A DNA stretch of 64,000 bases from Arthrobacter citreus (GTDB taxonomy: Bacteria > Actinomycetota > Actinomycetes > Actinomycetales > Micrococcaceae), in NCBI RefSeq assembly GCF_009192745.1, contig NZ_VTFV01000005.1, forward strand, positions 62,001 to 126,000. The letters are read 5' to 3'. Position numbers and translations under genes: made by a program. The notes below the pieces were generated by a model that was not told the DNA's origin, did not search any database, and was given only the letters and a program-made list of their open reading frames with translations. Positions 1 through 64,000 of the stretch are shown piece by piece. Position 1 is the first letter of the stretch. Each line of letters begins with the position of its first letter.

Positions 1-414
1 GCCGATGGACTTGACCCGGCCGGACTTCTGCAGCTCGACGAGGGCCTTCCAGGTGTCCACGTACTTGCCCTGCTTCGGCTGCAGCCAGTGGATCAGGTAC
101 AGGTCCAGGTACTCAAGGCCGAGGCGCTCCATGGAGGCGTCGAAGGCTGCCAGGGTTTCTTCGTAGCCCTGGTCTGCGTTCCAGACCTTGGTGGTGATGA
201 ACATGTCTTCACGCGGCACGCTGGATGCGGCGATGGCGCGGCCCACGCCTGCTTCGTTGCCGTAGATCTTGGCGGTGTCGATGTGGCGGTAGCCGGCCTC
301 GAAAGCCATGCCCACGGTCTTTTCCGCGAGTTCGTCCTCGACCCGCCAGACGCCGTAGCCGAGCTGGGGAATGGTGTTGCCGTCATTAAAGGTGACGAGT
401 GGAGATGTAGTCAT
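1..414 (-). CDS. Aldo/keto reductase, partial (C-terminus off left edge)
   Basis: Only the first 138 residues lie in the window, and the 3' end runs off the left edge. The N-terminus (MTTSPLVTFNDGNTIPQLGY), the AGYRHIDTAKIYGNEAGVGR segment with the catalytic-type Asp and Tyr, and the LDLYLIHWL strand are typical of the AKR5/2,5-diketo-D-gluconate reductase branch. These are cytosolic NADPH-dependent oxidoreductases with a TIM-barrel fold. The ATG at 414 begins exactly at the conserved N-terminus. The substrate cannot be told from sequence. The gene lies about 100 bp downstream of a small hypothetical gene on the same strand, so shared transcription is possible but not shown. Confidence 0.9.
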   Translation of the reverse strand, partial: MTTSPLVTFNDGNTIPQLGYGVWRVEDELAEKTVGMAFEAGYRHIDTAKIYGNEAGVGRAIAASSVPREDMFITTKVWNADQGYEETLAAFDASMERLGLEYLDLYLIHWLQPKQGKYVDTWKALVELQKSGRVKSIG

Positions 415-512
415 GGTCACCATCCTCCACCCGGTGGCCCGGTCCCGCTGACCAAAAGGCCCGGTGTTTGCTGGACGCGAAATCGCAGCTTTTACTCTCG
501 CAGCGGGAATGC

Positions 513-971
513 CTAGGTTCGGGAGGCAGCCAGGACCCGTTCCGCCTCTGCAACGTCTTCCTCCACCAGAGCCGCGCGGCGACGAACATTTTCCACTCCG
601 GCGGAGGCAATGCCCCACCGCTCACCCTCCAGGCGGGACATGGCCGCGGCTTCTGCGGCGGCTGCCAGTGAATTGCCGGAACGGGAAAGTGCCCGGTGCA
701 CGGCGATCAGCCCGCCGGGAATGTCCTGGCCGGAGCTGGGAAGCTGTTTCTGGGCTCCGGCACAGACCGCCCGGACCCGTGGGAGCAGGCCAGCCAGGTT
801 GTTGGCGACCAGGGCCAGCTCGTTGTACAGGGCGTCGTCCTCGACCCCTTCCAGCATCTGGTGGTACCGGTCCAAGCCCCGGGTGAAGCGGTCGTGGGCG
901 CGGCGCCACACACCCTTGCCGAGTTCGGTGTCGTCCTTGCGCCCCTGGCGGGCTGCTGCGAAAAGTGCCAT
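513..971 (-). CDS. Hypothetical alpha-helical protein next to bpa
   Basis: This 152-residue protein has no signal peptide or membrane segment. It is rich in Ala, Glu, Arg and Leu and is probably mostly helical, for example through the stretches DRFTRGLDRYHQMLEGVEDD and VRRRAALVEEDVAEAERVLA. I do not recognise a named family. Its ATG lies 24 bp after the bpa stop codon on the same strand, so it is probably the last gene of a bpa transcript. That makes a link to the proteasome or to protein quality control possible, but this is only a neighbourhood inference. A TAGAAT hexamer lies about 10 bp before the start and could act as a separate promoter. Confidence 0.72.
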   Translation of the reverse strand: MALFAAARQGRKDDTELGKGVWRRAHDRFTRGLDRYHQMLEGVEDDALYNELALVANNLAGLLPRVRAVCAGAQKQLPSSGQDIPGGLIAVHRALSRSGNSLAAAAEAAAMSRLEGERWGIASAGVENVRRRAALVEEDVAEAERVLAASRT

Positions 972-995
972 CCTGCGGGAAATTCTACAGATACT

Positions 996-1718
996 CTACA
1001 AATACTGCCCCGGGCCGGCGTGGGGTTCCACGCGCGCACCCGCACCCGGCTGCTGTCCGGGCTGAGCGGCGGTACCTGTTCGCCTCGGTTCGCCGTTCTC
1101 GCCAACCACTATGCCGGGGGCCAGCACTGTGCCCGGAGGCAGTTGGCGCAGCTGAAGCCTGCTCTGAAGCTGCTGGTTGGCGGTCTGCTGGGCTGCGATC
1201 GCCGTCTGGATGCCGCGGAAGAGGCCTTCGAGCCACCCAACCAGCTGGGCCTGCGCAATGCGCAGCTCGGCATCCGTGGGGGTGGTGTCATCCGGGAACG
1301 GCAGGTTGATCCGCTCGAGTTCGGTCACCAGCTCCGGGGCCAGTCCGTCGTAGAGCTCCTTAAGGGAGCGCTCATGGATTTCAGCGAGCCGGTTCCGTGC
1401 CGCGTCGTCCAGCGGGGCGTTGCGGACCTCCTCCAGCAGCTGCTTGATCATGGTCCCTATCCGCATGACCTTGGCTGGCTCATCGACGAGCTCATTGAGT
1501 TTGGCCGGCCCTGATCTGCCCTCGTCAGACGGATGGGCAACTGCGGAATCGGGGGACTGTTCGCCGGTACCGGTTCCGGACTGGCCGGCACTGACCTGGC
1601 CCGGGGCGTGGGCCTGCTGGTCCGTCCCGTCCCGGTCAGGGGATTCCGGCGGCCTGGCGTCGGGTCCGCCGGAATTCCCCGGCCCGGCTGCGCCCGCTGA
1701 TCCGCTCTGTTCAGTCAT
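996..1718 (-). CDS. bpa: Bacterial proteasome activator Bpa/PafE
   Basis: This 240-residue protein matches Bpa (DUF2587; Mycobacterium tuberculosis Rv3780/PafE). It has a Gly/Pro/Ser-rich disordered N-terminus (about 1-70). A helical core follows at about 75-190 (VMRIGTMIKQLLEEVRNAPL, RLAEIHERSLKELYDGLAPE). A flexible tail ends in GQYL. In the characterised protein that C-terminal GQYL docks into pockets of the 20S alpha-ring and opens the gate without ATP. The ring-shaped activator recruits partly unfolded proteins such as HspR. Finding it implies 20S prcBA genes elsewhere in the genome. It sits 41 bp downstream of a small gene and 24 bp upstream of another, suggesting a three-gene operon. 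The SD is weak (GAGAG). Confidence 0.93.
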   Translation of the reverse strand: MTEQSGSAGAAGPGNSGGPDARPPESPDRDGTDQQAHAPGQVSAGQSGTGTGEQSPDSAVAHPSDEGRSGPAKLNELVDEPAKVMRIGTMIKQLLEEVRNAPLDDAARNRLAEIHERSLKELYDGLAPELVTELERINLPFPDDTTPTDAELRIAQAQLVGWLEGLFRGIQTAIAAQQTANQQLQSRLQLRQLPPGTVLAPGIVVGENGEPRRTGTAAQPGQQPGAGARVEPHAGPGQYL

Positions 1719-1759
1719 GAATTAATGCTCTCACGCCCGGTCCCGGTTGGTCCGGGGTG

Positions 1760-2011
1760 CTAGTCGCTTTCCAGCTCTTCCTCGCGCATTTGTGCATACT
1801 CACCGTCCGGGCTGAGCCCGGCCGCGTACTGGCCGGCGTTCAACTGCCCTGCCGTGTAGTGGTGCTCGTCGAACTCCGGGCCTGCCTCGGCATCCTGGGG
1901 AAGTCCGGCGTCCTCGGCCAGGTGTTCGTCCTCGTTGTCCGGTTCGGGCAGCGGGAGGCTGATGTCTTCGCGCAGGTGGGGGTCTTCGGGAAGGTCCTTG
2001 TTCTCTGCCAT
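1760..2011 (-). CDS. Small acidic hypothetical protein upstream of bpa
   Basis: An 83-residue, very acidic, low-complexity protein (MAENKDLPEDPHLREDISLP, ending MREEELESD) without membrane segments or Cys. It is probably disordered. I chose the ATG at 2011 over an in-frame start 16 codons upstream because the acidic character begins there and a GGGGG stretch lies just before it, although the spacing is short. The family is unknown to me. It lies 41 bp before bpa on the same strand. A cofactor or substrate link to Bpa is a guess from position only. Confidence 0.6.
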   Translation of the reverse strand: MAENKDLPEDPHLREDISLPLPEPDNEDEHLAEDAGLPQDAEAGPEFDEHHYTAGQLNAGQYAAGLSPDGEYAQMREEELESD

Positions 2012-2064
2012 TCCCCCAGCAAAGCAGTATCCCCGAACCGTCTCAACCCTCTCTCCCAACCACC

Positions 2065-2118
2065 GAGAGGCCAGTTGCGGCTCTTTTCAGGGCTGAAACG
2101 AGCCGTAACTGGCCTCTC
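2065..2118. terminator. 54-bp near-perfect palindrome, probable terminator of the cstA operon
   Basis: The left arm GAGAGGCCAGTTGCGGCTC (2065-2083) and right arm GAGCCGTAACTGGCCTCTC (2100-2118) pair at 18 of 19 positions, with the remaining pair G-U. The loop itself can fold (TTCAG/CTGAA). It begins 25 bp beyond the stop of the ybdD-type gene and has no T-run on either side. It could be an actinobacterial-style terminator without a U-tail, or a dispersed palindromic repeat. Confidence 0.6.
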
Positions 2119-2143
2119 TATGAGGGGGGAGGCTGCTACCGCA

Positions 2144-2335
2144 TCAGCAGCAGCGTCCGCCGGGGTTGGCGTCCTGCCGGTCCATCTTGTCCCGCCAGAA
2201 TTCCCGCTCGGTCAGCGGCGGGGAGGAACAGCCCGACGCCGCGTGGTGGGCTTGGTATTTACGGTAAGCGTCCTCCCCCATCACGTCACGGAAGAAGCGG
2301 ATGAATCCGCGCAGCTGCCCGACGACGGCGGTCAT
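2144..2335 (-). CDS. YbdD/YjiX family small protein (CstA partner)
   Basis: A 63-residue protein of the YbdD/YjiX (DUF466) family. It starts MTAVVGQLRGFIRFFRDVMG, followed by the family's Y-x-x-Y...H segment (AYRKYQAHHAASG) and a Cys-rich C-terminus (GGRCC). In Escherichia coli the equivalent small protein YbdD accompanies CstA, and YjiX accompanies the pyruvate transporter BtsT. They are thought to support transport. The ATG overlaps the cstA stop codon by one base (TGATG), so translation is coupled. This start was chosen over an in-frame ATG 16 codons upstream inside cstA. The YbdD-CstA pairing is standard for the family. Confidence 0.85.
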   Translation of the reverse strand: MTAVVGQLRGFIRFFRDVMGEDAYRKYQAHHAASGCSSPPLTEREFWRDKMDRQDANPGGRCC

Positions 2336-4632
2336 CAGTGCCCCGCCGGTGCCGGTTTTTTGTCCTCCGGCAACGCGTCCCACTGCGCCTGGAGTTCCTT
2401 CTCCTGCGGCGTGGCCAGGAAGCCTGCCGGGGCGAAGGTCCGCGACGGCACGGCAGGATCCTCGGCGCTCGGCGCACCCCCGGAACGGTAGGAGCGAACC
2501 GAGGCAATGACGGCGGTGATGATCACGATGATCGCCAGGGTCACGAACAGGATGGACAGGACACCCTGCACGAAGGTGTTCCGGACCACCGCTTCCATGG
2601 CCTCAACGGTCTTGGCCGTGCCGAAGCTGGTCTCTCCGGCGTCCAGGGCGTTGCGGAACGCGTTGTGCTGCGCCCAGTAACCCACGGCCGGGACCGGGGA
2701 GAAGATCTTGTACATCGAGGCCGTGATCGTAACGACGGAGGCGAAGGCCAGCGGCAGCACCACCACCCAGATGTACTTGAAGACGTTCTTCTTGGCCAGG
2801 ATCGCCAGGCAGATGGCCAGTGCTATGGCCGCCAGCAGCTGGTTGGCAATGCCGAACAGCGGGAAGAGCGTGTTGATGCCGCCCAGCGGGTCCGTCACTC
2901 CCATGATCAGGATGGATCCCCACCCCGCCACCATGATGGCCGTACAGATCCAGGCGCCGGTGCGCCACCCCGTATCCCGGAACTTCGGCACGAAGTTCCC
3001 GATCGAGTCCTGCAGCATAAAGCGGGCAACGCGGGTGCCGGCGTCCACGGCGGTGAGGATGAACAGCGCCTCGAACATGATGGCGAAGTGGTACCAGAAG
3101 GCCATCATTGCCGGTCCGCCGATGAAACTCTGCATGATCATCGCCAGTCCGACTGCCAGCGTGGGCGCACCGCCGGTGCGCGAAACAATCGACTCTTCAC
3201 CGACGTCGGATGCCAGGGAGGTGAGCATGTCCGGGGTGAGGTTCACGCCCACCAGACCCAGTGAGTTCACGAATGCAACGGCGCCCTCCACGGTTCCGCC
3301 GGTGGCGGCTGCGGAGGAGTTCATGGCGAAGTAGATCCCGCGGTCCAGGGAGATCGCTGCGACCAGGGCCATGATGGCCACGAAGGACTCCATCAGCATG
3401 CCTCCGTACCCAATGAAGCGGGTCTGGCGTTCCTTCATGATCATCTTCGGGGTGGTCCCGGAGGAGATCAGGGCGTGGAACCCGGAGAGCGCTCCGCACG
3501 CAATGGTGACGAACAGGAACGGGAAGAGCGGCCCGGCGACCACGGGACCGTCATCACGCGAGGCAAACTCGCTGAACGCGGGAACACTGATCTCCGGGCG
3601 GACGATGATGATGGCGACCGCGAGCATGACGATCGTGCCGATCTTCATGAACGTGGAGAGGTAGTCACGCGGTGCCAGGAGCAGCCAGACCGGCAGGACG
3701 GCGGCGATGAAGCCGTAGATGATGATGCCCCAGGCAATGGTCACCCGGTCCAGGGAGAAAATCGCGACGCCCCATTCGGTGTCGGCGATCCAGCCGCCGC
3801 CTACGATCGCGAGCATCAGCAGGACAAAGCCGATGATGGAGACTTCGCTGACCTTTCCGGGGCGCAGGTAACGCAGGTACACGCCCATGAACAGGGCGAT
3901 CGGGATGGTCATGGCCACGGAGAAGACACCCCAGGGGCTCTCCCCGAGGGCATTGACGACCACCAGCGCCAGGATGGCAACGATGATGATCATGATGGTC
4001 AGCGTGGCGATCAGCGCAGCAGTGCCGCCGATCAGGCCGAGTTCCTCGCGGGCCATCTGGCCCAGGGAACGGCCGCCGCGGCGCATGGAGAAGAACATAA
4101 CCAGGTAGTCCTGGACGGCGCCGGCGAGGATGACGCCCACGATGATCCAGACAGTACCGGGCAGATAGCCCATCTGGGCGGCCAGGACGGGGCCTACCAG
4201 CGGGCCGGCTCCGGCGATCGCGGCAAAGTGGTGTCCATAGAGCACGCGCCGGTCGGTGGCGGCATAGTCTTTGCCGTCTGCCTTGTACTCCGCGGGCGTG
4301 GCCCTGCGGTCATTGGGCTTGAGCAGGTGCCGCTCGATGTACTTCGAGTAGAACCGGTACCCGATCAGGTACGTACAGACCGCTGCGAAAACGAACCAGA
4401 TGGCATTGACCGTTTCGCCGCGGACGATCGCCAGCATGCTCCAGCTGACGCCGCCGAGCAGGGCGATGCCTACCCAAACCGCGATTTTCAGCGGGGTCCA
4501 GGTGCTGCGGCCTGCTTCGTCGTCATCGACGGCTACCGGCGGGAGGTCCGGATCCTGGACGAGGATGTCTGCGTCCCCGGCTGCGGGGTCCGGACGGTCC
4601 GGATCCCTCCGTCGCCGATTCTCTTCACTCAT
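2335..4632 (-). CDS. cstA: Carbon starvation protein CstA family transporter
   Basis: A 765-residue polytopic membrane protein of the CstA family. The first about 45 residues are charged and Asp/Pro-rich (cytosolic). More than a dozen hydrophobic segments follow, with the conserved blocks GAGPLVGPVLAAQMGYLPGT and AGAVQDYLVMFFSMRRGGRS. The last about 60 residues are hydrophilic. Characterised family members import pyruvate (CstA, BtsT) or have been linked to peptide uptake during carbon starvation, so pyruvate or peptide uptake is expected here. It is the first gene of a two-gene operon with a YbdD-type partner. The start ATG at 4632 follows an AAAGGGG SD that lies next to, and partly inside, a stem (see the separate entry), which suggests translational control. 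Confidence 0.93.
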   Translation of the reverse strand: MSEENRRRRDPDRPDPAAGDADILVQDPDLPPVAVDDDEAGRSTWTPLKIAVWVGIALLGGVSWSMLAIVRGETVNAIWFVFAAVCTYLIGYRFYSKYIERHLLKPNDRRATPAEYKADGKDYAATDRRVLYGHHFAAIAGAGPLVGPVLAAQMGYLPGTVWIIVGVILAGAVQDYLVMFFSMRRGGRSLGQMAREELGLIGGTAALIATLTIMIIIVAILALVVVNALGESPWGVFSVAMTIPIALFMGVYLRYLRPGKVSEVSIIGFVLLMLAIVGGGWIADTEWGVAIFSLDRVTIAWGIIIYGFIAAVLPVWLLLAPRDYLSTFMKIGTIVMLAVAIIIVRPEISVPAFSEFASRDDGPVVAGPLFPFLFVTIACGALSGFHALISSGTTPKMIMKERQTRFIGYGGMLMESFVAIMALVAAISLDRGIYFAMNSSAAATGGTVEGAVAFVNSLGLVGVNLTPDMLTSLASDVGEESIVSRTGGAPTLAVGLAMIMQSFIGGPAMMAFWYHFAIMFEALFILTAVDAGTRVARFMLQDSIGNFVPKFRDTGWRTGAWICTAIMVAGWGSILIMGVTDPLGGINTLFPLFGIANQLLAAIALAICLAILAKKNVFKYIWVVVLPLAFASVVTITASMYKIFSPVPAVGYWAQHNAFRNALDAGETSFGTAKTVEAMEAVVRNTFVQGVLSILFVTLAIIVIITAVIASVRSYRSGGAPSAEDPAVPSRTFAPAGFLATPQEKELQAQWDALPEDKKPAPAGH

Positions 4633-4701
4633 GGTGCTACCCCTTTGTCAGCAGTGCGGCCCTGCAGCAGCAGGGCGTGATGTGCGCCTGAGGGTAGCAC
4701 C
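4633..4701 (-). promoter_or_regulatory. cstA 5'-leader stem that occludes the ribosome binding site
   Basis: In the cstA mRNA the leader arm GGTGCTACCC (4692-4701 read on minus) is the exact complement of GGGTAGCACC, the ten bases directly before the cstA ATG (4633-4642). The closing arm takes in part of the AAAGGGG SD. Between the arms lies a second perfect hairpin, GCCCTGC-TGCT-GCAGGGC. Together they form a compact leader structure that should hide the SD when folded. No U-run follows, so control would be at translation rather than by termination. Confidence 0.55.
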
Positions 4702-4812
4702 GGCGATGCGGTGTGGATCACATACACGCCGGAGTGTGCGGCACCGGCCGCCGAACGGTCCTGGTTTGGCGGCCGGCGGGCGGACACGGCAAGCCGGGAA
4801 GTGCTGCGGCGG

Positions 4813-5790
4813 CTAAACGGTAAGCAGGACCTTGCCGGTGTGCTGGCCGGAGTCGAAGTACTCGTGGGCGGCTGCTGCCTCGGCCAGCGGGAACGTGCGG
4901 TCCACCAGCGGTTTGACGCTTCCGTCCTTGATGAGCGGCCAGACATACTCCCCGACGGCCGCCATGATGGCGCTCTTTTCCTCCACGGGCCGTGCACGCA
5001 GCGTCGTTCCCATGACCGCACAGCGCTTGCGCATCAGCGCGTTGAGGTCCAGTTCCGCCCGGGTGCCGCCCTGCAGTCCGATGATCACCAGGCGGCCCGC
5101 GACGGCGAGCGCGTCCACGTTGCGCTGCAGGTACTTGGCGCCCATAACGTCCAGGATGACGTCCGCCCCGTGCCCGTTGGTGGCGGCGCGGACCTCTTCT
5201 ACGAAGTCCTGTTCCTTGTAGTTGATCAGCACCTTGGCGCCGAGGCTGCGGGCGAGCTCCAGCTTTGCGGGGCTCGAGGCCGTCACCATGGGTACTGCTC
5301 CGAACGCAGCGACAAGCTGGATGGCCATGGTGCCGATACCGCCGGCGCCGCCGTGGATCAGCACATACTCGCCTTCACGCACTCCGGCGGCCATAAACAG
5401 GTTGGAGAAAACAGTTGCAGCAACTTCGGGCAGCGCGGCGGCAGTCACCAGGTCCATTTCCGGCGGGACCGGAAGCACCTGGCCTGCCGGGACTGCCACC
5501 TGCTCTGCGTAACCGCCGCCGGAGAGCAGGGCAACGACGTCGGCTCCCACTTCCAGCCCTTCGACGCCGGTGCCCACCGCGGCAACCCGCCCGGAGACTT
5601 CCAGGCCCGGATATTCAGGTGCCCCCGGGGGGACTGGATAGTTGCCCTGCCGCTGCAGTACGTCGGCCCGGTTGAGTCCCGCTGCGGCAACGTCGATGAG
5701 GACTTCACCGGGACCGGGGACGGGTGCGGGCACGTCGCGGGCGGCGAGGACCTCGGGGCCTCCTGGCTCGGTAATGACGATCGCTTTCAT
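4813..5790 (-). CDS. NAD(P)H quinone oxidoreductase, PIG3/zeta-crystallin type
   Basis: A 325-residue zinc-independent MDR-superfamily enzyme. The N-terminus MKAIVITEPGGPEVLAARDV, the GLNRADVLQRQGNYPVPPG segment and the nucleotide-binding motif LIHGGAGGIGTMAIQLVAAF (about residues 145-164) fit the PIG3 quinone oxidoreductase family. These cytosolic enzymes reduce quinones or related carbonyl compounds with NADPH. The zinc-binding Cys cluster of alcohol dehydrogenases is absent, as expected. The gene stands alone, with about 180 bp to cstA downstream and a tRNA gene on the opposite strand upstream. The physiological substrate is not predictable. Confidence 0.9.
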   Translation of the reverse strand: MKAIVITEPGGPEVLAARDVPAPVPGPGEVLIDVAAAGLNRADVLQRQGNYPVPPGAPEYPGLEVSGRVAAVGTGVEGLEVGADVVALLSGGGYAEQVAVPAGQVLPVPPEMDLVTAAALPEVAATVFSNLFMAAGVREGEYVLIHGGAGGIGTMAIQLVAAFGAVPMVTASSPAKLELARSLGAKVLINYKEQDFVEEVRAATNGHGADVILDVMGAKYLQRNVDALAVAGRLVIIGLQGGTRAELDLNALMRKRCAVMGTTLRARPVEEKSAIMAAVGEYVWPLIKDGSVKPLVDRTFPLAEAAAAHEYFDSGQHTGKVLLTV

Positions 5791-5856
5791 GATGCCTCCT
5801 GCGGAAGTGGGGAAGATTTTGGTGATTTGCGCTCATCTGCCAGACTACTAAGCGGA

Positions 5857-5944
5857 GGAAGGTTGTCCGAGCGGCCGATGGAGCTGGTCTTGAAAACCAG
5901 TGTGCGGTAACCCCGTACCAAGGGTTCGAATCCCTTACCTTCCG
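5857..5944 (+). tRNA. tRNA-Ser (anticodon UGA)
   Basis: An 88-nt class II tRNA. The acceptor arm GGAAGGT (5857-5863) pairs with ACCTTCC (5937-5943), with discriminator G at 5944. The anticodon stem is CTGGT/ACCAG around loop CTTGAAA, giving anticodon UGA at 5891-5893, with a long variable arm and a GGTTCGAATCC T-arm. The 3' CCA is not encoded (GCT follows), so it must be added by CCA transferase. About 150 bp with no gene follow the downstream terminator. Confidence 0.96.
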
Positions 5945-5991
5945 CTCATGCGGTGAAACAGCGAGTCCCCTCAGGGATGCAGCACTCCGTC

Positions 5992-6027
5992 AAAAAACGC
6001 CCCGGCCTGCAGACCGGGGCGTTTTTT
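5992..6027 (+). terminator. Rho-independent terminator after tRNA-Ser(UGA)
   Basis: CGCCCCGG (5998-6005) and CCGGGGCG (6014-6021) form a perfect 8-bp stem, preceded by six A and followed by six T. It lies about 50 bp after the tRNA and could work in both directions. Confidence 0.88.
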
Positions 6028-6178
6028 CATGCCTTCCTCGATGCCAATGCATATTGCTCCCGGATGTTACTTTGCCGATTTATAAGCATGCTTGCGGCGC
6101 ACATAGTCTCTTCTGGTGGTTTCCGGCCCATTGGGGGATGGAGAACCAAAACCAATCACCGCAGAAGGAGTTATTCGC

Positions 6179-6751
6179 ATGAATTCCGCCCGCCAGGTAC
6201 AACTGGCCCGCGCCGGAAAAGCCATCACGGCTGCCGCCTTTGCACTCGTGCTCGCAGGCTGCGGAGCCTCAGGCTCCACGGAAAAGGACGACCCGAAGTC
6301 CAGTGAGTCGCCCGCCGCGGCGTCGGCCTCGCCAAAAGCCGAGACCGTAGCCGATGAGGCAGCAGAGGAAGAGGTGTCTGCGGAAAGCGTCGACGCCGTC
6401 GACCTGAAGGTCGGAGACTGCCTGGTCGAGGACCCGGACGCTGAGGAGGTCGAAGCCGTAGACGTGCTTCCCTGCACCCAGCCGCATGACACTGAGGTCT
6501 ACGCGGCCATGAAGATGGAAGCGGGAGCGTACCCGGGCGAGGAAGCCGTGGATACGGCTGCCCAGGACTTCTGCCTCGCTGAGTTCGAGCCCTACATCGG
6601 CACGGACTACTCCGTTTCCGCCTTGGACATTGGTTACCTGTCTCCTACCCCGTCGTCCTGGACGCTGGGGAATGACCGCGAGATCCTCTGCACCGTCTAC
6701 CGCGTGGACGGCGAGAAGCTGAGCACCACGGTGAAGAACTCGAACGTCTAG
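6179..6751 (+). CDS. Lipoprotein with septum-formation-like domain
   Basis: A 190-residue secreted lipoprotein. Residues 1-28 form a lipoprotein signal ending in the lipobox LAGC (Cys28 is the predicted lipidated residue). An Ala/Ser/Glu-rich linker follows to about residue 75. The C-terminal domain starts at DLKVGDCLVEDPDAEEVEAV and carries Cys residues, a CTQPHDTEVYA motif and FCLAEFEPYIG. This is the pattern of the actinobacterial Septum_form (PF13845) family, whose biochemical role is not established. I chose the ATG at 6179 because of the AGAAGGAG SD and the signal peptide. It is monocistronic, with a strong terminator downstream. Confidence 0.83.
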   Translation: MNSARQVQLARAGKAITAAAFALVLAGCGASGSTEKDDPKSSESPAAASASPKAETVADEAAEEEVSAESVDAVDLKVGDCLVEDPDAEEVEAVDVLPCTQPHDTEVYAAMKMEAGAYPGEEAVDTAAQDFCLAEFEPYIGTDYSVSALDIGYLSPTPSSWTLGNDREILCTVYRVDGEKLSTTVKNSNV

Positions 6752-6765
6752 TTCCATTCGCCCAC

Positions 6766-6799
6766 AAAGGGGACCTAACCAAGCGGTTAGGTCCCCTTT
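6766..6799 (+). terminator. Strong hairpin terminator
   Basis: AAAGGGGACCTAACC (6766-6780) and its exact complement GGTTAGGTCCCCTTT (6785-6799) form a 15-bp stem around a 4-nt loop, 15 bp after the lipoprotein gene stop. Confidence 0.85.
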
Positions 6800-6970
6800 C
6801 TCGTATTTGTCAATAGTTCCCTGCCGTTAGGCCACCAAAGGGGTGGAATTCATATGCCTGTCACCCCGGGGTGGTATCCAGAAGGAGTTCACCGCACCCC
6901 TTGCCGATCTACCAGGGCCACTACCGCGAGCCCCCACACCGGCATCCGTTCCCCAAAGGAGCAATGAGGC

Positions 6971-9900
6971 ATGAGATTTACCCGATGGAGGGCAGCGCTG
7001 GGCACAGCACTGTCTGCCGGCCTGCTGGCCGCACCGCTGGCGGCACTGCCCGCCCACGCGGAGGAATTACCTTCCGGCGTCGTCATCAACGAGGCCTATC
7101 TGAGCGGGGGAAGCGCCAACGCCCCGTTCACCAACAAGTTCGTGGAGCTGTACAACCCCACCAGTGCTGCGGTCAGCCTGGACGGGTGGTCGCTGCAGTA
7201 CCGTGCCGCAGGCAGCACCGGAGCACCCACCGGAATCGGCCGGCTCTCCGGGAGCATCCCGGCAGGCGGTTACTACCTGGTCCAGGGCGCCAGCAACGGC
7301 ACCAACGGTGTTGCCCTGCCGGCAGCCGACGCAACGATTGGTGCGAGTTTCTCCGGAGCCTCAGGCACCCTGGTGCTCGCGAACCAGGCCGCCGCGGTGA
7401 ACCCGCTGCCGGCTGGTTCCGTGACGGACCAGCCCGGCGTCGTGGATCTGCTCGGCTACGGCAGCTCCAACACCTTCGAGACAGCTCCGGCGGCCGCCCC
7501 GGCCGGGAACTCCGATCCGAAGTCCCTGAACCGCACCGGAGTCGCGGACACCAACAACAACGCTGCAGACTTCAAGCTCAGCACCTCCGTCACACCGACG
7601 AACACCGCGGGAACGGGAACCGTACCCGACCCTGAGCCCACCGATCCCGAACCGACTGATCCGGAGCCCACGGACCCTCCGGCCGGCACGATTGCCATCG
7701 CGGAGATCCAGGGCACCGGCGAGGCCAGCGCACTGGTTGGCCAGAATGTCACCACGCGCGGCAAGGTCACCGCCGCGTACCCGACCGGCGGATTCAGCGG
7801 CTATTACATCCAGACCCCGGGCTCCGGCGGCGAACTGGATCCGGCCACCCACACAGCCTCGGACGGCATCTTTGTCTTCTCCGCAGCCACAGTCGGCCAG
7901 GTCGCAGTCGGGGACTATGTCGAGGTCACCGGAACCGTCGGCGAATACTTCGGCCTGACCCAGCTCACCGTTCCTGCAGGCAGTATGACCAAGCTCAGCG
8001 AAGCAGCCGAAGAGGTCAAGCCGGCCACGGTTGCCTGGCCCGCAACGGACGCTGAGCGGGAAACCCTTGAAGGCATGCTGCTGGCACCGCAGGGCGAGTT
8101 CACCGTCACGGACAACTACACCCTGAACCAGTACGCGGAAATCGGCCTCGCTGCCGGCAGCGAGACGCTGGTGCAGCCCACCGCCGTCGCACCGGTTGGA
8201 ACGCCGGAGCACGCTGCTGTAGTCGCCAATAATGCCGCCAGGGCGGTAAAGCTCGACGACGGCGCCACCACCAATTTCCTCTCGGCCGCCAACCAGTCCA
8301 AGCCGCTGCCGTACCTGACCTCCACCGATCCGGTGCGGATCGGGGCGCCGGTGTCCTTCACCACCAACGTGATCCTGGACTTCCGCAACAGCGCCTGGCG
8401 GTTCCAGCCGCTGGCCGAACTGACTCCCGCCAACGCGGAGACCGTCCAGCCGGCGTCGTTCGAAAACACCCGCACACCGGCACCGCAGAGTGTGGGCGGC
8501 AACCTGAAGCTCGCCGCCTTCAACGTGCTGAACTACTTCAGCACCACCGGTGATGACCTCTCCGGCTGCACCTACTACAACGACCGCTCCGGCGCTCCGG
8601 TCACCGTCCGCGGCGGCTGCGATGCCCGCGGCGCAGCCAACGAGGCGAACCTTGAACGCCAGCAGGCGAAAATCGTGGCAGCGATCAACGCCCTGGGCGC
8701 CGACGTCGTCGGCCTTATGGAGATTGAAAACTCCGCCGAACTGGGACAGGACCGGGACACTGCCCTGGCCCACCTCACCGAGGCGCTGAACGCAGCTGCA
8801 CCGGGAACCTGGGACTACGTCCGCTCCCCCGCAGCCCTGCCGGACGACGAAGACGTAATCCGCACGGCGTTCATCTACCGGACCGCCACCGCCGAACCGG
8901 TGGGAGATTCGGTGATCCTGAACGATGAGACCGTGTTCTCCAATGCGCGTGAACCGCTGGCCCAGGCCTTCAAGCCGGCCGGCGGGGAAGACAGCGAAAG
9001 TTTCGTGGCGGTCGCGAACCACTTCAAGTCCAAGGGATCTGCACCGTCCAGCGGAGAGAATGCAGACAACGGACAGGGCGGCTGGAATGCCGACCGCGTC
9101 CGCCAGGCACAGGCCGTGACCGCGTTCGCTGACACGGTGGCGCAGGACGCCGGAACCGAGCGGGTCTTCCTGCTGGGCGACTTCAACTCCTACGCCGCAG
9201 AAGACCCCATGCAGGTCTTCGCCGACGCCGGCTACCTGAACCTCGGCAAGGCCACCGGCAAGCACTCATACGCCTTCAGCGGCCTGGTTGGATCCCTGGA
9301 CCACATCCTGGCCTCGCCCGCTGCTGCGGAGGACGTCACAGGCACCGACATCTGGAACATCAACTCGGTTGAATCGATTGCCTTCGAGTACAGCCGGTAC
9401 AACTACAACGCCACCGACTACTACGCAGCGGATCCCTACCGTTCCTCGGACCACGATCCGATCATCGTTGGGATGGACCTGACCCCGGCCGAGGCCGAGG
9501 TCACCGACCTGAACCTGCTCAACATTAACGATTTCCACGGCCGGATTGACGCCAACACCGTCAACTTCGCCGGAACCGTCGAGCAGCTCAAGGCCGCCGC
9601 ACCCGAGGGCAGCTCGCTGTTCCTCTCCGCCGGCGACAACATCGGTGCATCCCTGTTCGCCTCCTCGGTACAGCAGGACCAGCCCACCATCGACGTCCTG
9701 AACGCGCTGGGCCTGCGGGCCTCGGCAGTGGGCAACCACGAGTTCGACGGCGGATTCGCGGACCTCACCGACCGTGTGGTTCCCGCCTCGGACTTCGAGT
9801 ACCTGGGCGCCAACGTCTACCTCAAGGGCACCACCACCCCGGCGCTGCCGGAGTACACCATCCTGGACGTGAACGGCGTCAAGGTGGCCGTGATCGGCGC

Positions 9901-11452
9901 CGTCACCGAGGAAACCGGAACCCTGGTTTCCCCCGGCGGCATCGCCACCCTTGAGTTCGGCGACCCGGTGGAAGCAGTGAACCGCGTCGCTGAGCGTCTT
10001 GAAGCCGAGGGCCTCGCGGACGTCATCATCGCCGAATACCACGAGGGTGCTGGCTCGGGAACACCCGACGGCGCCACCTTGGAGGAGGAGATCGCCGGCG
10101 GCGGTGCCTTTGCGGAGATCGTGACGGAAACCAGCGCACTGGTGGATGCCATCTACACCGGACACACCCACAAGCAGTATGCGTGGGACGCTCCGGTTCC
10201 GGGCGTTGAGGGCAAGACCCGTCCCATAGTCCAGACCGGTTCCTACGGCGAGTTCATCGGCCAGATCGAGCTGGCGTACAACGCCGAGACTGACGAGGTG
10301 CTCTCCTACACCGCAGGCAACGTGGCCCGTACCACCACGCCCGCGGCGGATCTGGTGGCAGCGTACCCCGCGGTTGCCGAGGTCAAGCGGATTGTCGACG
10401 CCGCACTGGCGTTCGCTGCCGAGGTCGGCAACCAGCCGATCGGCTTGGTCACGGCGGACATCACCACGGCCTTCGCCGGCACATCCCGCGATGACCGCGG
10501 CAACGAATCCACCCTGGGCAACCTGGTGGCAGATTCGCTGCTCTCCTCCCTTGGCTCACCCGAGCGCGGCGGGGCCGAAATCGGCGTCGTCAATCCCGGC
10601 GGGCTGCGGGCTGAGCTGTACTACGGTGAGGACGGCGTGATCACCTACGCCGAAGCCAACGCAGTATTGCCGTTCGTGAACAACCTGTGGACCACCACCC
10701 TCACCGGCGCGCAGCTGAAGTCGGTGCTGGAGGAACAGTGGCAGCCGGACGGAAGTTCCCGGACCTTCCTGGCACTGGGACTTTCCGACAACGTGACCTA
10801 CACCTACGATCCGGACCAGCCGCGCGGCTCCCGCATCCAGTCGGTCACCGTCAACGGTGAAGCGCTCGATCCCAACCGGGCCTACCGGGTAGGTACGTTC
10901 AGCTTCCTGGCCCAGGGCGGAGATAACTTCTCCACCTTTGCGCAGGGAACGGACACCCGTGACTCCGGACTGATCGACCGCGATGCGTGGATCAGCTACC
11001 TGCAGGCGAGCAGCCCGGTCTCCCCCGATTTCGCCCGCCAAGGTGTCATCGTCAAGGGTGCTCCCGCCACCGCGCAGGCCGGTTCCAGTGTCACCTTCAC
11101 GGTAGACAAGCTGGACCTGACCTCGCTGGGCAGCCCGGCTAACACCACGCTGGCCGTCAGCTGGGTCCCGGCCGGTGGAACCGCCGTCGCGCTGGGATCC
11201 GTTCCGGTAACGGCCGGTGCCGCCAGCGTCACCGCCGCCATTCCGGCGTCGGCGTCCGGCCCCGGTGCCCTGGTGCTGACCGCGGATCCCTCCGGCACCA
11301 CAGTGAGCATCCCGGTCACCGTGGATGAAGCACCGCAGCAGCCCACCTGTGTCCGTCCCGTCCCGCCGAAGAACTGGTGGGATGTCCGGGGCTGGCTCAA
11401 GTACGCGGTGGACTACGCCCGGTACCTGATCTGCACGATCAGCCGCGGCTAG
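6971..11452 (+). CDS. Secreted multidomain nuclease / 5'-nucleotidase (LTD-OB-EEP-UshA)
   Basis: A 1493-residue secreted enzyme with a Sec signal peptide (1-30, ending PAHA). Domains in order: a lamin-tail domain (about 33-195; VINEAYLSGG, KFVELYNPTS), a DPEPT repeat linker (about 218-235), and an OB-fold of ExeM/NucH nucleases (about 240-340). An endonuclease/exonuclease/phosphatase domain follows (about 510-835; LAAFNVLNYF, MEIEN, GDFNSY, SSDHDPI), then a metallophosphatase (about 840-1130; NINDFHGRID, GDNIGASLFA, GNHEFDGG, GHTHK). Next come a 5'-nucleotidase C-terminal domain (about 1150-1340) and an Ig-like region. The tail ends CTISRG without a sortase motif. It probably degrades DNA outside the cell and dephosphorylates the nucleotides, giving nucleosides and phosphate. 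An AAAGGAG SD supports the ATG. Confidence 0.93.
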   Translation: MRFTRWRAALGTALSAGLLAAPLAALPAHAEELPSGVVINEAYLSGGSANAPFTNKFVELYNPTSAAVSLDGWSLQYRAAGSTGAPTGIGRLSGSIPAGGYYLVQGASNGTNGVALPAADATIGASFSGASGTLVLANQAAAVNPLPAGSVTDQPGVVDLLGYGSSNTFETAPAAAPAGNSDPKSLNRTGVADTNNNAADFKLSTSVTPTNTAGTGTVPDPEPTDPEPTDPEPTDPPAGTIAIAEIQGTGEASALVGQNVTTRGKVTAAYPTGGFSGYYIQTPGSGGELDPATHTASDGIFVFSAATVGQVAVGDYVEVTGTVGEYFGLTQLTVPAGSMTKLSEAAEEVKPATVAWPATDAERETLEGMLLAPQGEFTVTDNYTLNQYAEIGLAAGSETLVQPTAVAPVGTPEHAAVVANNAARAVKLDDGATTNFLSAANQSKPLPYLTSTDPVRIGAPVSFTTNVILDFRNSAWRFQPLAELTPANAETVQPASFENTRTPAPQSVGGNLKLAAFNVLNYFSTTGDDLSGCTYYNDRSGAPVTVRGGCDARGAANEANLERQQAKIVAAINALGADVVGLMEIENSAELGQDRDTALAHLTEALNAAAPGTWDYVRSPAALPDDEDVIRTAFIYRTATAEPVGDSVILNDETVFSNAREPLAQAFKPAGGEDSESFVAVANHFKSKGSAPSSGENADNGQGGWNADRVRQAQAVTAFADTVAQDAGTERVFLLGDFNSYAAEDPMQVFADAGYLNLGKATGKHSYAFSGLVGSLDHILASPAAAEDVTGTDIWNINSVESIAFEYSRYNYNATDYYAADPYRSSDHDPIIVGMDLTPAEAEVTDLNLLNINDFHGRIDANTVNFAGTVEQLKAAAPEGSSLFLSAGDNIGASLFASSVQQDQPTIDVLNALGLRASAVGNHEFDGGFADLTDRVVPASDFEYLGANVYLKGTTTPALPEYTILDVNGVKVAVIGAVTEETGTLVSPGGIATLEFGDPVEAVNRVAERLEAEGLADVIIAEYHEGAGSGTPDGATLEEEIAGGGAFAEIVTETSALVDAIYTGHTHKQYAWDAPVPGVEGKTRPIVQTGSYGEFIGQIELAYNAETDEVLSYTAGNVARTTTPAADLVAAYPAVAEVKRIVDAALAFAAEVGNQPIGLVTADITTAFAGTSRDDRGNESTLGNLVADSLLSSLGSPERGGAEIGVVNPGGLRAELYYGEDGVITYAEANAVLPFVNNLWTTTLTGAQLKSVLEEQWQPDGSSRTFLALGLSDNVTYTYDPDQPRGSRIQSVTVNGEALDPNRAYRVGTFSFLAQGGDNFSTFAQGTDTRDSGLIDRDAWISYLQASSPVSPDFARQGVIVKGAPATAQAGSSVTFTVDKLDLTSLGSPANTTLAVSWVPAGGTAVALGSVPVTAGAASVTAAIPASASGPGALVLTADPSGTTVSIPVTVDEAPQQPTCVRPVPPKNWWDVRGWLKYAVDYARYLICTISRG

Positions 11453-11478
11453 CCCGCACCGGCTAGGCAATAACGGAG

Positions 11479-11517
11479 CGGCGCCGTCCGGACCTTCGAG
11501 TCCGGGCGGCGCCGTTT
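11479..11517 (+). terminator. Hairpin terminator of the nuclease/nucleotidase gene
   Basis: CGGCGCCGTCCGGA (11479-11492) pairs with TCCGGGCGGCGCCG (11501-11514) with one G-U pair, followed by a short TTT. Confidence 0.75.
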
Positions 11518-11609
11518 CTCGTTCAGCCCCGGCATCAAACGGTAGACACCCCATTTTTTGTGTGCCTATAGTGAAGGAAGTGCTTATTGCTGGACTGGGG
11601 GGCATCGGA

Positions 11610-12611
11610 ATGAAGGCGTCACGAGGAGCTTGGCGGGTTGTCCGTCCTGTGCTCCTTGGAGCCGCCGCAGCCGCTTCATGGCTGACTCTCTCGGCCACCG
11701 CTGCTTCGGCCGAACCAGTGACTGAACCGGATTCCCTTCTGGCAAGCGTGAGTTCCTCGGCTACGGGTCTCCTTGATGCCGCCGTTAATACCGTCGATCA
11801 GGTTACGGATGGCCTGCTGCCCGCCCCGCAGGCACCGGCCCAGGCCCCCGCTCCGGGTATTTCCCTGCCGGAGGCGCCTCGGCTGCAGCCAGCTTTACAT
11901 GGCGTAGTAACTGCCGCGGACGAGCTGGTACAGACAGTTCCGGTTGTGGGAACACTGGTCCCGGCGCAGACGCTGCCTGCTGCCACTGATCCCATCCTGA
12001 CTGCGGTCGACGACATCACCGGCTTTGCGGTAGAGACGATTCGCCCGACCGCAGACGGCCTCCTTGAGAGCCTGCCTCCCGTTCTCCCTCCAGCCTCCGA
12101 CGCCGGTACTGGCTTGGTTTGTCCCGATGGCCTGGGTGACCCCGCGGCTTCCGCCGCATCCGGATGCAGCGAAACCCCAATAACGCCAGCGATTCCGGAT
12201 ATCGGCCCGGCAGCAGAGCGTGAAGCCGACAGCGCTCGTTTCGCCGCACCGGCCTCTGAGCCGCACCCGGAGGAAGATGCCGCGGCCCCCTCGGCACTCG
12301 ACGCCGTGGCCAGTCACGGGGAATCGGCTGCGGTTACGGCAGCGTCCTGCGCTGAAGTCTTCCCGGAGTCCGCCCTGCCCGTGTCTTCCGCCCCGGATGC
12401 CGGGACACCAGGAGGATCACCGCAAAGCGGCCTTCTGCCGCTGGGCACCGGATCCTCCGTTGTGAGTCCTTCGGGGGCAGGTCCGCTGCTGCCCGGCTGC
12501 CTTTCCGGCCAGCATCTCAGGATTCCGGCGCTGGCTGCCCTGCCCGCTTCCACGGAGCTCATGAAAGCCCCCTCTCCAGTCTCACTGGACCACGAGGGAT
12601 TCCCTGATTAG
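11610..12611 (+). CDS. Secreted Ala/Pro-rich protein of unknown function
   Basis: A 333-residue exported protein. Residues 1-34 are a signal peptide (MKASRGAWRVVRPVLLGAAA, then a hydrophobic stretch ending ATAASA). The mature part is rich in Ala, Pro and Leu with short hydrophobic helices (GLLDAAVNTVDQVTDGLLPA, LVQTVPVVGTLVPAQTLPAA) and four Cys. There is no sortase motif or catalytic motif that I recognise. The ATG at 11610 was chosen over one 16 codons upstream because it begins the signal peptide and follows GGGGGG. It lies 84 bp before the chaplin-like gene on the same strand, and both mature proteins begin AEPVT. Related surface roles are therefore plausible but unproven. Confidence 0.72.
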   Translation: MKASRGAWRVVRPVLLGAAAAASWLTLSATAASAEPVTEPDSLLASVSSSATGLLDAAVNTVDQVTDGLLPAPQAPAQAPAPGISLPEAPRLQPALHGVVTAADELVQTVPVVGTLVPAQTLPAATDPILTAVDDITGFAVETIRPTADGLLESLPPVLPPASDAGTGLVCPDGLGDPAASAASGCSETPITPAIPDIGPAAEREADSARFAAPASEPHPEEDAAAPSALDAVASHGESAAVTAASCAEVFPESALPVSSAPDAGTPGGSPQSGLLPLGTGSSVVSPSGAGPLLPGCLSGQHLRIPALAALPASTELMKAPSPVSLDHEGFPD

Positions 12612-12695
12612 TTAGGCCTCTGTCCGTCTCCAGATGGACGAATGCCATTTGGGCCCCATGCGGCCCCATACCAATAACTTCTCAGGAGATTCGCT

Positions 12696-13787
12696 ATGCG
12701 TTGCATTATTCGACGTGGGCTGCTTGGCACCCTCTTTGCCGGAGGATTGCTGGCCCTTGGAACAACCGCGGCCAACGCGGAACCGGTAACCTCCGGATCC
12801 GACGGGCTCCTCTCCGGAACCCAAATCACCGCACCCATCACCATCCCCATCGACCTCGGCACCAACTCCCTGGCAATCCTCGGCGAAGCCAACACCGAGA
12901 CCACCAGCGAAGCCGGGACACCCGGGACGAACACTGCCACCGGAACACCGGCCGGCACCGGACCGGTAACCTCCGGATCCGACGGGCTCCTCTCCGGAAC
13001 CCAAATCACCGCACCCATCACCATCCCCATCGACCTCGGCACCAACTCCCTGGCAATCCTCGGCGAAGCCAACACCGAGACCACCAGCGAAGCCGGGACA
13101 CCCGGGACGAACACTGCCACCGGAACACCGGCCGGCACCGGACCGGTAACCTCCGGATCCGACGGGCTCCTCTCCGGAACCCAAATCACCGCACCCATCA
13201 CCATCCCCATCGACCTCGGCACCAACTCCCTGGCAATCCTCGGCGAAGCCAACACCGAGACCACCAGCGAAGCCGGGACACCCGGGACGAACACTGCCAC
13301 CGGAACACCGGCCGGCACCGGACCGGTAACCTCCGGATCCGACGGGCTCCTCTCCGGAACCCAAATCACCGCACCCATCACCATCCCCATCGACCTCGGC
13401 ACCAACTCCCTGGCAATCCTCGGCGAAGCCATCACCGAGACCACCACGCTGGGCACCGTGCCTCCAGTTGGTCCCCGTCCCGGCGACACCGACCCCCGTC
13501 CCGGAGACACGGATCCCTTCGTGATTCCCGCAGGGCCTCAGCCGAACGGCTCTACAGGAACTGAGCCGGCTCTTGCCTCCTCAGCTGCGGAGGAAACGAC
13601 CGGGCTCACCCGGATGTCCGCTGCCGAAACACCGCAGTGGACATCCGCGGCCACAGCTGCCGGTTCAGCGAGCGTCCTGGCTGACACCGGAGCGTCAGGC
13701 ACGGTCTTGCTGTGGCTGGCACTTCCGCTGATTGGAGCCGGGCTGGTACTCGTCGGTCGTGCAGGCCAGCAGACAGCCAACCTGTAA
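12696..13787 (+). CDS. Wall-anchored long-chaplin-like repeat protein (LADTG sorting signal)
   Basis: A 363-residue surface protein. A signal peptide (1-28, ending AANA) is followed by four tandem 60-residue units. Each unit holds the block SGTQITAPITIPIDLGTNSL, then AILGEA, then a Thr/Gly/Pro-rich spacer. The block follows the chaplin pattern (SG....P-I-hP....N-h-h-hG). The C-terminus carries LADTG, a hydrophobic helix (VLLWLALPLIGAGLVLVG) and Arg, which is a class-E-type sortase signal. Streptomyces long chaplins ChpA-C have the same plan with two repeats. Cys is absent from the repeats here, as in ChpE. It is probably an amyloid-like, surface-active coat protein covalently fixed to peptidoglycan. 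The SD AGGAG supports the start. Confidence 0.82.
   Translation: MRCIIRRGLLGTLFAGGLLALGTTAANAEPVTSGSDGLLSGTQITAPITIPIDLGTNSLAILGEANTETTSEAGTPGTNTATGTPAGTGPVTSGSDGLLSGTQITAPITIPIDLGTNSLAILGEANTETTSEAGTPGTNTATGTPAGTGPVTSGSDGLLSGTQITAPITIPIDLGTNSLAILGEANTETTSEAGTPGTNTATGTPAGTGPVTSGSDGLLSGTQITAPITIPIDLGTNSLAILGEAITETTTLGTVPPVGPRPGDTDPRPGDTDPFVIPAGPQPNGSTGTEPALASSAAEETTGLTRMSAAETPQWTSAATAAGSASVLADTGASGTVLLWLALPLIGAGLVLVGRAGQQTANL
12782..13446 (+). repeat. 180-bp tandem repeat inside the chaplin-like gene (3.7 copies)
   Basis: Units start at 12782, 12962, 13142 and 13322. The three full copies and the partial fourth are identical base for base, except T for A at 13432. The repeat ends near 13446. 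The period is a multiple of 3, so copy number can change without breaking the frame. Confidence 0.97.
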
Positions 13788-13799
13788 ACCGGTGGATGA

Positions 13800-13830
13800 G
13801 CCGAGGTTCCGGTGCCGCCGGGACCTCGGC
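13800..13830 (+). terminator. Possible terminator after the chaplin-like gene
   Basis: GCCGAGGT (13800-13807) and ACCTCGGC (13823-13830) form an 8-bp stem. A TTTTT run follows about 10 bp later, so the arrangement is not canonical. Confidence 0.45.
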
Positions 13831-13912
13831 CTTCCCGCCGTTTTTCGCAACGGCTGCCAGACACCAGGTGGTCCGGACCGGTCACGCGGACACCCCGCAC
13901 TGAGGCCCCGCC

Positions 13913-15664
13913 CTACTGCCGGGGGTCGGGGTTCTTCGGATCCTCGGATCCCATGTCGGCTGCGCCGAGCACACTGGCCACGGGGTTGTCGGTCTTCTCA
14001 TTGGCCCGCGGCTTGAGCTCCGGGTGGTGCAGGTCCAGTGCCGGCCGCTCGGACCGGATCCTGGGCAGCGACGTGAAGTTGTGCCGCGGCGGCGGGCAGG
14101 ACGTGGCCCATTCGAGTGAGCACCCAAAACCCCACGGATCGTCCACTTCCACTTTCTTCCCGCGCCGCCAGGTCACGTAGACGTTCCAGAAGAACGGAAT
14201 CATGGAGAACCCGAGAATCAGGGAACCGATGGTGGAGAGCTGGTTCATCGCCGTGAAGTTGTCCTCCACCAGGTAGTCCGCATAGCGCCGCGGCATGCCC
14301 AGCACACCGAGCCAGTGCTGGATCATAAAGGTCAGGTGGAAGCCCAGGAACAGCAGCCAGAAGTGGATCTTTCCCAGCCGCTCGTTGAGCATCTTGCCGG
14401 TCCACTTTGGCCACCAGAAGTAGAACCCGCCGAACATCGCGAACACCACCGTTCCGAAGACCACGTAATGGAAATGGGCCACCACAAAGTAGGTGTCTGA
14501 AACGTGGAAGTCCAGCGGCGGTGAGGACAGGATGATGCCGGTCAGCCCGCCGAACAGGAACGTGATGAGGAATCCGAGGGCCCACATCATGGGCGTCTCG
14601 AAGGTAATGGAACCGCGCCACATGGTGCCGATCCAGTTGAAGAACTTCACGCCGGTGGGCACGGCGATGAGCATGGTCATGATCGCGAAGAACGGCAGGA
14701 ACACCTGCCCGGTGACGTACATGTGGTGTGCCCAGACGGTCATGGACAGGCCCGCGATCGCGATCGTCGCAAAGATCAGGCCCTTGTAGCCGAAGATCGG
14801 TTTGCGGCTGAACACCGGCAGGATTTCCGAGATGATCCCGAAGAACGGCAGCGCGATGATGTAGACCTCCGGATGGCCGAAGAACCAGAACAGGTGCTGC
14901 CAGAGGATGGCCCCGCCGTTCTCCGGATCGAAGATGTGGGCGTCGAACCTGCGGTCCGCTCCCAGGGCGAACAGCGCGGCTGCCAGCGGCGGGAACGCCA
15001 TCAGTACCAGGATGGCGGTGACCAGCGTGTTCCAGGTGAAGATCGGCATGCGCCACATGGTCATGCCGGGAGCGCGCATGCAGATGATGGTGGTGACGAA
15101 GTTGACCGAGCCGAGGATGGTTCCGAATCCGGACAGCGCCAGGCCAAAGACCCACAGGTCCCCGCCGATACCGGGCGAGAACGTGGTGTTGGACAACGGT
15201 GCGTACGCCGTCCAGCCGAAGGATGCCGCTCCCTGCGGGGTCAGGAACCCTGAGATCGCAATCAGGGAGCCGAAGAGGAAGAACCAGTAGGCCAGGGCGT
15301 TCAGGCGCGGGAACGCGACGTCCGGCGCCCCGATCTGCAGCGGCATCATCACGTTCGCAAAGCCGGCGAAGAGCGGGGTGGCGAACATCAGCAGCATCAG
15401 TGTGCCGTGCATGGTGAACAGCTGGTTGTACTGCTCGCGGGAAGAGACGATTTCAAGTCCCGGCTGGAAGAGCTCGGCCCGGATGATCAGGGCCATGACC
15501 CCGGCCAGGCAGAAGAAAATGAAGGACGTGATCAGGTACAGGTAGCCGATCTTCTTGTGGTCGGTGGTGGTCAGCCAGTCGACGACGATGCGGCCGCGGG
15601 AGACCGGCACGACGCGCGGCGGTACGGTTGTTCCTTCATCTGCCGAATACTTCAACGTAGACAT
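13913..15664 (-). CDS. ctaD: Cytochrome c oxidase subunit I (aa3 type)
   Basis: A 583-residue heme-copper oxidase subunit I with about 12 membrane helices. It carries the heme and copper ligand motifs of the family: MHGTLM (low-spin heme His), FFGHPEVY (CuB His and the cross-linked Tyr), AHHMYV (CuB His pair) and [10 protein letters not shown] (heme ligands). It oxidises cytochrome c and reduces oxygen to water while pumping protons. The hydrophilic C-terminus (about 60 residues) is longer than in minimal homologues but common in actinobacteria. Neither ctaC nor ctaE lies beside it: hut genes lie upstream and the chaplin-like gene converges downstream. It may be an extra copy, or a ctaD separated from its partners. 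A hairpin CGTAGG-ACCC-CCTACG lies about 80 bp before the start. Confidence 0.95.
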
Positions 15665-15803
15665 CAGCGCCGCCTAGGGGTCCGCAGGAGGTTCAGTCCG
15701 TACACGGGCCCCGCCGCTCGCAGGCCAGTGTGCCTTGTATCGTAGGACCCCCTACGGGGCAGGTCCATAGGCAGCACAGGGTTTTTGCCGTGTCCGCCCC
15801 GGC

Positions 15804-17045
15804 TTAGCTGCCTGCCCTTGTCCCGGGAACCCGCTTCCCGGCCCGCCAGACCGCAGCTGTGAGGGGCATCCCGGGGCGGTAGGCGAGGTAAGCGGCAGAC
15901 GGCGCGTTCAGCAGGTGGATATCTGCCCGGTGCCCGACGGCGATCGAGCCCACCGCCCGCTGCCCGTCGGCGTCGTTCCCCGTGTGCCGCCGCAGTGCGA
16001 GCGCCCCGCCGTAGGTCGCGGCACGGATGGCTTCGGGAACGCTGAGTTCCATCTGCAGCACGGCCGTCGCCACACAGAACGCCATGGATGAGGTGTAGGA
16101 CGTGCCGGGATTGCAGTTCGTTGCCAGGGCGATTTCGACGCCGGCATCCAGCAGTTCGCGTCCCGGAGCCAGCGGCTGCCGGGTGGACAGGTCGCAGGCC
16201 GGCAGGCAGGTGGCAACGGTTCCCGGTGTCCCGCTGCCCGCAGCGCTGTCCCAGCCGGCCCAGCTGCCCGCGAGCGCCTGCACGTCGCCGTCGGACAGGT
16301 AGTTCACATGGTCCACGCTCGCAGCGCCGAATTCCACCGCCAGCCGTACCCCCGCACCCGGCCCCAGCTGGTTGCCGTGCACCCGCAGCCCAAGTCCGGC
16401 CGCCCGGCATGCGGCGAGCACCCGGCGGGACTGGTCTTCGGTGAAGGCGCCGCGCTCGCAGAACACGTCCGCCCACTGTACGTAGGGCCGCACGGCGGCC
16501 AGCATCGGGCCGCAGACCAGGTCCGTGTACTCCTCGGCGTCCATGCCGTCCGGAACCAGATGGGCGCCCAGGAAAGTCACATCGTCCACGACGCTGGAGG
16601 CGATCCGGGCGCTGCGGGTTTCCTGCTCAACGTCCAGCCCGTAGCCGGTCTTGGTTTCGACCCAGGTGGTTCCCCCGGCCGCTGCCTCGGCGCGGCGGGC
16701 CAGCAGCAGGCGGGTGAGATCGTAATCCCCGGCATTGCGGGTGGCTTCCGTCGTCACGGCAATGCCGCCGGCACTGTATTCCTCCCCGGCCAGCCGGGCG
16801 GCGAACTCGGCGCTGCGGTCTCCGGCGAACACCAGGTGGGTGTGTGAATCCACCCAGCCGGGCAGCGCAGCCCGCCCGCCGGCGTCGTGCACTGCGTCTG
16901 CCGCGGGAGCCTGTGTGGCCGGCCCAAGCCAGGCGATGCGCTCGCCTTCGAGCACGACGGCGGCCTGCTTGAGCACGGACTCTGTTCCGCGGGCGGGGTC
17001 CATGGTGGAGAGCTCGCCGATGTTGGTGATGAGTGTGCTGGTCAC
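15804..17045 (-). CDS. hutI: Imidazolonepropionase
   Basis: A 413-residue amidohydrolase-superfamily enzyme that converts 4-imidazolone-5-propionate to N-formimidoyl-L-glutamate, the third step of histidine breakdown. The metal-binding HTHLVFAGDRSAEFAARLAG motif lies near residue 70, followed by VETKTGYGLD, HGNQLGPGAG, DHVNYLSDGDV and a NCNPGTSYTSSM segment. The length is normal for the family. The start is GTG at 17045, overlapping the hutF stop by 4 bases (GTGA), so translation is coupled. It is the last gene of the hut operon, with 139 bp to ctaD. Confidence 0.94.
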   Translation of the reverse strand: MTSTLITNIGELSTMDPARGTESVLKQAAVVLEGERIAWLGPATQAPAADAVHDAGGRAALPGWVDSHTHLVFAGDRSAEFAARLAGEEYSAGGIAVTTEATRNAGDYDLTRLLLARRAEAAAGGTTWVETKTGYGLDVEQETRSARIASSVVDDVTFLGAHLVPDGMDAEEYTDLVCGPMLAAVRPYVQWADVFCERGAFTEDQSRRVLAACRAAGLGLRVHGNQLGPGAGVRLAVEFGAASVDHVNYLSDGDVQALAGSWAGWDSAAGSGTPGTVATCLPACDLSTRQPLAPGRELLDAGVEIALATNCNPGTSYTSSMAFCVATAVLQMELSVPEAIRAATYGGALALRRHTGNDADGQRAVGSIAVGHRADIHLLNAPSAAYLAYRPGMPLTAAVWRAGKRVPGTRAGS

Positions 17046-18412
17046 TGCCGGACCTCCGCCGGATCCGGCACCGCGGCGGCGTCCAGCCTGGCGATCGCTG
17101 CCGTCAGCAGCGCACCCGGCGCCCCCAGCCGCAGGTGCCTGCCCCGTTCGGCCGTGAGTTTACCTCCGACGACGACGGCGGTGACGTCCTGGGCGGTCGC
17201 GGCCAGTGCCAGCTGGGCCGGGTCAGCTCCAGCCGTGCGGGTTGTGTGCGGGTCCACGGCCATCAGGTCGCAGGAGCTTCCGGGCGCGAAGCCGGGTGCC
17301 CGGCGTCCCTGGGCGGCAGCGCCGGCGTCGGACACCGCCTGGTGCAGGGCAGCGGGGGTGAACCGTCCCCGTACACCGGAGGCCAGGCGTTCGCCGTGTT
17401 CCAGCGCGCGCATCTCCAGCCACGGATCCACCACGGCGTGCTGGTCCGAGCCAAGCGCAATTCGCGCTCCCGCGTCCGCGAGCGCCGCAGCCGGGCCGAT
17501 TCCGTCGGCGAGGTCCGCTTCGGTGCTGGGGCACATGGCCACGGTTGCACCGGCATTCCCGAGCAGCGCGACGTCCTCCGGGGTCAGGTGCGTGGCGTGC
17601 ACGGCGGTCAGCCGGGGACCCAGCAGCCCGTATCGGTGAAGCAGCTGGACCGGTGTCAATCCGGTGGCTGCCAGGCAGTCCTGGTTTTCGGCGGGCTGCT
17701 CGGAGAGGTGGATATGCAGGGGCAGGTCGGGGTCCAGCCCGGCGGCAATGGCCTGCAGGGCGTCCTCGGGGACTGCCCGGACCGAGTGCAGCGCTGCACC
17801 AACTGTCACGTACGCCGGGTCGAACTCAGCCTCGAAGGTGTGCCGCAGGCCCTTGAGGCGGTCCAGCCACGCGCCTGCGGAACCGTCACTGAAGCGGAGC
17901 TGGCTCTCCGTCAGCGGCTCCCCGAACCCGCCGGCGAGGTAGCAGGTATCCAGCAGGGTGAGCCGGATTCCGGCAGCCTGGGCGGCGCGGCCCAGGGCCA
18001 GTTCCATAGCATGCCCCGGGTACGGCGAGCCGTCCGGGCGGTGGTGAACGTAGTGGAATTCCGCGACGGAGGTGTAACCGGCCGCGGCCATTTCGGCGTA
18101 GACCGCGGTGGCCAGCTCCTCATACAGCTCCGGGGTCAGGGCACCCGCGGCCCGGTACATCCCCTGGCGCCAGGACCAAAAGCTGTCTGCGCCGCCGGTG
18201 TGGGTGCGTCCACGCAGTGCCCGGTGGAACGCGTGTGAATGGGCGTTGGACGCGGCGGGGAAAATGACGCCGTTCAGCACCAGGTCACCCGGACGGGGCT
18301 GGGTGCCGGTTTCCACGGCCGCAACGATGCCCGCGGAATCGACGCTCAGCCGGACACCGGATTCAACCTGCCCGTCCCGCACGGCCCGTTCGCACCACAC
18401 TCCTGACCTCAC
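17042..18412 (-). CDS. hutF: Formimidoylglutamate deiminase
   Basis: A 456-residue amidohydrolase that hydrolyses N-formimidoyl-L-glutamate to N-formyl-L-glutamate and ammonia. Supporting motifs are SNAHSHAFHRALRGRTHTGG (metal site), HYVHHRPDGSPY, HIHLSEQPAENQDCL and GSDQHAVVDPWLEMR. The length matches HutF of Pseudomonas. Its presence sends histidine breakdown through the formylglutamate branch, which then needs a deformylase. The GTG start at 18412 overlaps the stop of the upstream M20 gene by 4 bases, and the 3' end overlaps hutI by 4 bases. Confidence 0.93.
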   Translation of the reverse strand: MRSGVWCERAVRDGQVESGVRLSVDSAGIVAAVETGTQPRPGDLVLNGVIFPAASNAHSHAFHRALRGRTHTGGADSFWSWRQGMYRAAGALTPELYEELATAVYAEMAAAGYTSVAEFHYVHHRPDGSPYPGHAMELALGRAAQAAGIRLTLLDTCYLAGGFGEPLTESQLRFSDGSAGAWLDRLKGLRHTFEAEFDPAYVTVGAALHSVRAVPEDALQAIAAGLDPDLPLHIHLSEQPAENQDCLAATGLTPVQLLHRYGLLGPRLTAVHATHLTPEDVALLGNAGATVAMCPSTEADLADGIGPAAALADAGARIALGSDQHAVVDPWLEMRALEHGERLASGVRGRFTPAALHQAVSDAGAAAQGRRAPGFAPGSSCDLMAVDPHTTRTAGADPAQLALAATAQDVTAVVVGGKLTAERGRHLRLGAPGALLTAAIARLDAAAVPDPAEVRQ

Positions 18413-19608
18413 AGCAGCCCCTCCAGGACGTCGGCCAGTGCCTGCGCCGAGTAGTCGGCGTCGGCGTCTTCCACATATTCCTGGGGGGAATGCGAAATTC
18501 CGCTGGGGTTGCGGACAAAGACCATGCCCGCGGGCACATGCCCAGCCAGGATCCCCGCGTCGTGCCCGGCACCGGTGGCCAGCACCGGTGCCTGCGGCAG
18601 GGCTAGCTGGAGCTGGCGCTGCAGTCCCGGATCAAAGGTGGCGGTCGGGCTGAAGGATTCCTGTGCCAGCGTCACGGAGCAGCCTTCGAAGGCGGCGATC
18701 TTCTGGGCTTTGCCGTGGATGGTTTCCACCAACTGGGCCGTGAGCGCGTCCTCCTCATGCCGGGCATCGAGCCAGAGTTCCACCCGGGAAGCGATCACAT
18801 TCGTGCCGCCCGGGACGGCCTGGATCCGGCCCACCGTGGCGCGCGCTCCGGGGAGGGCTGCCGCGGCCTGCTGCACGGCGGTGATGATCTGCGCCGCTGC
18901 CACCATGGGGTCCTCCCGGTCCTCCATCAGCGTGGTGCCGGCGTGGTTGCCCTGGCCCTGCACGGTGAGCTTCCAGCGGCCGTGGCCCAGGATCGAACTG
19001 CCGACGGCGACGGCCGGGCCGTCCTCACCGAGTCCGCGGCCCTGTTCCACGTGAAGTTCCACGAAATCGCCGATTCGTGCGAGCGCGTCCTCGTCCCGGC
19101 CGATATGTTCCGGGTCCAGCCCGGCGGCCCGGGCGGCGTCCGCGAAGGTGGTTCCGCCGTCGTCGCGCAGGTTCCGGGCCTTGTCCGGGTCGATCGCTCC
19201 GGTGAGCAGCCTCGAGCCCAGGCAGGCGACGCCGAAGCGGGAGCCTTCTTCCTCGGGGAAGACCGTGATGGCGAGGGACCGGTTGCGCTGCACACCGCGT
19301 TCCTTCAGGACGTCGACGGCGGCCAGGGCTGCGGCGATCCCCAGCGGCCCGTCGAACGCGCCGCCGCCGGGAACTGAGTCCAGGTGGCTGCCGGTGACCA
19401 GCGCACCTTTCTCCGGCTCGCCCCACCAGGCCCAGAGGATGCCGTTGCGGTCAGTCTCGACGCCGAGACCGCGGGCTACGGCTTCTGCGGTGAACCAGGA
19501 ACGCAGGTCCGTCTCCGCTGTCGAGAACACCGGACGGGTATAGCCGCCGCGGACGGGATCGCGGCCGGTGCCGGAGATTGCTTCGAGGAGGGTGGTGACT
19601 GCTGCCAT
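18409..19608 (-). CDS. M20-family amidohydrolase in the hut operon (allantoate amidohydrolase-like)
   Basis: A 399-residue M20 enzyme of the allantoate amidohydrolase/N-carbamoyl-amino-acid hydrolase group. It has GSHLDSVPGGGAFDGPLG (metal His and Asp), FPEEEGSRFG (catalytic Glu pair), FVELHVEQG, the dimerisation-domain motif QGQGNHAGTT, and GAGHDAGILA near the end. The ATG at 19608 was chosen because homology begins there and an AAGGA SD precedes it; the in-frame extension upstream is low-complexity. It lies between hutU and hutF with a 4-base overlap to hutF. The missing step after HutF is hydrolysis of N-formylglutamate. No HutG-type deformylase is visible, so this enzyme may do that job. 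That is inferred from context; the sequence alone says N-carbamoyl or allantoate-type substrate. Confidence 0.85.
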   Translation of the reverse strand: MAAVTTLLEAISGTGRDPVRGGYTRPVFSTAETDLRSWFTAEAVARGLGVETDRNGILWAWWGEPEKGALVTGSHLDSVPGGGAFDGPLGIAAALAAVDVLKERGVQRNRSLAITVFPEEEGSRFGVACLGSRLLTGAIDPDKARNLRDDGGTTFADAARAAGLDPEHIGRDEDALARIGDFVELHVEQGRGLGEDGPAVAVGSSILGHGRWKLTVQGQGNHAGTTLMEDREDPMVAAAQIITAVQQAAAALPGARATVGRIQAVPGGTNVIASRVELWLDARHEEDALTAQLVETIHGKAQKIAAFEGCSVTLAQESFSPTATFDPGLQRQLQLALPQAPVLATGAGHDAGILAGHVPAGMVFVRNPSGISHSPQEYVEDADADYSAQALADVLEGLL

Positions 19609-19675
19609 GCTGGTGTCCTTGCTGGGGTTGGATCGGTGGTGCTGGTTCAAGCTTGGTACGGCCGGAGGTGCGGGC

Positions 19676-21349
19676 CTATTCGGCCATGGGGATGCGGACG
19701 CCGCGCTCTTTGGCGACCTGCGCCGCCTCGCCGTAGCCGGCGTCGACGTGCCGCATGACCCCGGTGCCCGGGTCATTGGTGAGCAGCCGTTCGAGCTTGC
19801 GGGCGGCCAGTTCGGTGCCGTCCGCCACGGAAACCTGGCCGGCGTGCAGGGACCGGCCAATGCCGACGCCGCCGCCGTGGTGGATGGACACCCACGTGGC
19901 ACCCGAGGACGTGTTCAGCAGGGCGTTGAGCAGCGGCCAGTCAGCGATCGCGTCGGAACCGTCCTTCATGGCCTCCGTTTCCCGGTAGGGGGATGCAACG
20001 GAACCGGAGTCCAGGTGGTCGCGGCCAATCACGATCGGCGCGGACACCTTGCCTTCGGCGACCAGCCGGTTGAACAGCAGCCCGGCCTTGGCGCGTTCTC
20101 CGTAGCCCAGCCAGCAAATCCGGGCCGGCAGGCCTTCGAACTCGACATGTTCCGCGGCGGCGTCCAGCCAGCGGTGGAGGTGCTGCTTTTCCGGAAAGAG
20201 GTCCTTCAGTGCGGCGTCCGTGACGGCGATGTCCGCCGGGTCGCCGGAGAGCGCCACCCAGCGGAACGGCCCCATACCCTCGCAGAACAGCGGCCGGATG
20301 TACGCGGGGACGAAGCCGGGGAAGTCGAAGGCCCGGTCATAGCCGCCCTGCCGGGCTTCGTCGCGGATCGAGTTGCCGTAGTCGAACACTTCGGCGCCGG
20401 CGTCCTGGAACCCGACCATGGCTTCAACGTGGCGGGCCATGGAAGCCTGGGCCTTCTTCGTGAAACCCACCGGATCGGCGTCGGCTTCGCGGTGCCAGTC
20501 CTGGACGCTGATGCCTTCCGGGAGATAGCTGAGCGGATCGTGCGCGGAGGTCTGGTCCGTGACGATGTCGAACTCCGCACCATCGCCGGCGTTCCGGCGG
20601 CGGAGCAGTTCGGGGAAGACTTCCGCGGCGTTGCCGACCAGTCCCACGGACAGGGCCCGGCCGTCGGCCTTGGCGGCCATGACCTTGGCGAGGGCGGCGT
20701 CGAGGTCGGTTTCGACGTCGTCGAGGTAGCGTTTGCCGGCACGGCGGCGCAGCCGGGACTCGTCGACGTCGACAATCAGTACCGCTCCGCCGTTGAGGGT
20801 GACGGCGAGCGGCTGGGCGCCGCCCATGCCGCCGCAGCCGCCGGTAAGGGTGGCGGTGCCGGCCAGGGTGCCGCCGAACCGCTTGTTCGCGATGGCAGCG
20901 AAGGTCTCGTACGTGCCCTGCAGGATGCCCTGCGTGCCGATATAGATCCACGACCCGGCGGTCATCTGCCCGTACATGGTCAGGCCTTCGGCTTCCAGCC
21001 GGCGGAACTCGGGCCAGGTGGACCAGTCCCCCACCAGGTTCGAGTTGGCGATCAGTACCCGCGGCGCCCACTCATTGGTGCGGAACACTCCCACGGGTTT
21101 ACCGGACTGCACCAGGAGGGTCTCGTCGTCGTCGAGAGTCTTCAGGGTGCGGACAATCGCGTCGAAGGACTCCCAGTTCCGGGCAGCCTTGCCGGTGCCG
21201 CCGTAAACCACCAGGTCCTCGGGCCGTTCGGCAACCTCGGGGTCCAGGTTGTTCATCAGCATCCGCAGGGGCGCTTCGGTCTGCCAGCTGCGGGCGTTCA
21301 GGCCGGTACCGCGCGGGGCACGGACGGTGCGCGGGGTGTTTTCGTTCAT
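19676..21349 (-). CDS. hutU: Urocanate hydratase
   Basis: A 557-residue urocanase, normal length, converting urocanate to 4-imidazolone-5-propionate with tightly bound NAD+ as electrophile. It has the [17 protein letters not shown]-binding loop, the active-site Cys in [13 protein letters not shown], and the highly conserved [19 protein letters not shown] and [13 protein letters not shown] blocks. It is cytosolic. It is the first enzyme gene after the IclR regulator, about 40 bp downstream of it. The histidase gene hutH, which makes urocanate, is not in this window. Confidence 0.97.
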
Positions 21350-21388
21350 GGGGTTCTCCGTCGTCGTTGTCGGTTAGCCGGGTTGTTT

Positions 21389-22045
21389 TTAGCCGAAGGC
21401 GTGGACTGCGGCTGTCTCGGTGGCCAGTATCTGGCTGATGTCTTTGAGCCGGCCTGGCGTGATGCGGTAGCTGGGCACCACCACGCTCATGGCGGCCACG
21501 GCTTTTCCGCCTGCGGTCAGCGGCACAGCGATCGCTGTGATGTCGGGTTCGACGCCGTCGCTCACCACGGCGCAGGCGGTCCCGTCGACCTCGCCGCGCA
21601 TTGCCTTTCCGGCTGCACTGGTTTCCAGATCGAAACGGCGGCCCACCCAGTTGGCGTGCCGGACGGACTGCGTGCCTTCGGAGATCGCAATGTACAGGCC
21701 GTGGCCGCCCGCTGCCGGAATGCTGAGGTAGGTGGATTCGCCGGTCTGATCCACGATCCGGTCCATCGCGTCGCGGTAGGTGGCGACCAGGGATTCCGAG
21801 CTTAGGGCGAGGACTCCGAGCTGCACGATCGCGGGCCCCGGGCGGTAGGTCCCGCTCTCTTCCCGCCGCAGGAAGTCGGTTCCTTCCAGGGTGCGGAGCA
21901 GACGGAGCGCGGTACTGGTGGAGAGGCCGGCGGCTTTCGCGGCTTCGGACTGCGTCACTGCGCCCTGGCGGCACACCACGCTGAGCAGGGACAGCGCGCG
22001 CTCCACTGTCCGGGTGGTGCTGTCTGCCTTAGCTGTCTCGGCCAT
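21389..22045 (-). CDS. IclR-family regulator of the hut operon
   Basis: A 218-residue transcription factor. The N-terminal winged helix-turn-helix (about 12-70: TRTVERALSLLSVVCRQGAV, QSEAAKAAGLSTSTALRLLR) is followed by an IclR effector-binding domain (about 85-218; AGKAMRGEVDG, ITAIAVPLTAGGKAVAAMSV). The ATG at 22045 was chosen over one ten codons upstream because a GAGGAAAG SD precedes it. It is the first gene of the hut operon and probably controls it in response to urocanate or another pathway metabolite. A perfect inverted repeat begins 28 bp upstream of the start codon. Confidence 0.88.
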   Translation of the reverse strand: MAETAKADSTTRTVERALSLLSVVCRQGAVTQSEAAKAAGLSTSTALRLLRTLEGTDFLRREESGTYRPGPAIVQLGVLALSSESLVATYRDAMDRIVDQTGESTYLSIPAAGGHGLYIAISEGTQSVRHANWVGRRFDLETSAAGKAMRGEVDGTACAVVSDGVEPDITAIAVPLTAGGKAVAAMSVVVPSYRITPGRLKDISQILATETAAVHAFG

Positions 22046-22072
22046 AGTGCTGCTTTCCTCACCAGATGTTGC

Positions 22073-22102
22073 CACCTAGTAAAACAGCAATTTCACTAGG
22101 TG
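22073..22102 (-). promoter_or_regulatory. Inverted repeat upstream of the IclR gene (candidate autoregulatory operator)
   Basis: CACCTAGT (22073-22080) and its exact complement ACTAGGTG (22095-22102) are separated by a 14-bp AT-rich spacer. The site lies 28 bp before the IclR start in the divergent intergenic region, where an IclR dimer-of-dimers site would be expected. Confidence 0.5.
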
Positions 22103-22117
22103 ACTAGACTCCCACAC

Positions 22118-22163
22118 TAGTTGAAGCTTCAATAAAGTTGTGCAATAGTAGTTGAAGCTTCAA
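22118..22163 (+). promoter_or_regulatory. Twin TTGAAGCTTCAA operators before the F420-reductase-like gene
   Basis: Two perfect 12-bp palindromes TTGAAGCTTCAA lie at 22121-22132 and 22152-22163, each preceded by TAG, 31 bp apart (about three helical turns). They bracket a plausible promoter, so a dimeric MarR/TetR-type repressor could bind both. The cognate regulator is not evident next door. Confidence 0.6.
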
Positions 22164-22246
22164 GTTTTTGGCGGTTTTCGCTGCCGCCCCTATCCGAAAA
22201 GAATCCAGTGGCTTTCCGTTTCCCCCTCTTTCGAAAGAAGAAGACA

Positions 22247-22891
22247 ATGACTGATCTCACCATCATCGGTACCGGCAACATGGCGCGCGGGCTGGCTGCC
22301 CGAGCAGTGGCAGCGGGACGTTCGGTCCAGCTCCTGGCCCACGAGGACAAGGCGAAGGCCGACTCCCTCGCGGCAGAACTGGACGGGAAGATCACCACCG
22401 GAGTCCTGGGTGAGCAGCTCACCGGCGCCCTGGTAATTCCGGCGGTCTACTTCGACGCCTCCCGGGCCATCGTGGAGCAGTACGGCGATGCACTGACCGG
22501 CAAGGTGTACGTGGACATCACCAACCCCGTGGATTTCGCAACCTTCGATTCGCTGTCCGTTCCCGCTGACAGCTCCGCGGCCGAGGAACTGCAGAAGGCA
22601 ACCGGGGCAAAGGTGGTCAAGGCCTTCAACACAACCTTCGCCGCCACCCTCTCGGACGGAACCGTTGCCGGACACCCGCTGGATGTACTCATCGCAGGGG
22701 ACGACGCCGCTGCAACCCAGGCCGTGGTCGAGTTCGCTTCCGCTGCAGGGCTGAATCCCGTCGTCGTCGGCCCGCAGCGCCGTGCCCGCCAGCTCGAGCA
22801 CATGGGCTTCCTGCACATCCTGCTTTCCGCCAACGAAGAGCTTCCCGCCTACCAGTGGAATTCTGCGCTGAAGGTTGTTCCGGCCGCGTAG
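22247..22891 (+). CDS. NADPH-dependent F420 reductase-like NAD(P)-binding protein
   Basis: A 214-residue Rossmann-fold protein. MTDLTIIGTGNMARGLAARA is a GxGxxA/G dinucleotide motif at the very N-terminus, and VVKAFNTTFAATLSDG and PVVVGPQRRARQLEHMGFLH match the F420-dependent NADP reductase/NADP-oxidoreductase (PF03807) family. Members transfer hydride between NADP and F420 or a related acceptor; true F420 use cannot be confirmed here. The start ATG at 22247 has only a weak AGAAGAAG SD. It is monocistronic and carries twin palindromic operators in its promoter, suggesting induction by a small molecule such as a quinone, electrophile or aromatic acid (inference). Confidence 0.83.
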   Translation: MTDLTIIGTGNMARGLAARAVAAGRSVQLLAHEDKAKADSLAAELDGKITTGVLGEQLTGALVIPAVYFDASRAIVEQYGDALTGKVYVDITNPVDFATFDSLSVPADSSAAEELQKATGAKVVKAFNTTFAATLSDGTVAGHPLDVLIAGDDAAATQAVVEFASAAGLNPVVVGPQRRARQLEHMGFLHILLSANEELPAYQWNSALKVVPAA

Positions 22892-22965
22892 CTCTTCTCG
22901 CCGGTTTTACCTCTCCGGCCCGCGCTCCTATCCGGGGCGCGGGCCCGTCGTGGTTTTTTGGGTGG

Positions 22966-23445
22966 CTAGCTGCTGGTTATGAAGTAGAAGACCACACCCG
23001 CTGCCACCATAAATCCCATGCCGGCCAGCCCCAGGCCCCTCAATTGTGCGGGGGTTGGCGGGTTTGTCTTGCGGACGACAGTCTGGATAAGCCCGAGTGC
23101 GCCGAAGCCCAGGGCTATCAGCACCAGCACAATAAAAACGAGCACCAGCGGGTCGAATCCCTGACTCAAAGGATCAGGCCCGTCGTGGGCAGAACGTGCC
23201 ATAACCCCGGTCAGGGACAGAATGACCAACACTGCTCCCATCACGATTCCGCCGAGGATCGGCAACAGGAGAGCTGCCTTCATACGCTCCGGGGCCGTGT
23301 CCACCTTCGTCGCGATCTTCTTCCCCAGAAAGAACTCAGGCTGGGAGCTGGCGAAACCGCTGATGGCGTCCCTCTTGCGAAAAGCGAAAATACAGGCGGC
23401 GGTCATCAGCGTTCCGATGATCAGTCCGGGCCAGGAAATGTCCAC
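22966..23445 (-). CDS. Hypothetical membrane protein (4 TM)
   Basis: A 159-residue protein with four predicted membrane helices (about 4-20, 58-82, 100-125, 138-157) and a basic cytosolic loop (KKIATKVDTAPERMKAAL). I do not recognise the family. The GTG start at 23445 follows a GAGGAG SD. A 51-residue membrane protein gene ends 39 bp upstream on the same strand, so the two are probably cotranscribed. Confidence 0.7.
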   Translation of the reverse strand: MDISWPGLIIGTLMTAACIFAFRKRDAISGFASSQPEFFLGKKIATKVDTAPERMKAALLLPILGGIVMGAVLVILSLTGVMARSAHDGPDPLSQGFDPLVLVFIVLVLIALGFGALGLIQTVVRKTNPPTPAQLRGLGLAGMGFMVAAGVVFYFITSS

Positions 23446-23484
23446 TCATCACTCCTCGTTGTTGGATGGCTGCGCGATGGACAG

Positions 23485-23640
23485 TCAAGACTGGTCGCAT
23501 ACCCACGAACTGCGGCCCATGCCGAACCTGCACATGAAGTCCGGGTCATTGATGTCGCCGCCATCCAGCACAAGCATTATCGCCAGCACCATGAGCGCCA
23601 GGCAGACGGCCATGATGGCCCAGAACCGCTTCCAGCTCAT
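23485..23640 (-). CDS. Small single-TM protein with Cys-containing tail
   Basis: A 51-residue reading frame from ATG 23640 to TGA 23485. The start MSWKRFWAIMAVCLALMVLA runs into one membrane helix (about 6-25). The tail DGGDINDPDFMCRFGMGRSS then ends WVCDQS. Two Cys in the probably extracytoplasmic tail could form a disulfide. There is no clear SD directly before this ATG, but no other in-frame ATG or GTG lies upstream before the previous stop. It is probably cotranscribed with the four-TM protein 39 bp downstream. No known family. Confidence 0.5.
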   Translation of the reverse strand: MSWKRFWAIMAVCLALMVLAIMLVLDGGDINDPDFMCRFGMGRSSWVCDQS

Positions 23641-23865
23641 GGCCCGACCCGCACTGGCGGCACCCCGGTCCTTGCAGGCAGGCTCACCTGAGTCGTTACC
23701 TCCACCAGAATCCCCCGGGATACGAGACTGTGCCGGAACGGGCGCCCCGGCGGACCGAATCTAGCCCGCAAACCTCTGGCTGTCTGCTGTAGCCAGTACC
23801 TGAATTCCTACTCGTTGGCCGGCTGCTGCGGATTGGCCACCCGCGCGACCTGTGGCCCAGCCCGC
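23641..23865. other. Intergenic stretch without a recognised gene
   Basis: This stretch lies between the small membrane gene and the 41-bp repeat array. No convincing reading frame, RNA gene or hairpin was seen. It probably carries the promoter of the small membrane operon. Confidence 0.5.
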
Positions 23866-24103
23866 CAAACCCTCGGTGACATAACGTCGTTTAGCCTCCA
23901 TTTACGCAAACCCTCGGTGACTTGACGTCGCTAAAGTGGGCCCAAAGCGACGTTTACTCCCCGAAGGTTTCGGCAGCCAGGCCCAAAACGACGTTTACTC
24001 CCCGAAGGTTTCGGCAGCCAGGCCCAAATCGACGTTTACTCCCCGAAGGTTTCGGCAGCCAGGCCCAAAACGCTTATCTCCCCGAAGCTTGAAGGCCCCT
24101 GCA
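23866..24103. repeat. Intergenic array of 41-bp repeat units in two orientations
   Basis: Units begin every 41 bp. At 23866 and 23907 the units start CAAACCCTCGGTGAC. At 23940, 23981, 24022 and 24063 the units start GCCCAAA and contain GACGTTTACTCCCCGAAGG, the last one degenerate. The left units resemble the reverse complement of the right units (AAACC-TCGG--GA...AACGTCGTTT), so the array is a head-to-head inverted cluster. Its centre folds as ACGTCGCT/AGCGACGT. Each right unit also holds CCGAA-GGT-TTCGG. There are no unique spacers. Confidence 0.85.
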
Positions 24104-24249
24104 CCGAGCCAGGTTCCGCACCGCGGTCATGCACCGGCTGGAACGGACCAACCAGGCCAAGATTCCCGGACCAAACAGGGAACAAGAAGTAAGTATGCTT
24201 GGTTATACCCGGCATCGTCAGAAACGTACCCTCACAAAGGAGAACGCCC

Positions 24250-25731
24250 ATGACCGCCGCCAACCCCGCAGCATCCGGCTGGATCCCGGCCAAGCAGTTC
24301 ATCGCCGGAGAATGGCGCGAAGGCCGTTCACACAAAGCATCCCCGGACACGAACCCCTACACCGGCGAAGAACTCCTGACCCTGCAGCTGGCCTCCAGCG
24401 AAGACCTCGACGATGCATACCGCAGCGCGCAGGAAGCCCAGCCGGACTGGGCCGCCACTCCCCCGGCCGAACGCCGCCGCATCTTGGAGCGTGCCGCCGA
24501 CATCCTGGAAGAACGGCGCGATGAAATCGCCGCCTGGCTCGCAGCTGAATCCGGCAGCACAGCGGTAAAGGCCGCGATCGAGATCGACTCGGCAACTGCC
24601 ATCACCCGAGAATCTGCGTCCTTTCCCCACCGCGTCCACGGCCAGATCCTTGATTCCGATATCCCCGGCAAGGAAGACCGCGTCTACCGCGGCCCGCTCG
24701 GCGTCGTCGGCGTCATCAGTCCCTGGAACTTCCCGCTCCACCTCTCCCAGCGTTCCGTGGCACCCGCCCTTGCACTCGGCAACGCCGTCGTTCTTAAGCC
24801 GGCAAGCGACACACCGGTCACCGGCGGCCTGCTGATTGCCAAGGTCTTTGAGGAAGCAGGGCTGCCGGCCGGCGTGCTGAGCGTAGTGGCCGGCGCCGGC
24901 TCCGAAATCGGCGATGCCTTCGTGGAGCACCCCGTCCCGTCCCTGATTTCGTTTACGGGCTCGACGGCGGTGGGCAAGAACGTGGGCGCCCTCGCCGCGA
25001 GCGGTGACCACCTCAAGTACACGGCGCTTGAACTCGGCGGCAACGGCCCGTTCGTGGTCCTGGCTGATGCCGATGTGGACCAGGCCGTCCGTGCCGCGGT
25101 AATGGGCAAGTTCCTGCACCAGGGACAGATCTGCATGGCAATCAACCGGATCATCCTTGAGGACTCCATCCATGACGAGTTCGTGGAGAAGTTCACCCAG
25201 CACGTACGGTCATTGCCCGTGGGCGATCCCTCGGATCCGAAGACCGTGATCGGCCCGATCATCAACGCCAAGCAGATCGAAGGCCTGGAAACCAAGATCA
25301 ACCAGGCCAAGGAAGAAGGTGCTGAAACCGTCCTGGAAGGCAGCACCAACGGGCAGGTCCTCAGCCCGTGGATCTTCACCGGCGTCACCCAGGACATGGA
25401 GCTGGCACGCGAGGAGATCTTCGGCCCGATCGCAGGCATCCAGCGCGCACGCGACGCCGCTCATGCACTGGAACTGGCCAACGCCACCCCGCAGGGCCTC
25501 TCCGGCGCAGTCTTCACCGCCTCAGCCGAGGGCGGGCTGCAGTTCGCCCGGAAGCTGCAGGTGGGCATGGCCCACGTGAATGACATGCCTGTCCATGATG
25601 AAGTGCACGTAGCCTTCGGCGGGGTGAAGAACTCCGGCCTGGGCCGGTTCAACGGCGAGTGGGCCGTCGAGGAGTTCACTCAGGACCAGACAGTCACGCT
25701 CCAGCACGAACCGCGTCAGTACCCGTTCTAG
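24250..25731 (+). CDS. NAD(P)-dependent aldehyde dehydrogenase (benzaldehyde/vanillin type)
   Basis: A 493-residue ALDH of normal length that oxidises an aldehyde to its carboxylic acid with NAD(P)+. The general base Glu261 lies in ALELGGNGP and the nucleophile Cys295 in [12 protein letters not shown]. The [20 protein letters not shown] and [12 protein letters not shown] motifs bind the cofactor. GQICM and ELGGNGP, and overall similarity, point to the benzaldehyde/vanillin dehydrogenase group, but the substrate is uncertain. An AAAGGAG SD supports ATG 24250. The 3' end overlaps the convergent FAD gene by 38 bp. Confidence 0.9.
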
Positions 25732-27694
25732 CGGGCTCCTGCCGGTCCCGGGGCAGTCCGGGGCCGGCCAGGAGCGCCGCAGCAATGTCATCGGCGTCGC
25801 GCAGGGTCCGGGAACCGGCTGAGGCCGGGGCTCCGGATTCCGCGGCGATCGCGGTGCCCCATTGCACCGAGGAGAGCTGCAGGCCCAGGACGTAGAGGTT
25901 CTCCTGGGGTTTGCCCTTGACGTCCAGCGGACGGTACGGCGGCAGTGAAACATCCAGCCCCGGCGTAAGGACGGGCGTGCCGTTGGGCGCCATCATCACC
26001 TTGGGCCGGGCTTCTCCGCGGTGCAGCAGATCCGCCAGCAGTGGTGAGAGCGTTGCGTTGACCCGGTTGGGCGGCATCATCGCCTCCACGAGAGTGGTGG
26101 CCGCGTACTCACCTGCTACCCAGGGAGAAGACGCGGTGAAGACGGCGCGGGCTTCATCGACGTCGAAACGCGGGTCCGGACCCACAAAGTGGACCAGCCC
26201 TGCGCGCACCAGGGCGGCGAGCTGTTCGATCCGTTCCGGCGGCGGCCCGGAGGCCAGCCCCTCCACCAGGGGTTCAAACCAGCCGCGCAGTTCAGTGAGC
26301 CAGGATTCCTCCGCCAGTCCGCCGTCGGCCACTACTGCCTTCAGCAGGGAACGGCCGGCGTTCAGCGCACCGATGGCCATCTTCAGCGGGTCGTCCTCGC
26401 CCTTCGCGGAGCCGGCAGCGTCGTCCTCCAGATAGCGCAGGATTTCTGCGTCCAGGTCCTCGGGACCGGCGAACGGACGCCGGCCCAGCGGCTGGGCCAA
26501 AGCTTCCAGGCTGGCCCGCTGGTCCGACGGCACGCAGCGCGCCAGGACTTCTTCCTTTGCGGCATCCCAGTCCGGGCCGGCCACATTGAGCGCGGCTTCC
26601 AGCTCAGCGAGGAAGTCGTCAGCCGGGATTGTGAGGCAGTCCGGGGTGGTCCGCGCCAGGGTTGAGTAGTAAGCCCACACGGCATCGCGGTGCAGCAGCG
26701 GCCAGAGGTCGTGGTCGAACCCGGGCTGGATGCCTTCCGCGGCAAACCTCCCGGCAGTTTCCTGGGTAAACCAGCGCAGGGTCACGCTGCGCGGCACATA
26801 ACTCTCGAGTTTTGCCTTGGCACGGTACGGGGTGCCGCGGCGCGAGGCGGCCACCAGCACCGGTTCCCGGCCGGAAGGCTCGTAGCGCAGGGCACGGCCC
26901 GCGGGCTCCCCGGTTGGCACAAACACTCCGCCGCGGCCCAGGGTCACATGCGCCATGATGTCAAAGAAGTTCAGTCCCAGGCCGCGGACCAGCACAGGTT
27001 CCCCGGCGGGCAGCACGGAGAAGTCCGCGTCCGAGGGCACGGCCGGGGGCAGGTACTGCAGCCCCAGCCGGGAGGCGGCATCGCTAAGCCGGTTCTGCTC
27101 GGGCGTGAGGGCTGCCGGCAGATGGCCCAGGGCGAGGACCACGGCGTCCGCAGCCAGCGGGTCCTCCCCCGCCAGATCAATGACAAACCCGGTGCCCAGA
27201 CGCTGCAGCGACAGGGCTTCGGCCCGGTGATGGACGACGACGGCGCCCGCCTGGGCGGCAGCATCCGCCAGATGCGCGTAGGTCCATTCCAGATACCTGC
27301 CGTACAGGGCGCGGCTGGGGAAATCGGCAGGGCCAAGGCAGGCGATTTCCTCCCGGTCCCCGGCGCTCAGCGCAGGTGCCGGGTCCTGGGCCATCAGGCG
27401 CACCCACTGTCCCAGCGAGAGCCCTGTGGCTGAGGGAGCGAGTTCTTCGGCTGTCCGCCCAGCGGGGACCACCGTAGGGAAAAGGCAGGGGGTGTTCATC
27501 AGGAACTGCCGGGACTGGCTGGTCCGCCACACATGCCCGGGCCCCGGGTTGAACGGATCAACCATGCTGACCTGCAGCACAGGCCGGTCCGCAGCCGGCA
27601 GTTCCAGGTAGCGGGCAAGCAGCCGGTCAAGGACCGAGACACCGCGCGGACCGGCACCGATCACGGCAACGCGGAGGGTTTGGCCTTTGTCCAT
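25694..27694 (-). CDS. FAD/NAD(P)-binding protein (SidA/YdhS-like)
   Basis: A 666-residue protein starting [20 protein letters not shown], a GxGxxG dinucleotide fold (PF13454, FAD-NAD(P)-binding). [20 protein letters not shown] and [12 protein letters not shown] are further FAD-domain landmarks. Family members are large flavoproteins of mostly unknown substrate, distantly related to L-ornithine/lysine N-monooxygenases. No membrane segment is seen. The AGAAGG before the ATG sits too close for a normal SD; a TACCCT about 10 bp upstream raises the possibility of leaderless translation. The last 12 codons lie antisense to the aldehyde dehydrogenase. Confidence 0.85.
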
Positions 27695-27758
27695 CCTTCT
27701 AGGGTATCCGCCGGCCAGCGCTGACCTGCGCGGACCTTTGTCCCGGACCAGGTCCGGC

Positions 27759-27944
27759 TCATGCGAAGGTCAGGAAAACAAACACTGCCGCCACGAACAC
27801 TCCCAGGATCCAGAACCAGCGGTTGACCCGTTTGCGGCCCTGGACATCCTCCACCGGGATACGTGAGCCGCGGAAGATGAGCACTATCAGGATCACGGCG
27901 GCGATGATCCCGGCCAGCGGGAGCAGCAGGGTGAGGATCGACAC
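27759..27944 (-). CDS. Small two-TM membrane protein
   Basis: A 61-residue protein with two hydrophobic helices (about 3-24, 43-60) joined by a basic cytosolic loop (RGSRIPVEDVQGRKRVNRWF). The GTG start at 27944 follows TTGGAG. The family is not recognised. It is read away from the kdp operon, whose leader begins just upstream on the other strand, so the promoters may be divergent. A link to Kdp is not supported by anything else. Confidence 0.62.
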   Translation of the reverse strand: MSILTLLLPLAGIIAAVILIVLIFRGSRIPVEDVQGRKRVNRWFWILGVFVAAVFVFLTFA

Positions 27945-28088
27945 GATGACTCCAAGGGGAAACTAGCGGCTCCGGGTGCGGAAAACACTACGGGCTGCGC
28001 CATGCCCCGCGGAACGGCAACACCGGCCAGCCGACCTCCCAGGGCCCGAACCGCAGGGAATTCGTTATGGTCTGCCTGCCTGGCGTTA

Positions 28089-28127
28089 GGAATCCGTGAG
28101 GATTCCCCAAACACCCCGGTACGGGGT
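28089..28127 (+). promoter_or_regulatory. Tandem hairpins in the kdp leader
   Basis: GGAATCC-GTGA-GGATTCC (28089-28106) and ACCCCG-GTA-CGGGGT (28113-28127, followed by TTTC) are two adjacent perfect small hairpins about 80 bp before the first kdp reading frame. They could be an attenuator or a leader structure. No known riboswitch consensus was recognised. Confidence 0.4.
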
Positions 28128-28204
28128 TTCTACTCGTTTCGGCGCTTCACGGCGCCCTCCTTCCGGACCGGTGGGAGCACGAACGAGTTTGTTGGGGGCA
28201 CCCC

Positions 28205-28288
28205 TTGCTGGATGTACTGATAGTCGCGGGAACGGCGGCGTTCTTCGCCGGACTGGCACTGCTGGCGCGGGCGGTGGAGAAGCTGTGA
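28205..28288 (+). CDS. 27-residue membrane peptide preceding kdpF
   Basis: A TTG-initiated frame (28205) encoding [20 protein letters not shown] (first residue read as Met in translation), then ARAVEKL and a stop: one membrane helix with a basic end. GGGGG lies about 8 bp upstream. Its stop overlaps the kdpF GTG start by 4 bases (GTGA), the same coupling seen between kdp genes, which argues that it is translated. A second small hydrophobic peptide of this kind ahead of kdpF occurs in other actinobacterial kdp operons as I recall. No function is assigned. It may stabilise the KdpFABC complex as KdpF does. Confidence 0.55.
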
Positions 28289-28374
28289 ACGTCTTCGACT
28301 ACGCTGCGCTGATCCTGGCTGCCGCCTCGGCGGTCTACGCGCTGGCTGCACTCCTGCGGCCGGAGAAATTCTGA
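28285..28374 (+). CDS. kdpF: Potassium-transporting ATPase subunit KdpF
   Basis: A 29-residue single-TM peptide starting [20 protein letters not shown] and ending in the KdpF-typical LLRPEKF. In Escherichia coli KdpF packs between KdpA and KdpB and stabilises the complex. The GTG start overlaps the preceding peptide's stop, and its TGA overlaps the kdpA ATG by one base (TGATG). The tight coupling and correct position directly before kdpA make the call secure despite the short length. Confidence 0.9.
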
Positions 28375-30035
28375 TGGCGGGCTGGCTGGCGCTCGGCCAG
28401 TTCCTCGCCGTCGCCCTGTTCCTTGCACTGGTGCACCGTCCGCTGGGCGACTACATGGCTCACGCCTATACCTCGCAGAAGGACCTGGCTGCCGAACGCG
28501 GCGTGTACCGGGTGCTGGGCGTCGCCCCGCGCTCGGGGCAGCCCTGGCAGTCCTATCTTCGGTCGGTCCTGGTGTTCTCGGCGCTGGGCGTGCTGGCACT
28601 GTATCTGGTGCAGCGGCTCCAGCCGCTGCTTCCAGCTTCCCTGGGACTGCCCGCTGTTCCGGAGGGCCTGTCCTTCAACACCGCGGTGTCCTTCGTAACC
28701 AATACCAACTGGCAGTCCTACTCGCCCGAAGCCACCATGGGCTACGCCGTCCAGGCCACGGGCCTGGCGGTCCAGAATTTCCTGTCCGCCGCCGTCGGGC
28801 TCTGCGTGGCCATTGCCCTGGTGCGGGGCTTCGCTGGCCGCGGGGCCGTGACCATCGGCAATTTCTGGGTGGACCTGACCCGGTCCCTCACCCGCATCCT
28901 GCTGCCGGGTGCGGCAGTGGGAGCCGTGTTTCTGCTGCTGGGCGGGGTCATCCAGAACTTCACCGGCTTCACCGAGGTTTCAACCCTGGCCGGAGGCACC
29001 CAGAGCATCCCGGGCGGCCCGGTGGCCACGCAGGAAGCCATCAAGCTGCTGGGCACCAACGGCGGCGGGTTCTTCAACGCGAACTCCGCCCACCCGTTCG
29101 AGAACCCAACCGCGTTTACCAACCTGGTCTCCGTGCTGCTGATGCTCATCATTCCGTTCTCGCTGCCGCGCACGTTTGGCGCCATGATCGGTGACCGCAG
29201 GCAGGGGTACGCCATCCTCGCCGCCATGGCGGGCATCTTCGTCCTGTCCCTGGCTGCCATGACGGCGTTTGAGTTCGCTGCAGCCAACGGGACCGCCGGT
29301 GCCATGGAGGGCAAGGAAACCCGCTTTGGCGTCGCCGGCTCCACCCTGTTCGGCAGCACCAGCACCCTGACCTCCACCGGTGCCGTGAACTCCATGCATG
29401 ACAGCTTCGGAGCTCTCGGCGGCATGATGGCCATGCTGAACATGATGCTCGGCGAGATTGCCCCGGGCGGGGTGGGTTCCGGGCTCTACGGCATGCTGGT
29501 GCTGGCCGTCGTCGCGGCCTTCATTTCCGGGCTGCTGGTTGGCCGAACCCCCGAGTACCTGGGCAAGAAGATCGGCCCGCGGGAGATCAAGCTGGCCTGC
29601 CTGTACGTGCTGACCATGCCCGCGCTGGTCCTCGCCGGCACCTCCCTGAGCTTCGCCCTGCCTGGCATCCGCACGGAAATTGAAGACACCTCCATGCTGA
29701 ACAGCGGCCCGCATGGCTTCAGCGAGGTGCTCTACGCGTTCACCTCCGCGGCCAACAACAACGGTTCGGCCTTCGCCGGGCTGACTGCCAACACGCCGTG
29801 GCTGAACACGGCGCTGGGCCTGGCCATGCTGCTCGGCCGGTTCCTGCCCATCATCTTCGTCCTGGCGCTCGCCGGAACCCTGGCCGCGCAGGGTAAGGTG
29901 CCGGCCACGGCCGGAACGCTGCCCACGCACCGGCCCCAGTCCGTGCTGATGCTCAGCGGCGTTACCGTGCTCGTCACCGCCCTCACCTTCTTTCCCGTAC
30001 TCGCGCTGGGTCCCCTGGCAGAAGGACTGATCTGA
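28374..30035 (+). CDS. kdpA: Potassium-transporting ATPase subunit A
   Basis: A 553-residue, about 10-TM channel-like subunit that selects K+ in the high-affinity Kdp ATPase. It begins [20 protein letters not shown]. The family's pore-loop signatures are present: [33 protein letters not shown] and [15 protein letters not shown]. The length is typical. It starts inside the kdpF stop codon and ends 1 base before the kdpB ATG. Its function is high-affinity K+ uptake at low external potassium. Confidence 0.97.
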
Positions 30036-30036
30036 C

Positions 30037-32196
30037 ATGTCCATCCTCACCAAACAGCATCGTCCGCAGCCGGGCAGCACCCCGGCACCCGTACCGGCCC
30101 CGCCGGCATCCCTGGGCCTGAAGCAGGCCGCCGCTGCCGTCCCGGAGGCGCTGCGCAAACTGGACCCCCGGAGGATGTGGCGCACCCCGGTCATGTTCAT
30201 CGTGGAAGCCGGCGCAGCCCTCATCACCGTGATCGCCATTGCTGAATCCTTCACCGGCGGGTCCCCGGAATCCGGAGGCTCCCCGGTGCCCGCCGGATTC
30301 ACCTGGCTGATTGCTATCTGGCTCTGGCTGACCGTGCTGTTCGCGAACCTCGCGGAAGCTGTGGCCGAAGGCCGCGGCAAGGCACAGGCGGCCTCGCTGC
30401 GGGCCACCCGCAGCACCACGGCTGCCCGGCGGGTCAGCGGGTACGATCCGGCCTCAGACCCGGCCGCGCTGAACGCCGCTGTGGAAGACGTGGCGTCGGC
30501 AGACCTGGTGCTGGGCGACGTCGTTGTAGTCACCGCCGGTGAAGTCATTCCCGGTGATGGAGACATCATCGAAGGCATCGCCTCCGTCGATGAGTCGGCC
30601 ATTACCGGCGAATCCGCGCCGGTGGTGAGGGAATCAGGCGGCGACCGGTCGGCGGTAACCGGCGGTACACGGGTGCTTTCGGACCGGATCGTCGTCCGGA
30701 TCACCAGCCGCCCGGGTGAGACTTTCGTGGACCGGATGATCTCCCTGGTGGAAGGAGCCGCGCGCCGGAAAACCCCCAACGAGGTGGCACTGGACATCCT
30801 GCTCTCCACCCTCACCCTGGTCTTCCTGCTGGTGGTGCTGACCCTGAATCCGATGGCCGGATACGCCGGAGCCGTGATCAGTGTTCCCGTGCTCACCGCC
30901 CTGCTGGTCTGCCTGATCCCCACCACCATCGGTGCCCTGCTCTCGGCCATCGGCATCGCCGGCATGGACCGCCTGGTGCAGCACAATGTGCTGGCAATGT
31001 CCGGCCGTGCGGTCGAGGCTGCCGGAGACGTAACCACCCTGCTGCTGGATAAGACCGGCACCATCACGTACGGCAACCGCCAGGCCGCCGAGTTCTACCC
31101 GGTGGCCGGAGCGCCGCAGGAGGAACTGATCCGGGCTGCCGCACTGTCCTCGGCACTGGATCCCACTCCGGAGGGAAGGTCCATCGTGGAGCTGGCTGCC
31201 TCCCGCGGCGTGGCGGCAGAACCGGCCCCCGGCGCGGCGGGGATCCCGTTCACGGCCCAGACCCGAATGAGCGGACTGGATTTCCAGGACGGCTCCAGCG
31301 TGCGCAAGGGAGCCGGGTCTGCGGTTCTGGACTGGGCGGCCGAGTCCGGAGGCATCGCCGTCGACGTCCTCGCCGACCTCACGTACCGGGTGGACACGGT
31401 CTCCGCCGCAGGCGGCACCCCGCTGGTGGTCGCAGAGCGGGACGCAGCGGGCGTGGCCCGGATCCTCGGCGTGGTCTACCTCAAGGACGTGGTGAAACAG
31501 GGCCTGAAGGAACGTTTTGCCGAGCTGCGCCGGATGGGCATCCGAACGGTGATGGTGACCGGCGACAATCCCCGCACCGCCAAGGCCATTGCTGCCGAAG
31601 CCGGGGTGGACGACTACCTGGCCGAAGCCACACCGGAGGACAAAATTGCCCTGATCCGCAGGGAGCAGGAAGGCGGCCGGCTGGTGGCTATGACCGGCGA
31701 CGGCACAAACGATGCACCCGCACTGGCCCAGGCCGATGTAGGCGTCGCCATGAATACCGGCACGTCTGCGGCCAAGGAAGCCGGCAACATGGTGGACCTG
31801 GATTCGGATCCCACCAAGCTGATCGACATTGTGCGAATCGGCAAGCAGCTGCTCATCACCCGCGGCGCGCTGACCACGTTCTCCATCGCCAACGACGTCG
31901 CCAAGTACTTCGCGATCATTCCGGCCATGTTCATGGGGCTATTCCCCGGGCTGGCGGTCCTGAACATTATGGGCCTGCACTCCCCCGCCTCGGCGATCCT
32001 TTCCGCGGTGATCTTCAACGCCGTCGTGATCCTGGCCCTGATCCCGCTGGCCCTGCGCGGTGTGAAGTACCGCGCCGCCGGAGCTTCGGGCATCCTCAGC
32101 CGCAACCTGCTGGTCTTCGGCGTTGGCGGAGTGGTGGCCCCGTTCCTCGGCATCAAGCTGATTGACCTTGCCGTTTCCCTGCTTCCCGGCTTCTAG
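30037..32196 (+). CDS. kdpB: Potassium-transporting P-type ATPase subunit B
   Basis: A 719-residue P-type ATPase that powers K+ uptake. The phosphorylated Asp338 lies in [13 protein letters not shown]. Other landmarks are [16 protein letters not shown] (actuator TGES), the [14 protein letters not shown] and [20 protein letters not shown] hinge motifs, and about seven membrane helices. The N-terminus has a Pro-rich extension (about 40 residues) before the conserved [11 protein letters not shown]. The gene lies between kdpA and kdpC with minimal spacing. Confidence 0.97.
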
Positions 32197-32212
32197 AACC
32201 AAAGGACCCGTT

Positions 32213-32809
32213 ATGACCATGCTTCGTTCCACAGGCCGGCAGTTCGCCGTTGCCGCCAAGGCCCTGGCACTCTTCACCCTGCTGCTGGGCATCGCCTACC
32301 CGCTGCTCGCCACCGCAGCGGCCCAGACCGCCGCCGGACACCTGGCCAACGGTTCCCCCGTCAGCGCCGGGGGAAATGTCACCGGCTCCGCCCTGCTCGG
32401 GCAGTCCTTTACGGACAGCTCCGGCGCGGCCCTGCCCGAATGGTTCCAGTCCAGGCCCGGGACGTACGACGGCGCTGCCTCCGGCGGCAGCAACCTGGGC
32501 CCGTCCAGCCCCCAGCTGGCCGAGACGGTCCAGGCACGCCGGGAGGCCGTTGCCTCACTGGAATCGGTGCCGGAAGGGGATGTCCCCGCAGATGCGCTCA
32601 CAGCATCCGCGTCCGGTCTGGACCCGCACATCAGCCCGGACTATGCCTACCTCCAGGTGGCGCGGGTGGCGGAAACACGGGAGCTGCCCGAGCACGCCGT
32701 CCGCGCCCTCGTGGATGCCGCCGTCGCCGGCCGCGCCGCTGGAATCCTGGGCGAGCCAACCGTAAACGTGTTGGAACTGAACATCGCCCTGCAGGAGCTG
32801 GACACTTAA
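32213..32809 (+). CDS. kdpC: Potassium-transporting ATPase subunit C
   Basis: A 198-residue KdpC with one N-terminal membrane helix (about 12-32). The outer domain holds the conserved GSALLGQSFT, WFQSRPGTYDGAASGGSNLG, PADALTASASGLDPHISPDY and VNVLELNIALQELD. KdpC joins the catalytic and channel subunits of the Kdp complex. ATG 32213 was chosen over an upstream in-frame ATG inside kdpB because an AAAGGA SD lies about 10 bp before it. There are 16 bp after kdpB and 3 bp before kdpD. Confidence 0.95.
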   Translation: MTMLRSTGRQFAVAAKALALFTLLLGIAYPLLATAAAQTAAGHLANGSPVSAGGNVTGSALLGQSFTDSSGAALPEWFQSRPGTYDGAASGGSNLGPSSPQLAETVQARREAVASLESVPEGDVPADALTASASGLDPHISPDYAYLQVARVAETRELPEHAVRALVDAAVAGRAAGILGEPTVNVLELNIALQELDT

Positions 32810-32812
32810 CGG

Positions 32813-35314
32813 ATGACACGAGGAGAGCTCCGGGTGTTCCTGGGCGCAGCCCCTGGTGTGGGCAAGACCTACACCATGGCCGAGGAAGGCCACCGCCTGG
32901 CAGGCGAGGGCCGGGACGTGGTGGTGGCCGTGGTGGAAACCCATGGCCGCGCCGGCACCGCCGCCGTCGTCCGGGGCCTGGAACAGGTGCCCCGGCGCAA
33001 CGTGGAGCACCGGGGCCTGGTGCTGGAGGAACTGGACCTGTCCGCCGTGCTGGCCCGGCAGCCGGAGTACGCGCTGGTGGATGAACTGGCGCATACCAAC
33101 GCTCCAGGGCTGGAAAACGCCAAGCGCTGGCAGGACGTCCAGGCACTGCTGTCCGCCGGGATCAATGTGCTCTCCACGGTGAACATCCAGCACATCGAGT
33201 CGCTCAACGACGTAGTGGAAGGCATCACCGGCACTGTTCAGCGCGAAACGGTGCCGGACAGCGTGCTGCGGGCAGCCGACCAGATTGAACTGGTGGACAT
33301 TGCCCCGGAACTGCTGCGCGGCCGCCTGGCTGAGGGAATCGTCTACCCGGCCGCACGGGTGGATGCAGCCCTGTCCAACTACTTCCGCGTGGGAAACCTG
33401 ACCGCACTGCGCGAGCTGGCCCTGCTGTGGCTGGCTGACGAGGTGGACAGTGCCCTGAACCGGTACCGGACGCAGAAGGGCATCCGCAGCAAATGGGAGG
33501 CCCGCGAGCGCGTGGTCGTGGCGCTCACCGGCGGACCGGAGGGGCAGACCCTGCTGCGGCGCGGTGCCCGGATCGCTGCCCGCTCCGCAGGCGGGGAGCT
33601 GCTGGCCGTGCATGTGACCAACCCGGACGGGCTGCGCGAAAGCCACCCGGGGGAACTGGCCGTGCAGAGGGCACTGGTGGAGAAACTCGGCGGCAGCTTC
33701 CACCAGGTGGTTGGCGCCGACATCCCGGGCGCGCTGGTGGATTTCGCCCGCTCTGCCAACGCGACGCAGCTGGTCATCGGCGTCAGCCGCCGGGACAGGC
33801 TGAAGGCACTGTTCGGCGGGCCCGGCATCGGTGCAACCGTGATCCGCCTGTCCGGAGACATCGACGTGCACATTGTGAACCACGGTGCCGCGGGCGGGCA
33901 CCGCGGGCTGCCGCGCCTGGGCGGCGCCCTGAGCGCCCGACGGCGTGCGGCCGGGTTTGCCCTTGCCCTGGCCGGAGGGCCGCTGCTCACCTGGCTGCTG
34001 GTAGGGGTCAGCACCCCGGAATCGATCACCAGCGACGTGCTGGCCTACCAGCTGCTGGTGATCCTGGTGGCACTGGCCGGAGGGATCTGGCCGGCACTGT
34101 TCGCCGCACTGCTCTCCGGGGTAACCCTGGACTACTTCTTCATCCAGCCGCTGCACACCGTGACAGTGTCAGAACCGCTTCACCTGTTCGCCCTGGTGCT
34201 CTACGCTGCCAACGCCATGCTGGTCTCCTTTGTGGTGGACCGTGCCGCCCGCCGGTCCCGGGCAGCCAGGCGCGCGGCGTCGGAATCGGACCTGCTGGCT
34301 TCCGTGGCCGGCAATGTCCTGCGCGGCGAAGACGCCGTGGAAGCCCTGGTGGGCCGGGTGCAGGAGGCCTTCAATCTCGACGCCGCCCGGCTGCGGTCGG
34401 GGGAAACGGACCTGGCGGTGGCCGGCAGCGTGATCGGAGAGCCCGCGCACAAGGTACCCGTGGGCGCTGCCGTGCTGGAGCTGTACGGCAGTGTTCCGGG
34501 AGCCGCGGACCGGCGGCTGCTCGAAGTCATCGCGGCCCAGCTCGGTGCGGCACTGGACTACCGGGACCTCTCTGCCCGGGCCGAAGGCCTTCTCCCGCTG
34601 GCAGCAGCGGACCGGGTGCGCACCGCGCTGCTTGCCGCCGTCGGGCATGACCTGCGCCGTCCCCTGACCGCCGCAACCGCGGCCGTCACCAGCCTGCGGG
34701 CCCAGGATGTGGCCTGGAGCGAAAAGGACAGGGAAGAGCTGCTGGCCACCGCCGAGGAATCGCTGCAGACCCTCTCTACCCTGGTCACCAGCCTGCTGGA
34801 CGTCAGCAGGCTCCAGGCCGGAGTGCTGGCAGTTTCGCTTGCGCCCCTGGAAGCCGCGGATGCCGTCCTGCCGGCACTGGAGGAACTGCGGCTGGGTCCG
34901 GGGCAGGTGCAGCTGGACCTCCCGGCGGGCCTTCCTGCACTCCTGGGCGACTCCGTGCTGCTGCAGCGGGTACTGGTGAACGTGCTGGCCAACGCCATGC
35001 GGTTCTCCCCGCCGCAGGAGAAGGTGGTGCTGGCCGCGAGCGAGTTCGGCGGGAAAGTTGAAATCCGCGTCATAGACTGCGGACCTGGGATTTCCCCGGA
35101 ACGTGGTGACGAAATGTTCGTTCCCTTCCAGCGGCTGGGAGACACCGACAACCAGACCGGGCTGGGGCTGGGCCTGGCTGTCGCGAAGGGATTCATGGAA
35201 GGCATGGGCGGGACCCTGGAAACGGAGAAGACACCCGGCGGCGGACTCACTATGGTCCTGGGCCTGCCGGCTGCGCAGGCGGACCGGCCGGCGGATGCGG
35301 CCCCGGCGCTGTGA
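32813..35314 (+). CDS. kdpD: Potassium-sensing histidine kinase KdpD
   Basis: An 833-residue sensor kinase. The KdpD domain (about 1-210) has Walker A FLGAAPGVGKT and LAHTNAPG. A universal-stress-like domain (about 230-360) and four membrane helices (about 380-475) follow. A GAF-like linker leads to HisKA with His612 in GHDLRRPLT, and HATPase has NVLANAMRFSPP, DCGPGISPE and GLGLGLAVAKGFME. It senses low K+ or turgor and phosphorylates KdpE. The gene is 3 bp from kdpC and its stop overlaps the kdpE GTG by 4 bases. The canonical KdpD architecture is complete. Confidence 0.96.
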   Translation: MTRGELRVFLGAAPGVGKTYTMAEEGHRLAGEGRDVVVAVVETHGRAGTAAVVRGLEQVPRRNVEHRGLVLEELDLSAVLARQPEYALVDELAHTNAPGLENAKRWQDVQALLSAGINVLSTVNIQHIESLNDVVEGITGTVQRETVPDSVLRAADQIELVDIAPELLRGRLAEGIVYPAARVDAALSNYFRVGNLTALRELALLWLADEVDSALNRYRTQKGIRSKWEARERVVVALTGGPEGQTLLRRGARIAARSAGGELLAVHVTNPDGLRESHPGELAVQRALVEKLGGSFHQVVGADIPGALVDFARSANATQLVIGVSRRDRLKALFGGPGIGATVIRLSGDIDVHIVNHGAAGGHRGLPRLGGALSARRRAAGFALALAGGPLLTWLLVGVSTPESITSDVLAYQLLVILVALAGGIWPALFAALLSGVTLDYFFIQPLHTVTVSEPLHLFALVLYAANAMLVSFVVDRAARRSRAARRAASESDLLASVAGNVLRGEDAVEALVGRVQEAFNLDAARLRSGETDLAVAGSVIGEPAHKVPVGAAVLELYGSVPGAADRRLLEVIAAQLGAALDYRDLSARAEGLLPLAAADRVRTALLAAVGHDLRRPLTAATAAVTSLRAQDVAWSEKDREELLATAEESLQTLSTLVTSLLDVSRLQAGVLAVSLAPLEAADAVLPALEELRLGPGQVQLDLPAGLPALLGDSVLLQRVLVNVLANAMRFSPPQEKVVLAASEFGGKVEIRVIDCGPGISPERGDEMFVPFQRLGDTDNQTGLGLGLAVAKGFMEGMGGTLETEKTPGGGLTMVLGLPAAQADRPADAAPAL

Positions 35315-35985
35315 AGATCCTGCTGGCGGACGACGACGTCCAGATCCTCCGCGCCCTGAAGATCACCCTGGCAGCGTACGGCTATGAAGTGGTGGCTGCC
35401 TCGGACGGCGCGGCGGCCGTGCGGCGGGCGGTGGATTGCCACCCCGACCTCATGGTCCTGGACCTTGGCATGCCTGGGCTTAGCGGCATGGAAGTCATTG
35501 AAGCCGTGCGCGGCTGGAGCACCATGCCGATCCTCGTCATCTCCGGCCGGTCCGACTCCGCGGAGAAGGTCCGGGCGCTGGACCTCGGTGCCGATGACTA
35601 CGTGACCAAGCCCTTCTCTGCAGAGGAACTGCTGGCACGGATCCGTGCCTTGAACCGGCGGACTGGGCCCGCGCCGGACAGCCCTGCGGTTCTTTTCGGC
35701 GACGTCTCAGTGGATCTGGCCGCGCGCCGCGTCTCCCGGCTCAGCGACGGTACCGGGATCCGGCTCACGCCCACCGAATGGCATTTGCTGGCGGCGCTGC
35801 TTCGGCGCCCGGGCCACCTGCTGACCCAGGCACAGCTCCTGAACGACATTTGGGGACCGGGCACCTCGGATTCGGGGTATCTGCGCCTCTACATGGCCCA
35901 GCTGCGGCGGAAGCTGGAACCGGATCCCTCCCATCCGGTCCACTTCCTGAGCGAGCACGGCATGGGCTACCGGTTCCAGCCCTAG
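35311..35985 (+). CDS. kdpE: KdpE response regulator (OmpR/PhoB type)
   Basis: A 224-residue response regulator. The receiver domain (1-118) has LLADDDV at the start, the phospho-acceptor Asp51 in LMVLDLGMPG, and the KPFSAEELLARI switch-Lys region. The winged-helix DNA-binding domain (about 128-224) has RLTPTEWHLLAALLRRPGHL and YLRLYMAQLRRKLEPDPSHP. It activates kdp transcription when phosphorylated by KdpD. The GTG start overlaps kdpD (GTGA). It is the last gene of the operon and converges on the ABC permease gene 18 bp away. Confidence 0.96.
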   Translation: MKILLADDDVQILRALKITLAAYGYEVVAASDGAAAVRRAVDCHPDLMVLDLGMPGLSGMEVIEAVRGWSTMPILVISGRSDSAEKVRALDLGADDYVTKPFSAEELLARIRALNRRTGPAPDSPAVLFGDVSVDLAARRVSRLSDGTGIRLTPTEWHLLAALLRRPGHLLTQAQLLNDIWGPGTSDSGYLRLYMAQLRRKLEPDPSHPVHFLSEHGMGYRFQP

Positions 35986-36002
35986 CGCGGCCGCTTCGGC
36001 TC

Positions 36003-36788
36003 CTAGGCGGCCGTTCCCCGGCTGATCCGCCTCCGGTACATCGCCGCCGAGACGCCGCATGCGGCAAGGAGGATGCCCAGGCACCAGGCCAGCGCAGTCC
36101 AAATCTCCGGTCCAACCGGGTACCCGGCAAAGATGTCCCGAAGCGTGTTGACGATCGCGGTCACCGGCTGGTTCTCAGCGAACCAGCGCACCGGACCGGG
36201 CATCGTGTCCGTCGGAACAAAAGCTGAGCTGACAAAGGGCAGGAAGATCAGCGGATAGGAGAAGGCGCTGGCACCCTCCACTGATTTGGCGCTCAGGCCC
36301 GCAACCACTGCAACCCACGTGAGCGCCAGTGTAACCAGGGTCAGCATGCCGGCCACGGCCAGCCAGCCGGCCACACTCGCCCCGGTGCGGAAACCCATCA
36401 CCAGGGCCACGGCGATTACCACTGCCAGGGACAGCAGATTGGCCGCCAGCGAGGTCAGCACGTGGGCCCAGAGTGCGCTGGACCGGGCAATCGGCATCGA
36501 TTGGAAGCGTTCAAAGACGCCGCTCTGCACATCAGTGAACAGCCGGAACGCGGTGTAGGCCACCCCGGAAGCCACGGTGATCAGCAGGATGCCCGGCAGC
36601 ATGTAATCGATGTACTCCAGGGAGCCGGTGTTGATCGCGCCGCCAAAAACGTAGACAAACAGCACCATGATGGCCACCGGCATGACCGCCGTCGTAATGA
36701 TGGTGTCCGGGCTGCGCAGGATGTGGCGCAGCGAGCGCCCCGTCAGCACAGTGGTGTTGCTGGAGAAGTGGGCTGTTGCCGCTGTCAT
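36003..36788 (-). CDS. ABC-2 type export permease (DrrB-like)
   Basis: A 261-residue, six-TM permease of the ABC-2/daunorubicin resistance DrrB group. It begins MTAATAHFSSNTTVLTGRSL. LPGILLITVASGVAYTAFRL and FERFQSMPIARSSALWAHVL are the typical coupling-helix segments, followed by LIFLPFVSSAFVPTDTMPGP. It should form an exporter with the ATPase encoded just upstream, whose stop overlaps its ATG by 4 bases. The substrate is probably a lipophilic drug or antibiotic, but it is not known. It is the last gene of the PadR-controlled operon. Confidence 0.92.
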   Translation of the reverse strand: MTAATAHFSSNTTVLTGRSLRHILRSPDTIITTAVMPVAIMVLFVYVFGGAINTGSLEYIDYMLPGILLITVASGVAYTAFRLFTDVQSGVFERFQSMPIARSSALWAHVLTSLAANLLSLAVVIAVALVMGFRTGASVAGWLAVAGMLTLVTLALTWVAVVAGLSAKSVEGASAFSYPLIFLPFVSSAFVPTDTMPGPVRWFAENQPVTAIVNTLRDIFAGYPVGPEIWTALAWCLGILLAACGVSAAMYRRRISRGTAA

Positions 36789-37579
36789 TGTTTTTCCCTC
36801 TCAATCCCTGCAGCACCCGCGAATCCGGTGAGGGCCAGGAAAACTTCCTCGAGTGTCGGCTGTTTCTCCACATACTCAGCCCGGGGCGCAGGGATCAGCT
36901 GCCGGAGTTGGGCGAGCGTGCCGTTGGCAATGATCTCTCCGTTGTGCAGGACGGCAATGCGGTCTGCCAACTGTTCCGCTTCTTCCAGGTGCTGCGTGGT
37001 GAGCAGCACCGTGGTGCCCTGCCGGGCGAGCTCCCGGACCGTTTCCCACACCTGAAGGCGTCCTTCCGGATCCAGCCCGGTTGTTGGTTCGTCCAGGAAG
37101 ACCACGTCCGGGCTGCCGACCAGGCTCATGGCAATATCCAGCCGCCGGCGCATGCCGCCGGAGTACGTGGAGGCTTTCCGGTCCCCGGCGTCAGTAAGGG
37201 AAAACTTCTTCAGGAGCTCATCCGCCAGGGCTCCCGGGGCAGGAACCCGCAGCAGCCGAGCAACCAGCACCAGGTTCTCCCGGCCGGTAAGTACGTCGTC
37301 CACAGCGGCGAACTGTCCGGTGAGGCTGATGGCTCCGCGGACTTCCGCTGCCTCGTCGACGACGTCGAATCCGGCCACCGCGGCCGTGCCGGAATCCGGC
37401 CGCAGCAGGGTGGAAAGGATTCGGATCAGCGTCGTTTTTCCGGCCCCGTTGGAGCCGAGCAGGGCGAAGACGCTTCCGGGAGCCACCTCAAACTCGACCC
37501 CGCGCAGAACCTGCACCTCTTTGAAGGATTTCCGCAGGTCCTGAACGCGAACGGCGCGCGCCGCTGGCTGGACGCTCAT
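36785..37579 (-). CDS. ABC exporter ATPase (DrrA-like)
   Basis: A 264-residue ATP-binding protein. Walker A is GSNGAGKTTLIRILSTLLRP, signature YSGGMRRRLDIAMSLVG, Walker B DVVFLDEPTTGLDPEGR, and switch TTQHLEEAEQLADRIAVLHN. This is the daunorubicin resistance DrrA family, which drives a homodimeric ABC-2 permease. Its start overlaps the DUF1048 stop by 4 bases and its stop overlaps the permease start. Export of a toxic small molecule is inferred. Confidence 0.93.
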   Translation of the reverse strand: MSVQPAARAVRVQDLRKSFKEVQVLRGVEFEVAPGSVFALLGSNGAGKTTLIRILSTLLRPDSGTAAVAGFDVVDEAAEVRGAISLTGQFAAVDDVLTGRENLVLVARLLRVPAPGALADELLKKFSLTDAGDRKASTYSGGMRRRLDIAMSLVGSPDVVFLDEPTTGLDPEGRLQVWETVRELARQGTTVLLTTQHLEEAEQLADRIAVLHNGEIIANGTLAQLRQLIPAPRAEYVEKQPTLEEVFLALTGFAGAAGIEREKQ

Positions 37580-37956
37580 GAGCCTTCCCTCCCGCCCGGC
37601 CCCCCGCTTTCCTGTTCCGCCTGATCAATGGCCTGGGTAAGCCGCTGCCGCTCCTTGCTGATCCACTGGGCGTCGGAGTAGTTGCGCAGGAAGACCTCGG
37701 CAAACTCCACGGGGTCTTCACCCACGATTGCGCGGACCGGTGTGTTGTCTGCTGCGCCCTGCTCGAACAGGTCAGCCAGGTCCTCATACATTGAAACCAT
37801 GACGTCACCCCTGGTCAGGGCCCCGGCATACATCAGGTACCGTTCCACCGCCTCCGCGGCTGTGCGGTATCCGGGCGGCAGTGCCTTCACCCGGTTCTTG
37901 TATTCATGCCAGCGGCGCTTGTCGCCGAAGTCGCCAAGAATCTTCTCAACCCACAT
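37576..37956 (-). CDS. DUF1048 family protein
   Basis: A 126-residue soluble helical protein of the DUF1048 family: MWVEKILGDFGDKRRWHEYK, RVKALPPGYRTAAEAVERYL, and MVSMYEDLADLFEQGAADNT. DUF1048 proteins are regularly encoded beside PadR-family regulators and DrrAB-like exporters. Their role is unknown, perhaps modulation of the regulator or exporter. It overlaps the PadR gene by 11 bases upstream and the ATPase by 4 bases downstream, so all four genes are translationally coupled. Confidence 0.85.
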   Translation of the reverse strand: MWVEKILGDFGDKRRWHEYKNRVKALPPGYRTAAEAVERYLMYAGALTRGDVMVSMYEDLADLFEQGAADNTPVRAIVGEDPVEFAEVFLRNYSDAQWISKERQRLTQAIDQAEQESGGPGGREGS

Positions 37957-38287
37957 GTTCGTTTCCCTCCTCGCGGATCCGTTCCAGCCGTTCTGAGAGG
38001 AAGCTCCAGGTCCTCCAGAACTCGTTGAGGCAGTCCTGCCCCGGGCCGGTGAGCGAGTACATCTTCCGCGGCGGCCCCTTTTCGGAGGGGACCTTCACCA
38101 CGTCCACAAGTCCGCGCTGCTCGATCCTGATGAGCAGCGCATAAACCGTGCCTTCGGCGATGTCGGTGAAGCCCTCGTCACGCAGCCTTGCGGTGATCTC
38201 ATACCCGTAGGCGGAGTGGCCGGAGAGGAATGCCAGAACAATGCCCTCCAGGACTCCCTTCAGCATCTCCGTCGCCTGCCTGCCCAT
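37946..38287 (-). CDS. PadR-family transcriptional regulator
   Basis: A 113-residue winged-helix regulator: LKGVLEGIVLAFLSGHSAYG, YEITARLRDEGFTDIAEGTV, and YALLIRIEQRGLVDVVKVPS with the PadR wing KGPPRKMYSLT. The short C-terminal helix places it in the PadR-s2 type that usually represses a linked multidrug exporter and its own gene. The ATG at 38287 is preferred to the TTG one codon upstream, with GAGGG before it. It is the first gene of the operon. Two near-palindromic TACYTAGTAA sites lie directly upstream. Confidence 0.92.
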   Translation of the reverse strand: MGRQATEMLKGVLEGIVLAFLSGHSAYGYEITARLRDEGFTDIAEGTVYALLIRIEQRGLVDVVKVPSEKGPPRKMYSLTGPGQDCLNEFWRTWSFLSERLERIREEGNEHVG

Positions 38288-38298
38288 CAAACCCTCGC

Positions 38299-38331
38299 TA
38301 CTTAGTAATGTTGACTACCAGTACCTAGTAA
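38299..38331 (-). promoter_or_regulatory. Paired TACYTAGTAA sites before the padR gene
   Basis: TACTTAGTAA (38299-38308) and TACCTAGTAA (38322-38331) are direct repeats 23 bp apart, each nearly palindromic, starting 11 bp before the PadR ATG. This is where an autorepressing PadR dimer pair should bind. Confidence 0.5.
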
Positions 38332-38476
38332 GAATGAGTACTGACCGGAATGCAAGCTGTTCCGGGGATTTTTTTCTGCAGCACGCGCAGTCCCTGCCAG
38401 CACATTAGGTGACATGACAGAACAGTGGCCGCGTAGAACATCTACCGGCCCGCATTGCAGGGCTAGGATGTTCCCC

Positions 38477-38959
38477 ATGACTACAGCCAGCACCACAGCA
38501 ATACCCGGAGGCCTCGGATGGGATTTGGCCGTGGTGGCGGGCTGTTATCAGGCCCGCCTGCAGTCAGCGCTGGAGGGGACACCGGGAGGGCTGCGCGGAT
38601 TCCAGGTGCTCTCAACGGTGGTCCATTTTGACCCGCCGAACCAGCAGGCACTCGGGGCGCATCTGGGAATCGACCGGACTGTGCTGACCTACCTGATTGA
38701 CGAGCTGGCCGAGGCCGGGGACGTGGAACGGGTTCCTGATCCCGCGGACCGCCGGGCCCGCAAAGTCGTTGCCACCAAGGCCGGCCGCCAACGCCTGGCC
38801 GCCTGCGAGGAGCGGGTCGCCGCTGCCGAGTCCGGCATGCTCGCCGGACTGGAACCCGCAGACGCCAATCTGCTTCGCACCCTCCTGCACCGCCTGGCAG
38901 GCCAGGCCCACCAGCCGGCGTCGGGCAGTAATCCCTGCGCAGCCATGGACGCTGTCTAA
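38477..38959 (+). CDS. MarR-family transcriptional regulator
   Basis: A 160-residue winged-helix protein. NQQALGAHLGIDRTVLTYLI is the HTH and DPADRRARKVVATKAGRQRL the typical MarR wing. Dimerisation helices lie at both ends. The start ATG at 38477 was chosen over two upstream in-frame ATGs from the usual MarR length and the AGGA about 9 bp before it. No target gene is adjacent: a PadR operon diverges upstream and the thiamin operon follows with its own riboswitch. The ligand is unknown. Confidence 0.85.
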   Translation: MTTASTTAIPGGLGWDLAVVAGCYQARLQSALEGTPGGLRGFQVLSTVVHFDPPNQQALGAHLGIDRTVLTYLIDELAEAGDVERVPDPADRRARKVVATKAGRQRLAACEERVAAAESGMLAGLEPADANLLRTLLHRLAGQAHQPASGSNPCAAMDAV

Positions 38960-39010
38960 CTCCGCGTCCGGCTGGCCATTTGCCCGCTGACTTCGTAGAG
39001 TCAGCTGTAG

Positions 39011-39080
39011 TGACACGGGGTGCCGCAAGGCTGAGATGAGACCCGTCGAACCTGATCTAGTTAGAACTAGCGAAGGGATG
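39011..39080 (+). promoter_or_regulatory. TPP riboswitch (THI element)
   Basis: The conserved THI blocks are in order: ACGGGGTGCC (39014-39023), GCTGAGATGAGACCC, then CCTGATCTAGTTAGAACTAG and CGAAGGGA. The aptamer ends just before thiM. The AAGGGA at its 3' edge doubles as the thiM SD, so TPP binding most likely blocks translation of the thiamin operon. Confidence 0.95.
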
Positions 39081-39086
39081 TCGCCG

Positions 39087-39896
39087 ATGACTATTGGCCT
39101 GACACCATTTTCTGTATCCACCCTCCTTTCCCGCGTGCGCAGCGAACCGCCGCTGGTGCAGTGCCTGACCAACACAGTGGTCACCAACTTCACCGCCAAC
39201 GTCCTCCTCGCCCTCGGCGCAGCCCCGGCCATGACGGACATTCCGGGTGAAGCCGGACCTTTTGCCCGCATCGCCTCAGGGGTGCTGATCAATCTGGGCA
39301 CCCCCCATGCCGAACAGCGCACGGCCATGCTGGAGGCCGCAGCAGCGGCAAACGATGCCGGCACACCCTGGGTCCTGGACCCCGTGGCAGTGGGCAGCCT
39401 CCCGGTCCGTACTGCCCTCGCTGCAGAGCTGCTGGCGATGCGTCCCACGGTGGTCCGGGCCAATGCGTCCGAGGTCATGGCCCTGGCCGGGCTGGGCGCG
39501 GGCGGACGGGGCGTGGACGCCACGGACAATCCGGAGGATGCCCTTCCCGCGGCCGAGCTCCTGGCGGCGAAATACGGCTGCGTCGTAGCGGTCTCCGGAC
39601 CCACGGACGTCATCACCGACGGTGAATCAACGCTGCGGATCAGCAACGGCAGCGCCCTGTTGACCAAGGTGACCGGCGGGGGCTGCGCCCTCGGCGCCGT
39701 GACGGCCGCGTTCCTCGCCGCCGCGGACGACGGCGGTGACCTCACCGCCGCTGCGGCAGCCACCGCCGCCTACACGATCGCCGCGCAGCAGGCTGCAGCC
39801 GTGTCGGCAGGACCGGGGTCCTTTGCCCCGGCATTCCTGGACGCCCTGACCGGCCTCTCCGCCGAAGACATCCACAACCTGCTGGTGACGGCATGA
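39087..39896 (+). CDS. thiM: Hydroxyethylthiazole kinase
   Basis: A 269-residue ThiM that phosphorylates 4-methyl-5-(2-hydroxyethyl)thiazole in thiamin salvage. It has [20 protein letters not shown] near the start, [39 protein letters not shown], and [20 protein letters not shown] with the anion-binding loop. ATG 39087 lies 9 bp after the AAGGGA that ends the riboswitch. Its stop overlaps the thiE ATG by 4 bases. It is regulated by the upstream TPP riboswitch. Confidence 0.95.
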
Positions 39897-40582
39897 GCGC
39901 CGGAGTGCAGTCCGAACTGCTCCGGCGGCCCCGGGCCCTGGCCAGGAACACCGGCATTTACCTGGTCACTGATGCGGCGCAGTGCGGGGACCGGGGTGTT
40001 GCCGCTGTTGCCGCAGCCGCCGTCGCCGGAGGGGTGCGCACCGTGCAGGTCCGGGAAAAGCACGCCTCCGCCGCGGAGTTCTACGCCCAGGTGCTGGCCG
40101 TCGCCGACGCCGTCGGTGACCGCGCCCTGGTGCTGGTCGATGACCGGGTGGACATTTACCTCGCCGCCCGGGCAGCCGGCGCCCGGGTGCACGGAGTCCA
40201 CGTTGGCCAAAGCGACCTGCCCGCCGCGTCCGTCCGCTCGCTGGTGGGCCCCGGCGCCGTCGTAGGCCTCACCGCCAACACGCCCGCCCACCTCGACGCC
40301 GTGCGGGAACTCGCGCCGGGAACGGTGGACTATCTCGGTGCCGGAGTCATCCATCCCACCAGCACCAAACCGGACCATCCTGCCCCGCTGGGCGTGGACG
40401 GGTTCCGGTCCTTTGCTTCTGCGGCTCCGGTCCCGTGCGTGGCAATCGGCGGGATCGGGCTGTCCGACATTCGGGGCCTGCAGGCCGCCGGAGCGTCCGG
40501 CGCCGCCGTCGTTTCCGCTATCTGCACCGCTGCCGATCCGCGCCGCAGCGCCGAGGAACTGGTGGCGGCATGGGAGAGCTGA
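39893..40582 (+). CDS. thiE: Thiamine-phosphate synthase
   Basis: A 229-residue TIM-barrel enzyme that joins HMP-PP and thiazole phosphate to thiamin phosphate. Landmarks are [75 protein letters not shown] and [11 protein letters not shown]. The metal and phosphate ligands expected of ThiE are present. It overlaps thiM by 4 bases and the thiD-tenA gene by 13 bases, so the three thiamin genes are tightly coupled. Confidence 0.95.
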
Positions 40583-42129
40583 GCGTCCGGGACGTCCCGC
40601 GGATCCTGAGCATCGCCGGAACTGATCCCACGGGCGGAGCCGGAATCCAGGCCGATCTGAAGTCGATCGCCGCCAACGGCGGATACGGCATGGCCGTGGT
40701 CACGGCGCTGGTTGCGCAGAACACTCACGGGGTCCGCTCCGTGCATACCCCGCCTGCGGGGTTCCTTCGCGAACAGCTGGACGCGGTGAGCGATGACGTG
40801 ATTATCGATGCGGTGAAAATCGGCATGCTGGGCAGCACCGAGGTTGCCCGGACGGTGGGTTCCTGGCTGGCGGACGTCCGGCCGCCGGCCGTGGTGCTGG
40901 ATCCGGTGATGGTGGCCAGCAGCGGTGACCGCCTGCTCAGCCCCGATGCCGAAGATGCCCTTCGCGGGCTGTTGCACCAGGTGGACCTGGTGACGCCGAA
41001 CCTGCCGGAGCTGGCTGCCCTGCTGGAGGCAGAGCCGGCGCAGGACTGGGACGAGGCATTGGAGCAGGGACGCCGTCTTGCCCGCGAGTATGGCACGTCC
41101 GTGCTCGTGAAGGGCGGGCACCTGGCCGGAACTGCGGCACCGGATGCGCTGGTAATGCCCGACGGCGGGCGCGGGTTCACGATCTCGGTGTTCAGTTCCG
41201 CGCGGGTGGAGACCAAGAACACCCACGGCACCGGCTGCTCGCTCTCCGCTGCACTGGCTACCCTGTTCGCCCGGACCGGTAACTGGACACACGCACTGGG
41301 GGCCGCCAAGGCCTGGCTGCAGGAAGCCCTGGAATCCGCGGACCTGCTGGAGGTGGGGACCGGGCACGGACCGGTGAACCACTTCGCCGGGCTCTGGCAG
41401 AGGGGACTCGCTCCGCTGCCTGCGCCAGCAGGATCCGATGTTCCACCCGCCGGGGACCGTACTGCGGAGCTCTGGTCCCGGACCGCGGACATTCGGGAGA
41501 AAATCGCAGGGCTGGACTTCGTCCGCGGTCTCGGCGACGGGACCCTGGATTCGGCAGTCTTTGGCAGGTATCTCGCCCAGGATGCGATCTACCTCCGGGG
41601 ATATGCCCGCGCCCTGGCACGCGCCAGTGAACTGGCACCCACGCTCCAGGAACAGCTGTTCTGGGCGGAGAGTGCCAACGGGGCCCTGGAAGCTGAACTC
41701 GACCTGCACCGGAATTGGCTGCATGCCAACGCCGGTCCGGGCGGCGTCCCCGTCACCCGGGACGTTCCGGCGGATCCCGCCGCGGGGCTTGCTGCCGGAC
41801 CGGTAACCCGCGGCTACCTGGACCACCTGCTGGGACCTGGCCGTTACCAGGATGACCGGTTTGAGTACGCCCGGCTGGTGGGCGCGGTGCTCCCCTGCTT
41901 CTGGGTTTATGCCGATGCCGGTGCGGAGCTCGCCGCCGGCAACCACCCGGCCCATCCCTACCGGGAGTGGCTGGACACCTATGCCGATCCGGCCTTTGCG
42001 GCGGCCACTGTCCGTGCCGTCGGGATCCTGGAGGGTGTGCTTGCCGGGAATGATGACCAGCGGCGGGCGGCCGAGGAAGCGTTCGCCCTGTCAGTGCAGT
42101 GGGAGCACGACTTCTTCGCGGCCGGCTAG
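40570..42129 (+). CDS. thiD: Fused HMP(-P) kinase and TenA aminopyrimidine hydrolase
   Basis: A 519-residue bifunctional protein. Residues about 10-270 are ThiD (ILSIAGTDPTGGAGIQADLK, VVLDPVMVASSGDRLL, TKNTHGTGCSLSAALATLFA), which phosphorylates hydroxymethylpyrimidine and its phosphate. Residues about 300-519 are TenA/thiaminase II (FVRGLGDGTLDSAVFGRYLA, DAIYLRGYARALA, VLPCFWVYADAGAEL, and SVQWEHDFFAAG with the late Glu). TenA salvages degraded thiamin pyrimidines. The ATG at 40570 overlaps thiE by 13 bases. With ThiM and ThiE this gives full salvage of both thiamin halves. The same ThiD-TenA fusion is known from other actinobacteria and, in another form, yeast THI20. Confidence 0.95.
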   Translation: MGELSVRDVPRILSIAGTDPTGGAGIQADLKSIAANGGYGMAVVTALVAQNTHGVRSVHTPPAGFLREQLDAVSDDVIIDAVKIGMLGSTEVARTVGSWLADVRPPAVVLDPVMVASSGDRLLSPDAEDALRGLLHQVDLVTPNLPELAALLEAEPAQDWDEALEQGRRLAREYGTSVLVKGGHLAGTAAPDALVMPDGGRGFTISVFSSARVETKNTHGTGCSLSAALATLFARTGNWTHALGAAKAWLQEALESADLLEVGTGHGPVNHFAGLWQRGLAPLPAPAGSDVPPAGDRTAELWSRTADIREKIAGLDFVRGLGDGTLDSAVFGRYLAQDAIYLRGYARALARASELAPTLQEQLFWAESANGALEAELDLHRNWLHANAGPGGVPVTRDVPADPAAGLAAGPVTRGYLDHLLGPGRYQDDRFEYARLVGAVLPCFWVYADAGAELAAGNHPAHPYREWLDTYADPAFAAATVRAVGILEGVLAGNDDQRRAAEEAFALSVQWEHDFFAAG

Positions 42130-42764
42130 GTCTCGCGGCCGGACGCCGGTGGCGCGGCTGTCCGGCCCGCCAGCGGAATCCGCCACCCGTAGCGCAGGGA
42201 GAGGATGCGCAGTGTGAACACCAGCGCCGCGACGGCAATGCCCAGGACAGGACCGAACACGCCGAGGGCCGTGAAGAGTGAAACCAACCCGGCGCCCAGC
42301 AGGGCCGGAATGGCGTAGACGCCGCGCGGGTTGAAGACCTGGGGTACTTCATTGGCCACCACGTCTCGCAGCAGCCCGCCGCCCACCGCGGTGGTGACTC
42401 CCAGCAGCGCGGCAGACACCGGGTTCAGCCCGGCCTGGTGCGCGGTCAGCGTACCGGTGACGCAGAACAGGGCCAGCCCGGCGGCGTCGAACACCAGCAG
42501 GGTACGCCGGTACCTCTGCACCCCCAGGGCGTGGGTGAACACCAGGATGGCAGCAAGGAGCGGAGGCAGCAGGTAGACCGGTTTCGAGAAAGCCAGCGGC
42601 ACGCCCTGGTTGATGATCAGGTCCCGTATCACCCCGCCTCCAAGCCCCACGAAGGAACCGAGCATCAGTGAGCCCACAATGTCGAAGTTCCGCCTGGCCG
42701 CCAGGAGGGAACCGGAGACGGCAAAGAAGAAGATTCCTGCCAGGTCAAGAATCAGGAGTGTCAC
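42126..42764 (-). CDS. TRIC-type channel (UPF0126 family) membrane protein
   Basis: A 212-residue, seven-TM protein made of two UPF0126 repeats. The repeat signatures are GSFVGLGGGVIRDLIINQGV and TTAVGGGLLRDVVANEVPQV. Prokaryotic TRIC homologues form trimeric cation (K+) channels. The GTG start at 42764 follows a GGGGAGGG SD. It lies 22 bp downstream of the M20 gene on the same strand and may be the last gene of the DUF5058 operon. Its last 4 bases overlap the convergent thiD-tenA gene. Confidence 0.9.
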   Translation of the reverse strand: MTLLILDLAGIFFFAVSGSLLAARRNFDIVGSLMLGSFVGLGGGVIRDLIINQGVPLAFSKPVYLLPPLLAAILVFTHALGVQRYRRTLLVFDAAGLALFCVTGTLTAHQAGLNPVSAALLGVTTAVGGGLLRDVVANEVPQVFNPRGVYAIPALLGAGLVSLFTALGVFGPVLGIAVAALVFTLRILSLRYGWRIPLAGRTAAPPASGRET

Positions 42765-42786
42765 GGTTGCCCTCCCCGTTCAGCGC

Positions 42787-44013
42787 CTAGCGCCGTTCCA
42801 GCCGGGACAGGGTGGCGGCCACCGCGGCTTCTACGGCCGTGGAAAGGGTCGGTTCCAGGACGGGGGCGAAGAAGGGCGAGTGGTTCATGGGAACCTTTTC
42901 CCCTTCCAGCGTTTCGGCGCTGTGTCCGCCAAAGAACCAGTAGACCGAGGGAACACCGATTGCCTGGGCTAGGTGGCCAAAGTCCTCTGATCCCATCAAC
43001 GGGGCCACCTCGTTCACACACTCCTCTCCCAATGCTTCCCGCATGGCCTCCATGACCCCGGCTGTTTCCTGCGGGTCGTTGTAGTTCAGGGGAAAGGTGT
43101 AGAGCTCTTCGATCTCCGGTTCCGGTGCCGCGGACGCCGCGGCCTCGGCGGAAATGATGCGGCGCAGGGCGTCCAGGACGTGGGTGCGGACGCCGTCGTC
43201 GAACGTGCGTATGTTGAGGGTGAACTCCGCGCGGTCCGGAATGATGTTCTCTTTCAGGCCGGCGTGGAAGGTCCCCACGGTGACGACGGCGGCACGCCGG
43301 GGGTCCAGCTCCCGCGAGACGATCGTCTGGATGCGGGTGATGATGTGCGCCCCCAGCACAATCGGGTCCACCGAGTCCTGGGGCTGTGAGCCGTGGGACT
43401 GGCGTCCGTGGAGCGTGACCTTCCAGGAGTCTGCCTGGGTCATGGCGTTCCCCGAGGCGTATTGGATGGTTCCGGCGAGACCGGGCATCACGTGCTGACC
43501 GAGCACCACGTCCGGCTTGGGGGCTTTGTCCCACAGCCCGTCCTGCACCATGGCCGCCGCGCCGGCTGCGGTTTCCTCCCCGGGCTGGAACAGGAGCACC
43601 ACGGTGCCTGCCCAGGCGTCCCGGCTCCGCCCCAGGAGCTTTGCGGTGGTGAGCAGCGCAGTGACGTGGGTGTCGTGGCCGCAGCCGTGCATCACGGGAA
43701 CCTCGGTCCCGTCCTCCAGCCGCCCCGTAGCAGTACTGGCATACGGCAGGCCGGTGTCCTCCCGGATGGGCAGGGCGTCGGTGTCGGCCCGGAACGCGAC
43801 TACCGGGCCCTCCCCGTTGGCCAGCACACCGACCACCCCGGTGCCGCCGCAGCGGAAGCTGCGAATGCCCAGGGCCGCGAGGCGCTCTTCGATGAGGGCT
43901 GCCGTGCCGTGCTCCTGCATGGACAGCTCCGGAGCGGCATGCAGGGTCCGGTAAAGCTCATGCATCTGAGAGGTGTCCTCTGCGGTGAGGGCGGGGTGCG
44001 TGGGGTTCGGCAT
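42787..44013 (-). CDS. M20D amidohydrolase (hippurate/N-acyl-amino-acid hydrolase type)
   Basis: A 408-residue metal-dependent amidohydrolase with the M20D motifs RADTDALPI, VMHGCGHDTHVTALLTTAKL (metal ligands Cys, His, Asp, His), LLFQPGEETAAGAAAMV, HGRQSHGSQPQDSVDPIVLG and a C-terminal PMNHSPFFAP. Family members cleave N-acyl amino acids, hippurate or indole-acetyl amino acids. ATG 44013 follows AGAGGA. It is encoded 13 bp after a membrane protein and 43 bp from the end of that operon's second gene set, all read together, which suggests it processes what the two upstream membrane proteins carry. Confidence 0.9.
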   Translation of the reverse strand: MPNPTHPALTAEDTSQMHELYRTLHAAPELSMQEHGTAALIEERLAALGIRSFRCGGTGVVGVLANGEGPVVAFRADTDALPIREDTGLPYASTATGRLEDGTEVPVMHGCGHDTHVTALLTTAKLLGRSRDAWAGTVVLLFQPGEETAAGAAAMVQDGLWDKAPKPDVVLGQHVMPGLAGTIQYASGNAMTQADSWKVTLHGRQSHGSQPQDSVDPIVLGAHIITRIQTIVSRELDPRRAAVVTVGTFHAGLKENIIPDRAEFTLNIRTFDDGVRTHVLDALRRIISAEAAASAAPEPEIEELYTFPLNYNDPQETAGVMEAMREALGEECVNEVAPLMGSEDFGHLAQAIGVPSVYWFFGGHSAETLEGEKVPMNHSPFFAPVLEPTLSTAVEAAVAATLSRLERR

Positions 44014-44026
44014 GGGTTCCTCTCGT

Positions 44027-44767
44027 TCAGCTCCGCCCGGGGGCGGCAGGTGCACTGCGGGGTGCGCGTTTGCGGGTAAACCAGGCGATCAGGATAGTCC
44101 CGATTACTGAGATGGCGGTTGAGATCATGGCAAGACCGGGAACCAGGGGCAGAAGTATGTACTGCACGGCAAGGACCACGCCCAGCGCCGCAAGGGTGGG
44201 ACGGAGTGCCTTCATGGACACGATGGCCTGGACAATGACGGCCCCCATCACCGCGGGCAGGACATAGGCCCGGGCCAGGGCGGTGAGTTCCGCAGGAATG
44301 ACGCTGACCAGCCAGGTGCCGAGCAGGCCCACAAAAACCAGCAGGGACAGCAGGTGCACTGCGGCCGCTCCGCAGATCGCCATCACGGCGGCGAGGTCTC
44401 CGCGCTTCGAGCCGGGGAGGGCGCCGACGCTGGTCTGGGCGACCAGGGCCGAGGGAAGCAGCTTGTTGGAGATGTTGCCGATCATAAAGGCCTGGTACAT
44501 CGCCGCAGGTCCCAGGATGGGGTAGTACGTCAGCGGCTCCACGAGCCAGATGACGAAGAACGTCGCGGCAACGGCGCCAAACGCTGTCCAGAGCTGGGCG
44601 GAAGTTACCCCGAGGTTGCCGAAGAGGACCAGGTACACCGGCCCGCCCACTGAGATGAGCAGGCCGGCGATCATGGTGAGCCGGCCCCACCGTGACGTTG
44701 TCCGGTCAAACCTGTCGAGTTCGGCGGCCGCAGAGGGCCCGGTTTGGGCGGCACCTGTTTCTAGCAT
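44027..44767 (-). CDS. Membrane protein partner of the DUF5058 gene
   Basis: A 246-residue protein with about seven membrane helices and short charged ends. Notable segments are WLVEPLTYYPILGPAAMYQA followed by FMIGNISNKLLPSALVAQTS, and GSKRGDLAAVMAICGAAAVH. I do not recognise a named family. It starts 29 bp after the DUF5058 gene and ends 13 bp before the amidohydrolase gene. With the DUF5058 protein it could form a two-component transporter or channel. The ATG at 44767 was chosen because the upstream extension is low-complexity; an AAGGAGAA SD lies about 5 bp before it. Confidence 0.8.
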   Translation of the reverse strand: MLETGAAQTGPSAAAELDRFDRTTSRWGRLTMIAGLLISVGGPVYLVLFGNLGVTSAQLWTAFGAVAATFFVIWLVEPLTYYPILGPAAMYQAFMIGNISNKLLPSALVAQTSVGALPGSKRGDLAAVMAICGAAAVHLLSLLVFVGLLGTWLVSVIPAELTALARAYVLPAVMGAVIVQAIVSMKALRPTLAALGVVLAVQYILLPLVPGLAMISTAISVIGTILIAWFTRKRAPRSAPAAPGRS

Positions 44768-44796
44768 GATGGTTCTCCTTAGGTCTGAGGAGCTTC

Positions 44797-45549
44797 TTAG
44801 GCGGGTCCGAGGCCGGCTGTGTGGGCGGCGTAGGCCGCCAGCAGACCGGCAACGATGGCAATGCCCAGGCCCCACTCACGCAGCCATGGCCTGTGCAGGA
44901 TCCTTGCCAGCAGCAGGCAGGCACCCATGGCGGCGGCTGCCGCCAGCAGGGTCAGGGCGTGCGCGGTGCTCTTGGGCGCTTCGGCCAGCCCCAGGGAGAT
45001 GAACGCAGCAAGCAGGGCCGACGCCGGCACAATCGTCATGGCCAGCGGGTTCACCTTGGCAAGGCGGTGTCCGCCGCGCTTGAGCAGCGGGGTGAAGACC
45101 AGGGTGGCGAGCATCCACATTGCCCCGCCCAGGCTCATGGCAAAGAACGCGATGGCGAAGACCTGCTGAGTGTAGGTATCCCCGCCCAGTTCTGCCCCGA
45201 CAGTGGCTGCGGCGACATTCGCGGCTCCGGTTTCATAGGCTGCTGAACCGATCAGGCCAATGCGCACCAGGACTGCGGGCGTTCCGAACAGTGCCAGCAG
45301 GGCAATGGCCACCAGGACGACAGCCAGCGAGGGCCCAATCGCTGCCACGGCTCCGGACCGGAAGGAGATCCGCAGCTCGTCCGGCGTCATTCCCACCGCA
45401 GGCGCCACCCTGCGCGCCGCACGCATGTAGATGAGTGACTGGACCACGACGACGCCGAAGACACCCAGCGCGCAGACCCACAGGACAGGCGTGTTGGCTA
45501 TGGCCAGGACATCGGTGGAGCTTCCGTTCAGGGGAAGAACGCTGTGCAT
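44797..45549 (-). CDS. DUF5058 family membrane protein
   Basis: A 250-residue polytopic protein (about seven helices) matching the DUF5058 family: an N-terminal helix with VVVVQSLIYMRAARRVAPAV, the TPDELRISFRSGAVAAIGPS segment, GLIGSAAYETGAANVAAATV, and MSLGGAMWMLATLVFTPLLK. The family function is unknown. ATG 45549 follows AAAGGAATTCC. It is the first gene of an operon with a second membrane protein, an M20 amidohydrolase and probably a TRIC channel, and is divergent from a two-unit Lrp-type regulator. The context suggests uptake of an N-acylated amino acid or peptide. Confidence 0.85.
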   Translation of the reverse strand: MHSVLPLNGSSTDVLAIANTPVLWVCALGVFGVVVVQSLIYMRAARRVAPAVGMTPDELRISFRSGAVAAIGPSLAVVLVAIALLALFGTPAVLVRIGLIGSAAYETGAANVAAATVGAELGGDTYTQQVFAIAFFAMSLGGAMWMLATLVFTPLLKRGGHRLAKVNPLAMTIVPASALLAAFISLGLAEAPKSTAHALTLLAAAAAMGACLLLARILHRPWLREWGLGIAIVAGLLAAYAAHTAGLGPA

Positions 45550-45690
45550 CGGAATTCCTTTCGCTCGGCCCGGCGGAAACCGCCGGTGCCCGGTACTGCG
45601 ATAGGAGCAATTGTTGGGTTTACTTCGCCATATCCGTGAAAACTTCTGAAATATTGCACAAACAGCGGCTAAACATGAGAAAACGGACAC
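45550..45690. promoter_or_regulatory. Divergent promoter region between the DUF5058 operon and its Lrp-type regulator
   Basis: This 141-bp spacer is clearly more AT-rich than its flanks between about 45605 and 45680, with short dyads such as TTGCACAA near 45654 and GCAATTG near 45608. Such AT-rich stretches are typical targets of Lrp/AsnC proteins. Both divergent promoters must lie here. Confidence 0.5.
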
Positions 45691-46713
45691 ATGAATCGGC
45701 AACTGGACGAGGATGACCTGCTGCTCATCAACGCACTGCAAATCGGTCCGCGCCTGCCGTGGACGGCCATTGGCGCAGTCCTCGACCGGCACCCAACGTC
45801 CCTGGCCCTGCGGTGGGAGAAACTGGCGGCCGCCGGTGCCGCCTGGATCACCTCCCACCCCGTGGGCGACCCGGAACAGATGTCCCTCTCATTTCACGAC
45901 GTGCAGTGTGATCCGGCGCAAAGACGGTCAGTGGTACAGGCACTGGCGGACATGCCGGACGTTTTCAGCATTGACGAATGCCACCGGAACCGGGACATGA
46001 TGCTCACAGTCATCACTCCCACCCCTGCGTGGCTGGCGGAGTCGGTGTATCCGCTCTTCGACCGGATCCCCGGGCTGACCCGCTACGAAACGTCCTTCTG
46101 CACCCAGCTGCACCACGGTGCCGACTCCTGGCAACTGGGTGCGCTGAATGCCGCCCAACGTAAGAAGCTCAGCCAGCTGGCCGGGAACCAACCCGCCTAC
46201 CGGGGCCCGCTTCCGCCCGCATACGGGGAAATCCTTCAGGTCCTGTCCCGGAACGGGCGGGCCTCGGCCGCAGACATCGCTGCCGAAACCGGACTGCATC
46301 CCGCCACCGCCAGGCGGCAGCTGCAGAAAGTGCTGGGCAGCGGATCGCTCGCCCTGCGCTGCGAAGTTGCCCACGGGCTGGCGGGGTTCCCCATCATTTG
46401 CCAGTGGTTCGCCCGTCTGCCTGCGGCAGAACACTCGCGGACGGCGTCGGCACTCGCAGAATCCGGAACGCTGAGGCTGTGCGCCTCCACTACCGGACCC
46501 ACGAACTTCACCTTCATGATGTGGCTGCGCAGCGCTGCGGACATCATGAACACCGAGCGCTCCCTCGGGGAAAGGTTCCCGGCCCTCGAAGTCACCGAAA
46601 GCGTGGTCGTGGCAACCGTGGCCAAACGGGTGGGGTGGATCCTGAACCGGAACGGGACGGCCGCAGGGAACCTTACCGTTCCCGGCGAAGCTTGGAAACA
46701 CGGAGTCTCCTGA
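45691..46713 (+). CDS. Two-unit Lrp/AsnC-family regulator
   Basis: A 340-residue protein with two AsnC-like halves. Half one has a winged helix (about 5-50; LDEDDLLLINALQIGPRLPW) and an RAM-type domain (about 65-145). Half two has a second HTH (about 178-215; ILQVLSRNGRASAADIAAET, GLHPATARRQLQKVLGSGSL) and a ligand domain to about 310. Duplicated AsnC proteins of this size are common in actinobacteria and usually sense an amino acid. It is divergent from the DUF5058/amidohydrolase operon and so probably controls it. The SD before the ATG is weak. Confidence 0.87.
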   Translation: MNRQLDEDDLLLINALQIGPRLPWTAIGAVLDRHPTSLALRWEKLAAAGAAWITSHPVGDPEQMSLSFHDVQCDPAQRRSVVQALADMPDVFSIDECHRNRDMMLTVITPTPAWLAESVYPLFDRIPGLTRYETSFCTQLHHGADSWQLGALNAAQRKKLSQLAGNQPAYRGPLPPAYGEILQVLSRNGRASAADIAAETGLHPATARRQLQKVLGSGSLALRCEVAHGLAGFPIICQWFARLPAAEHSRTASALAESGTLRLCASTTGPTNFTFMMWLRSAADIMNTERSLGERFPALEVTESVVVATVAKRVGWILNRNGTAAGNLTVPGEAWKHGVS

Positions 46714-46772
46714 GCGCCCGCCTGTGCTGCAGCCCACACGTGAATGTCAGCGGGCACCCCTAGGATTGGCAC

Positions 46773-48887
46773 ATGAGTACCGCGAGCGCAGAAACCCCGC
46801 AGGACAGCGAAGACGAGTTCCTCTGGTTGGAGGACATCTACGGAGACAGGCAGCTGGACTGGGTCCGGGCCAGGAACTCCGAGACGGAAGCCCTGCTCTC
46901 CGCCACCGGATTCACCCGGACCGAAGAACGCCTGCTGGAAGTCCTTGACTCTACCGACCGGATTCCCATGGTCGTGAAGCGCGGGGACTGGTACTACAAC
47001 TTCTGGCGGGACGCCGAACACCCCCGGGGCATCTGGCGCCGTACCTCGTGGGAGGGCTACACGGCTCCGGCAACTGAGTGGGAAACCCTTCTGGACCTCG
47101 ATGCGCTGAGCGCCGAAGAGGATACCGAGTGGGTCTGGGGCGGAGCACGCTTCCTTCGTCCGGAAGACGGTGTCTCCTACCGCCGTGCACTCGTGATTCT
47201 CTCCCCGGACGGCGGGGATGCCTCCCGCTACCGGGAGTACGACGTCGTCGACCGCGCCTTCGTGCCGGGCGGCTTCGACCTGCCCGTGGCGAAGACCCAG
47301 GTTTCCTGGGCCGGCCCGGACACCCTCTACGTGGCCACCGACTTCGGCCCCGGCAGCATGACTGCCTCCTCCTATCCGCGCACTGTCCGCATCCTGCACC
47401 GCGGACAGGGACCCGTGGACGCCCAGCTGTACTTCGAGGTCCCCGAGGACCACATGATGGGCTACGTCCACCATGACCAGACGCCGGGGTTCGAGCGGGA
47501 CCTGGCCGTGGACATCATCGACTTCTACGACAGCATCACGTACCTGCGGCAGGACGGGGACTGGGCCCGGATCGATGTGCCGCTGGACGTGAACGTGGAC
47601 CTGCACCGGCAGTGGCTGGTGATGCGCCCGCGCACCGACTGGCTGGTTGGCGAAACCCTGCACAAGGCAGGCTCACTGCTCGCGGCGGATCTGGAGGATT
47701 TCCTGGCCGGCGGCCGGAACCTTCGCACGCTCTTCACCCCCAAGCCCACCGTGTCCCTGCAGTCCTGGAGCTGGACCCGGGACTACCTGCTGCTGAACCT
47801 GCTGCGTGACGTCTCCTCCGAGATCCAGGTACTGGACCCGGCTGCTGACTGGCAGGCCTCGGAACTCGACGCCTGCCCGCCGTTGCACTCTGTAGATGCC
47901 TACGCGGTGGACGACGAGGACGAGCAGGCCGGCAACGACTACTGGCTGGTCAGCACCGGTTTCACCACACCGTCCACACTCTCGCGCGGAACCCTCGGCC
48001 AGCCGGGGTCGCCGGCTTCCCCGGTCAAGGCGTCGCCGTCGTTCTTCGATGCCTCCGACTGCACGGTTGAGCAGCACTTCGCTGTGTCGGAGGACGGCAC
48101 CCGGGTGCCGTACTTCCAGGTGGGACACAAGGACATGGTGCTCGACGGCGGCAACCCCACAGTCCTCTCGGGTTACGGCGGGTTCGAACAGGCCCTCACC
48201 CCCGCCTACTCAGGCGTTGTTGGACGCGGCTGGCTCGAGCGCAGCTACACCGACGACTCCGGAACCCTGCGCCGCGGTGTCTACGTGCTGGCCAACATCC
48301 GCGGCGGCGGAGAATACGGGCCGGACTGGCACCGGGCAGCACTGCAGCAGAACCGGCACCGCGCGTATGAAGACTTCGCGGCGGTTGCCCGGGATCTCAC
48401 GGAACGGGGCGTCACCTCCCGTGAGCACCTGGGCTGTACGGGCCGCAGCAACGGCGGCCTGCTGGTCGGGAATATGCTCACGCTTTACCCGGAGCTCTTC
48501 GGTGCCGTGTCCTGCGGTGTTCCGCTGCTGGACATGCGCCGGTACACCAAACTCTCCGCGGGCGCGTCCTGGATTGCCGAATACGGCGACCCGGATGATC
48601 CCCAGCAGTGGGAGTTCATCAAGACCTTCTCTCCGTACCACCTGCTGCGTGAAGACGTGCAGTACCCGCCGGCGCTCATCTGGACCGCTACGAGCGATGA
48701 CCGGGTGGGCCCGGTCCAGGCCCGCAAAATGGCGGCCCGGATGAAGGCACTGGGCGTGGACCGGGTCTGGTTCCACGAGGCACTCGAGGGCGGCCACGCG
48801 GGTGCTGCGGACAACCGCCAGTCCGCCCGCATGCACGCGATGTCCTACGAGTTCCTCTGGGAAGCGCTGACCGGCAGGCTGTCCTGA
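46773..48887 (+). CDS. S9 prolyl oligopeptidase family serine peptidase
   Basis: A 704-residue cytosolic peptidase. The N-terminal beta-propeller (about 60-420) starts after DEFLWLEDIYGDRQLDWVRA. The alpha/beta-hydrolase domain (about 440-704) has the oxyanion NIRGGGEYGPDWH, nucleophile Ser559 in GCTGRSNGGLLVGNML, the Asp in TSDDRVGPVQARK, and the His in EGGHAGAADN. The order and spacing match prolyl oligopeptidase-like enzymes, which cut short peptides, often after proline. There is no signal peptide. It stands alone, 59 bp after the Lrp-type gene on the same strand, so a role in peptide use together with that module is possible. Confidence 0.92.
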   Translation: MSTASAETPQDSEDEFLWLEDIYGDRQLDWVRARNSETEALLSATGFTRTEERLLEVLDSTDRIPMVVKRGDWYYNFWRDAEHPRGIWRRTSWEGYTAPATEWETLLDLDALSAEEDTEWVWGGARFLRPEDGVSYRRALVILSPDGGDASRYREYDVVDRAFVPGGFDLPVAKTQVSWAGPDTLYVATDFGPGSMTASSYPRTVRILHRGQGPVDAQLYFEVPEDHMMGYVHHDQTPGFERDLAVDIIDFYDSITYLRQDGDWARIDVPLDVNVDLHRQWLVMRPRTDWLVGETLHKAGSLLAADLEDFLAGGRNLRTLFTPKPTVSLQSWSWTRDYLLLNLLRDVSSEIQVLDPAADWQASELDACPPLHSVDAYAVDDEDEQAGNDYWLVSTGFTTPSTLSRGTLGQPGSPASPVKASPSFFDASDCTVEQHFAVSEDGTRVPYFQVGHKDMVLDGGNPTVLSGYGGFEQALTPAYSGVVGRGWLERSYTDDSGTLRRGVYVLANIRGGGEYGPDWHRAALQQNRHRAYEDFAAVARDLTERGVTSREHLGCTGRSNGGLLVGNMLTLYPELFGAVSCGVPLLDMRRYTKLSAGASWIAEYGDPDDPQQWEFIKTFSPYHLLREDVQYPPALIWTATSDDRVGPVQARKMAARMKALGVDRVWFHEALEGGHAGAADNRQSARMHAMSYEFLWEALTGRLS

Positions 48888-48959
48888 ACCTGTTTTGCTG
48901 AAAGCACCCCGTTATGGGTAGTCTTGACAGGCTGGCAGCGTGAGTTTGCCAGGGCAATT

Positions 48960-49050
48960 GGAGACGTGCCAGAGCGGCCGAATGGGCTTCACTGCTAATG
49001 AAGTGTGGGCCTAAAGCCCACCGGGGGTTCAAATCCCCCCGTCTCCGCCA
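48960..49050 (+). tRNA. tRNA-Ser (anticodon GCU)
   Basis: A class II tRNA. The acceptor GGAGACG (48960-48966) pairs with CGTCTCC (49040-49046), with discriminator G and an encoded CCA at 49048-49050. The anticodon stem CTTCA/TGAAG holds loop CTGCTAA, anticodon GCU at 48994-48996. The long variable arm is GTGGGCCTAAAGCCCAC-like. Confidence 0.96.
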
Positions 49051-49055
49051 ATCGG

Positions 49056-49084
49056 AACACCCCGGCCTTCGGTCCGGGGTGTTT
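49056..49084 (+). terminator. Terminator after tRNA-Ser(GCU)
   Basis: AACACCCCGG (49056-49065) and CCGGGGTGTT (49074-49083) form a perfect 10-bp stem around an 8-nt loop, right after the tRNA. Only a short T stretch follows. Confidence 0.82.
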
Positions 49085-49092
49085 CCATATCC

Positions 49093-49191
49093 GAGCTTTT
49101 CCTGACCGCAGGAGGTGAACCGCACGCATGGACGACGGAAATAGTCGATCTACCGCACCGCGCGAACCTCGCCAGCGTGTCAGGGAAGCTC
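49093..49191 (+). promoter_or_regulatory. Structured leader upstream of mgtE (possible metal-sensing RNA)
   Basis: GAGCTTTTCCTGAC (49093-49106) and GTCAGGGAAGCTC (49179-49191) form a long closing helix around about 70 nt. Inside, GAGGT (49112-49116) pairs with ACCTC (49166-49170), giving a nested, aptamer-like fold. AGGTGA and GCATGGA faintly recall the M-box (ykoK) core, but the rest of that consensus is missing. The position before an Mg2+ channel gene suggests ion-dependent control. Confidence 0.35.
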
Positions 49192-49371
49192 TCCTGCACA
49201 TCCGCCCCTAAGGGCCCACCGGTTCCTCCCTGTTCGATGGGAAACCAACCCTTGCTTCCCTTCCCGGCCGGTCCGCGCGCCTGCGGCATTTGCCAAGGCC
49301 ACACCACACCCGATTACTGCTCCGCGGTTCTTCCGCGCCGTTGCAGTGCGCCCACCGTAGGGAAGCGGATC
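49192..49371 (+). other. Remaining mgtE leader, no gene seen
   Basis: There is no convincing reading frame. A small bulged hairpin (GGTT-CC-TCCC pairing with GGGAAACC, about 49220-49246) is visible. The mgtE SD AGGGAAG ends this stretch. Confidence 0.45.
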
Positions 49372-50730
49372 ATGATCAAGTCCCCCAATCTTTCATTCGA
49401 TGCAACTGCCGAACTGCTGGCCCATGCCCTGAGCAACGGCAGCCTGGCCGGGATTGCCCGGGTTCTGCAGCCGCTGGACGTCTCCGAAACCCTGGAACAG
49501 CTCGAACGCCTCAATACCCTTGACCGCGCGGTGGCGTACCGGACCCTTTCCAAGGGAAGGGCCCTGGAAGTTTTCGAGCGTTTCGATGCACCGGTCCAGG
49601 CAGACCTCCTGGCCGGTTTGCAGGATGCCCAGGTGGCGGAGGTCTTCACCGCGCTCAGCCCGGATGACCGGGTGGCACTGCTGGATGAATTGCCGGCGGG
49701 TGTTGCCAACCGACTGATTCTGGGGCTCAACGAGAAGGACCGGGCGCTTACCACCGCAGTCCTGGGGTACCCGCGCGGCGCGGTGGGCCGCTACATGAGC
49801 CCCCAGTTCGTCACCACCAGCCCGGACAGGACGGCCGCCGAGTCCCTGGCCCGGGTCCGCGCACAGCTCGACGACGCGGAAAGCGTCTACACCATCCCCG
49901 TGACCGACGGCAGGCGGCACCTTCTGGGTGTGGTTTCCCTCCGGGACCTGCTCCGCGCCGCCGACTCCGATCCGGTCTCGGACCTAATGAAGGCCCCGCT
50001 GTCAGTCCCCGCCACCCTGAACGCCGAAGAAGCTGCACGGTACTGCGCTGATGCCAAAGTGCTGGTGCTGCCCGTGGTTGATTCCGAAAACCGGCTGGTC
50101 GGAATCCTCACAGTGGATGACGCCCTCCGAATCCTCGAATCGGCCGAAAGCGAGGACTCCGCACGTTCGGGCGGGTCCGAGCCCCTTCGGCGGCCTTACC
50201 TGGCGACTCCAGTCCGGGCCATTGTGCGCGCCCGTGTCGTGTGGTTGCTGGTCCTGGCCCTCGGAGCCACCCTCACCGTCCAGGTAATGGATACCTTTGA
50301 AGCCACCCTGGCCGAGCAGGTGGCGTTGTCACTGTTCATTCCGCTGCTGATTGGCACCGGAGGCAATACCGGAAACCAGGCCGCCACCACCATCACCAGG
50401 GCACTCGCCCTGGGAGACGTGCGGCCGCGGGACGTTGCCAAGGTCGTTGCGCGCGAGGTCCGTGTGGGCGCGGTGCTTGGCTTGCTGCTCGGCGGGCTGG
50501 GGTTCGCCATAACGTCCGTTATCTTCACCGTGCCGCTGGGCACCGTGGTGGGCCTGACCCTGCTGGGCGTGTGCACCATGGCGGCCGCAGCCGGAGGCCT
50601 CATGCCGCTTCTGGGTAAGGCCCTGAAAGTCGATCCAGCCGTGTTTTCCAACCCGTTCATATCCACTTTCGTCGACGCCACCGGGCTGATCATCTACTTC
50701 CTCATCGCGTCCGCTGTGCTGGGCATTTAG
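49372..50730 (+). CDS. mgtE: Magnesium transporter MgtE
   Basis: A 452-residue Mg2+ channel. The cytosolic MgtE N domain (about 1-125) holds the superhelical repeats VQADLLAGLQDAQVAEVFTA and LSPDDRVALLDELPAGVANR. A tandem CBS region (about 135-255) carries VSLRDLLRAADSDPVSDLMK and VLPVVDSENRLVGILTVDDA. Five membrane helices (about 285-452) include the conserved FIPLLIGTGGNTGNQAATTI. In this family Mg2+ bound between the CBS and N domains closes the pore. ATG 49372 was chosen for its AGGGAAG SD and because homology begins there. The long structured leader suggests RNA-level control too. Confidence 0.94.
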   Translation: MIKSPNLSFDATAELLAHALSNGSLAGIARVLQPLDVSETLEQLERLNTLDRAVAYRTLSKGRALEVFERFDAPVQADLLAGLQDAQVAEVFTALSPDDRVALLDELPAGVANRLILGLNEKDRALTTAVLGYPRGAVGRYMSPQFVTTSPDRTAAESLARVRAQLDDAESVYTIPVTDGRRHLLGVVSLRDLLRAADSDPVSDLMKAPLSVPATLNAEEAARYCADAKVLVLPVVDSENRLVGILTVDDALRILESAESEDSARSGGSEPLRRPYLATPVRAIVRARVVWLLVLALGATLTVQVMDTFEATLAEQVALSLFIPLLIGTGGNTGNQAATTITRALALGDVRPRDVAKVVAREVRVGAVLGLLLGGLGFAITSVIFTVPLGTVVGLTLLGVCTMAAAAGGLMPLLGKALKVDPAVFSNPFISTFVDATGLIIYFLIASAVLGI

Positions 50731-50776
50731 GTACCCTCTACACTCTCCACAGGACAGGCAGCGGGGAGGCAGGCAT

Positions 50777-51973
50777 TTGATCGTGAAGCGGTTCGCCGTT
50801 ATCGGCGGAGGCATCGTGGGCATCGCCCTGGCCCGGGCACTGGCCGTGCGCGGGCTTGGGGAAGTCACCGTCTTCGAGAAGGAAGCCCGGCTCGCCACCC
50901 ATCAGACGGGCCACAACTCCGGTGTGGTCCACGCCGGCCTGTACTACCGGCCCGGCTCGCTGAAGGCGCAGCTCTGCGCCGAGGGCAGGCAGCGCATCCG
51001 GGACTACTGCCTGGAGAAATCCCTGCCTTACCGTGAGGTGGGCAAGCTCGTGGTGGCCGTGGATGAGGCGGACCTGCCGGCCCTGGCGGTCATCGAGCAG
51101 CGGTCCCTCGCCACCGGCGTTCCCGGGCTCGCCAGGATTGATGACCCGGCGAAGCTACGCGAAATCGAGCCCCATGTGGCAGGCGTTGCTGCCGTGCACT
51201 CCCCGCATACCGCCGTCGTCGATTACGCGGCAATCACCGAAGCCATGGCGCAGGACGTGCGTGCCTCCGGCGGCACCATCCTGTTGGGACAGGAAGTGAC
51301 CGGACTCCACAGGGAAGGCACCCGGATCCGCGTTCAGACAGCGGTCTCCGAGCAGGTCTTCGACCAGGTGATCGCCTGCGCAGGCCTGCAGTCCGACGTC
51401 GTGGCGAGGCTGGCCGGCGCCGATCCTTCACCCAAAATCCTGCCGTTCCGCGGCGAATACTGGGAGCTGGCTCCGGAGCGGAGCCAGCTTGTCAACGGCA
51501 TGATCTATCCGGTGCCTGATCCGGCCTTCCCCTTTCTGGGCGTGCACTTCACCCGCGGGGTCTATAACGACGTGCATGTGGGCCCCAACGCCGTTCCTGC
51601 CCTGGCCCGCGAGGGCTACAGCTGGGGAAAAGTCTCCGTCCGCGACACCCTCGAGTCGCTGCGCTGGCCCGGCGCGCTTCCGCTGGCGAAGCGCTACTGG
51701 AAGATGGGCCTCGACTCCGTGGGTGAATCACTGCTCAAACCCGTCTACTTCTCCCGCGCCCGCCGGTTCATTCCGGAGCTGAAACCCTCTGACCTCACTG
51801 CCAAGACTGCCGCCGGGGTCCGCGCCCAGGCGTGGGGGCGCGACGGATCACTTCTGGATGACTTCGCCGTAGACCAGAACGGGCCGGTGACGCTGCTGCG
51901 CAACGCCCCCTCACCTGCGGCGACATCGTCCCTCGCAATCGCCGACTATCTGATCGACAACTATCTGACCTAG
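50777..51973 (+). CDS. lhgO: L-2-hydroxyglutarate oxidase
   Basis: A 398-residue FAD enzyme of the DAO fold. FAVIGGGIVGIALARALAVR is the FAD motif, GHNSGVVHAGLYYRPGSLKA the LhgO signature, and FPFLGVHFTRGVYNDVHVGP a further conserved block. It oxidises L-2-hydroxyglutarate to 2-oxoglutarate, repairing a side product of central metabolism and feeding electrons to quinones. The TTG start at 50777 has a GGGGAGG SD at ideal spacing; a GTG two codons later would lose only two residues. It lies 46 bp after mgtE. Confidence 0.92.
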   Translation: MIVKRFAVIGGGIVGIALARALAVRGLGEVTVFEKEARLATHQTGHNSGVVHAGLYYRPGSLKAQLCAEGRQRIRDYCLEKSLPYREVGKLVVAVDEADLPALAVIEQRSLATGVPGLARIDDPAKLREIEPHVAGVAAVHSPHTAVVDYAAITEAMAQDVRASGGTILLGQEVTGLHREGTRIRVQTAVSEQVFDQVIACAGLQSDVVARLAGADPSPKILPFRGEYWELAPERSQLVNGMIYPVPDPAFPFLGVHFTRGVYNDVHVGPNAVPALAREGYSWGKVSVRDTLESLRWPGALPLAKRYWKMGLDSVGESLLKPVYFSRARRFIPELKPSDLTAKTAAGVRAQAWGRDGSLLDDFAVDQNGPVTLLRNAPSPAATSSLAIADYLIDNYLT

Positions 51974-52076
51974 GCAGCCCGCTCTTCCGCTGCCCGCCCA
52001 TCGCCCTGTTCCAGCCCGCCGTAAGGGGCATAGGCTAGGGCGCAGCACCCCATACGCCGGACGGAAGGAAATACCC

Positions 52077-53099
52077 ATGGAGTTGCGCCTGCTGGGCAAC
52101 AGCGGAACCGCCGTGAGCAACTATGCGCTGGGCACCATGACGTTCGGCAATGAGACCGATGAAAAGACCTCCCATCGGATGCTGGACGACTATCTGGGCG
52201 CCGGCGGCAACTTCATCGACACCGCGGACATCTACAACGAAGGTGCCTCGGAAGAAATCGTCGGCAAATGGCTGCATTCAAACCAGACCGCCCGCAACAC
52301 CGTGGTGCTGGCCACCAAGGCCCGCTTCCCCACCGGGCAGGACACTAACGACGCCGGGAACTCCCGCCGTCATCTGCGCCGCGCGCTCGAAGCCTCGCTG
52401 CGCAGGCTCGGCGTTGACCACATCGACCTGTACCAGCTGCACTCCTGGGACCCTCTGACGCCGCTGGAAGAGAGCCTCGGCTTCCTCCAGGACGCCGTCA
52501 CCTCCGGGCTGATCAGCTACTACGGTTTCTCCAACTTCACCGGCTGGCAGCTCACCAAAGCCGTCTGGACGGCGAGACTCCGCAACTGGAACGGCCCTGT
52601 CACCCTGCAGCCGCAATACAACCTGCTGGAGCGTGAAATCGAATCCGAGATTGTGCCGGCTGCGCTCGACGCCGGGCTCGGGCTGCTCCCCTGGTCTCCC
52701 CTGGCGGGCGGCTGGCTCACGGGCAAGTACCATCGGGAAACCGTTCCTTCCGGCAACACCCGGGTGGGTGAGAACCCGGCGCGGCAGTTCCAGGGCTGGG
52801 ACCTGCGCAGCTCCAACCCCCAGACGTGGGAAGTCCTGGACGCCGTCCACCGCATCGCCGCGGCCCACGATGCCACTCCCGCGCAGGTGTCACTCGCCTG
52901 GCTCGCGGGGCGTCCCGGCGTGACGTCAGTGATCCTGGGGGCCCGGACGCCGGACCAGCTCGAAGGCAACCTGCAGGCAGCACAGCTGGAACTAACCCCG
53001 GCGGAGATCCGGCAGCTGAATGATGCCAGCGCCCCGGCCGTGGGCAACTATCCCTATGGCCTTGACGGCCGGAACCAGCGGGCGCGAAAGCTCGGCTAG
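52077..53099 (+). CDS. Aldo/keto reductase (AKR11/YajO-like)
   Basis: A 340-residue NADP-dependent oxidoreductase: MELRLLGNSGTAVSNYALGT, FIDTADIYNEGASEEIVGKW with catalytic Asp and Tyr, ATKARFPTGQD with the catalytic Lys, IDLYQLHSWDPLTPLEESLG, and GRPGVTSVILGARTPDQLEG at the coenzyme end. It belongs to the cytosolic AKR branch with broad carbonyl substrates and differs from the partial AKR at the left edge. An AAGGAA SD supports the ATG. The last 4 bases overlap the convergent neighbour. Confidence 0.9.
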   Translation: MELRLLGNSGTAVSNYALGTMTFGNETDEKTSHRMLDDYLGAGGNFIDTADIYNEGASEEIVGKWLHSNQTARNTVVLATKARFPTGQDTNDAGNSRRHLRRALEASLRRLGVDHIDLYQLHSWDPLTPLEESLGFLQDAVTSGLISYYGFSNFTGWQLTKAVWTARLRNWNGPVTLQPQYNLLEREIESEIVPAALDAGLGLLPWSPLAGGWLTGKYHRETVPSGNTRVGENPARQFQGWDLRSSNPQTWEVLDAVHRIAAAHDATPAQVSLAWLAGRPGVTSVILGARTPDQLEGNLQAAQLELTPAEIRQLNDASAPAVGNYPYGLDGRNQRARKLG

Positions 53100-53734
53100 A
53101 AGTCCTCGGGACGCAGGTTCTGCGCCCATTTGCTGATTTCGGCGTCGTCGGGGGCTGCGGGCTCTTTGCCCTTCGCCTTTTCCTGCGGATTGTCCTTTCC
53201 GGCCGTCCCGGATTCGGAGGCCGCCGGGGAAGCGGCGGCACTGTGGGCAGCGGCGTCGCGGTCAGCAGTTTCCCGTCCGGCACCAGTCTGGTCCTCCGGC
53301 GCTTCGTCCGGTTCTGGGTGATCTGTCGAATCGGCAGGCGCGGGGCCGGACGCGTCCGGGACAGGAGGCTGCTCCGGCCGGGGACGGGTGAAGGGAACCG
53401 GGTGTGAGGCCATGGAGGCTACAGCCGCGCTGGCTGCACGCAGGCCGCATCCGGTGTTCTGGGCGTAGATCTGGATAGCGCGGATCGGCTGGCCCTGCGC
53501 AATCGCAGCGTAGACCTGCTGGTGGCCCTTCTCATCCAGCTGCGCCGCGGCCTCTCGCGCTGCCTCCAGCGACGTTCCGGCCGGGGTCCGGAGGCTCTTG
53601 GCAGAGCTCCCCGTACGGGACTGTGCCGGTTTCTCCGCTGCCGGGCGGCCGGCACGCGTGCGCTGGGCGCGTCCGACCAGAAAGTTCACGAGCACGATCG
53701 CAGCGACGAACAGGACAATGACCACAAACTCCAT
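53096..53734 (-). CDS. Membrane-anchored protein with L7/L12-like segment
   Basis: A 212-residue protein. Residues 1-20 (MEFVVIVLFVAAIVLVNFLV) form an N-terminal membrane anchor. Residues about 78-112 (VYAAIAQGQPIRAIQIYAQN then TGCGLRAASAAVASM) resemble the C-terminal fold of ribosomal protein L7/L12 (G-x-x-I-x-A-I-x-x-Y...TG-x-x-L). The remainder is a long Ala/Pro/Asp/Glu-rich disordered tail ending KWAQNLRPEDF. Function unknown. An L7/L12-like domain outside the ribosome may serve protein binding. The gene is monocistronic and convergent with the aldo/keto reductase. Confidence 0.75.
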   Translation of the reverse strand: MEFVVIVLFVAAIVLVNFLVGRAQRTRAGRPAAEKPAQSRTGSSAKSLRTPAGTSLEAAREAAAQLDEKGHQQVYAAIAQGQPIRAIQIYAQNTGCGLRAASAAVASMASHPVPFTRPRPEQPPVPDASGPAPADSTDHPEPDEAPEDQTGAGRETADRDAAAHSAAASPAASESGTAGKDNPQEKAKGKEPAAPDDAEISKWAQNLRPEDF

Positions 53735-53832
53735 ACCTTGATCCTAGCTTTTTCCCGGCACCCCAAGGGCCGCCGCCGGTATATTGGCGCGCAGGACACA
53801 CCCCGCCCGCCGCTCAACCACGTAAGGACTCC

Positions 53833-54657
53833 ATGAAAACCGAATCTGATCTGCGGTCACTGCGCGTCACACACCGCGGTCCGGTGGCCGAGGTGCAGCT
53901 GCTGGGCCCCTCGAAGGGAAATGCCATGGGTCCGGACTTCTGGGCTGAGCTTCCCCGAGTCTTTGCGGAGCTGGACGCGAAGGAGGACGTCCGCGCCGTC
54001 CTCTTATACGGCTCCGGGGACAACTTCAGCTATGGCTTGGACTTGCCGGGGATGGAACCCGTGTTCCGCCCGCTCCTAGAATCCCGCGGGACGGATGCCC
54101 GGCTGCGCTCGGATTTCCGGCTGCGGATCAAGGCCCTGCAGGACGCCGTGAGTTCCGTGGCCCGCTGCAGCAAGCCAGTCGTGGCCGCTGTGGAGGGATG
54201 GTGCATCGGCGGCGGCGTGGACGTGATCACTGCGGCTGATATTCGGGTTGCGTCCCCGGGCGCCAGGTTCAGCATCCGGGAGGTCCGTGTGGGCATCGTT
54301 GCGGACCTCGGATCCCTGCAGCGGCTTCCGGGGATCATCGGCTCCGGCGCCACCAGGCACCTGGCGCTCACCGGAGAGGATTTCGACGCTGCCCGCGCAC
54401 TCGAACTGGGCCTGGTCACTGAGCTGGCGGACGACGTCGTTGCGCGCGGGCGTGAGCTGGCCGCCCAGATCGCGGCGAACCCGCCGCTGGTGGTGCAGGG
54501 CGTCAAGCAGGTTCTAAACCAGGGCAGCGAGGCGGCGGCGCAGTCCGGGCTGGATTACGTGCAGGTATGGAATACGGCGTTCCTGCCCAGCCGTGACTTC
54601 GCCGAAGCCGGCAGGGCCTTCGCCGAGCGCCGCCCCGCGGTCTTCACCGGCGACTAA
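53833..54657 (+). CDS. Crotonase-family enoyl-CoA hydratase/isomerase
   Basis: A 274-residue crotonase-fold protein: VAEVQLLGPSKGNAMGPDFW, AVLLYGSGDNFSYGLDLPGM (oxyanion-hole region), and VVAAVEGWCIGGGVDVITAA (second oxyanion loop), then VGIVADLGSLQRLPGIIGSG with an acidic residue where isomerases place a catalytic base. The DLG in place of a second Glu favours a dienoyl-CoA isomerase or enoyl-CoA isomerase over a classic hydratase. The AAGGA SD supports the ATG. It lies 47 bp before a GntR/FCD regulator on the same strand, so fatty-acid or acyl-CoA metabolism under that regulator is plausible. Confidence 0.88.
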   Translation: MKTESDLRSLRVTHRGPVAEVQLLGPSKGNAMGPDFWAELPRVFAELDAKEDVRAVLLYGSGDNFSYGLDLPGMEPVFRPLLESRGTDARLRSDFRLRIKALQDAVSSVARCSKPVVAAVEGWCIGGGVDVITAADIRVASPGARFSIREVRVGIVADLGSLQRLPGIIGSGATRHLALTGEDFDAARALELGLVTELADDVVARGRELAAQIAANPPLVVQGVKQVLNQGSEAAAQSGLDYVQVWNTAFLPSRDFAEAGRAFAERRPAVFTGD

Positions 54658-54704
54658 GCCCGGCCCGGAGCCACGTGCAAACATCCGACCATTAGGATGA
54701 AGGC

Positions 54705-55376
54705 ATGGCTGTTACAGACGAAGCGATCACCAAGATCAAGGACATGCTCATCTCAGGTGAGCTCAAGGCAGGTGACCGGCTTCCTCCGGAGAAAGACCTC
54801 AGTGAGCGTCTGGGCCTTTCACGCAGTTCAATGCGGGAAGCGGTCAAGGCACTTGAACTGATCCGGGTGCTCGACGTCCGCCGTGGTGACGGTACGTATG
54901 TAACCAGCCTCGAACCGCAGCTGCTCACCGAAGCCATGGCGTTTGTGGTTGATCTCCACCAGGACAAGTCCGTGCTGGAACTGTTCGAGGTCCGGCGCAT
55001 CCTCGAACCCGGCTCCGCCTCGCTCGCCGCCCAGCGGATCACGGAACCCCAGCTGGCAGAACTGAACGAAATAATCGAGACGGTGCAGGAAAACGCGTCC
55101 GTCGAAGACCTGGTGGCCCATGACCTGGCGTTCCACAGCCTGATCGCCAAGGCGTCCGGCAACTCCTATCTCGAGAGCCTCCTGCACGGGCTTTCCAGCA
55201 GTACCGTCCGTGCCCGCGTGTGGCGGGGGCTGACCCAGGACAAGGCGGTCACGGCTACCCTCGCCGAACATAACGCGATTGCAGCGGCACTCTCCCGCGG
55301 TGACGCCGACCTGGCGCGGGCGCTCATGACCGTCCACGTCAGCGGCGTGGAGAACTGGCTTCGACAGTCCCTCTGA
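54705..55376 (+). CDS. GntR-family (FadR/FCD) transcriptional regulator
   Basis: A 223-residue regulator. The N-terminal winged helix (about 5-70; MLISGELKAGDRLPPEKDLS and ERLGLSRSSMREAVKALELI) and the FCD ligand domain (about 88-223) are clear. The FCD metal-binding residues are visible as Asp and His in DLVAHDLAFHSLIAKASGN and His near AEHNAIAAAL. Members sense a carboxylic acid, often with a bound metal ion. The neighbour suggests control of the crotonase gene. The start is ATG 54705. Confidence 0.9.
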   Translation: MAVTDEAITKIKDMLISGELKAGDRLPPEKDLSERLGLSRSSMREAVKALELIRVLDVRRGDGTYVTSLEPQLLTEAMAFVVDLHQDKSVLELFEVRRILEPGSASLAAQRITEPQLAELNEIIETVQENASVEDLVAHDLAFHSLIAKASGNSYLESLLHGLSSSTVRARVWRGLTQDKAVTATLAEHNAIAAALSRGDADLARALMTVHVSGVENWLRQSL

Positions 55377-55414
55377 CCTAAGCCGCGCACGCCATCGACC
55401 TGGTGATACCGAGC

Positions 55415-56815
55415 CTACGGCCGCTCGATTGAATCCTCCAGCGGCGCCTCGGCATCTGCTTCATCCGCATCCGCCTTGCGCTTATCTGCACCCTTCGAGT
55501 CGGCGCCCTTCGCGTCGGCTACACCGTCATCGTCATTCTGCTTGTCGTAGGGCAAATGATCGTGGCCGCGCTCGGAGACCCCAGACGGCGCCGGCGTGAC
55601 GACTACTGTGAGCTCTGAACGAGCCTGGGCGCGCTCCTCCCAGTACACGCCCATGCGGTGCTTGGCCGTGAAGTTAAAAGCGAAGGTATGCTCGCCTTCA
55701 CTGAGCCCCTCAATAGGGATGGTGATATCGCCGTCGGTGTCCCCGGAGGCAATGACCGTACCGTCCCGCTCGAGAGTGTAGGTGCCGTCAACAGGAGTCT
55801 GGCCCAAGCCCAGGTCCCTGCCCACCGCCCGCAAATCAAAAGCCTCGCCGGGGGCAACCTCGGTTGGCCCATACAGCTCAGTGTCAGCCTGCAGCGGGAT
55901 GGTCACCTTCACGGCGCCTTCGCCGGCCATCGGGCCGCGGCCAGTCCAGTCGTAGTAAGGCCGGGTGCCCTGCTCCAGCACAGTGAGCTGCGGGACGTCT
56001 GCGACCCAGCTCATACCGGCGCCGCCGCCGCTGCCCGCGCCGAAGCCCAGGCGCTTCTTGCCTGCGCCGCCCGCGGTGCCGCTGGCCGGCCACCCTCCGC
56101 CGCCGGCTCCACCGCCGCCGCCCGAGGTCAGAAAGCCGGCGCTCTTGCCGTCCTCGCCCGCCTTGCCGTAGCGCGCGAACGCGGGATCGTCCACGCCGTT
56201 CTTGCCGGGGTTGCCGGCGTGCTTGCCCTGGCCCCAGCCCGGTTGCTCACCCGAGACCGCGTCGCCGCCCGTGCCGCCGCGGTCGAAATCGTAGACGTCT
56301 AGCCGGAAATCACGGTCTCCGCCGTCTCCGCCGGCACCACCACCACCGCCCGCCACAGCGAGCAGCTCGCCGTTGAGCTTAAGCGCGGAAGCGCCGCCGC
56401 CGCCGTTTCCTACAGTTCCGCTCCTGCTCTTGTCGCCGCCCTTGCCGCCGTCGATGAATCCGAGGCCGGCCGCTCGGCCGAACCCCTCGCCCGATTTCCC
56501 GGCGTAGAGCGTCAGGGTGTCTCCGGGCGTCACGTCGAGCTGCAGCAGGTACGTCTGGCCCCTGCCGCCAGGGCTCGAGGTGTTGATGTACCCTCCGTCG
56601 CCGCCGCGCAGACCGACGAGGACCTCGGTGACACCGTATGGCACGACCCAGTCCTCGCCCTTGGGCTGGCTGAAAGTGAATACATGCTGGGACAGAGGCG
56701 CAGCTTGGGCGGCAGGTGCTGTGAGCACCGTGCCTCCGGCAAAGAGGGCGCTGACCATCGCAACAGCGCCGAGGCGACGAAGGATGCGAGCCGTGGAAGA
56801 CTTAAAATTGGACAT
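55415..56815 (-). CDS. Secreted glycine-rich protein with Ig-like domain
   Basis: A 466-residue exported protein. The signal peptide (1-38, ending AAQA) is followed by a bacterial Gly_rich (PF12810-like) region (about 40-310) beginning HVFTFSQPKGEDWVVPYGVT, with many GGGGG runs. An Ig-like domain (about 320-420; TELYGPTEVAPGEAFDLRAV, GTYTLERDGTVIASGDTDGD) and a charged Lys/Asp/Ala repeat tail (GADSKGADKRKADADEADAE) complete it. No sortase signal is present, so it is secreted or loosely bound. Function unknown; it is probably a surface-layer or matrix component. The ATG at 56815 was chosen for its signal peptide. It has almost no SD and a TATAAA box 6 nt upstream, so the mRNA may be leaderless. 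Confidence 0.8.
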   Translation of the reverse strand: MSNFKSSTARILRRLGAVAMVSALFAGGTVLTAPAAQAAPLSQHVFTFSQPKGEDWVVPYGVTEVLVGLRGGDGGYINTSSPGGRGQTYLLQLDVTPGDTLTLYAGKSGEGFGRAAGLGFIDGGKGGDKSRSGTVGNGGGGASALKLNGELLAVAGGGGGAGGDGGDRDFRLDVYDFDRGGTGGDAVSGEQPGWGQGKHAGNPGKNGVDDPAFARYGKAGEDGKSAGFLTSGGGGGAGGGGWPASGTAGGAGKKRLGFGAGSGGGAGMSWVADVPQLTVLEQGTRPYYDWTGRGPMAGEGAVKVTIPLQADTELYGPTEVAPGEAFDLRAVGRDLGLGQTPVDGTYTLERDGTVIASGDTDGDITIPIEGLSEGEHTFAFNFTAKHRMGVYWEERAQARSELTVVVTPAPSGVSERGHDHLPYDKQNDDDGVADAKGADSKGADKRKADADEADAEAPLEDSIERP

Positions 56816-56847
56816 AGTCCATTTATACCGTGTTAGCGCTCTGACAA
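56816..56847 (-). promoter_or_regulatory. Candidate promoter for a leaderless mRNA of the glycine-rich gene
   Basis: On the minus strand TTGTCA (56847-56842) and TATAAA (56827-56822) lie upstream of ATG 56815. The -10 ends 6 nt before the ATG, which would place the transcription start at the start codon. The 14-bp spacer is short, which lowers confidence. Confidence 0.4.
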
Positions 56848-56922
56848 GTGAGAACACTCACACATTTCACGCATTCGTCCAGATTATCCGCCCCAAGTTT
56901 CCTGCTTCGTGGGATCAATAAA

Positions 56923-56952
56923 GAACCCCCGCCGGGTGACCGGCGGGGGTTC
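56923..56952 (-). terminator. Terminator ending the adhesin operon
   Basis: GAACCCCCGCCGG (56923-56935) and CCGGCGGGGGTTC (56940-56952) form a perfect 13-bp stem with a GTGA loop. Read on minus, a T-rich stretch (TTCTTTATT) follows, 11 bp after the stop of the 148-residue gene. Confidence 0.88.
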
Positions 56953-56963
56953 TTCTTTTCAAG

Positions 56964-57410
56964 CTACCGCTCGATACCGTCGATAATCACGTGGATGGAC
57001 CTCTCCGGGAGTCTCAGGATGTGCTCACCTGGAACGAAAGTGTCGAGGCTTTGCAGCTGCTCCCGCAGCTGCTGTGTGGTCTCGGGGTCGGCGGTAACCA
57101 CCTCGACCTCTTCGATGTCGGTGTTCACCGGCAGATACATGTAGACCCCTCCGGCTTCCTCCTTGATCTCCACGTTCGAGATGTAGTCCTCGCCCGCGAT
57201 CTCGTAGGTGCGAGTGCCGTCCCCGGCGCCGAGCCCTGCCCAGACCGCCCCACCAACGACCAGGGCCAGCATCCCGATGAGAGCCCCGCGGACCCAGACG
57301 CGGGAGGAAGCATGAGATCGGCGGGCCCGGCGGCCCCGCCGGGCCCGGGTGGTTTCACCCTTGGCCCCAGCGGCGGCTACCGGTGTGGGTTCTTCGTGCG
57401 CAGTCTTCAT
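56964..57410 (-). CDS. Membrane-anchored protein coupled to the giant adhesin
   Basis: A 148-residue protein. A basic cytosolic N-terminus (about 1-40; TTRARRGRRARRSHASSRVW) is followed by one membrane helix (about 42-63; GALIGMLALVVGGAVWAGLG). An 85-residue outer domain holds YEIAGEDYISNVEIKEEAGG, VYMYLPVNTDIEEVEVVTAD and HILRLPERSIHVIIDGIER. No known family. Its ATG overlaps the adhesin stop by 4 bases (ATGA), and a strong terminator follows, so it is the last gene of the adhesin transcript. The coupling suggests it works with the adhesin, perhaps in its secretion, anchoring or folding. Confidence 0.75.
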   Translation of the reverse strand: MKTAHEEPTPVAAAGAKGETTRARRGRRARRSHASSRVWVRGALIGMLALVVGGAVWAGLGAGDGTRTYEIAGEDYISNVEIKEEAGGVYMYLPVNTDIEEVEVVTADPETTQQLREQLQSLDTFVPGEHILRLPERSIHVIIDGIER

Positions 57411-60400
57411 ACTCGCTCCTCCTGCATCTCTTCTTCTTCCTTCATGCGGCGACGGGCTGCAGCCAGGAGCAGGATGCCGAGGCCACCGGCGCCCAGTGCG
57501 CCCAGGAGGAGCAGGGCGAAGCCCTTACCTCCGGTAAACGCCAGCGGGATTACCGCGAACGGGTAGTCCAGCTCACGATCCTCGTGCTCCTCAGCCAGGA
57601 CTATCAGACCAGTCTCTTCATCAACCTCAACCAGTTCGGCGACCTTCGACTCGATCCAGCCGTTACCCCTGTCCGATGCGGTGACTGCGTCACCCAGGCT
57701 CAGACGGTGGCTGACGGGCGTGTGGGTCTCAGTGCGGTACTCGCGCGGCTTCAGGTAGCCGTCGTGGTCCTCACCCCAGTGGGTGGGTTCGACTACGAAC
57801 TCGTAGCTGCCGTCGGCCTCGGTCTTGATCGTGTAGTTGCCGTTGAGGTCTGCCACCACGATCCACTCACCGTCGATCTTCTCAAGCAGCGTGACCTCGC
57901 GACCACCGAGAGTGCCCTCGCTGTCCTGCTGGATGCCGTCCTCGTTCTTGTCGACCCAGATGCTGCCGCCGATGACTGCCCGGTCAGCGTAGATCGTCAG
58001 ACCTGCATCCATCTGGACATCGTCGCGCTGCGTGAGCGGGTCAGCGACACCGTTCACGTGCTCGATGATCGAGAAGACGTGGCTGACGCCGGTGTGTGCA
58101 CCGCCGAACTCGGCAGCTTCCGTGATCACGTCGCTGTCGATGAGTTTGTCCCCGCCCACGTTCACCGGCGACCACAGCTGGTTGCCCAGGCGTTCAATGG
58201 TCACACGGTACTCACGTGCCTGCATGAACTCAGGGCTGCTCTCGTCGAAGTGCATCGGCTCAACCACGAAGCGGTAGTCGCCGTTCTCGTCGGTCATGTC
58301 GGTGACGTCCTTCGAGTCACCGGCCTTGACCCATGCGCCATCCACGAGCTCCCACAGGACCACGGTGTGGCCGGCGAGAACCTTCTCGCCTTCCTCGCGC
58401 AGGCCATTGGCATTCGCGTCGTCCCACATTTTGCCGCCGATGACGACCCCGGGCTCAACGAGACCCAGGTCCACATCATCGTGCGTCAGTGCTTCACGGG
58501 TGTCCACGGGCAGGATCTGACCTTCGACGGGCCTGGCCAGCGTGTAGACATCCGATACCGCGGTGAAGGTGCCATTACGGCCGGTCTCAACGAAGTCGCT
58601 GTCGGTTTCGTCAGCTCCCTGGTTGTGTTTGGTGATCGCGAGCCACAGCGGGATCTCGGTCACAACCACGCGGTACTGGTTAGCAGCACCAGCTGCGTCG
58701 TTGTAGATCGGCAGACCCTCGAAGCGGTACTTGTTCACACCGGTCTGGGCTGCAACGTCGGTCCAGTCGGCGCCGTTGGTGCTGACCTGCAGAGTCGCGG
58801 TGAAGCGCTCTGCTGCCAGGCCGTCGCCAACCTTCTGTCCATCTGCCTTCGTGTCGATGAACACTTCGCCGGCGATAACACCGGTTGCGTGCTCCATCAC
58901 ACCGAGGTCGATGGTCACGTTGTCCACCGCACGCAGGAACTGACCGTCCTGAACAGCCATTGTGATCAGGTTGTCCAGACCGCCTTTCTCGTTCATGGCG
59001 CCGTTGAGGAAGAAGTCGGAGTCAACCTCGCGGTCATCCCCCTCACGCGACGGAGCGAAAGTGTATCCGGCCGGCAGGCCGTCCACGATCACCTGGTAGG
59101 CGTACGCCGTACCCGTCTCAGCGTCACCCGCGAAGGCCGGAACCTCGTTGAAGTAGTAGAGGCCGTCAGCCTGCGAGGTGGTGGTCATGACGAAGCCGTC
59201 ATTCTTCACCCACTTGCCGTCAACGAGCTCGTACTGCTCGAGCTTCAGCTCCTGGCCGTCGAGACCGGGCTCGCCAGGTTCCTGGATACCGTTGCGGTTC
59301 TTGTCGTCCCACACGAGGTTTCCGATCACACCGGTGTTGCGGTAGTCGTAAAACCCGGCGTTCACTGCCTGGCGGTCAGCGAACTTGGTCTCGTAGAGGT
59401 TCTCCAGATCGAAGGCGAACAGGTTCGTGCGAACGATCAGGCCGTTCCCAACCTCACGCAGGGTCACGTCGTTGTCATCAACACGGGTGAACGGGTTCTC
59501 CGCGTGCGTGATGGGCGTGACGGGCAGTTTCTTGTCGTAGGTGCCATCGGGGTGAACAACCTCGACGTAGAACTGGCCGGGGCGTGCGAGGACGGGGAAG
59601 GTGTACCGGCCCTTGGCGTCCGAGACAGTAGTCATCTCGTCGCCGTTTTCGTCGAGCACCGTCTCGCCCTTGGCGTTCTTCAGGGTGACCTTGAAGTTCG
59701 GCAGGCGATCCTCGCCGGACTGCATCACGCCGTCACGGTTCTTGTCGTTCCACACAGTTCCACCGAAGTCGAACAAGTGGCCAACACCGAGGTCGAAGCC
59801 CATACGGGTGTCGTCCGCAGTCTCCTGTGTGACCGTACGTACGTCGGTCACTGCAACGAGTGCAGACACGTCGTGCGCAACCTGCACGTCTGCAGCCTCA
59901 CCCGGGAGGAACGTGGTCACGTCCGCACCGGAGATCATCTTCTGCGTGGTCACCGAGTAGCCGTCGTACGCCTTCGGTATTTCGAACATCACGCGGTACT
60001 TACCGGGGGTGATGTTGGAGAACACGTAGTAACCGTTCCAGCCGTTGATGTCGGTACGGGTGGTGGTCACCACCGGGCCGTCAGATTCCATCTTCTGGCC
60101 GATCTCGTCAACGAAGACCTCACCGGTTGCATCGTCAATGACGAGCCACTGGTTGCCGACCTTCTTGATCGGGTTACCGAGGTAGTCCACGTTGTAGCCG
60201 TTCGGGCTCAGCAGGGTGACCTTGACCTGGTTGATGCCAGCATCGTCGATGTCGCCGTCGAAGTCGATGTCCTTGGCGGGCTTCAGCAGTTCGCGGCCGT
60301 TCACATCGGTGATGATCTCGCCCTCGTTCTGCTCGGCGTCGAAGTTGGCGTCGTGCCAGACGTAGTTACCGATCGAGACCTTGTCCGCCTTCTCGGTCAC

Positions 60401-63400
60401 GAAGGTGCCGGCATTGTTCGATTCCTGCGGCTTGAAGTTCTCCTTGAGCTGCGTCGCAGCGAACGAGTTCCACTGAGCCACGTCATCAGGCTTGGCGTCG
60501 GCGTCCCAGGCCTCCAGGAACGCGGGTGCGTTGAGCGGCGTGCTCATGCCGTACGACAGGGTGAGCTTGCTCTGACCGGGCAGAGTCTCGCCTGCGTTGT
60601 TGAACAGCATCAGCAGCGACTGGGCCTTACCCAGCAGCGACGGGTCTGCAGCAACAGCAGCCTTGAAGTCAGCCAGCGAGACAAAGTGCTTGTCGCGCTC
60701 GGCCGAGGCAGCTCCGCCCACACCCATCGAGTCGTAGAACTCCTGGGTGCTGACCACACTTGCCGGCAGCAGCTCAGCCTCAACGACCTTGCCGCCCTGC
60801 CTGGTGAACGGCCCCACGTACATCGTGTAATCACGTGCACCGTAGGTCTTGTTCAGACCACCTTCTGCGGTCAGCTTGAAGCTGTCCAGGTTCAGGATCG
60901 ACGAGCCGTGCGAGTTGCGCGCCACACTCTCGTTCATCACAGCGTGGTCGCCGTCGTAGGGCAGCACGTCATAGATGATCGGGAACGGGTACGGGGTTTC
61001 GCCCTTCTCCTTCGTGTTGTCGATCGTCAGGGTGTAATTGAAGTCCCCGCCCTCACGAACAGGCGTGATCCGCGGGTGTGCGGTTCCGGCGAGGTTCAGG
61101 TCAGAGTAGGCGACCTTCCGCTTGCCGAAGTTGTCGTACACCTCGTACTCGAAGAGGTTTCGGTCGGTGAAGACCAGGCGGTCGTTCCGCAGGTTGTTGT
61201 CATCGAGGTCGTTGCGGTCAGTCTCGTAACCGAGCGTGTTCGAACCGTTCCAATCCGAGTTGAGCGGCTGCACGAGGCCGGTGTTGTTGGTCGTGTAGAC
61301 GCGAGACTTGGTGTCCTCGCTCGTCGCGCCCGGGGTATAGGTGTCGATGAGGCCGATGAAGTCGATCACGATCTTGTCACCGGGCAGCAACTGGCCCTCG
61401 AACCAGATGGTCACCACGTTGCGGTCCATGCCGTCCCACTCACCGGCATGGATACGCGTGTGAGTAAGGTTCGATTCGGATTGCTTGACGGTGCCGTCTG
61501 CGGCCACGATCTTCCAGGTCCACTTGAATGCATCAGACTCACGGTTTGCCGTGGCGTTCTTCTGCAGCGGGCCCTTGGAGCGGTGAGCGTCATTCAGCGG
61601 GCTCGTTTCGTCCACCTCGTCGGCGGGCACGTAGACCCAATCGTCTTCACTGCGAACGGTCATCACGCCAGGCAGCTCAAACGTTACCTTGGGGTCGATG
61701 AGCATGTCCTCGGAGTAGGTGATCGACTCTTCCTCGTTCCACATGGTGTCGTCAGCGTTCACGACCTCACCGCGGAACTTCAGGTGGGAAGACGACGACG
61801 GGTTGATGGCCATGTTGTCCGACCATCCCCAGCGCTGATCTTCCGGCTTGGCTCCGTCGTAGCGGTAGTAGAGAGCGTCGTGGAAGACGTTCACTACCGG
61901 ACGAGCGGGCGTGAGGTAGGAGCGGTTCTGGTCATCATCCAGTTTCGCCATTGCGTCTGCGACGTAGTTACCCCACAGCTCAACGGTGTCGTAGATGAAC
62001 ATCGTCTGCTTCTCATCCGAGGATGCACGCATGTTGATCTTGATCGCAGCGTCGGTGACGCCGGCACCGAAGATGGTGACACCCTTGTTCTCGGGGTCAG
62101 TCTCCGTCACGTCCTGGTTGCCGGCCTTGCCCGCGTCGGCATCAACAGCCAGGCGGGTACCCGTGGGCACGAGGTAGTCATCGTCGATCGATCGAACTAC
62201 TACACGAACCTGACGGAGGTCGCGAACGAGATCCGGGTCCACTGCGATGGTCTTGTTCTCGTAGATGCTCTGCTTGCCGAGCGAGACCCACTCATCGGTT
62301 GCGTAGCCGGTTGCAGGGTCAACGTGTGAGACGAAGACCTCGGACTCGAACACCTGGTCAACGGTCTTACCGTTGCCCTGGATGTGGGCAACGACATCAG
62401 CGGGGATCTCCCACTTACCGCTGGACACAGACAGCACTGCAGCGTCGATCTTGTACTTCGTTGCAGGGTGGTTCGGATCATTGGATTCCGGCGTCGGCAG
62501 GTTGCTGTCGATGGCCATCTCCCGCAGGCCCGAGCCGGTGTTCTTGGCGTGGGTCACCAGGTACTCGATCGTGTCCGACGCGTTGAAGTACGGGTCGCCG
62601 ATGGAGCCGTTGGTGTATTCCATACGCGGACGCGTGGTGTTGACGCGCACCTCACCCTTGGGCTTTGCAATCTCGAAGGAAGCATCGTTCTGGGCCAGGA
62701 AGCTACCCACCTTGCCGTTACCGTCCATGTCCCCGGTGGCTAAAGTTTCGGTCACGAGCTTCGCGTAACGGATGGGCTCAAGCGGCTGCACGACGAAGTC
62801 GTCCTTACTTGCGCCCTCGGGCAGAAGGGTCAGATCGTCCGAGATGAGCGAGATGTAGGTGTCGACCTTGAAGTCCTCGGCCGCCCACTTACCGCCTTCG
62901 GCCTCGTCCTCACGGAAGCCGTCAACCAGCTTGTACTCCTGCAGCAGCGTGAAGCGCTGATCCGACTCGAGGCGCCCCGCTGCGGTTTCGGCGTCGGGCG
63001 CCGGCGGCGTCACGATCCAGCGAACCACCTGGCGCGCAGACCAACCCTTGATGCGCTCGTCCTCGGTCACTGCCTTCACGGTGTAGCCGGCAGCTTCGAA
63101 CGCCTTGCGGTCCATGATCGTGTTACCGACCTTGATACGCACATCCCCGGTCTTCTCCGCGAACGATGACACATAGGAAGTGAAGATGAAGCGCGAGTTG
63201 TGCACGGTGCCGGTGCTCAGCATCCGGCTGTAGTCGCTGCCTGCACTGTCCGGCTTGTTGTACGCCTCGGTCGATACCCAGAACTTCGCCGCGGCACCCA
63301 GCAGGGTGACCTCGTTCGATGCCGCGTCGGCGTAGGGGCCGATCTTGGTCTCGTTCACCACGGACGGGAAACGCATCACGATACGCGTTCCACCGTAGGC

Positions 63401-64000
63401 GCCGTAGTTGGTTGCCGACTCCTGAACCGTCTCGGGGAGCAGGGTCGAGCCTGCAACCTTCCACGAACCACTGACATGCAGGGGCACCTCGGTGTCCCGC
63501 TTGTAGGTCTTCGTCTCCGAGATCAGCGATTCGGTGATGTGGTTCACGCCGTTGGTGCCGATGCTGTCCAGGCGGCGGGCGTCAGCGCTCGGGTTCTGCA
63601 CGTACGAACCGGTCTTGTACATCCCCGAGACGATCGGCTCGAAGACGTCGGCCTCCGAGTTGGCGAAGATCATAATCTCCTGGAACTTCGTCTCGTCGGA
63701 CAAGGACTCGTCCGTGCCGTAAGGAGGCATGTCGATCACCGTGGCGCGGGGTGACACGGTCAGGGACTGGCCGTACTTGATGCTGTGCAGGATCTGCTGG
63801 GCCTCGGGCGTATCCTTCGCGGTGAAGTGCAGCACGAAGCGTTCGCCCTGCTCGCTCTTGACGCGCTCGACACGCAGGTTCAGGTGCTCGGCCACATCGA
63901 CCACAGGCGTCGTGCTGTTGTAAGCCACGTCGCTGATGTGAGCGGTGAACGCCACATCCTGCTGGTTCTCCACCTTGCCCGTGTAGCGAGCAATGGTGCC
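57407..64000 (-). CDS. Giant wall-anchored adhesin with SdrD-B repeats (N-terminus off right edge)
   Basis: At least 2197 codons; the frame is open to the window edge, so the real start and signal peptide lie outside. A GTG at 63973 is internal, not a proven start. The first about 1190 visible residues are a large non-repetitive surface region. Six SdrD-B-type repeats of about 150 residues follow, starting near 1199, 1399, 1548, 1694, 1841 and 1996 (counted from 63973), with calcium-loop signatures such as VWNDKNRDGVMQSGED and VWDDKNRNGIQEPGE. The C-terminus has LAFTG (near 2143), a Leu/Gly-rich helix and RRRMKEEEE: a class-E-like sortase signal. It probably mediates attachment. GC is lower than in nearby genes. 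Confidence 0.88.
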   Translation of the reverse strand, partial: GTIARYTGKVENQQDVAFTAHISDVAYNSTTPVVDVAEHLNLRVERVKSEQGERFVLHFTAKDTPEAQQILHSIKYGQSLTVSPRATVIDMPPYGTDESLSDETKFQEIMIFANSEADVFEPIVSGMYKTGSYVQNPSADARRLDSIGTNGVNHITESLISETKTYKRDTEVPLHVSGSWKVAGSTLLPETVQESATNYGAYGGTRIVMRFPSVVNETKIGPYADAASNEVTLLGAAAKFWVSTEAYNKPDSAGSDYSRMLSTGTVHNSRFIFTSYVSSFAEKTGDVRIKVGNTIMDRKAFEAAGYTVKAVTEDERIKGWSARQVVRWIVTPPAPDAETAAGRLESDQRFTLLQEYKLVDGFREDEAEGGKWAAEDFKVDTYISLISDDLTLLPEGASKDDFVVQPLEPIRYAKLVTETLATGDMDGNGKVGSFLAQNDASFEIAKPKGEVRVNTTRPRMEYTNGSIGDPYFNASDTIEYLVTHAKNTGSGLREMAIDSNLPTPESNDPNHPATKYKIDAAVLSVSSGKWEIPADVVAHIQGNGKTVDQVFESEVFVSHVDPATGYATDEWVSLGKQSIYENKTIAVDPDLVRDLRQVRVVVRSIDDDYLVPTGTRLAVDADAGKAGNQDVTETDPENKGVTIFGAGVTDAAIKINMRASSDEKQTMFIYDTVELWGNYVADAMAKLDDDQNRSYLTPARPVVNVFHDALYYRYDGAKPEDQRWGWSDNMAINPSSSSHLKFRGEVVNADDTMWNEEESITYSEDMLIDPKVTFELPGVMTVRSEDDWVYVPADEVDETSPLNDAHRSKGPLQKNATANRESDAFKWTWKIVAADGTVKQSESNLTHTRIHAGEWDGMDRNVVTIWFEGQLLPGDKIVIDFIGLIDTYTPGATSEDTKSRVYTTNNTGLVQPLNSDWNGSNTLGYETDRNDLDDNNLRNDRLVFTDRNLFEYEVYDNFGKRKVAYSDLNLAGTAHPRITPVREGGDFNYTLTIDNTKEKGETPYPFPIIYDVLPYDGDHAVMNESVARNSHGSSILNLDSFKLTAEGGLNKTYGARDYTMYVGPFTRQGGKVVEAELLPASVVSTQEFYDSMGVGGAASAERDKHFVSLADFKAAVAADPSLLGKAQSLLMLFNNAGETLPGQSKLTLSYGMSTPLNAPAFLEAWDADAKPDDVAQWNSFAATQLKENFKPQESNNAGTFVTEKADKVSIGNYVWHDANFDAEQNEGEIITDVNGRELLKPAKDIDFDGDIDDAGINQVKVTLLSPNGYNVDYLGNPIKKVGNQWLVIDDATGEVFVDEIGQKMESDGPVVTTTRTDINGWNGYYVFSNITPGKYRVMFEIPKAYDGYSVTTQKMISGADVTTFLPGEAADVQVAHDVSALVAVTDVRTVTQETADDTRMGFDLGVGHLFDFGGTVWNDKNRDGVMQSGEDRLPNFKVTLKNAKGETVLDENGDEMTTVSDAKGRYTFPVLARPGQFYVEVVHPDGTYDKKLPVTPITHAENPFTRVDDNDVTLREVGNGLIVRTNLFAFDLENLYETKFADRQAVNAGFYDYRNTGVIGNLVWDDKNRNGIQEPGEPGLDGQELKLEQYELVDGKWVKNDGFVMTTTSQADGLYYFNEVPAFAGDAETGTAYAYQVIVDGLPAGYTFAPSREGDDREVDSDFFLNGAMNEKGGLDNLITMAVQDGQFLRAVDNVTIDLGVMEHATGVIAGEVFIDTKADGQKVGDGLAAERFTATLQVSTNGADWTDVAAQTGVNKYRFEGLPIYNDAAGAANQYRVVVTEIPLWLAITKHNQGADETDSDFVETGRNGTFTAVSDVYTLARPVEGQILPVDTREALTHDDVDLGLVEPGVVIGGKMWDDANANGLREEGEKVLAGHTVVLWELVDGAWVKAGDSKDVTDMTDENGDYRFVVEPMHFDESSPEFMQAREYRVTIERLGNQLWSPVNVGGDKLIDSDVITEAAEFGGAHTGVSHVFSIIEHVNGVADPLTQRDDVQMDAGLTIYADRAVIGGSIWVDKNEDGIQQDSEGTLGGREVTLLEKIDGEWIVVADLNGNYTIKTEADGSYEFVVEPTHWGEDHDGYLKPREYRTETHTPVSHRLSLGDAVTASDRGNGWIESKVAELVEVDEETGLIVLAEEHEDRELDYPFAVIPLAFTGGKGFALLLLGALGAGGLGILLLAAARRRMKEEEEMQEERV

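Follow-up and report, generated by a model that had tools for sequence, protein, structure and literature searches.

Chaplins are familiar as proteins that serve aerial growth. The chaplin domain is described as carrying two conserved cysteines, with ChpE and the C-terminal domain of ChpB as exceptions, and three GN motifs (PMC7766987, PMC13251363). Class E sortases are the enzymes recognising LAXTG (PMC5148588), and two consecutive basic residues are reported to be required in the tail of their substrates (PMC13251363). CwpA and CwpB of the filamentous Actinoplanes missouriensis are class E sortase-anchored hydrophobic surface proteins from outside Streptomyces which, according to their authors, lack chaplin domains (PMC13251363). 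A chaplin-like protein was noted in 2013 in the nonsporulating rod-coccus A. chlorophenolicus, and attachment was proposed as a possible older chaplin role (PMC4255298). At the level of gene control, SecM, MifM, VemP, ApcA and ApdA are encoded by upstream ORFs whose products have a conserved C-terminus and either an export signal or a membrane segment, and they control secA, secDF or yidC; in SecM and one new member a stem-loop hides the next Shine-Dalgarno site (PMC10987492).

Here, we analysed a 64,000-nucleotide stretch of Arthrobacter citreus DNA (the window), in which a partner gene at 11610-12611 is followed by the gene of a chaplin-like repeat protein at 12696-13787. The original prediction had described the second gene only, as encoding a sortase-anchored protein that might form an amyloid-like coat in a probably non-filamentous actinobacterium. 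The observation was confirmed and the interpretation supported in part, while the partner gene and an RNA helix between the two genes, both absent from that prediction, carry more information. As for the chaplin-like protein, it represents a diverged version of a kind already known. It resembles CwpA and CwpB in being a hydrophobic surface protein with a putative class E sorting signal outside Streptomyces, and the A. chlorophenolicus protein in being chaplin-like in a nonsporulating rod-coccus; the latter is only named in the review, whose relevant text mentions no partner or RNA element (PMC4255298). A literature search, with most subscription journals outside its coverage, found neither a chaplin partner nor RNA coupling.

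The repeat protein and its relation to long chaplins

The features of the repeat protein gene are as follows.

12696..13787, + strand: chaplin-like, LAxTG-bearing repeat protein of 363 aa (ORF and PF03777 match)
12696..12779, + strand: signal peptide, residues 1-28 (by eye; N-terminal stretch kept in relatives)
12765..12902, + strand: chaplin-like unit 1 (PF03777, 31.6 bits)
12948..13082, + strand: chaplin-like unit 2 (PF03777, 28.9 bits)
13128..13262, + strand: chaplin-like unit 3 (PF03777, 28.9 bits)
13308..13427, + strand: chaplin-like unit 4 (PF03777, 26.3 bits)
12783..13446, + strand: tandem array with a period of 180 bp and 3.7 copies, copies 1-3 identical (repeat scan)
13677..13784, + strand: C-terminal sorting region with LADTG, hydrophobic stretch and short tail (sequence)

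The ORF starts with ATG at 12696 and its stop ends at 13787. The signal peptide and the LADTG wall-sorting signal that had been predicted are both present, the former with an apparent cleavage at ...ANA/EPV (assigned by eye) and the latter at 13677-13691, followed by the hydrophobic stretch and then a tail that contains a single Arg. The first three copies of the array are identical over 180 bp, and the fourth matches for 124 bases with one change; identical copies of this length could be miscounted in a short-read assembly. A. luteolus, the sister species, has nearly identical units at unequal spacing (192, 183 and 165 bp), which points to homogenisation or recent expansion.

The model ChpA-C (PF03777) matches the whole protein in four stretches with E 3e-25 and 88.3 bits (cut-off 21). 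Copies 1-3 are identical and therefore not independent evidence, and the scores of single units are the fair measure. In a search of the genome DNA each unit alone scored above 21 bits, as given in the list, so that the four predicted repeats with a chaplin block stand, and the possibility that the resemblance is an artefact of identical copies was rejected. All four matches lie in the gene 12696-13787, and no further PF03777 match was found in the 3.55-Mb genome. In nine many-chaplin genomes, which we take to be Streptomyces, from a phylum sample of 346 genomes the matches reach about 71-105 bits, with one at 43, and the units in the window are thus distant relatives of these domains. A domain from a many-chaplin genome (GVLSGNVVQVPIHVPVNICGNTVNVIGLLNPAFGNTC) and a unit from the window (GLLSGTQITAPITIPIDLGTNSLAILGEANTET) share the alternating strand, whereas the cysteines and the GN motifs are gone from the latter. 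This strand is also apparent statistically, as the beta-amphipathic alternation of the unit exceeds that of its own shuffles (p 0.003); the value for the linker was p 0.91.

In comparison with the long chaplins ChpA-C of Streptomyces coelicolor, the protein is alike in its PF03777 match, its signal peptide, its alternating strand segment and, with LADTG, its LAxTG signal of class E sortases. It differs in having four units (3-10 in relatives) instead of two, in the lack of any short chaplin gene in the genome, the kind alongside which long chaplins act within one organism, and in the partner gene beside it, which is absent from all nine sampled many-chaplin genomes. It was predicted that the repeats have no cysteines, and none was found in any of the four units; nor do the units carry three GN motifs, since the corresponding sequence reads SGT...GTN... 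and lacks GN. The protein is a PF03777 member related to long chaplins and, by the features compared, not a canonical chaplin, because both cysteines and the GN motifs are absent and no other chaplin gene was found.

Only two weak matches, far below their cut-offs, were obtained for the repeat protein in NCBIfam, and a profile of the units matched no solved structure at E up to 10. The structure prediction proposed at the outset yielded a beta-rich model of two units, in agreement with expectation, but its low confidence (mean pLDDT 57.6) makes it a weak test. As a model of the partner (first half helical, pLDDT 58.7) is of low confidence as well, neither supports a firm claim about fold.

Sortase and wall anchoring

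A class E sortase had been suggested as a gene to look for, and it was found: of the five sortase genes in the genome, one was assigned to class E by its NCBIfam model, which it matches at 253 bits (cut-off 160), and a comparison with the PDB linked it to S. coelicolor SrtE1 (5cuw) with E 4.9e-27. A genome without this enzyme could accordingly be rejected. For the other four sortases the class F model is the best, with 165, 164, 163 and 126 bits, all below its cut-off of 166. While the tail of the protein in the window has one Arg, that of the A. luteolus protein has RR. A C-terminal LAxTG is present in 68 of 79 loci from the best 80 of 143 relatives; the 11 loci without it comprise three from Microbispora, six at or near a contig edge, and L085 and L143, which are apparently frame-shifted. 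The repeat protein is likely to be anchored to the wall.

Relatives and distribution

The case is not an isolated one: a scan found 143 relatives, and the A. chlorophenolicus protein had already been published (PMC4255298). The idea that the gene is a rarity was rejected. The host is, as proposed, a member of the Micrococcaceae type, close to Arthrobacter luteolus. The best 80 of the 143 relatives were kept and represent 79 distinct loci, a set biased towards similarity, in which each locus has 3-10 units. These loci span Arthrobacter, Pseudarthrobacter, Paenarthrobacter, Microbacterium, another member of the Microbacteriaceae, Cryobacterium and Microbispora, genera that are mostly non-filamentous, and a Pseudarthrobacter chlorophenolicus strain is among them as locus L080.

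Within the family, PF03777 itself matched in 22 of 395 genomes (5 of 32 genera), and a profile built on 17 units of the window and its relatives in 65 of 395 (8 of 32 genera); in both the family sample of 395 and the phylum sample of 346 genomes, the initial screen scores only a small number of candidates in each genome, and matches may have been missed. Within the genus itself the repeat protein occurs in 2 of 29 genomes.

The lack of cysteines extends well beyond the window. None of 521 units from 76 Micrococcales loci among the best 80 of 143 relatives contains a cysteine, as compared to 21 of 24 units from the three Microbispora loci. Of the GN motifs, the middle GN is kept in 241 and the first SGN in 14 of the 521 Micrococcales units. 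The three Microbispora loci (L098, L104 and L106) have cysteines in 7 of 8 units, an LTGMN-like C-terminal region, not LAxTG, and a short upstream ORF ending in SPD. In L017, from family genome G274, cysteine-free units come first and cysteine-bearing ones later in the same chain, and this protein is possibly an intermediate between the two kinds.

That the protein is an ordinary long chaplin with aerial surface activity as in Streptomyces could be argued from the PF03777 match and the LAxTG signal. We regard this as most improbable, given that the units in the window have neither cysteines nor GN, that the gene is the sole chaplin gene of its genome, that the relatives come mostly from genera that do not form filaments, and that a partner is present here while none of the nine sampled many-chaplin genomes has one. 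Cysteine-free, multi-unit LAxTG versions in non-filamentous relatives allow one to ask what role the chaplin domain had earlier than aerial hyphae or independently of them.

The partner gene

11610..12611, + strand: partner gene, encoding an exported protein of 333 aa that ends ...SPVSLDHEGFPD-stop (relatives by profile)

The start codon of the partner was assigned by eye with the help of an alignment with relatives. At its N-terminus the protein has an apparent export signal (hydrophobicity and eye); its long middle part is variable and its C-terminal end conserved. It gave no match in Pfam or NCBIfam. Its length is 312-423 aa among the aligned homologues and 176-179 aa in Microbispora. With an iterated profile started from this protein, 75 of the 79 loci (best 80 of 143 relatives) proved to have a partner homologue immediately upstream in the same orientation. 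Together with one further ORF in L118 this amounts to 76 profile matches, every one of which ends in Pro-Asp-stop (74 SPD, 1 APD and 1 FPD), the partner in the window being the one with FPD. The further ORF, at 3058-4359 of the Microbacterium locus L118, is a second partner-like ORF ending in SPD. The three Microbispora loci had no profile match, yet their upstream ORFs end in SPD, and in L133 no upstream ORF was found within its available stretch. Besides the pair, the commonest flanking ORF was present in 45 of the 79 loci and the next in at most 15, in a clustering from which ORFs overlapping the pair were left out.

Units and partner are strongly associated across the family. Among the 395 genomes 54 have both, 11 units only, 44 the partner only and 286 neither (Fisher p 1.9e-28), so that units lack a partner by profile in 11 of 65 genomes and the partner lacks units in 44 of 98. 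In the genus of the window the partner is found in the same 2 of 29 genomes as the repeat protein, and the other 27 have neither. In the phylum sample of 346 the partner is absent from the nine genomes with many strong chaplins and present in 3 of the 4 other genomes with PF03777; its eight matches there are those three, a further strong one in G736 and four that are weak, including one with internal stops. The partner represents a family of proteins, unmatched in Pfam and NCBIfam, that is encoded next to such genes in different families of the Micrococcales.

The partner is also found before other genes. Stretches of DNA with a partner gene were retrieved in 17 cases, 12 of which came from genomes of the family that lack units. 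Downstream of the partner were a complete LAxTG repeat protein that is not chaplin-like in nine, chaplin-like units in two, a repeat protein without a clear LAxTG in one and no clear ORF in two, and three were cut by a contig end. The stretches with non-chaplin-like repeat proteins (L196-L200, L202-L207, L209 and L211) include, for example, AAVDVNLGLG repeats; these proteins mostly have LAxTG where their end is present, and RNA pairing of the kind described below is predicted for them too.

An RNA helix between the two genes

The predicted structure between the genes consists of the following elements.

12595..12614, + strand: 5' strand of the closing helix, made up of the last codons of the partner, its stop (12609-12611) and 3 nt (MFE and centroid fold)
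12615..12646, + strand: inner hairpin 1 (fold; inner hairpins also in the folds of relatives)
12651..12666, + strand: inner hairpin 2 (fold)
12675..12695, + strand: 3' strand of the closing helix, containing the Shine-Dalgarno core AGGAG at 12684-12688 (fold and pairing probability)

The fold of 12588-12698 (MFE and centroid) has an energy of -41.6 kcal/mol and a z of -3.78, and none of 200 shuffles was as low. The AGGAG core in the window pairs with the end of the partner with a mean probability of 0.80. In many Microbacterium loci the relation is visible directly, as the codons for S-P-D and the stop (TCTCCTGACTGA) are the reverse complement of the next Shine-Dalgarno region (TCAGTCAGGAGA).

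This structure was compared among 79 elements, namely that of the window and those of 78 loci from the best 80 of 143 relatives, 56 of which are non-redundant. Pairing between the Shine-Dalgarno core and the partner end had a mean probability above 0.5 in 54 of these 56. Folding against dinucleotide shuffles gave z below -2 in 53 of the 55 elements short enough for the test, with a mean of -4.27; L074 and L143 reached only -1.7. The 17 further stretches around partner genes gave a similar picture. A start was found by a strict rule in 8 of 17 and by a looser rule in 8 of the remaining 9, with none in L210, and the core was paired likewise in 15 of the 16 with a start, the exception being L213 (0.21).

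The two arms were then exchanged between loci in an alignment-free test whose permutations leave the relatedness among loci in place. Own arms paired with a mean of -25.5 kcal/mol as compared to -18.8 kcal/mol for crossed arms, and none of 20000 permutations was as low; the z was -14.2 overall and -12.2 within stop-codon groups (56 loci). When only bases after the stop and 5' of the Shine-Dalgarno core were used, z was -10.3 (56 loci, 0/20000), and for the 38 loci with distinct arms this restricted test still gave -7.4 (0/20000). Positions +2 to +6 after the stop have three or four types of Watson-Crick pair, and in L118 a CCCCC end lies opposite a GGGGG site. By these computations the helix is conserved and its arms co-vary. 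Weaker cases are L098 of Microbispora, with a core pairing of 0.01 and the last of 56 ranks in the arm-swap test, L116 with a core pairing of 0.45, and L143 and L103, both low in the arm-swap ranking. In a sequence-only MAFFT alignment of 18 Micrococcaceae elements the 3' arms do not line up, and RNAalifold on this alignment failed to predict the helix, giving 3 pairs at about 0 kcal/mol.

RNA of high GC content folds readily, and the Shine-Dalgarno site and the partner end are conserved in any case, so one could imagine a plain operon in which GC-rich sequence and two conserved regions yield a helix without any coupling. This explanation is highly improbable, as folding exceeds that of dinucleotide shuffles, own arms outperform swapped arms outside the coding and Shine-Dalgarno bases, and several pair types occur just after the stop. 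Alternatively, the intergenic element could act as a riboswitch or as a leader bound by a protein: its closing helix would do the switching, and the inner hairpins, arranged around a junction within it, would contain the sensor. Short stretches near the junction are indeed similar by eye in part of the Micrococcaceae set. The inner parts are, however, highly variable in both sequence and length, the 5' strand sits within a translated ORF, and an Rfam scan of 12550-12760 gave no match at E up to 5; such a leader is accordingly improbable.

Proposed coupling of the two genes

The partner (11610-12611) and the repeat protein gene (12696-13787) are probably one expression unit, coupled by the helix and encoding two exported proteins, the second of which would be anchored by sortase. 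A shared transcript would carry both genes. A pattern scan of 11300-14000 yielded a single promoter-like site, which precedes the first gene, and no terminator-like site at all, so that neither kind of site lies between the two genes.

11543..11572, + strand: promoter-like site upstream of the partner, with TAGACA and TATAGT 18 nt apart (pattern scan)

This is one site against a mean of 0.2 in shuffled sequence, which is no evidence for a function. On the transcript, the Shine-Dalgarno site of the surface protein would be locked by long-range pairing with the final codons and the stop of the partner. Ribosome footprints have established that a terminating ribosome covers the stop and the last codons. 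Since the 5' strand would be covered in this way, translation of the partner should release the Shine-Dalgarno site, and the surface protein could then be translated. Translational coupling, as deduced from this anatomy, is most likely the job of the helix. The signal peptide would then direct export of the surface protein, and the class E sortase would attach it to the wall, where its amphipathic repeats probably act as a cell coat or in adhesion. A role in coating, adhesion, wetting or amyloid formation is suggested by the relation to chaplins. The partner and the co-varying helix together offer a concrete and testable mechanism of control for a surface protein.

The conservation at the end of the partner may have more than one cause. 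Because the 5' strand of the helix consists of the last codons and the stop, part of the conservation of SPD is at the level of RNA. The Pro codon is nevertheless CCC, not CCT, in 20 of the 56 loci, with its third base unpaired in 16 of these 20. That Pro is retained despite the unpaired base suggests that the peptide end is selected beyond the RNA, and makes an arrest peptide of the SecM type conceivable.

A sharper form of the coupling model is hence that the partner is an export-sensing arrest peptide in the style of SecM, MifM, VemP or ApdA. Ribosomes would pause at SPD-stop unless the export machinery pulls on the nascent partner, and a paused ribosome would keep the helix open, so that synthesis of the surface protein would follow the state of export. 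The layout of the partner is in keeping with this, in that an N-terminal export signal, a variable middle and a conserved end are followed by a structure hiding the Shine-Dalgarno site. Features of this kind have served to identify arrest peptides, and the candidates listed include some that end in NSP-stop and NAP-stop (PMC10987492). The partner has the export signal, a spacer of more than 30 residues and the conserved C-terminus used in such searches, and the masked site of the next gene is predicted in 54 of 56 loci from the best 80 of 143 relatives, as in SecM and its new counterpart. The invariable Pro-Asp end of the 76 profile matches in the same set, and the Pro codon pattern described above, which favours selection at the peptide level, point in the same direction.

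The motifs RAGP and HAPP are those of known arrest peptides. Within the final 60 residues, RAGP occurs in 5 and HAPP in 4 of the 79 partners (best 80 of 143), but the two motifs are not family-wide, being confined by eye to one subgroup of Microbacterium and absent from the partner in the window; a RAPP-like motif marks RAPP-like families and not every arrest peptide. In Microbacterium L112, L122, L124, L127 and L144 the tail of the partner reads RAGP...DE(HAPP/HAPA)...SPD-stop. Against the arrest model, the gene that follows encodes a repeat surface protein and not secA, secDF or yidC, and most partners are bigger than the small ORFs of the published screen (PMC10987492). Stalling is putative here, and we consider the arrest model unlikely on balance. 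If true, it would mean a monitoring substrate that controls a surface coat and not the export machinery.

In its widest form one may speculate, with slightly more confidence though still tentatively, that the pair is a two-gene surface module of the Micrococcales, perhaps also of the Streptosporangiales, in which an export-sensing partner pauses the ribosome at Pro-Asp-stop and opens the lock on an exchangeable LAxTG repeat protein, chaplin-like or of another kind, whose synthesis would then depend on how the partner is translated and exported.

Surroundings of the pair

Upstream of the pair, at 6971-11452 on the + strand, lies the gene of a large exported protein that combines lamin-tail, ExeM/NucH-type endonuclease and 5'-nucleotidase domains in one chain. 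The order of this gene and the pair is the same in A. luteolus. A second tandem array in the window, at 23939-24087, has a unit of 41 bp in 3.7 copies with 93% matches, and its surroundings are apparently non-repeat.
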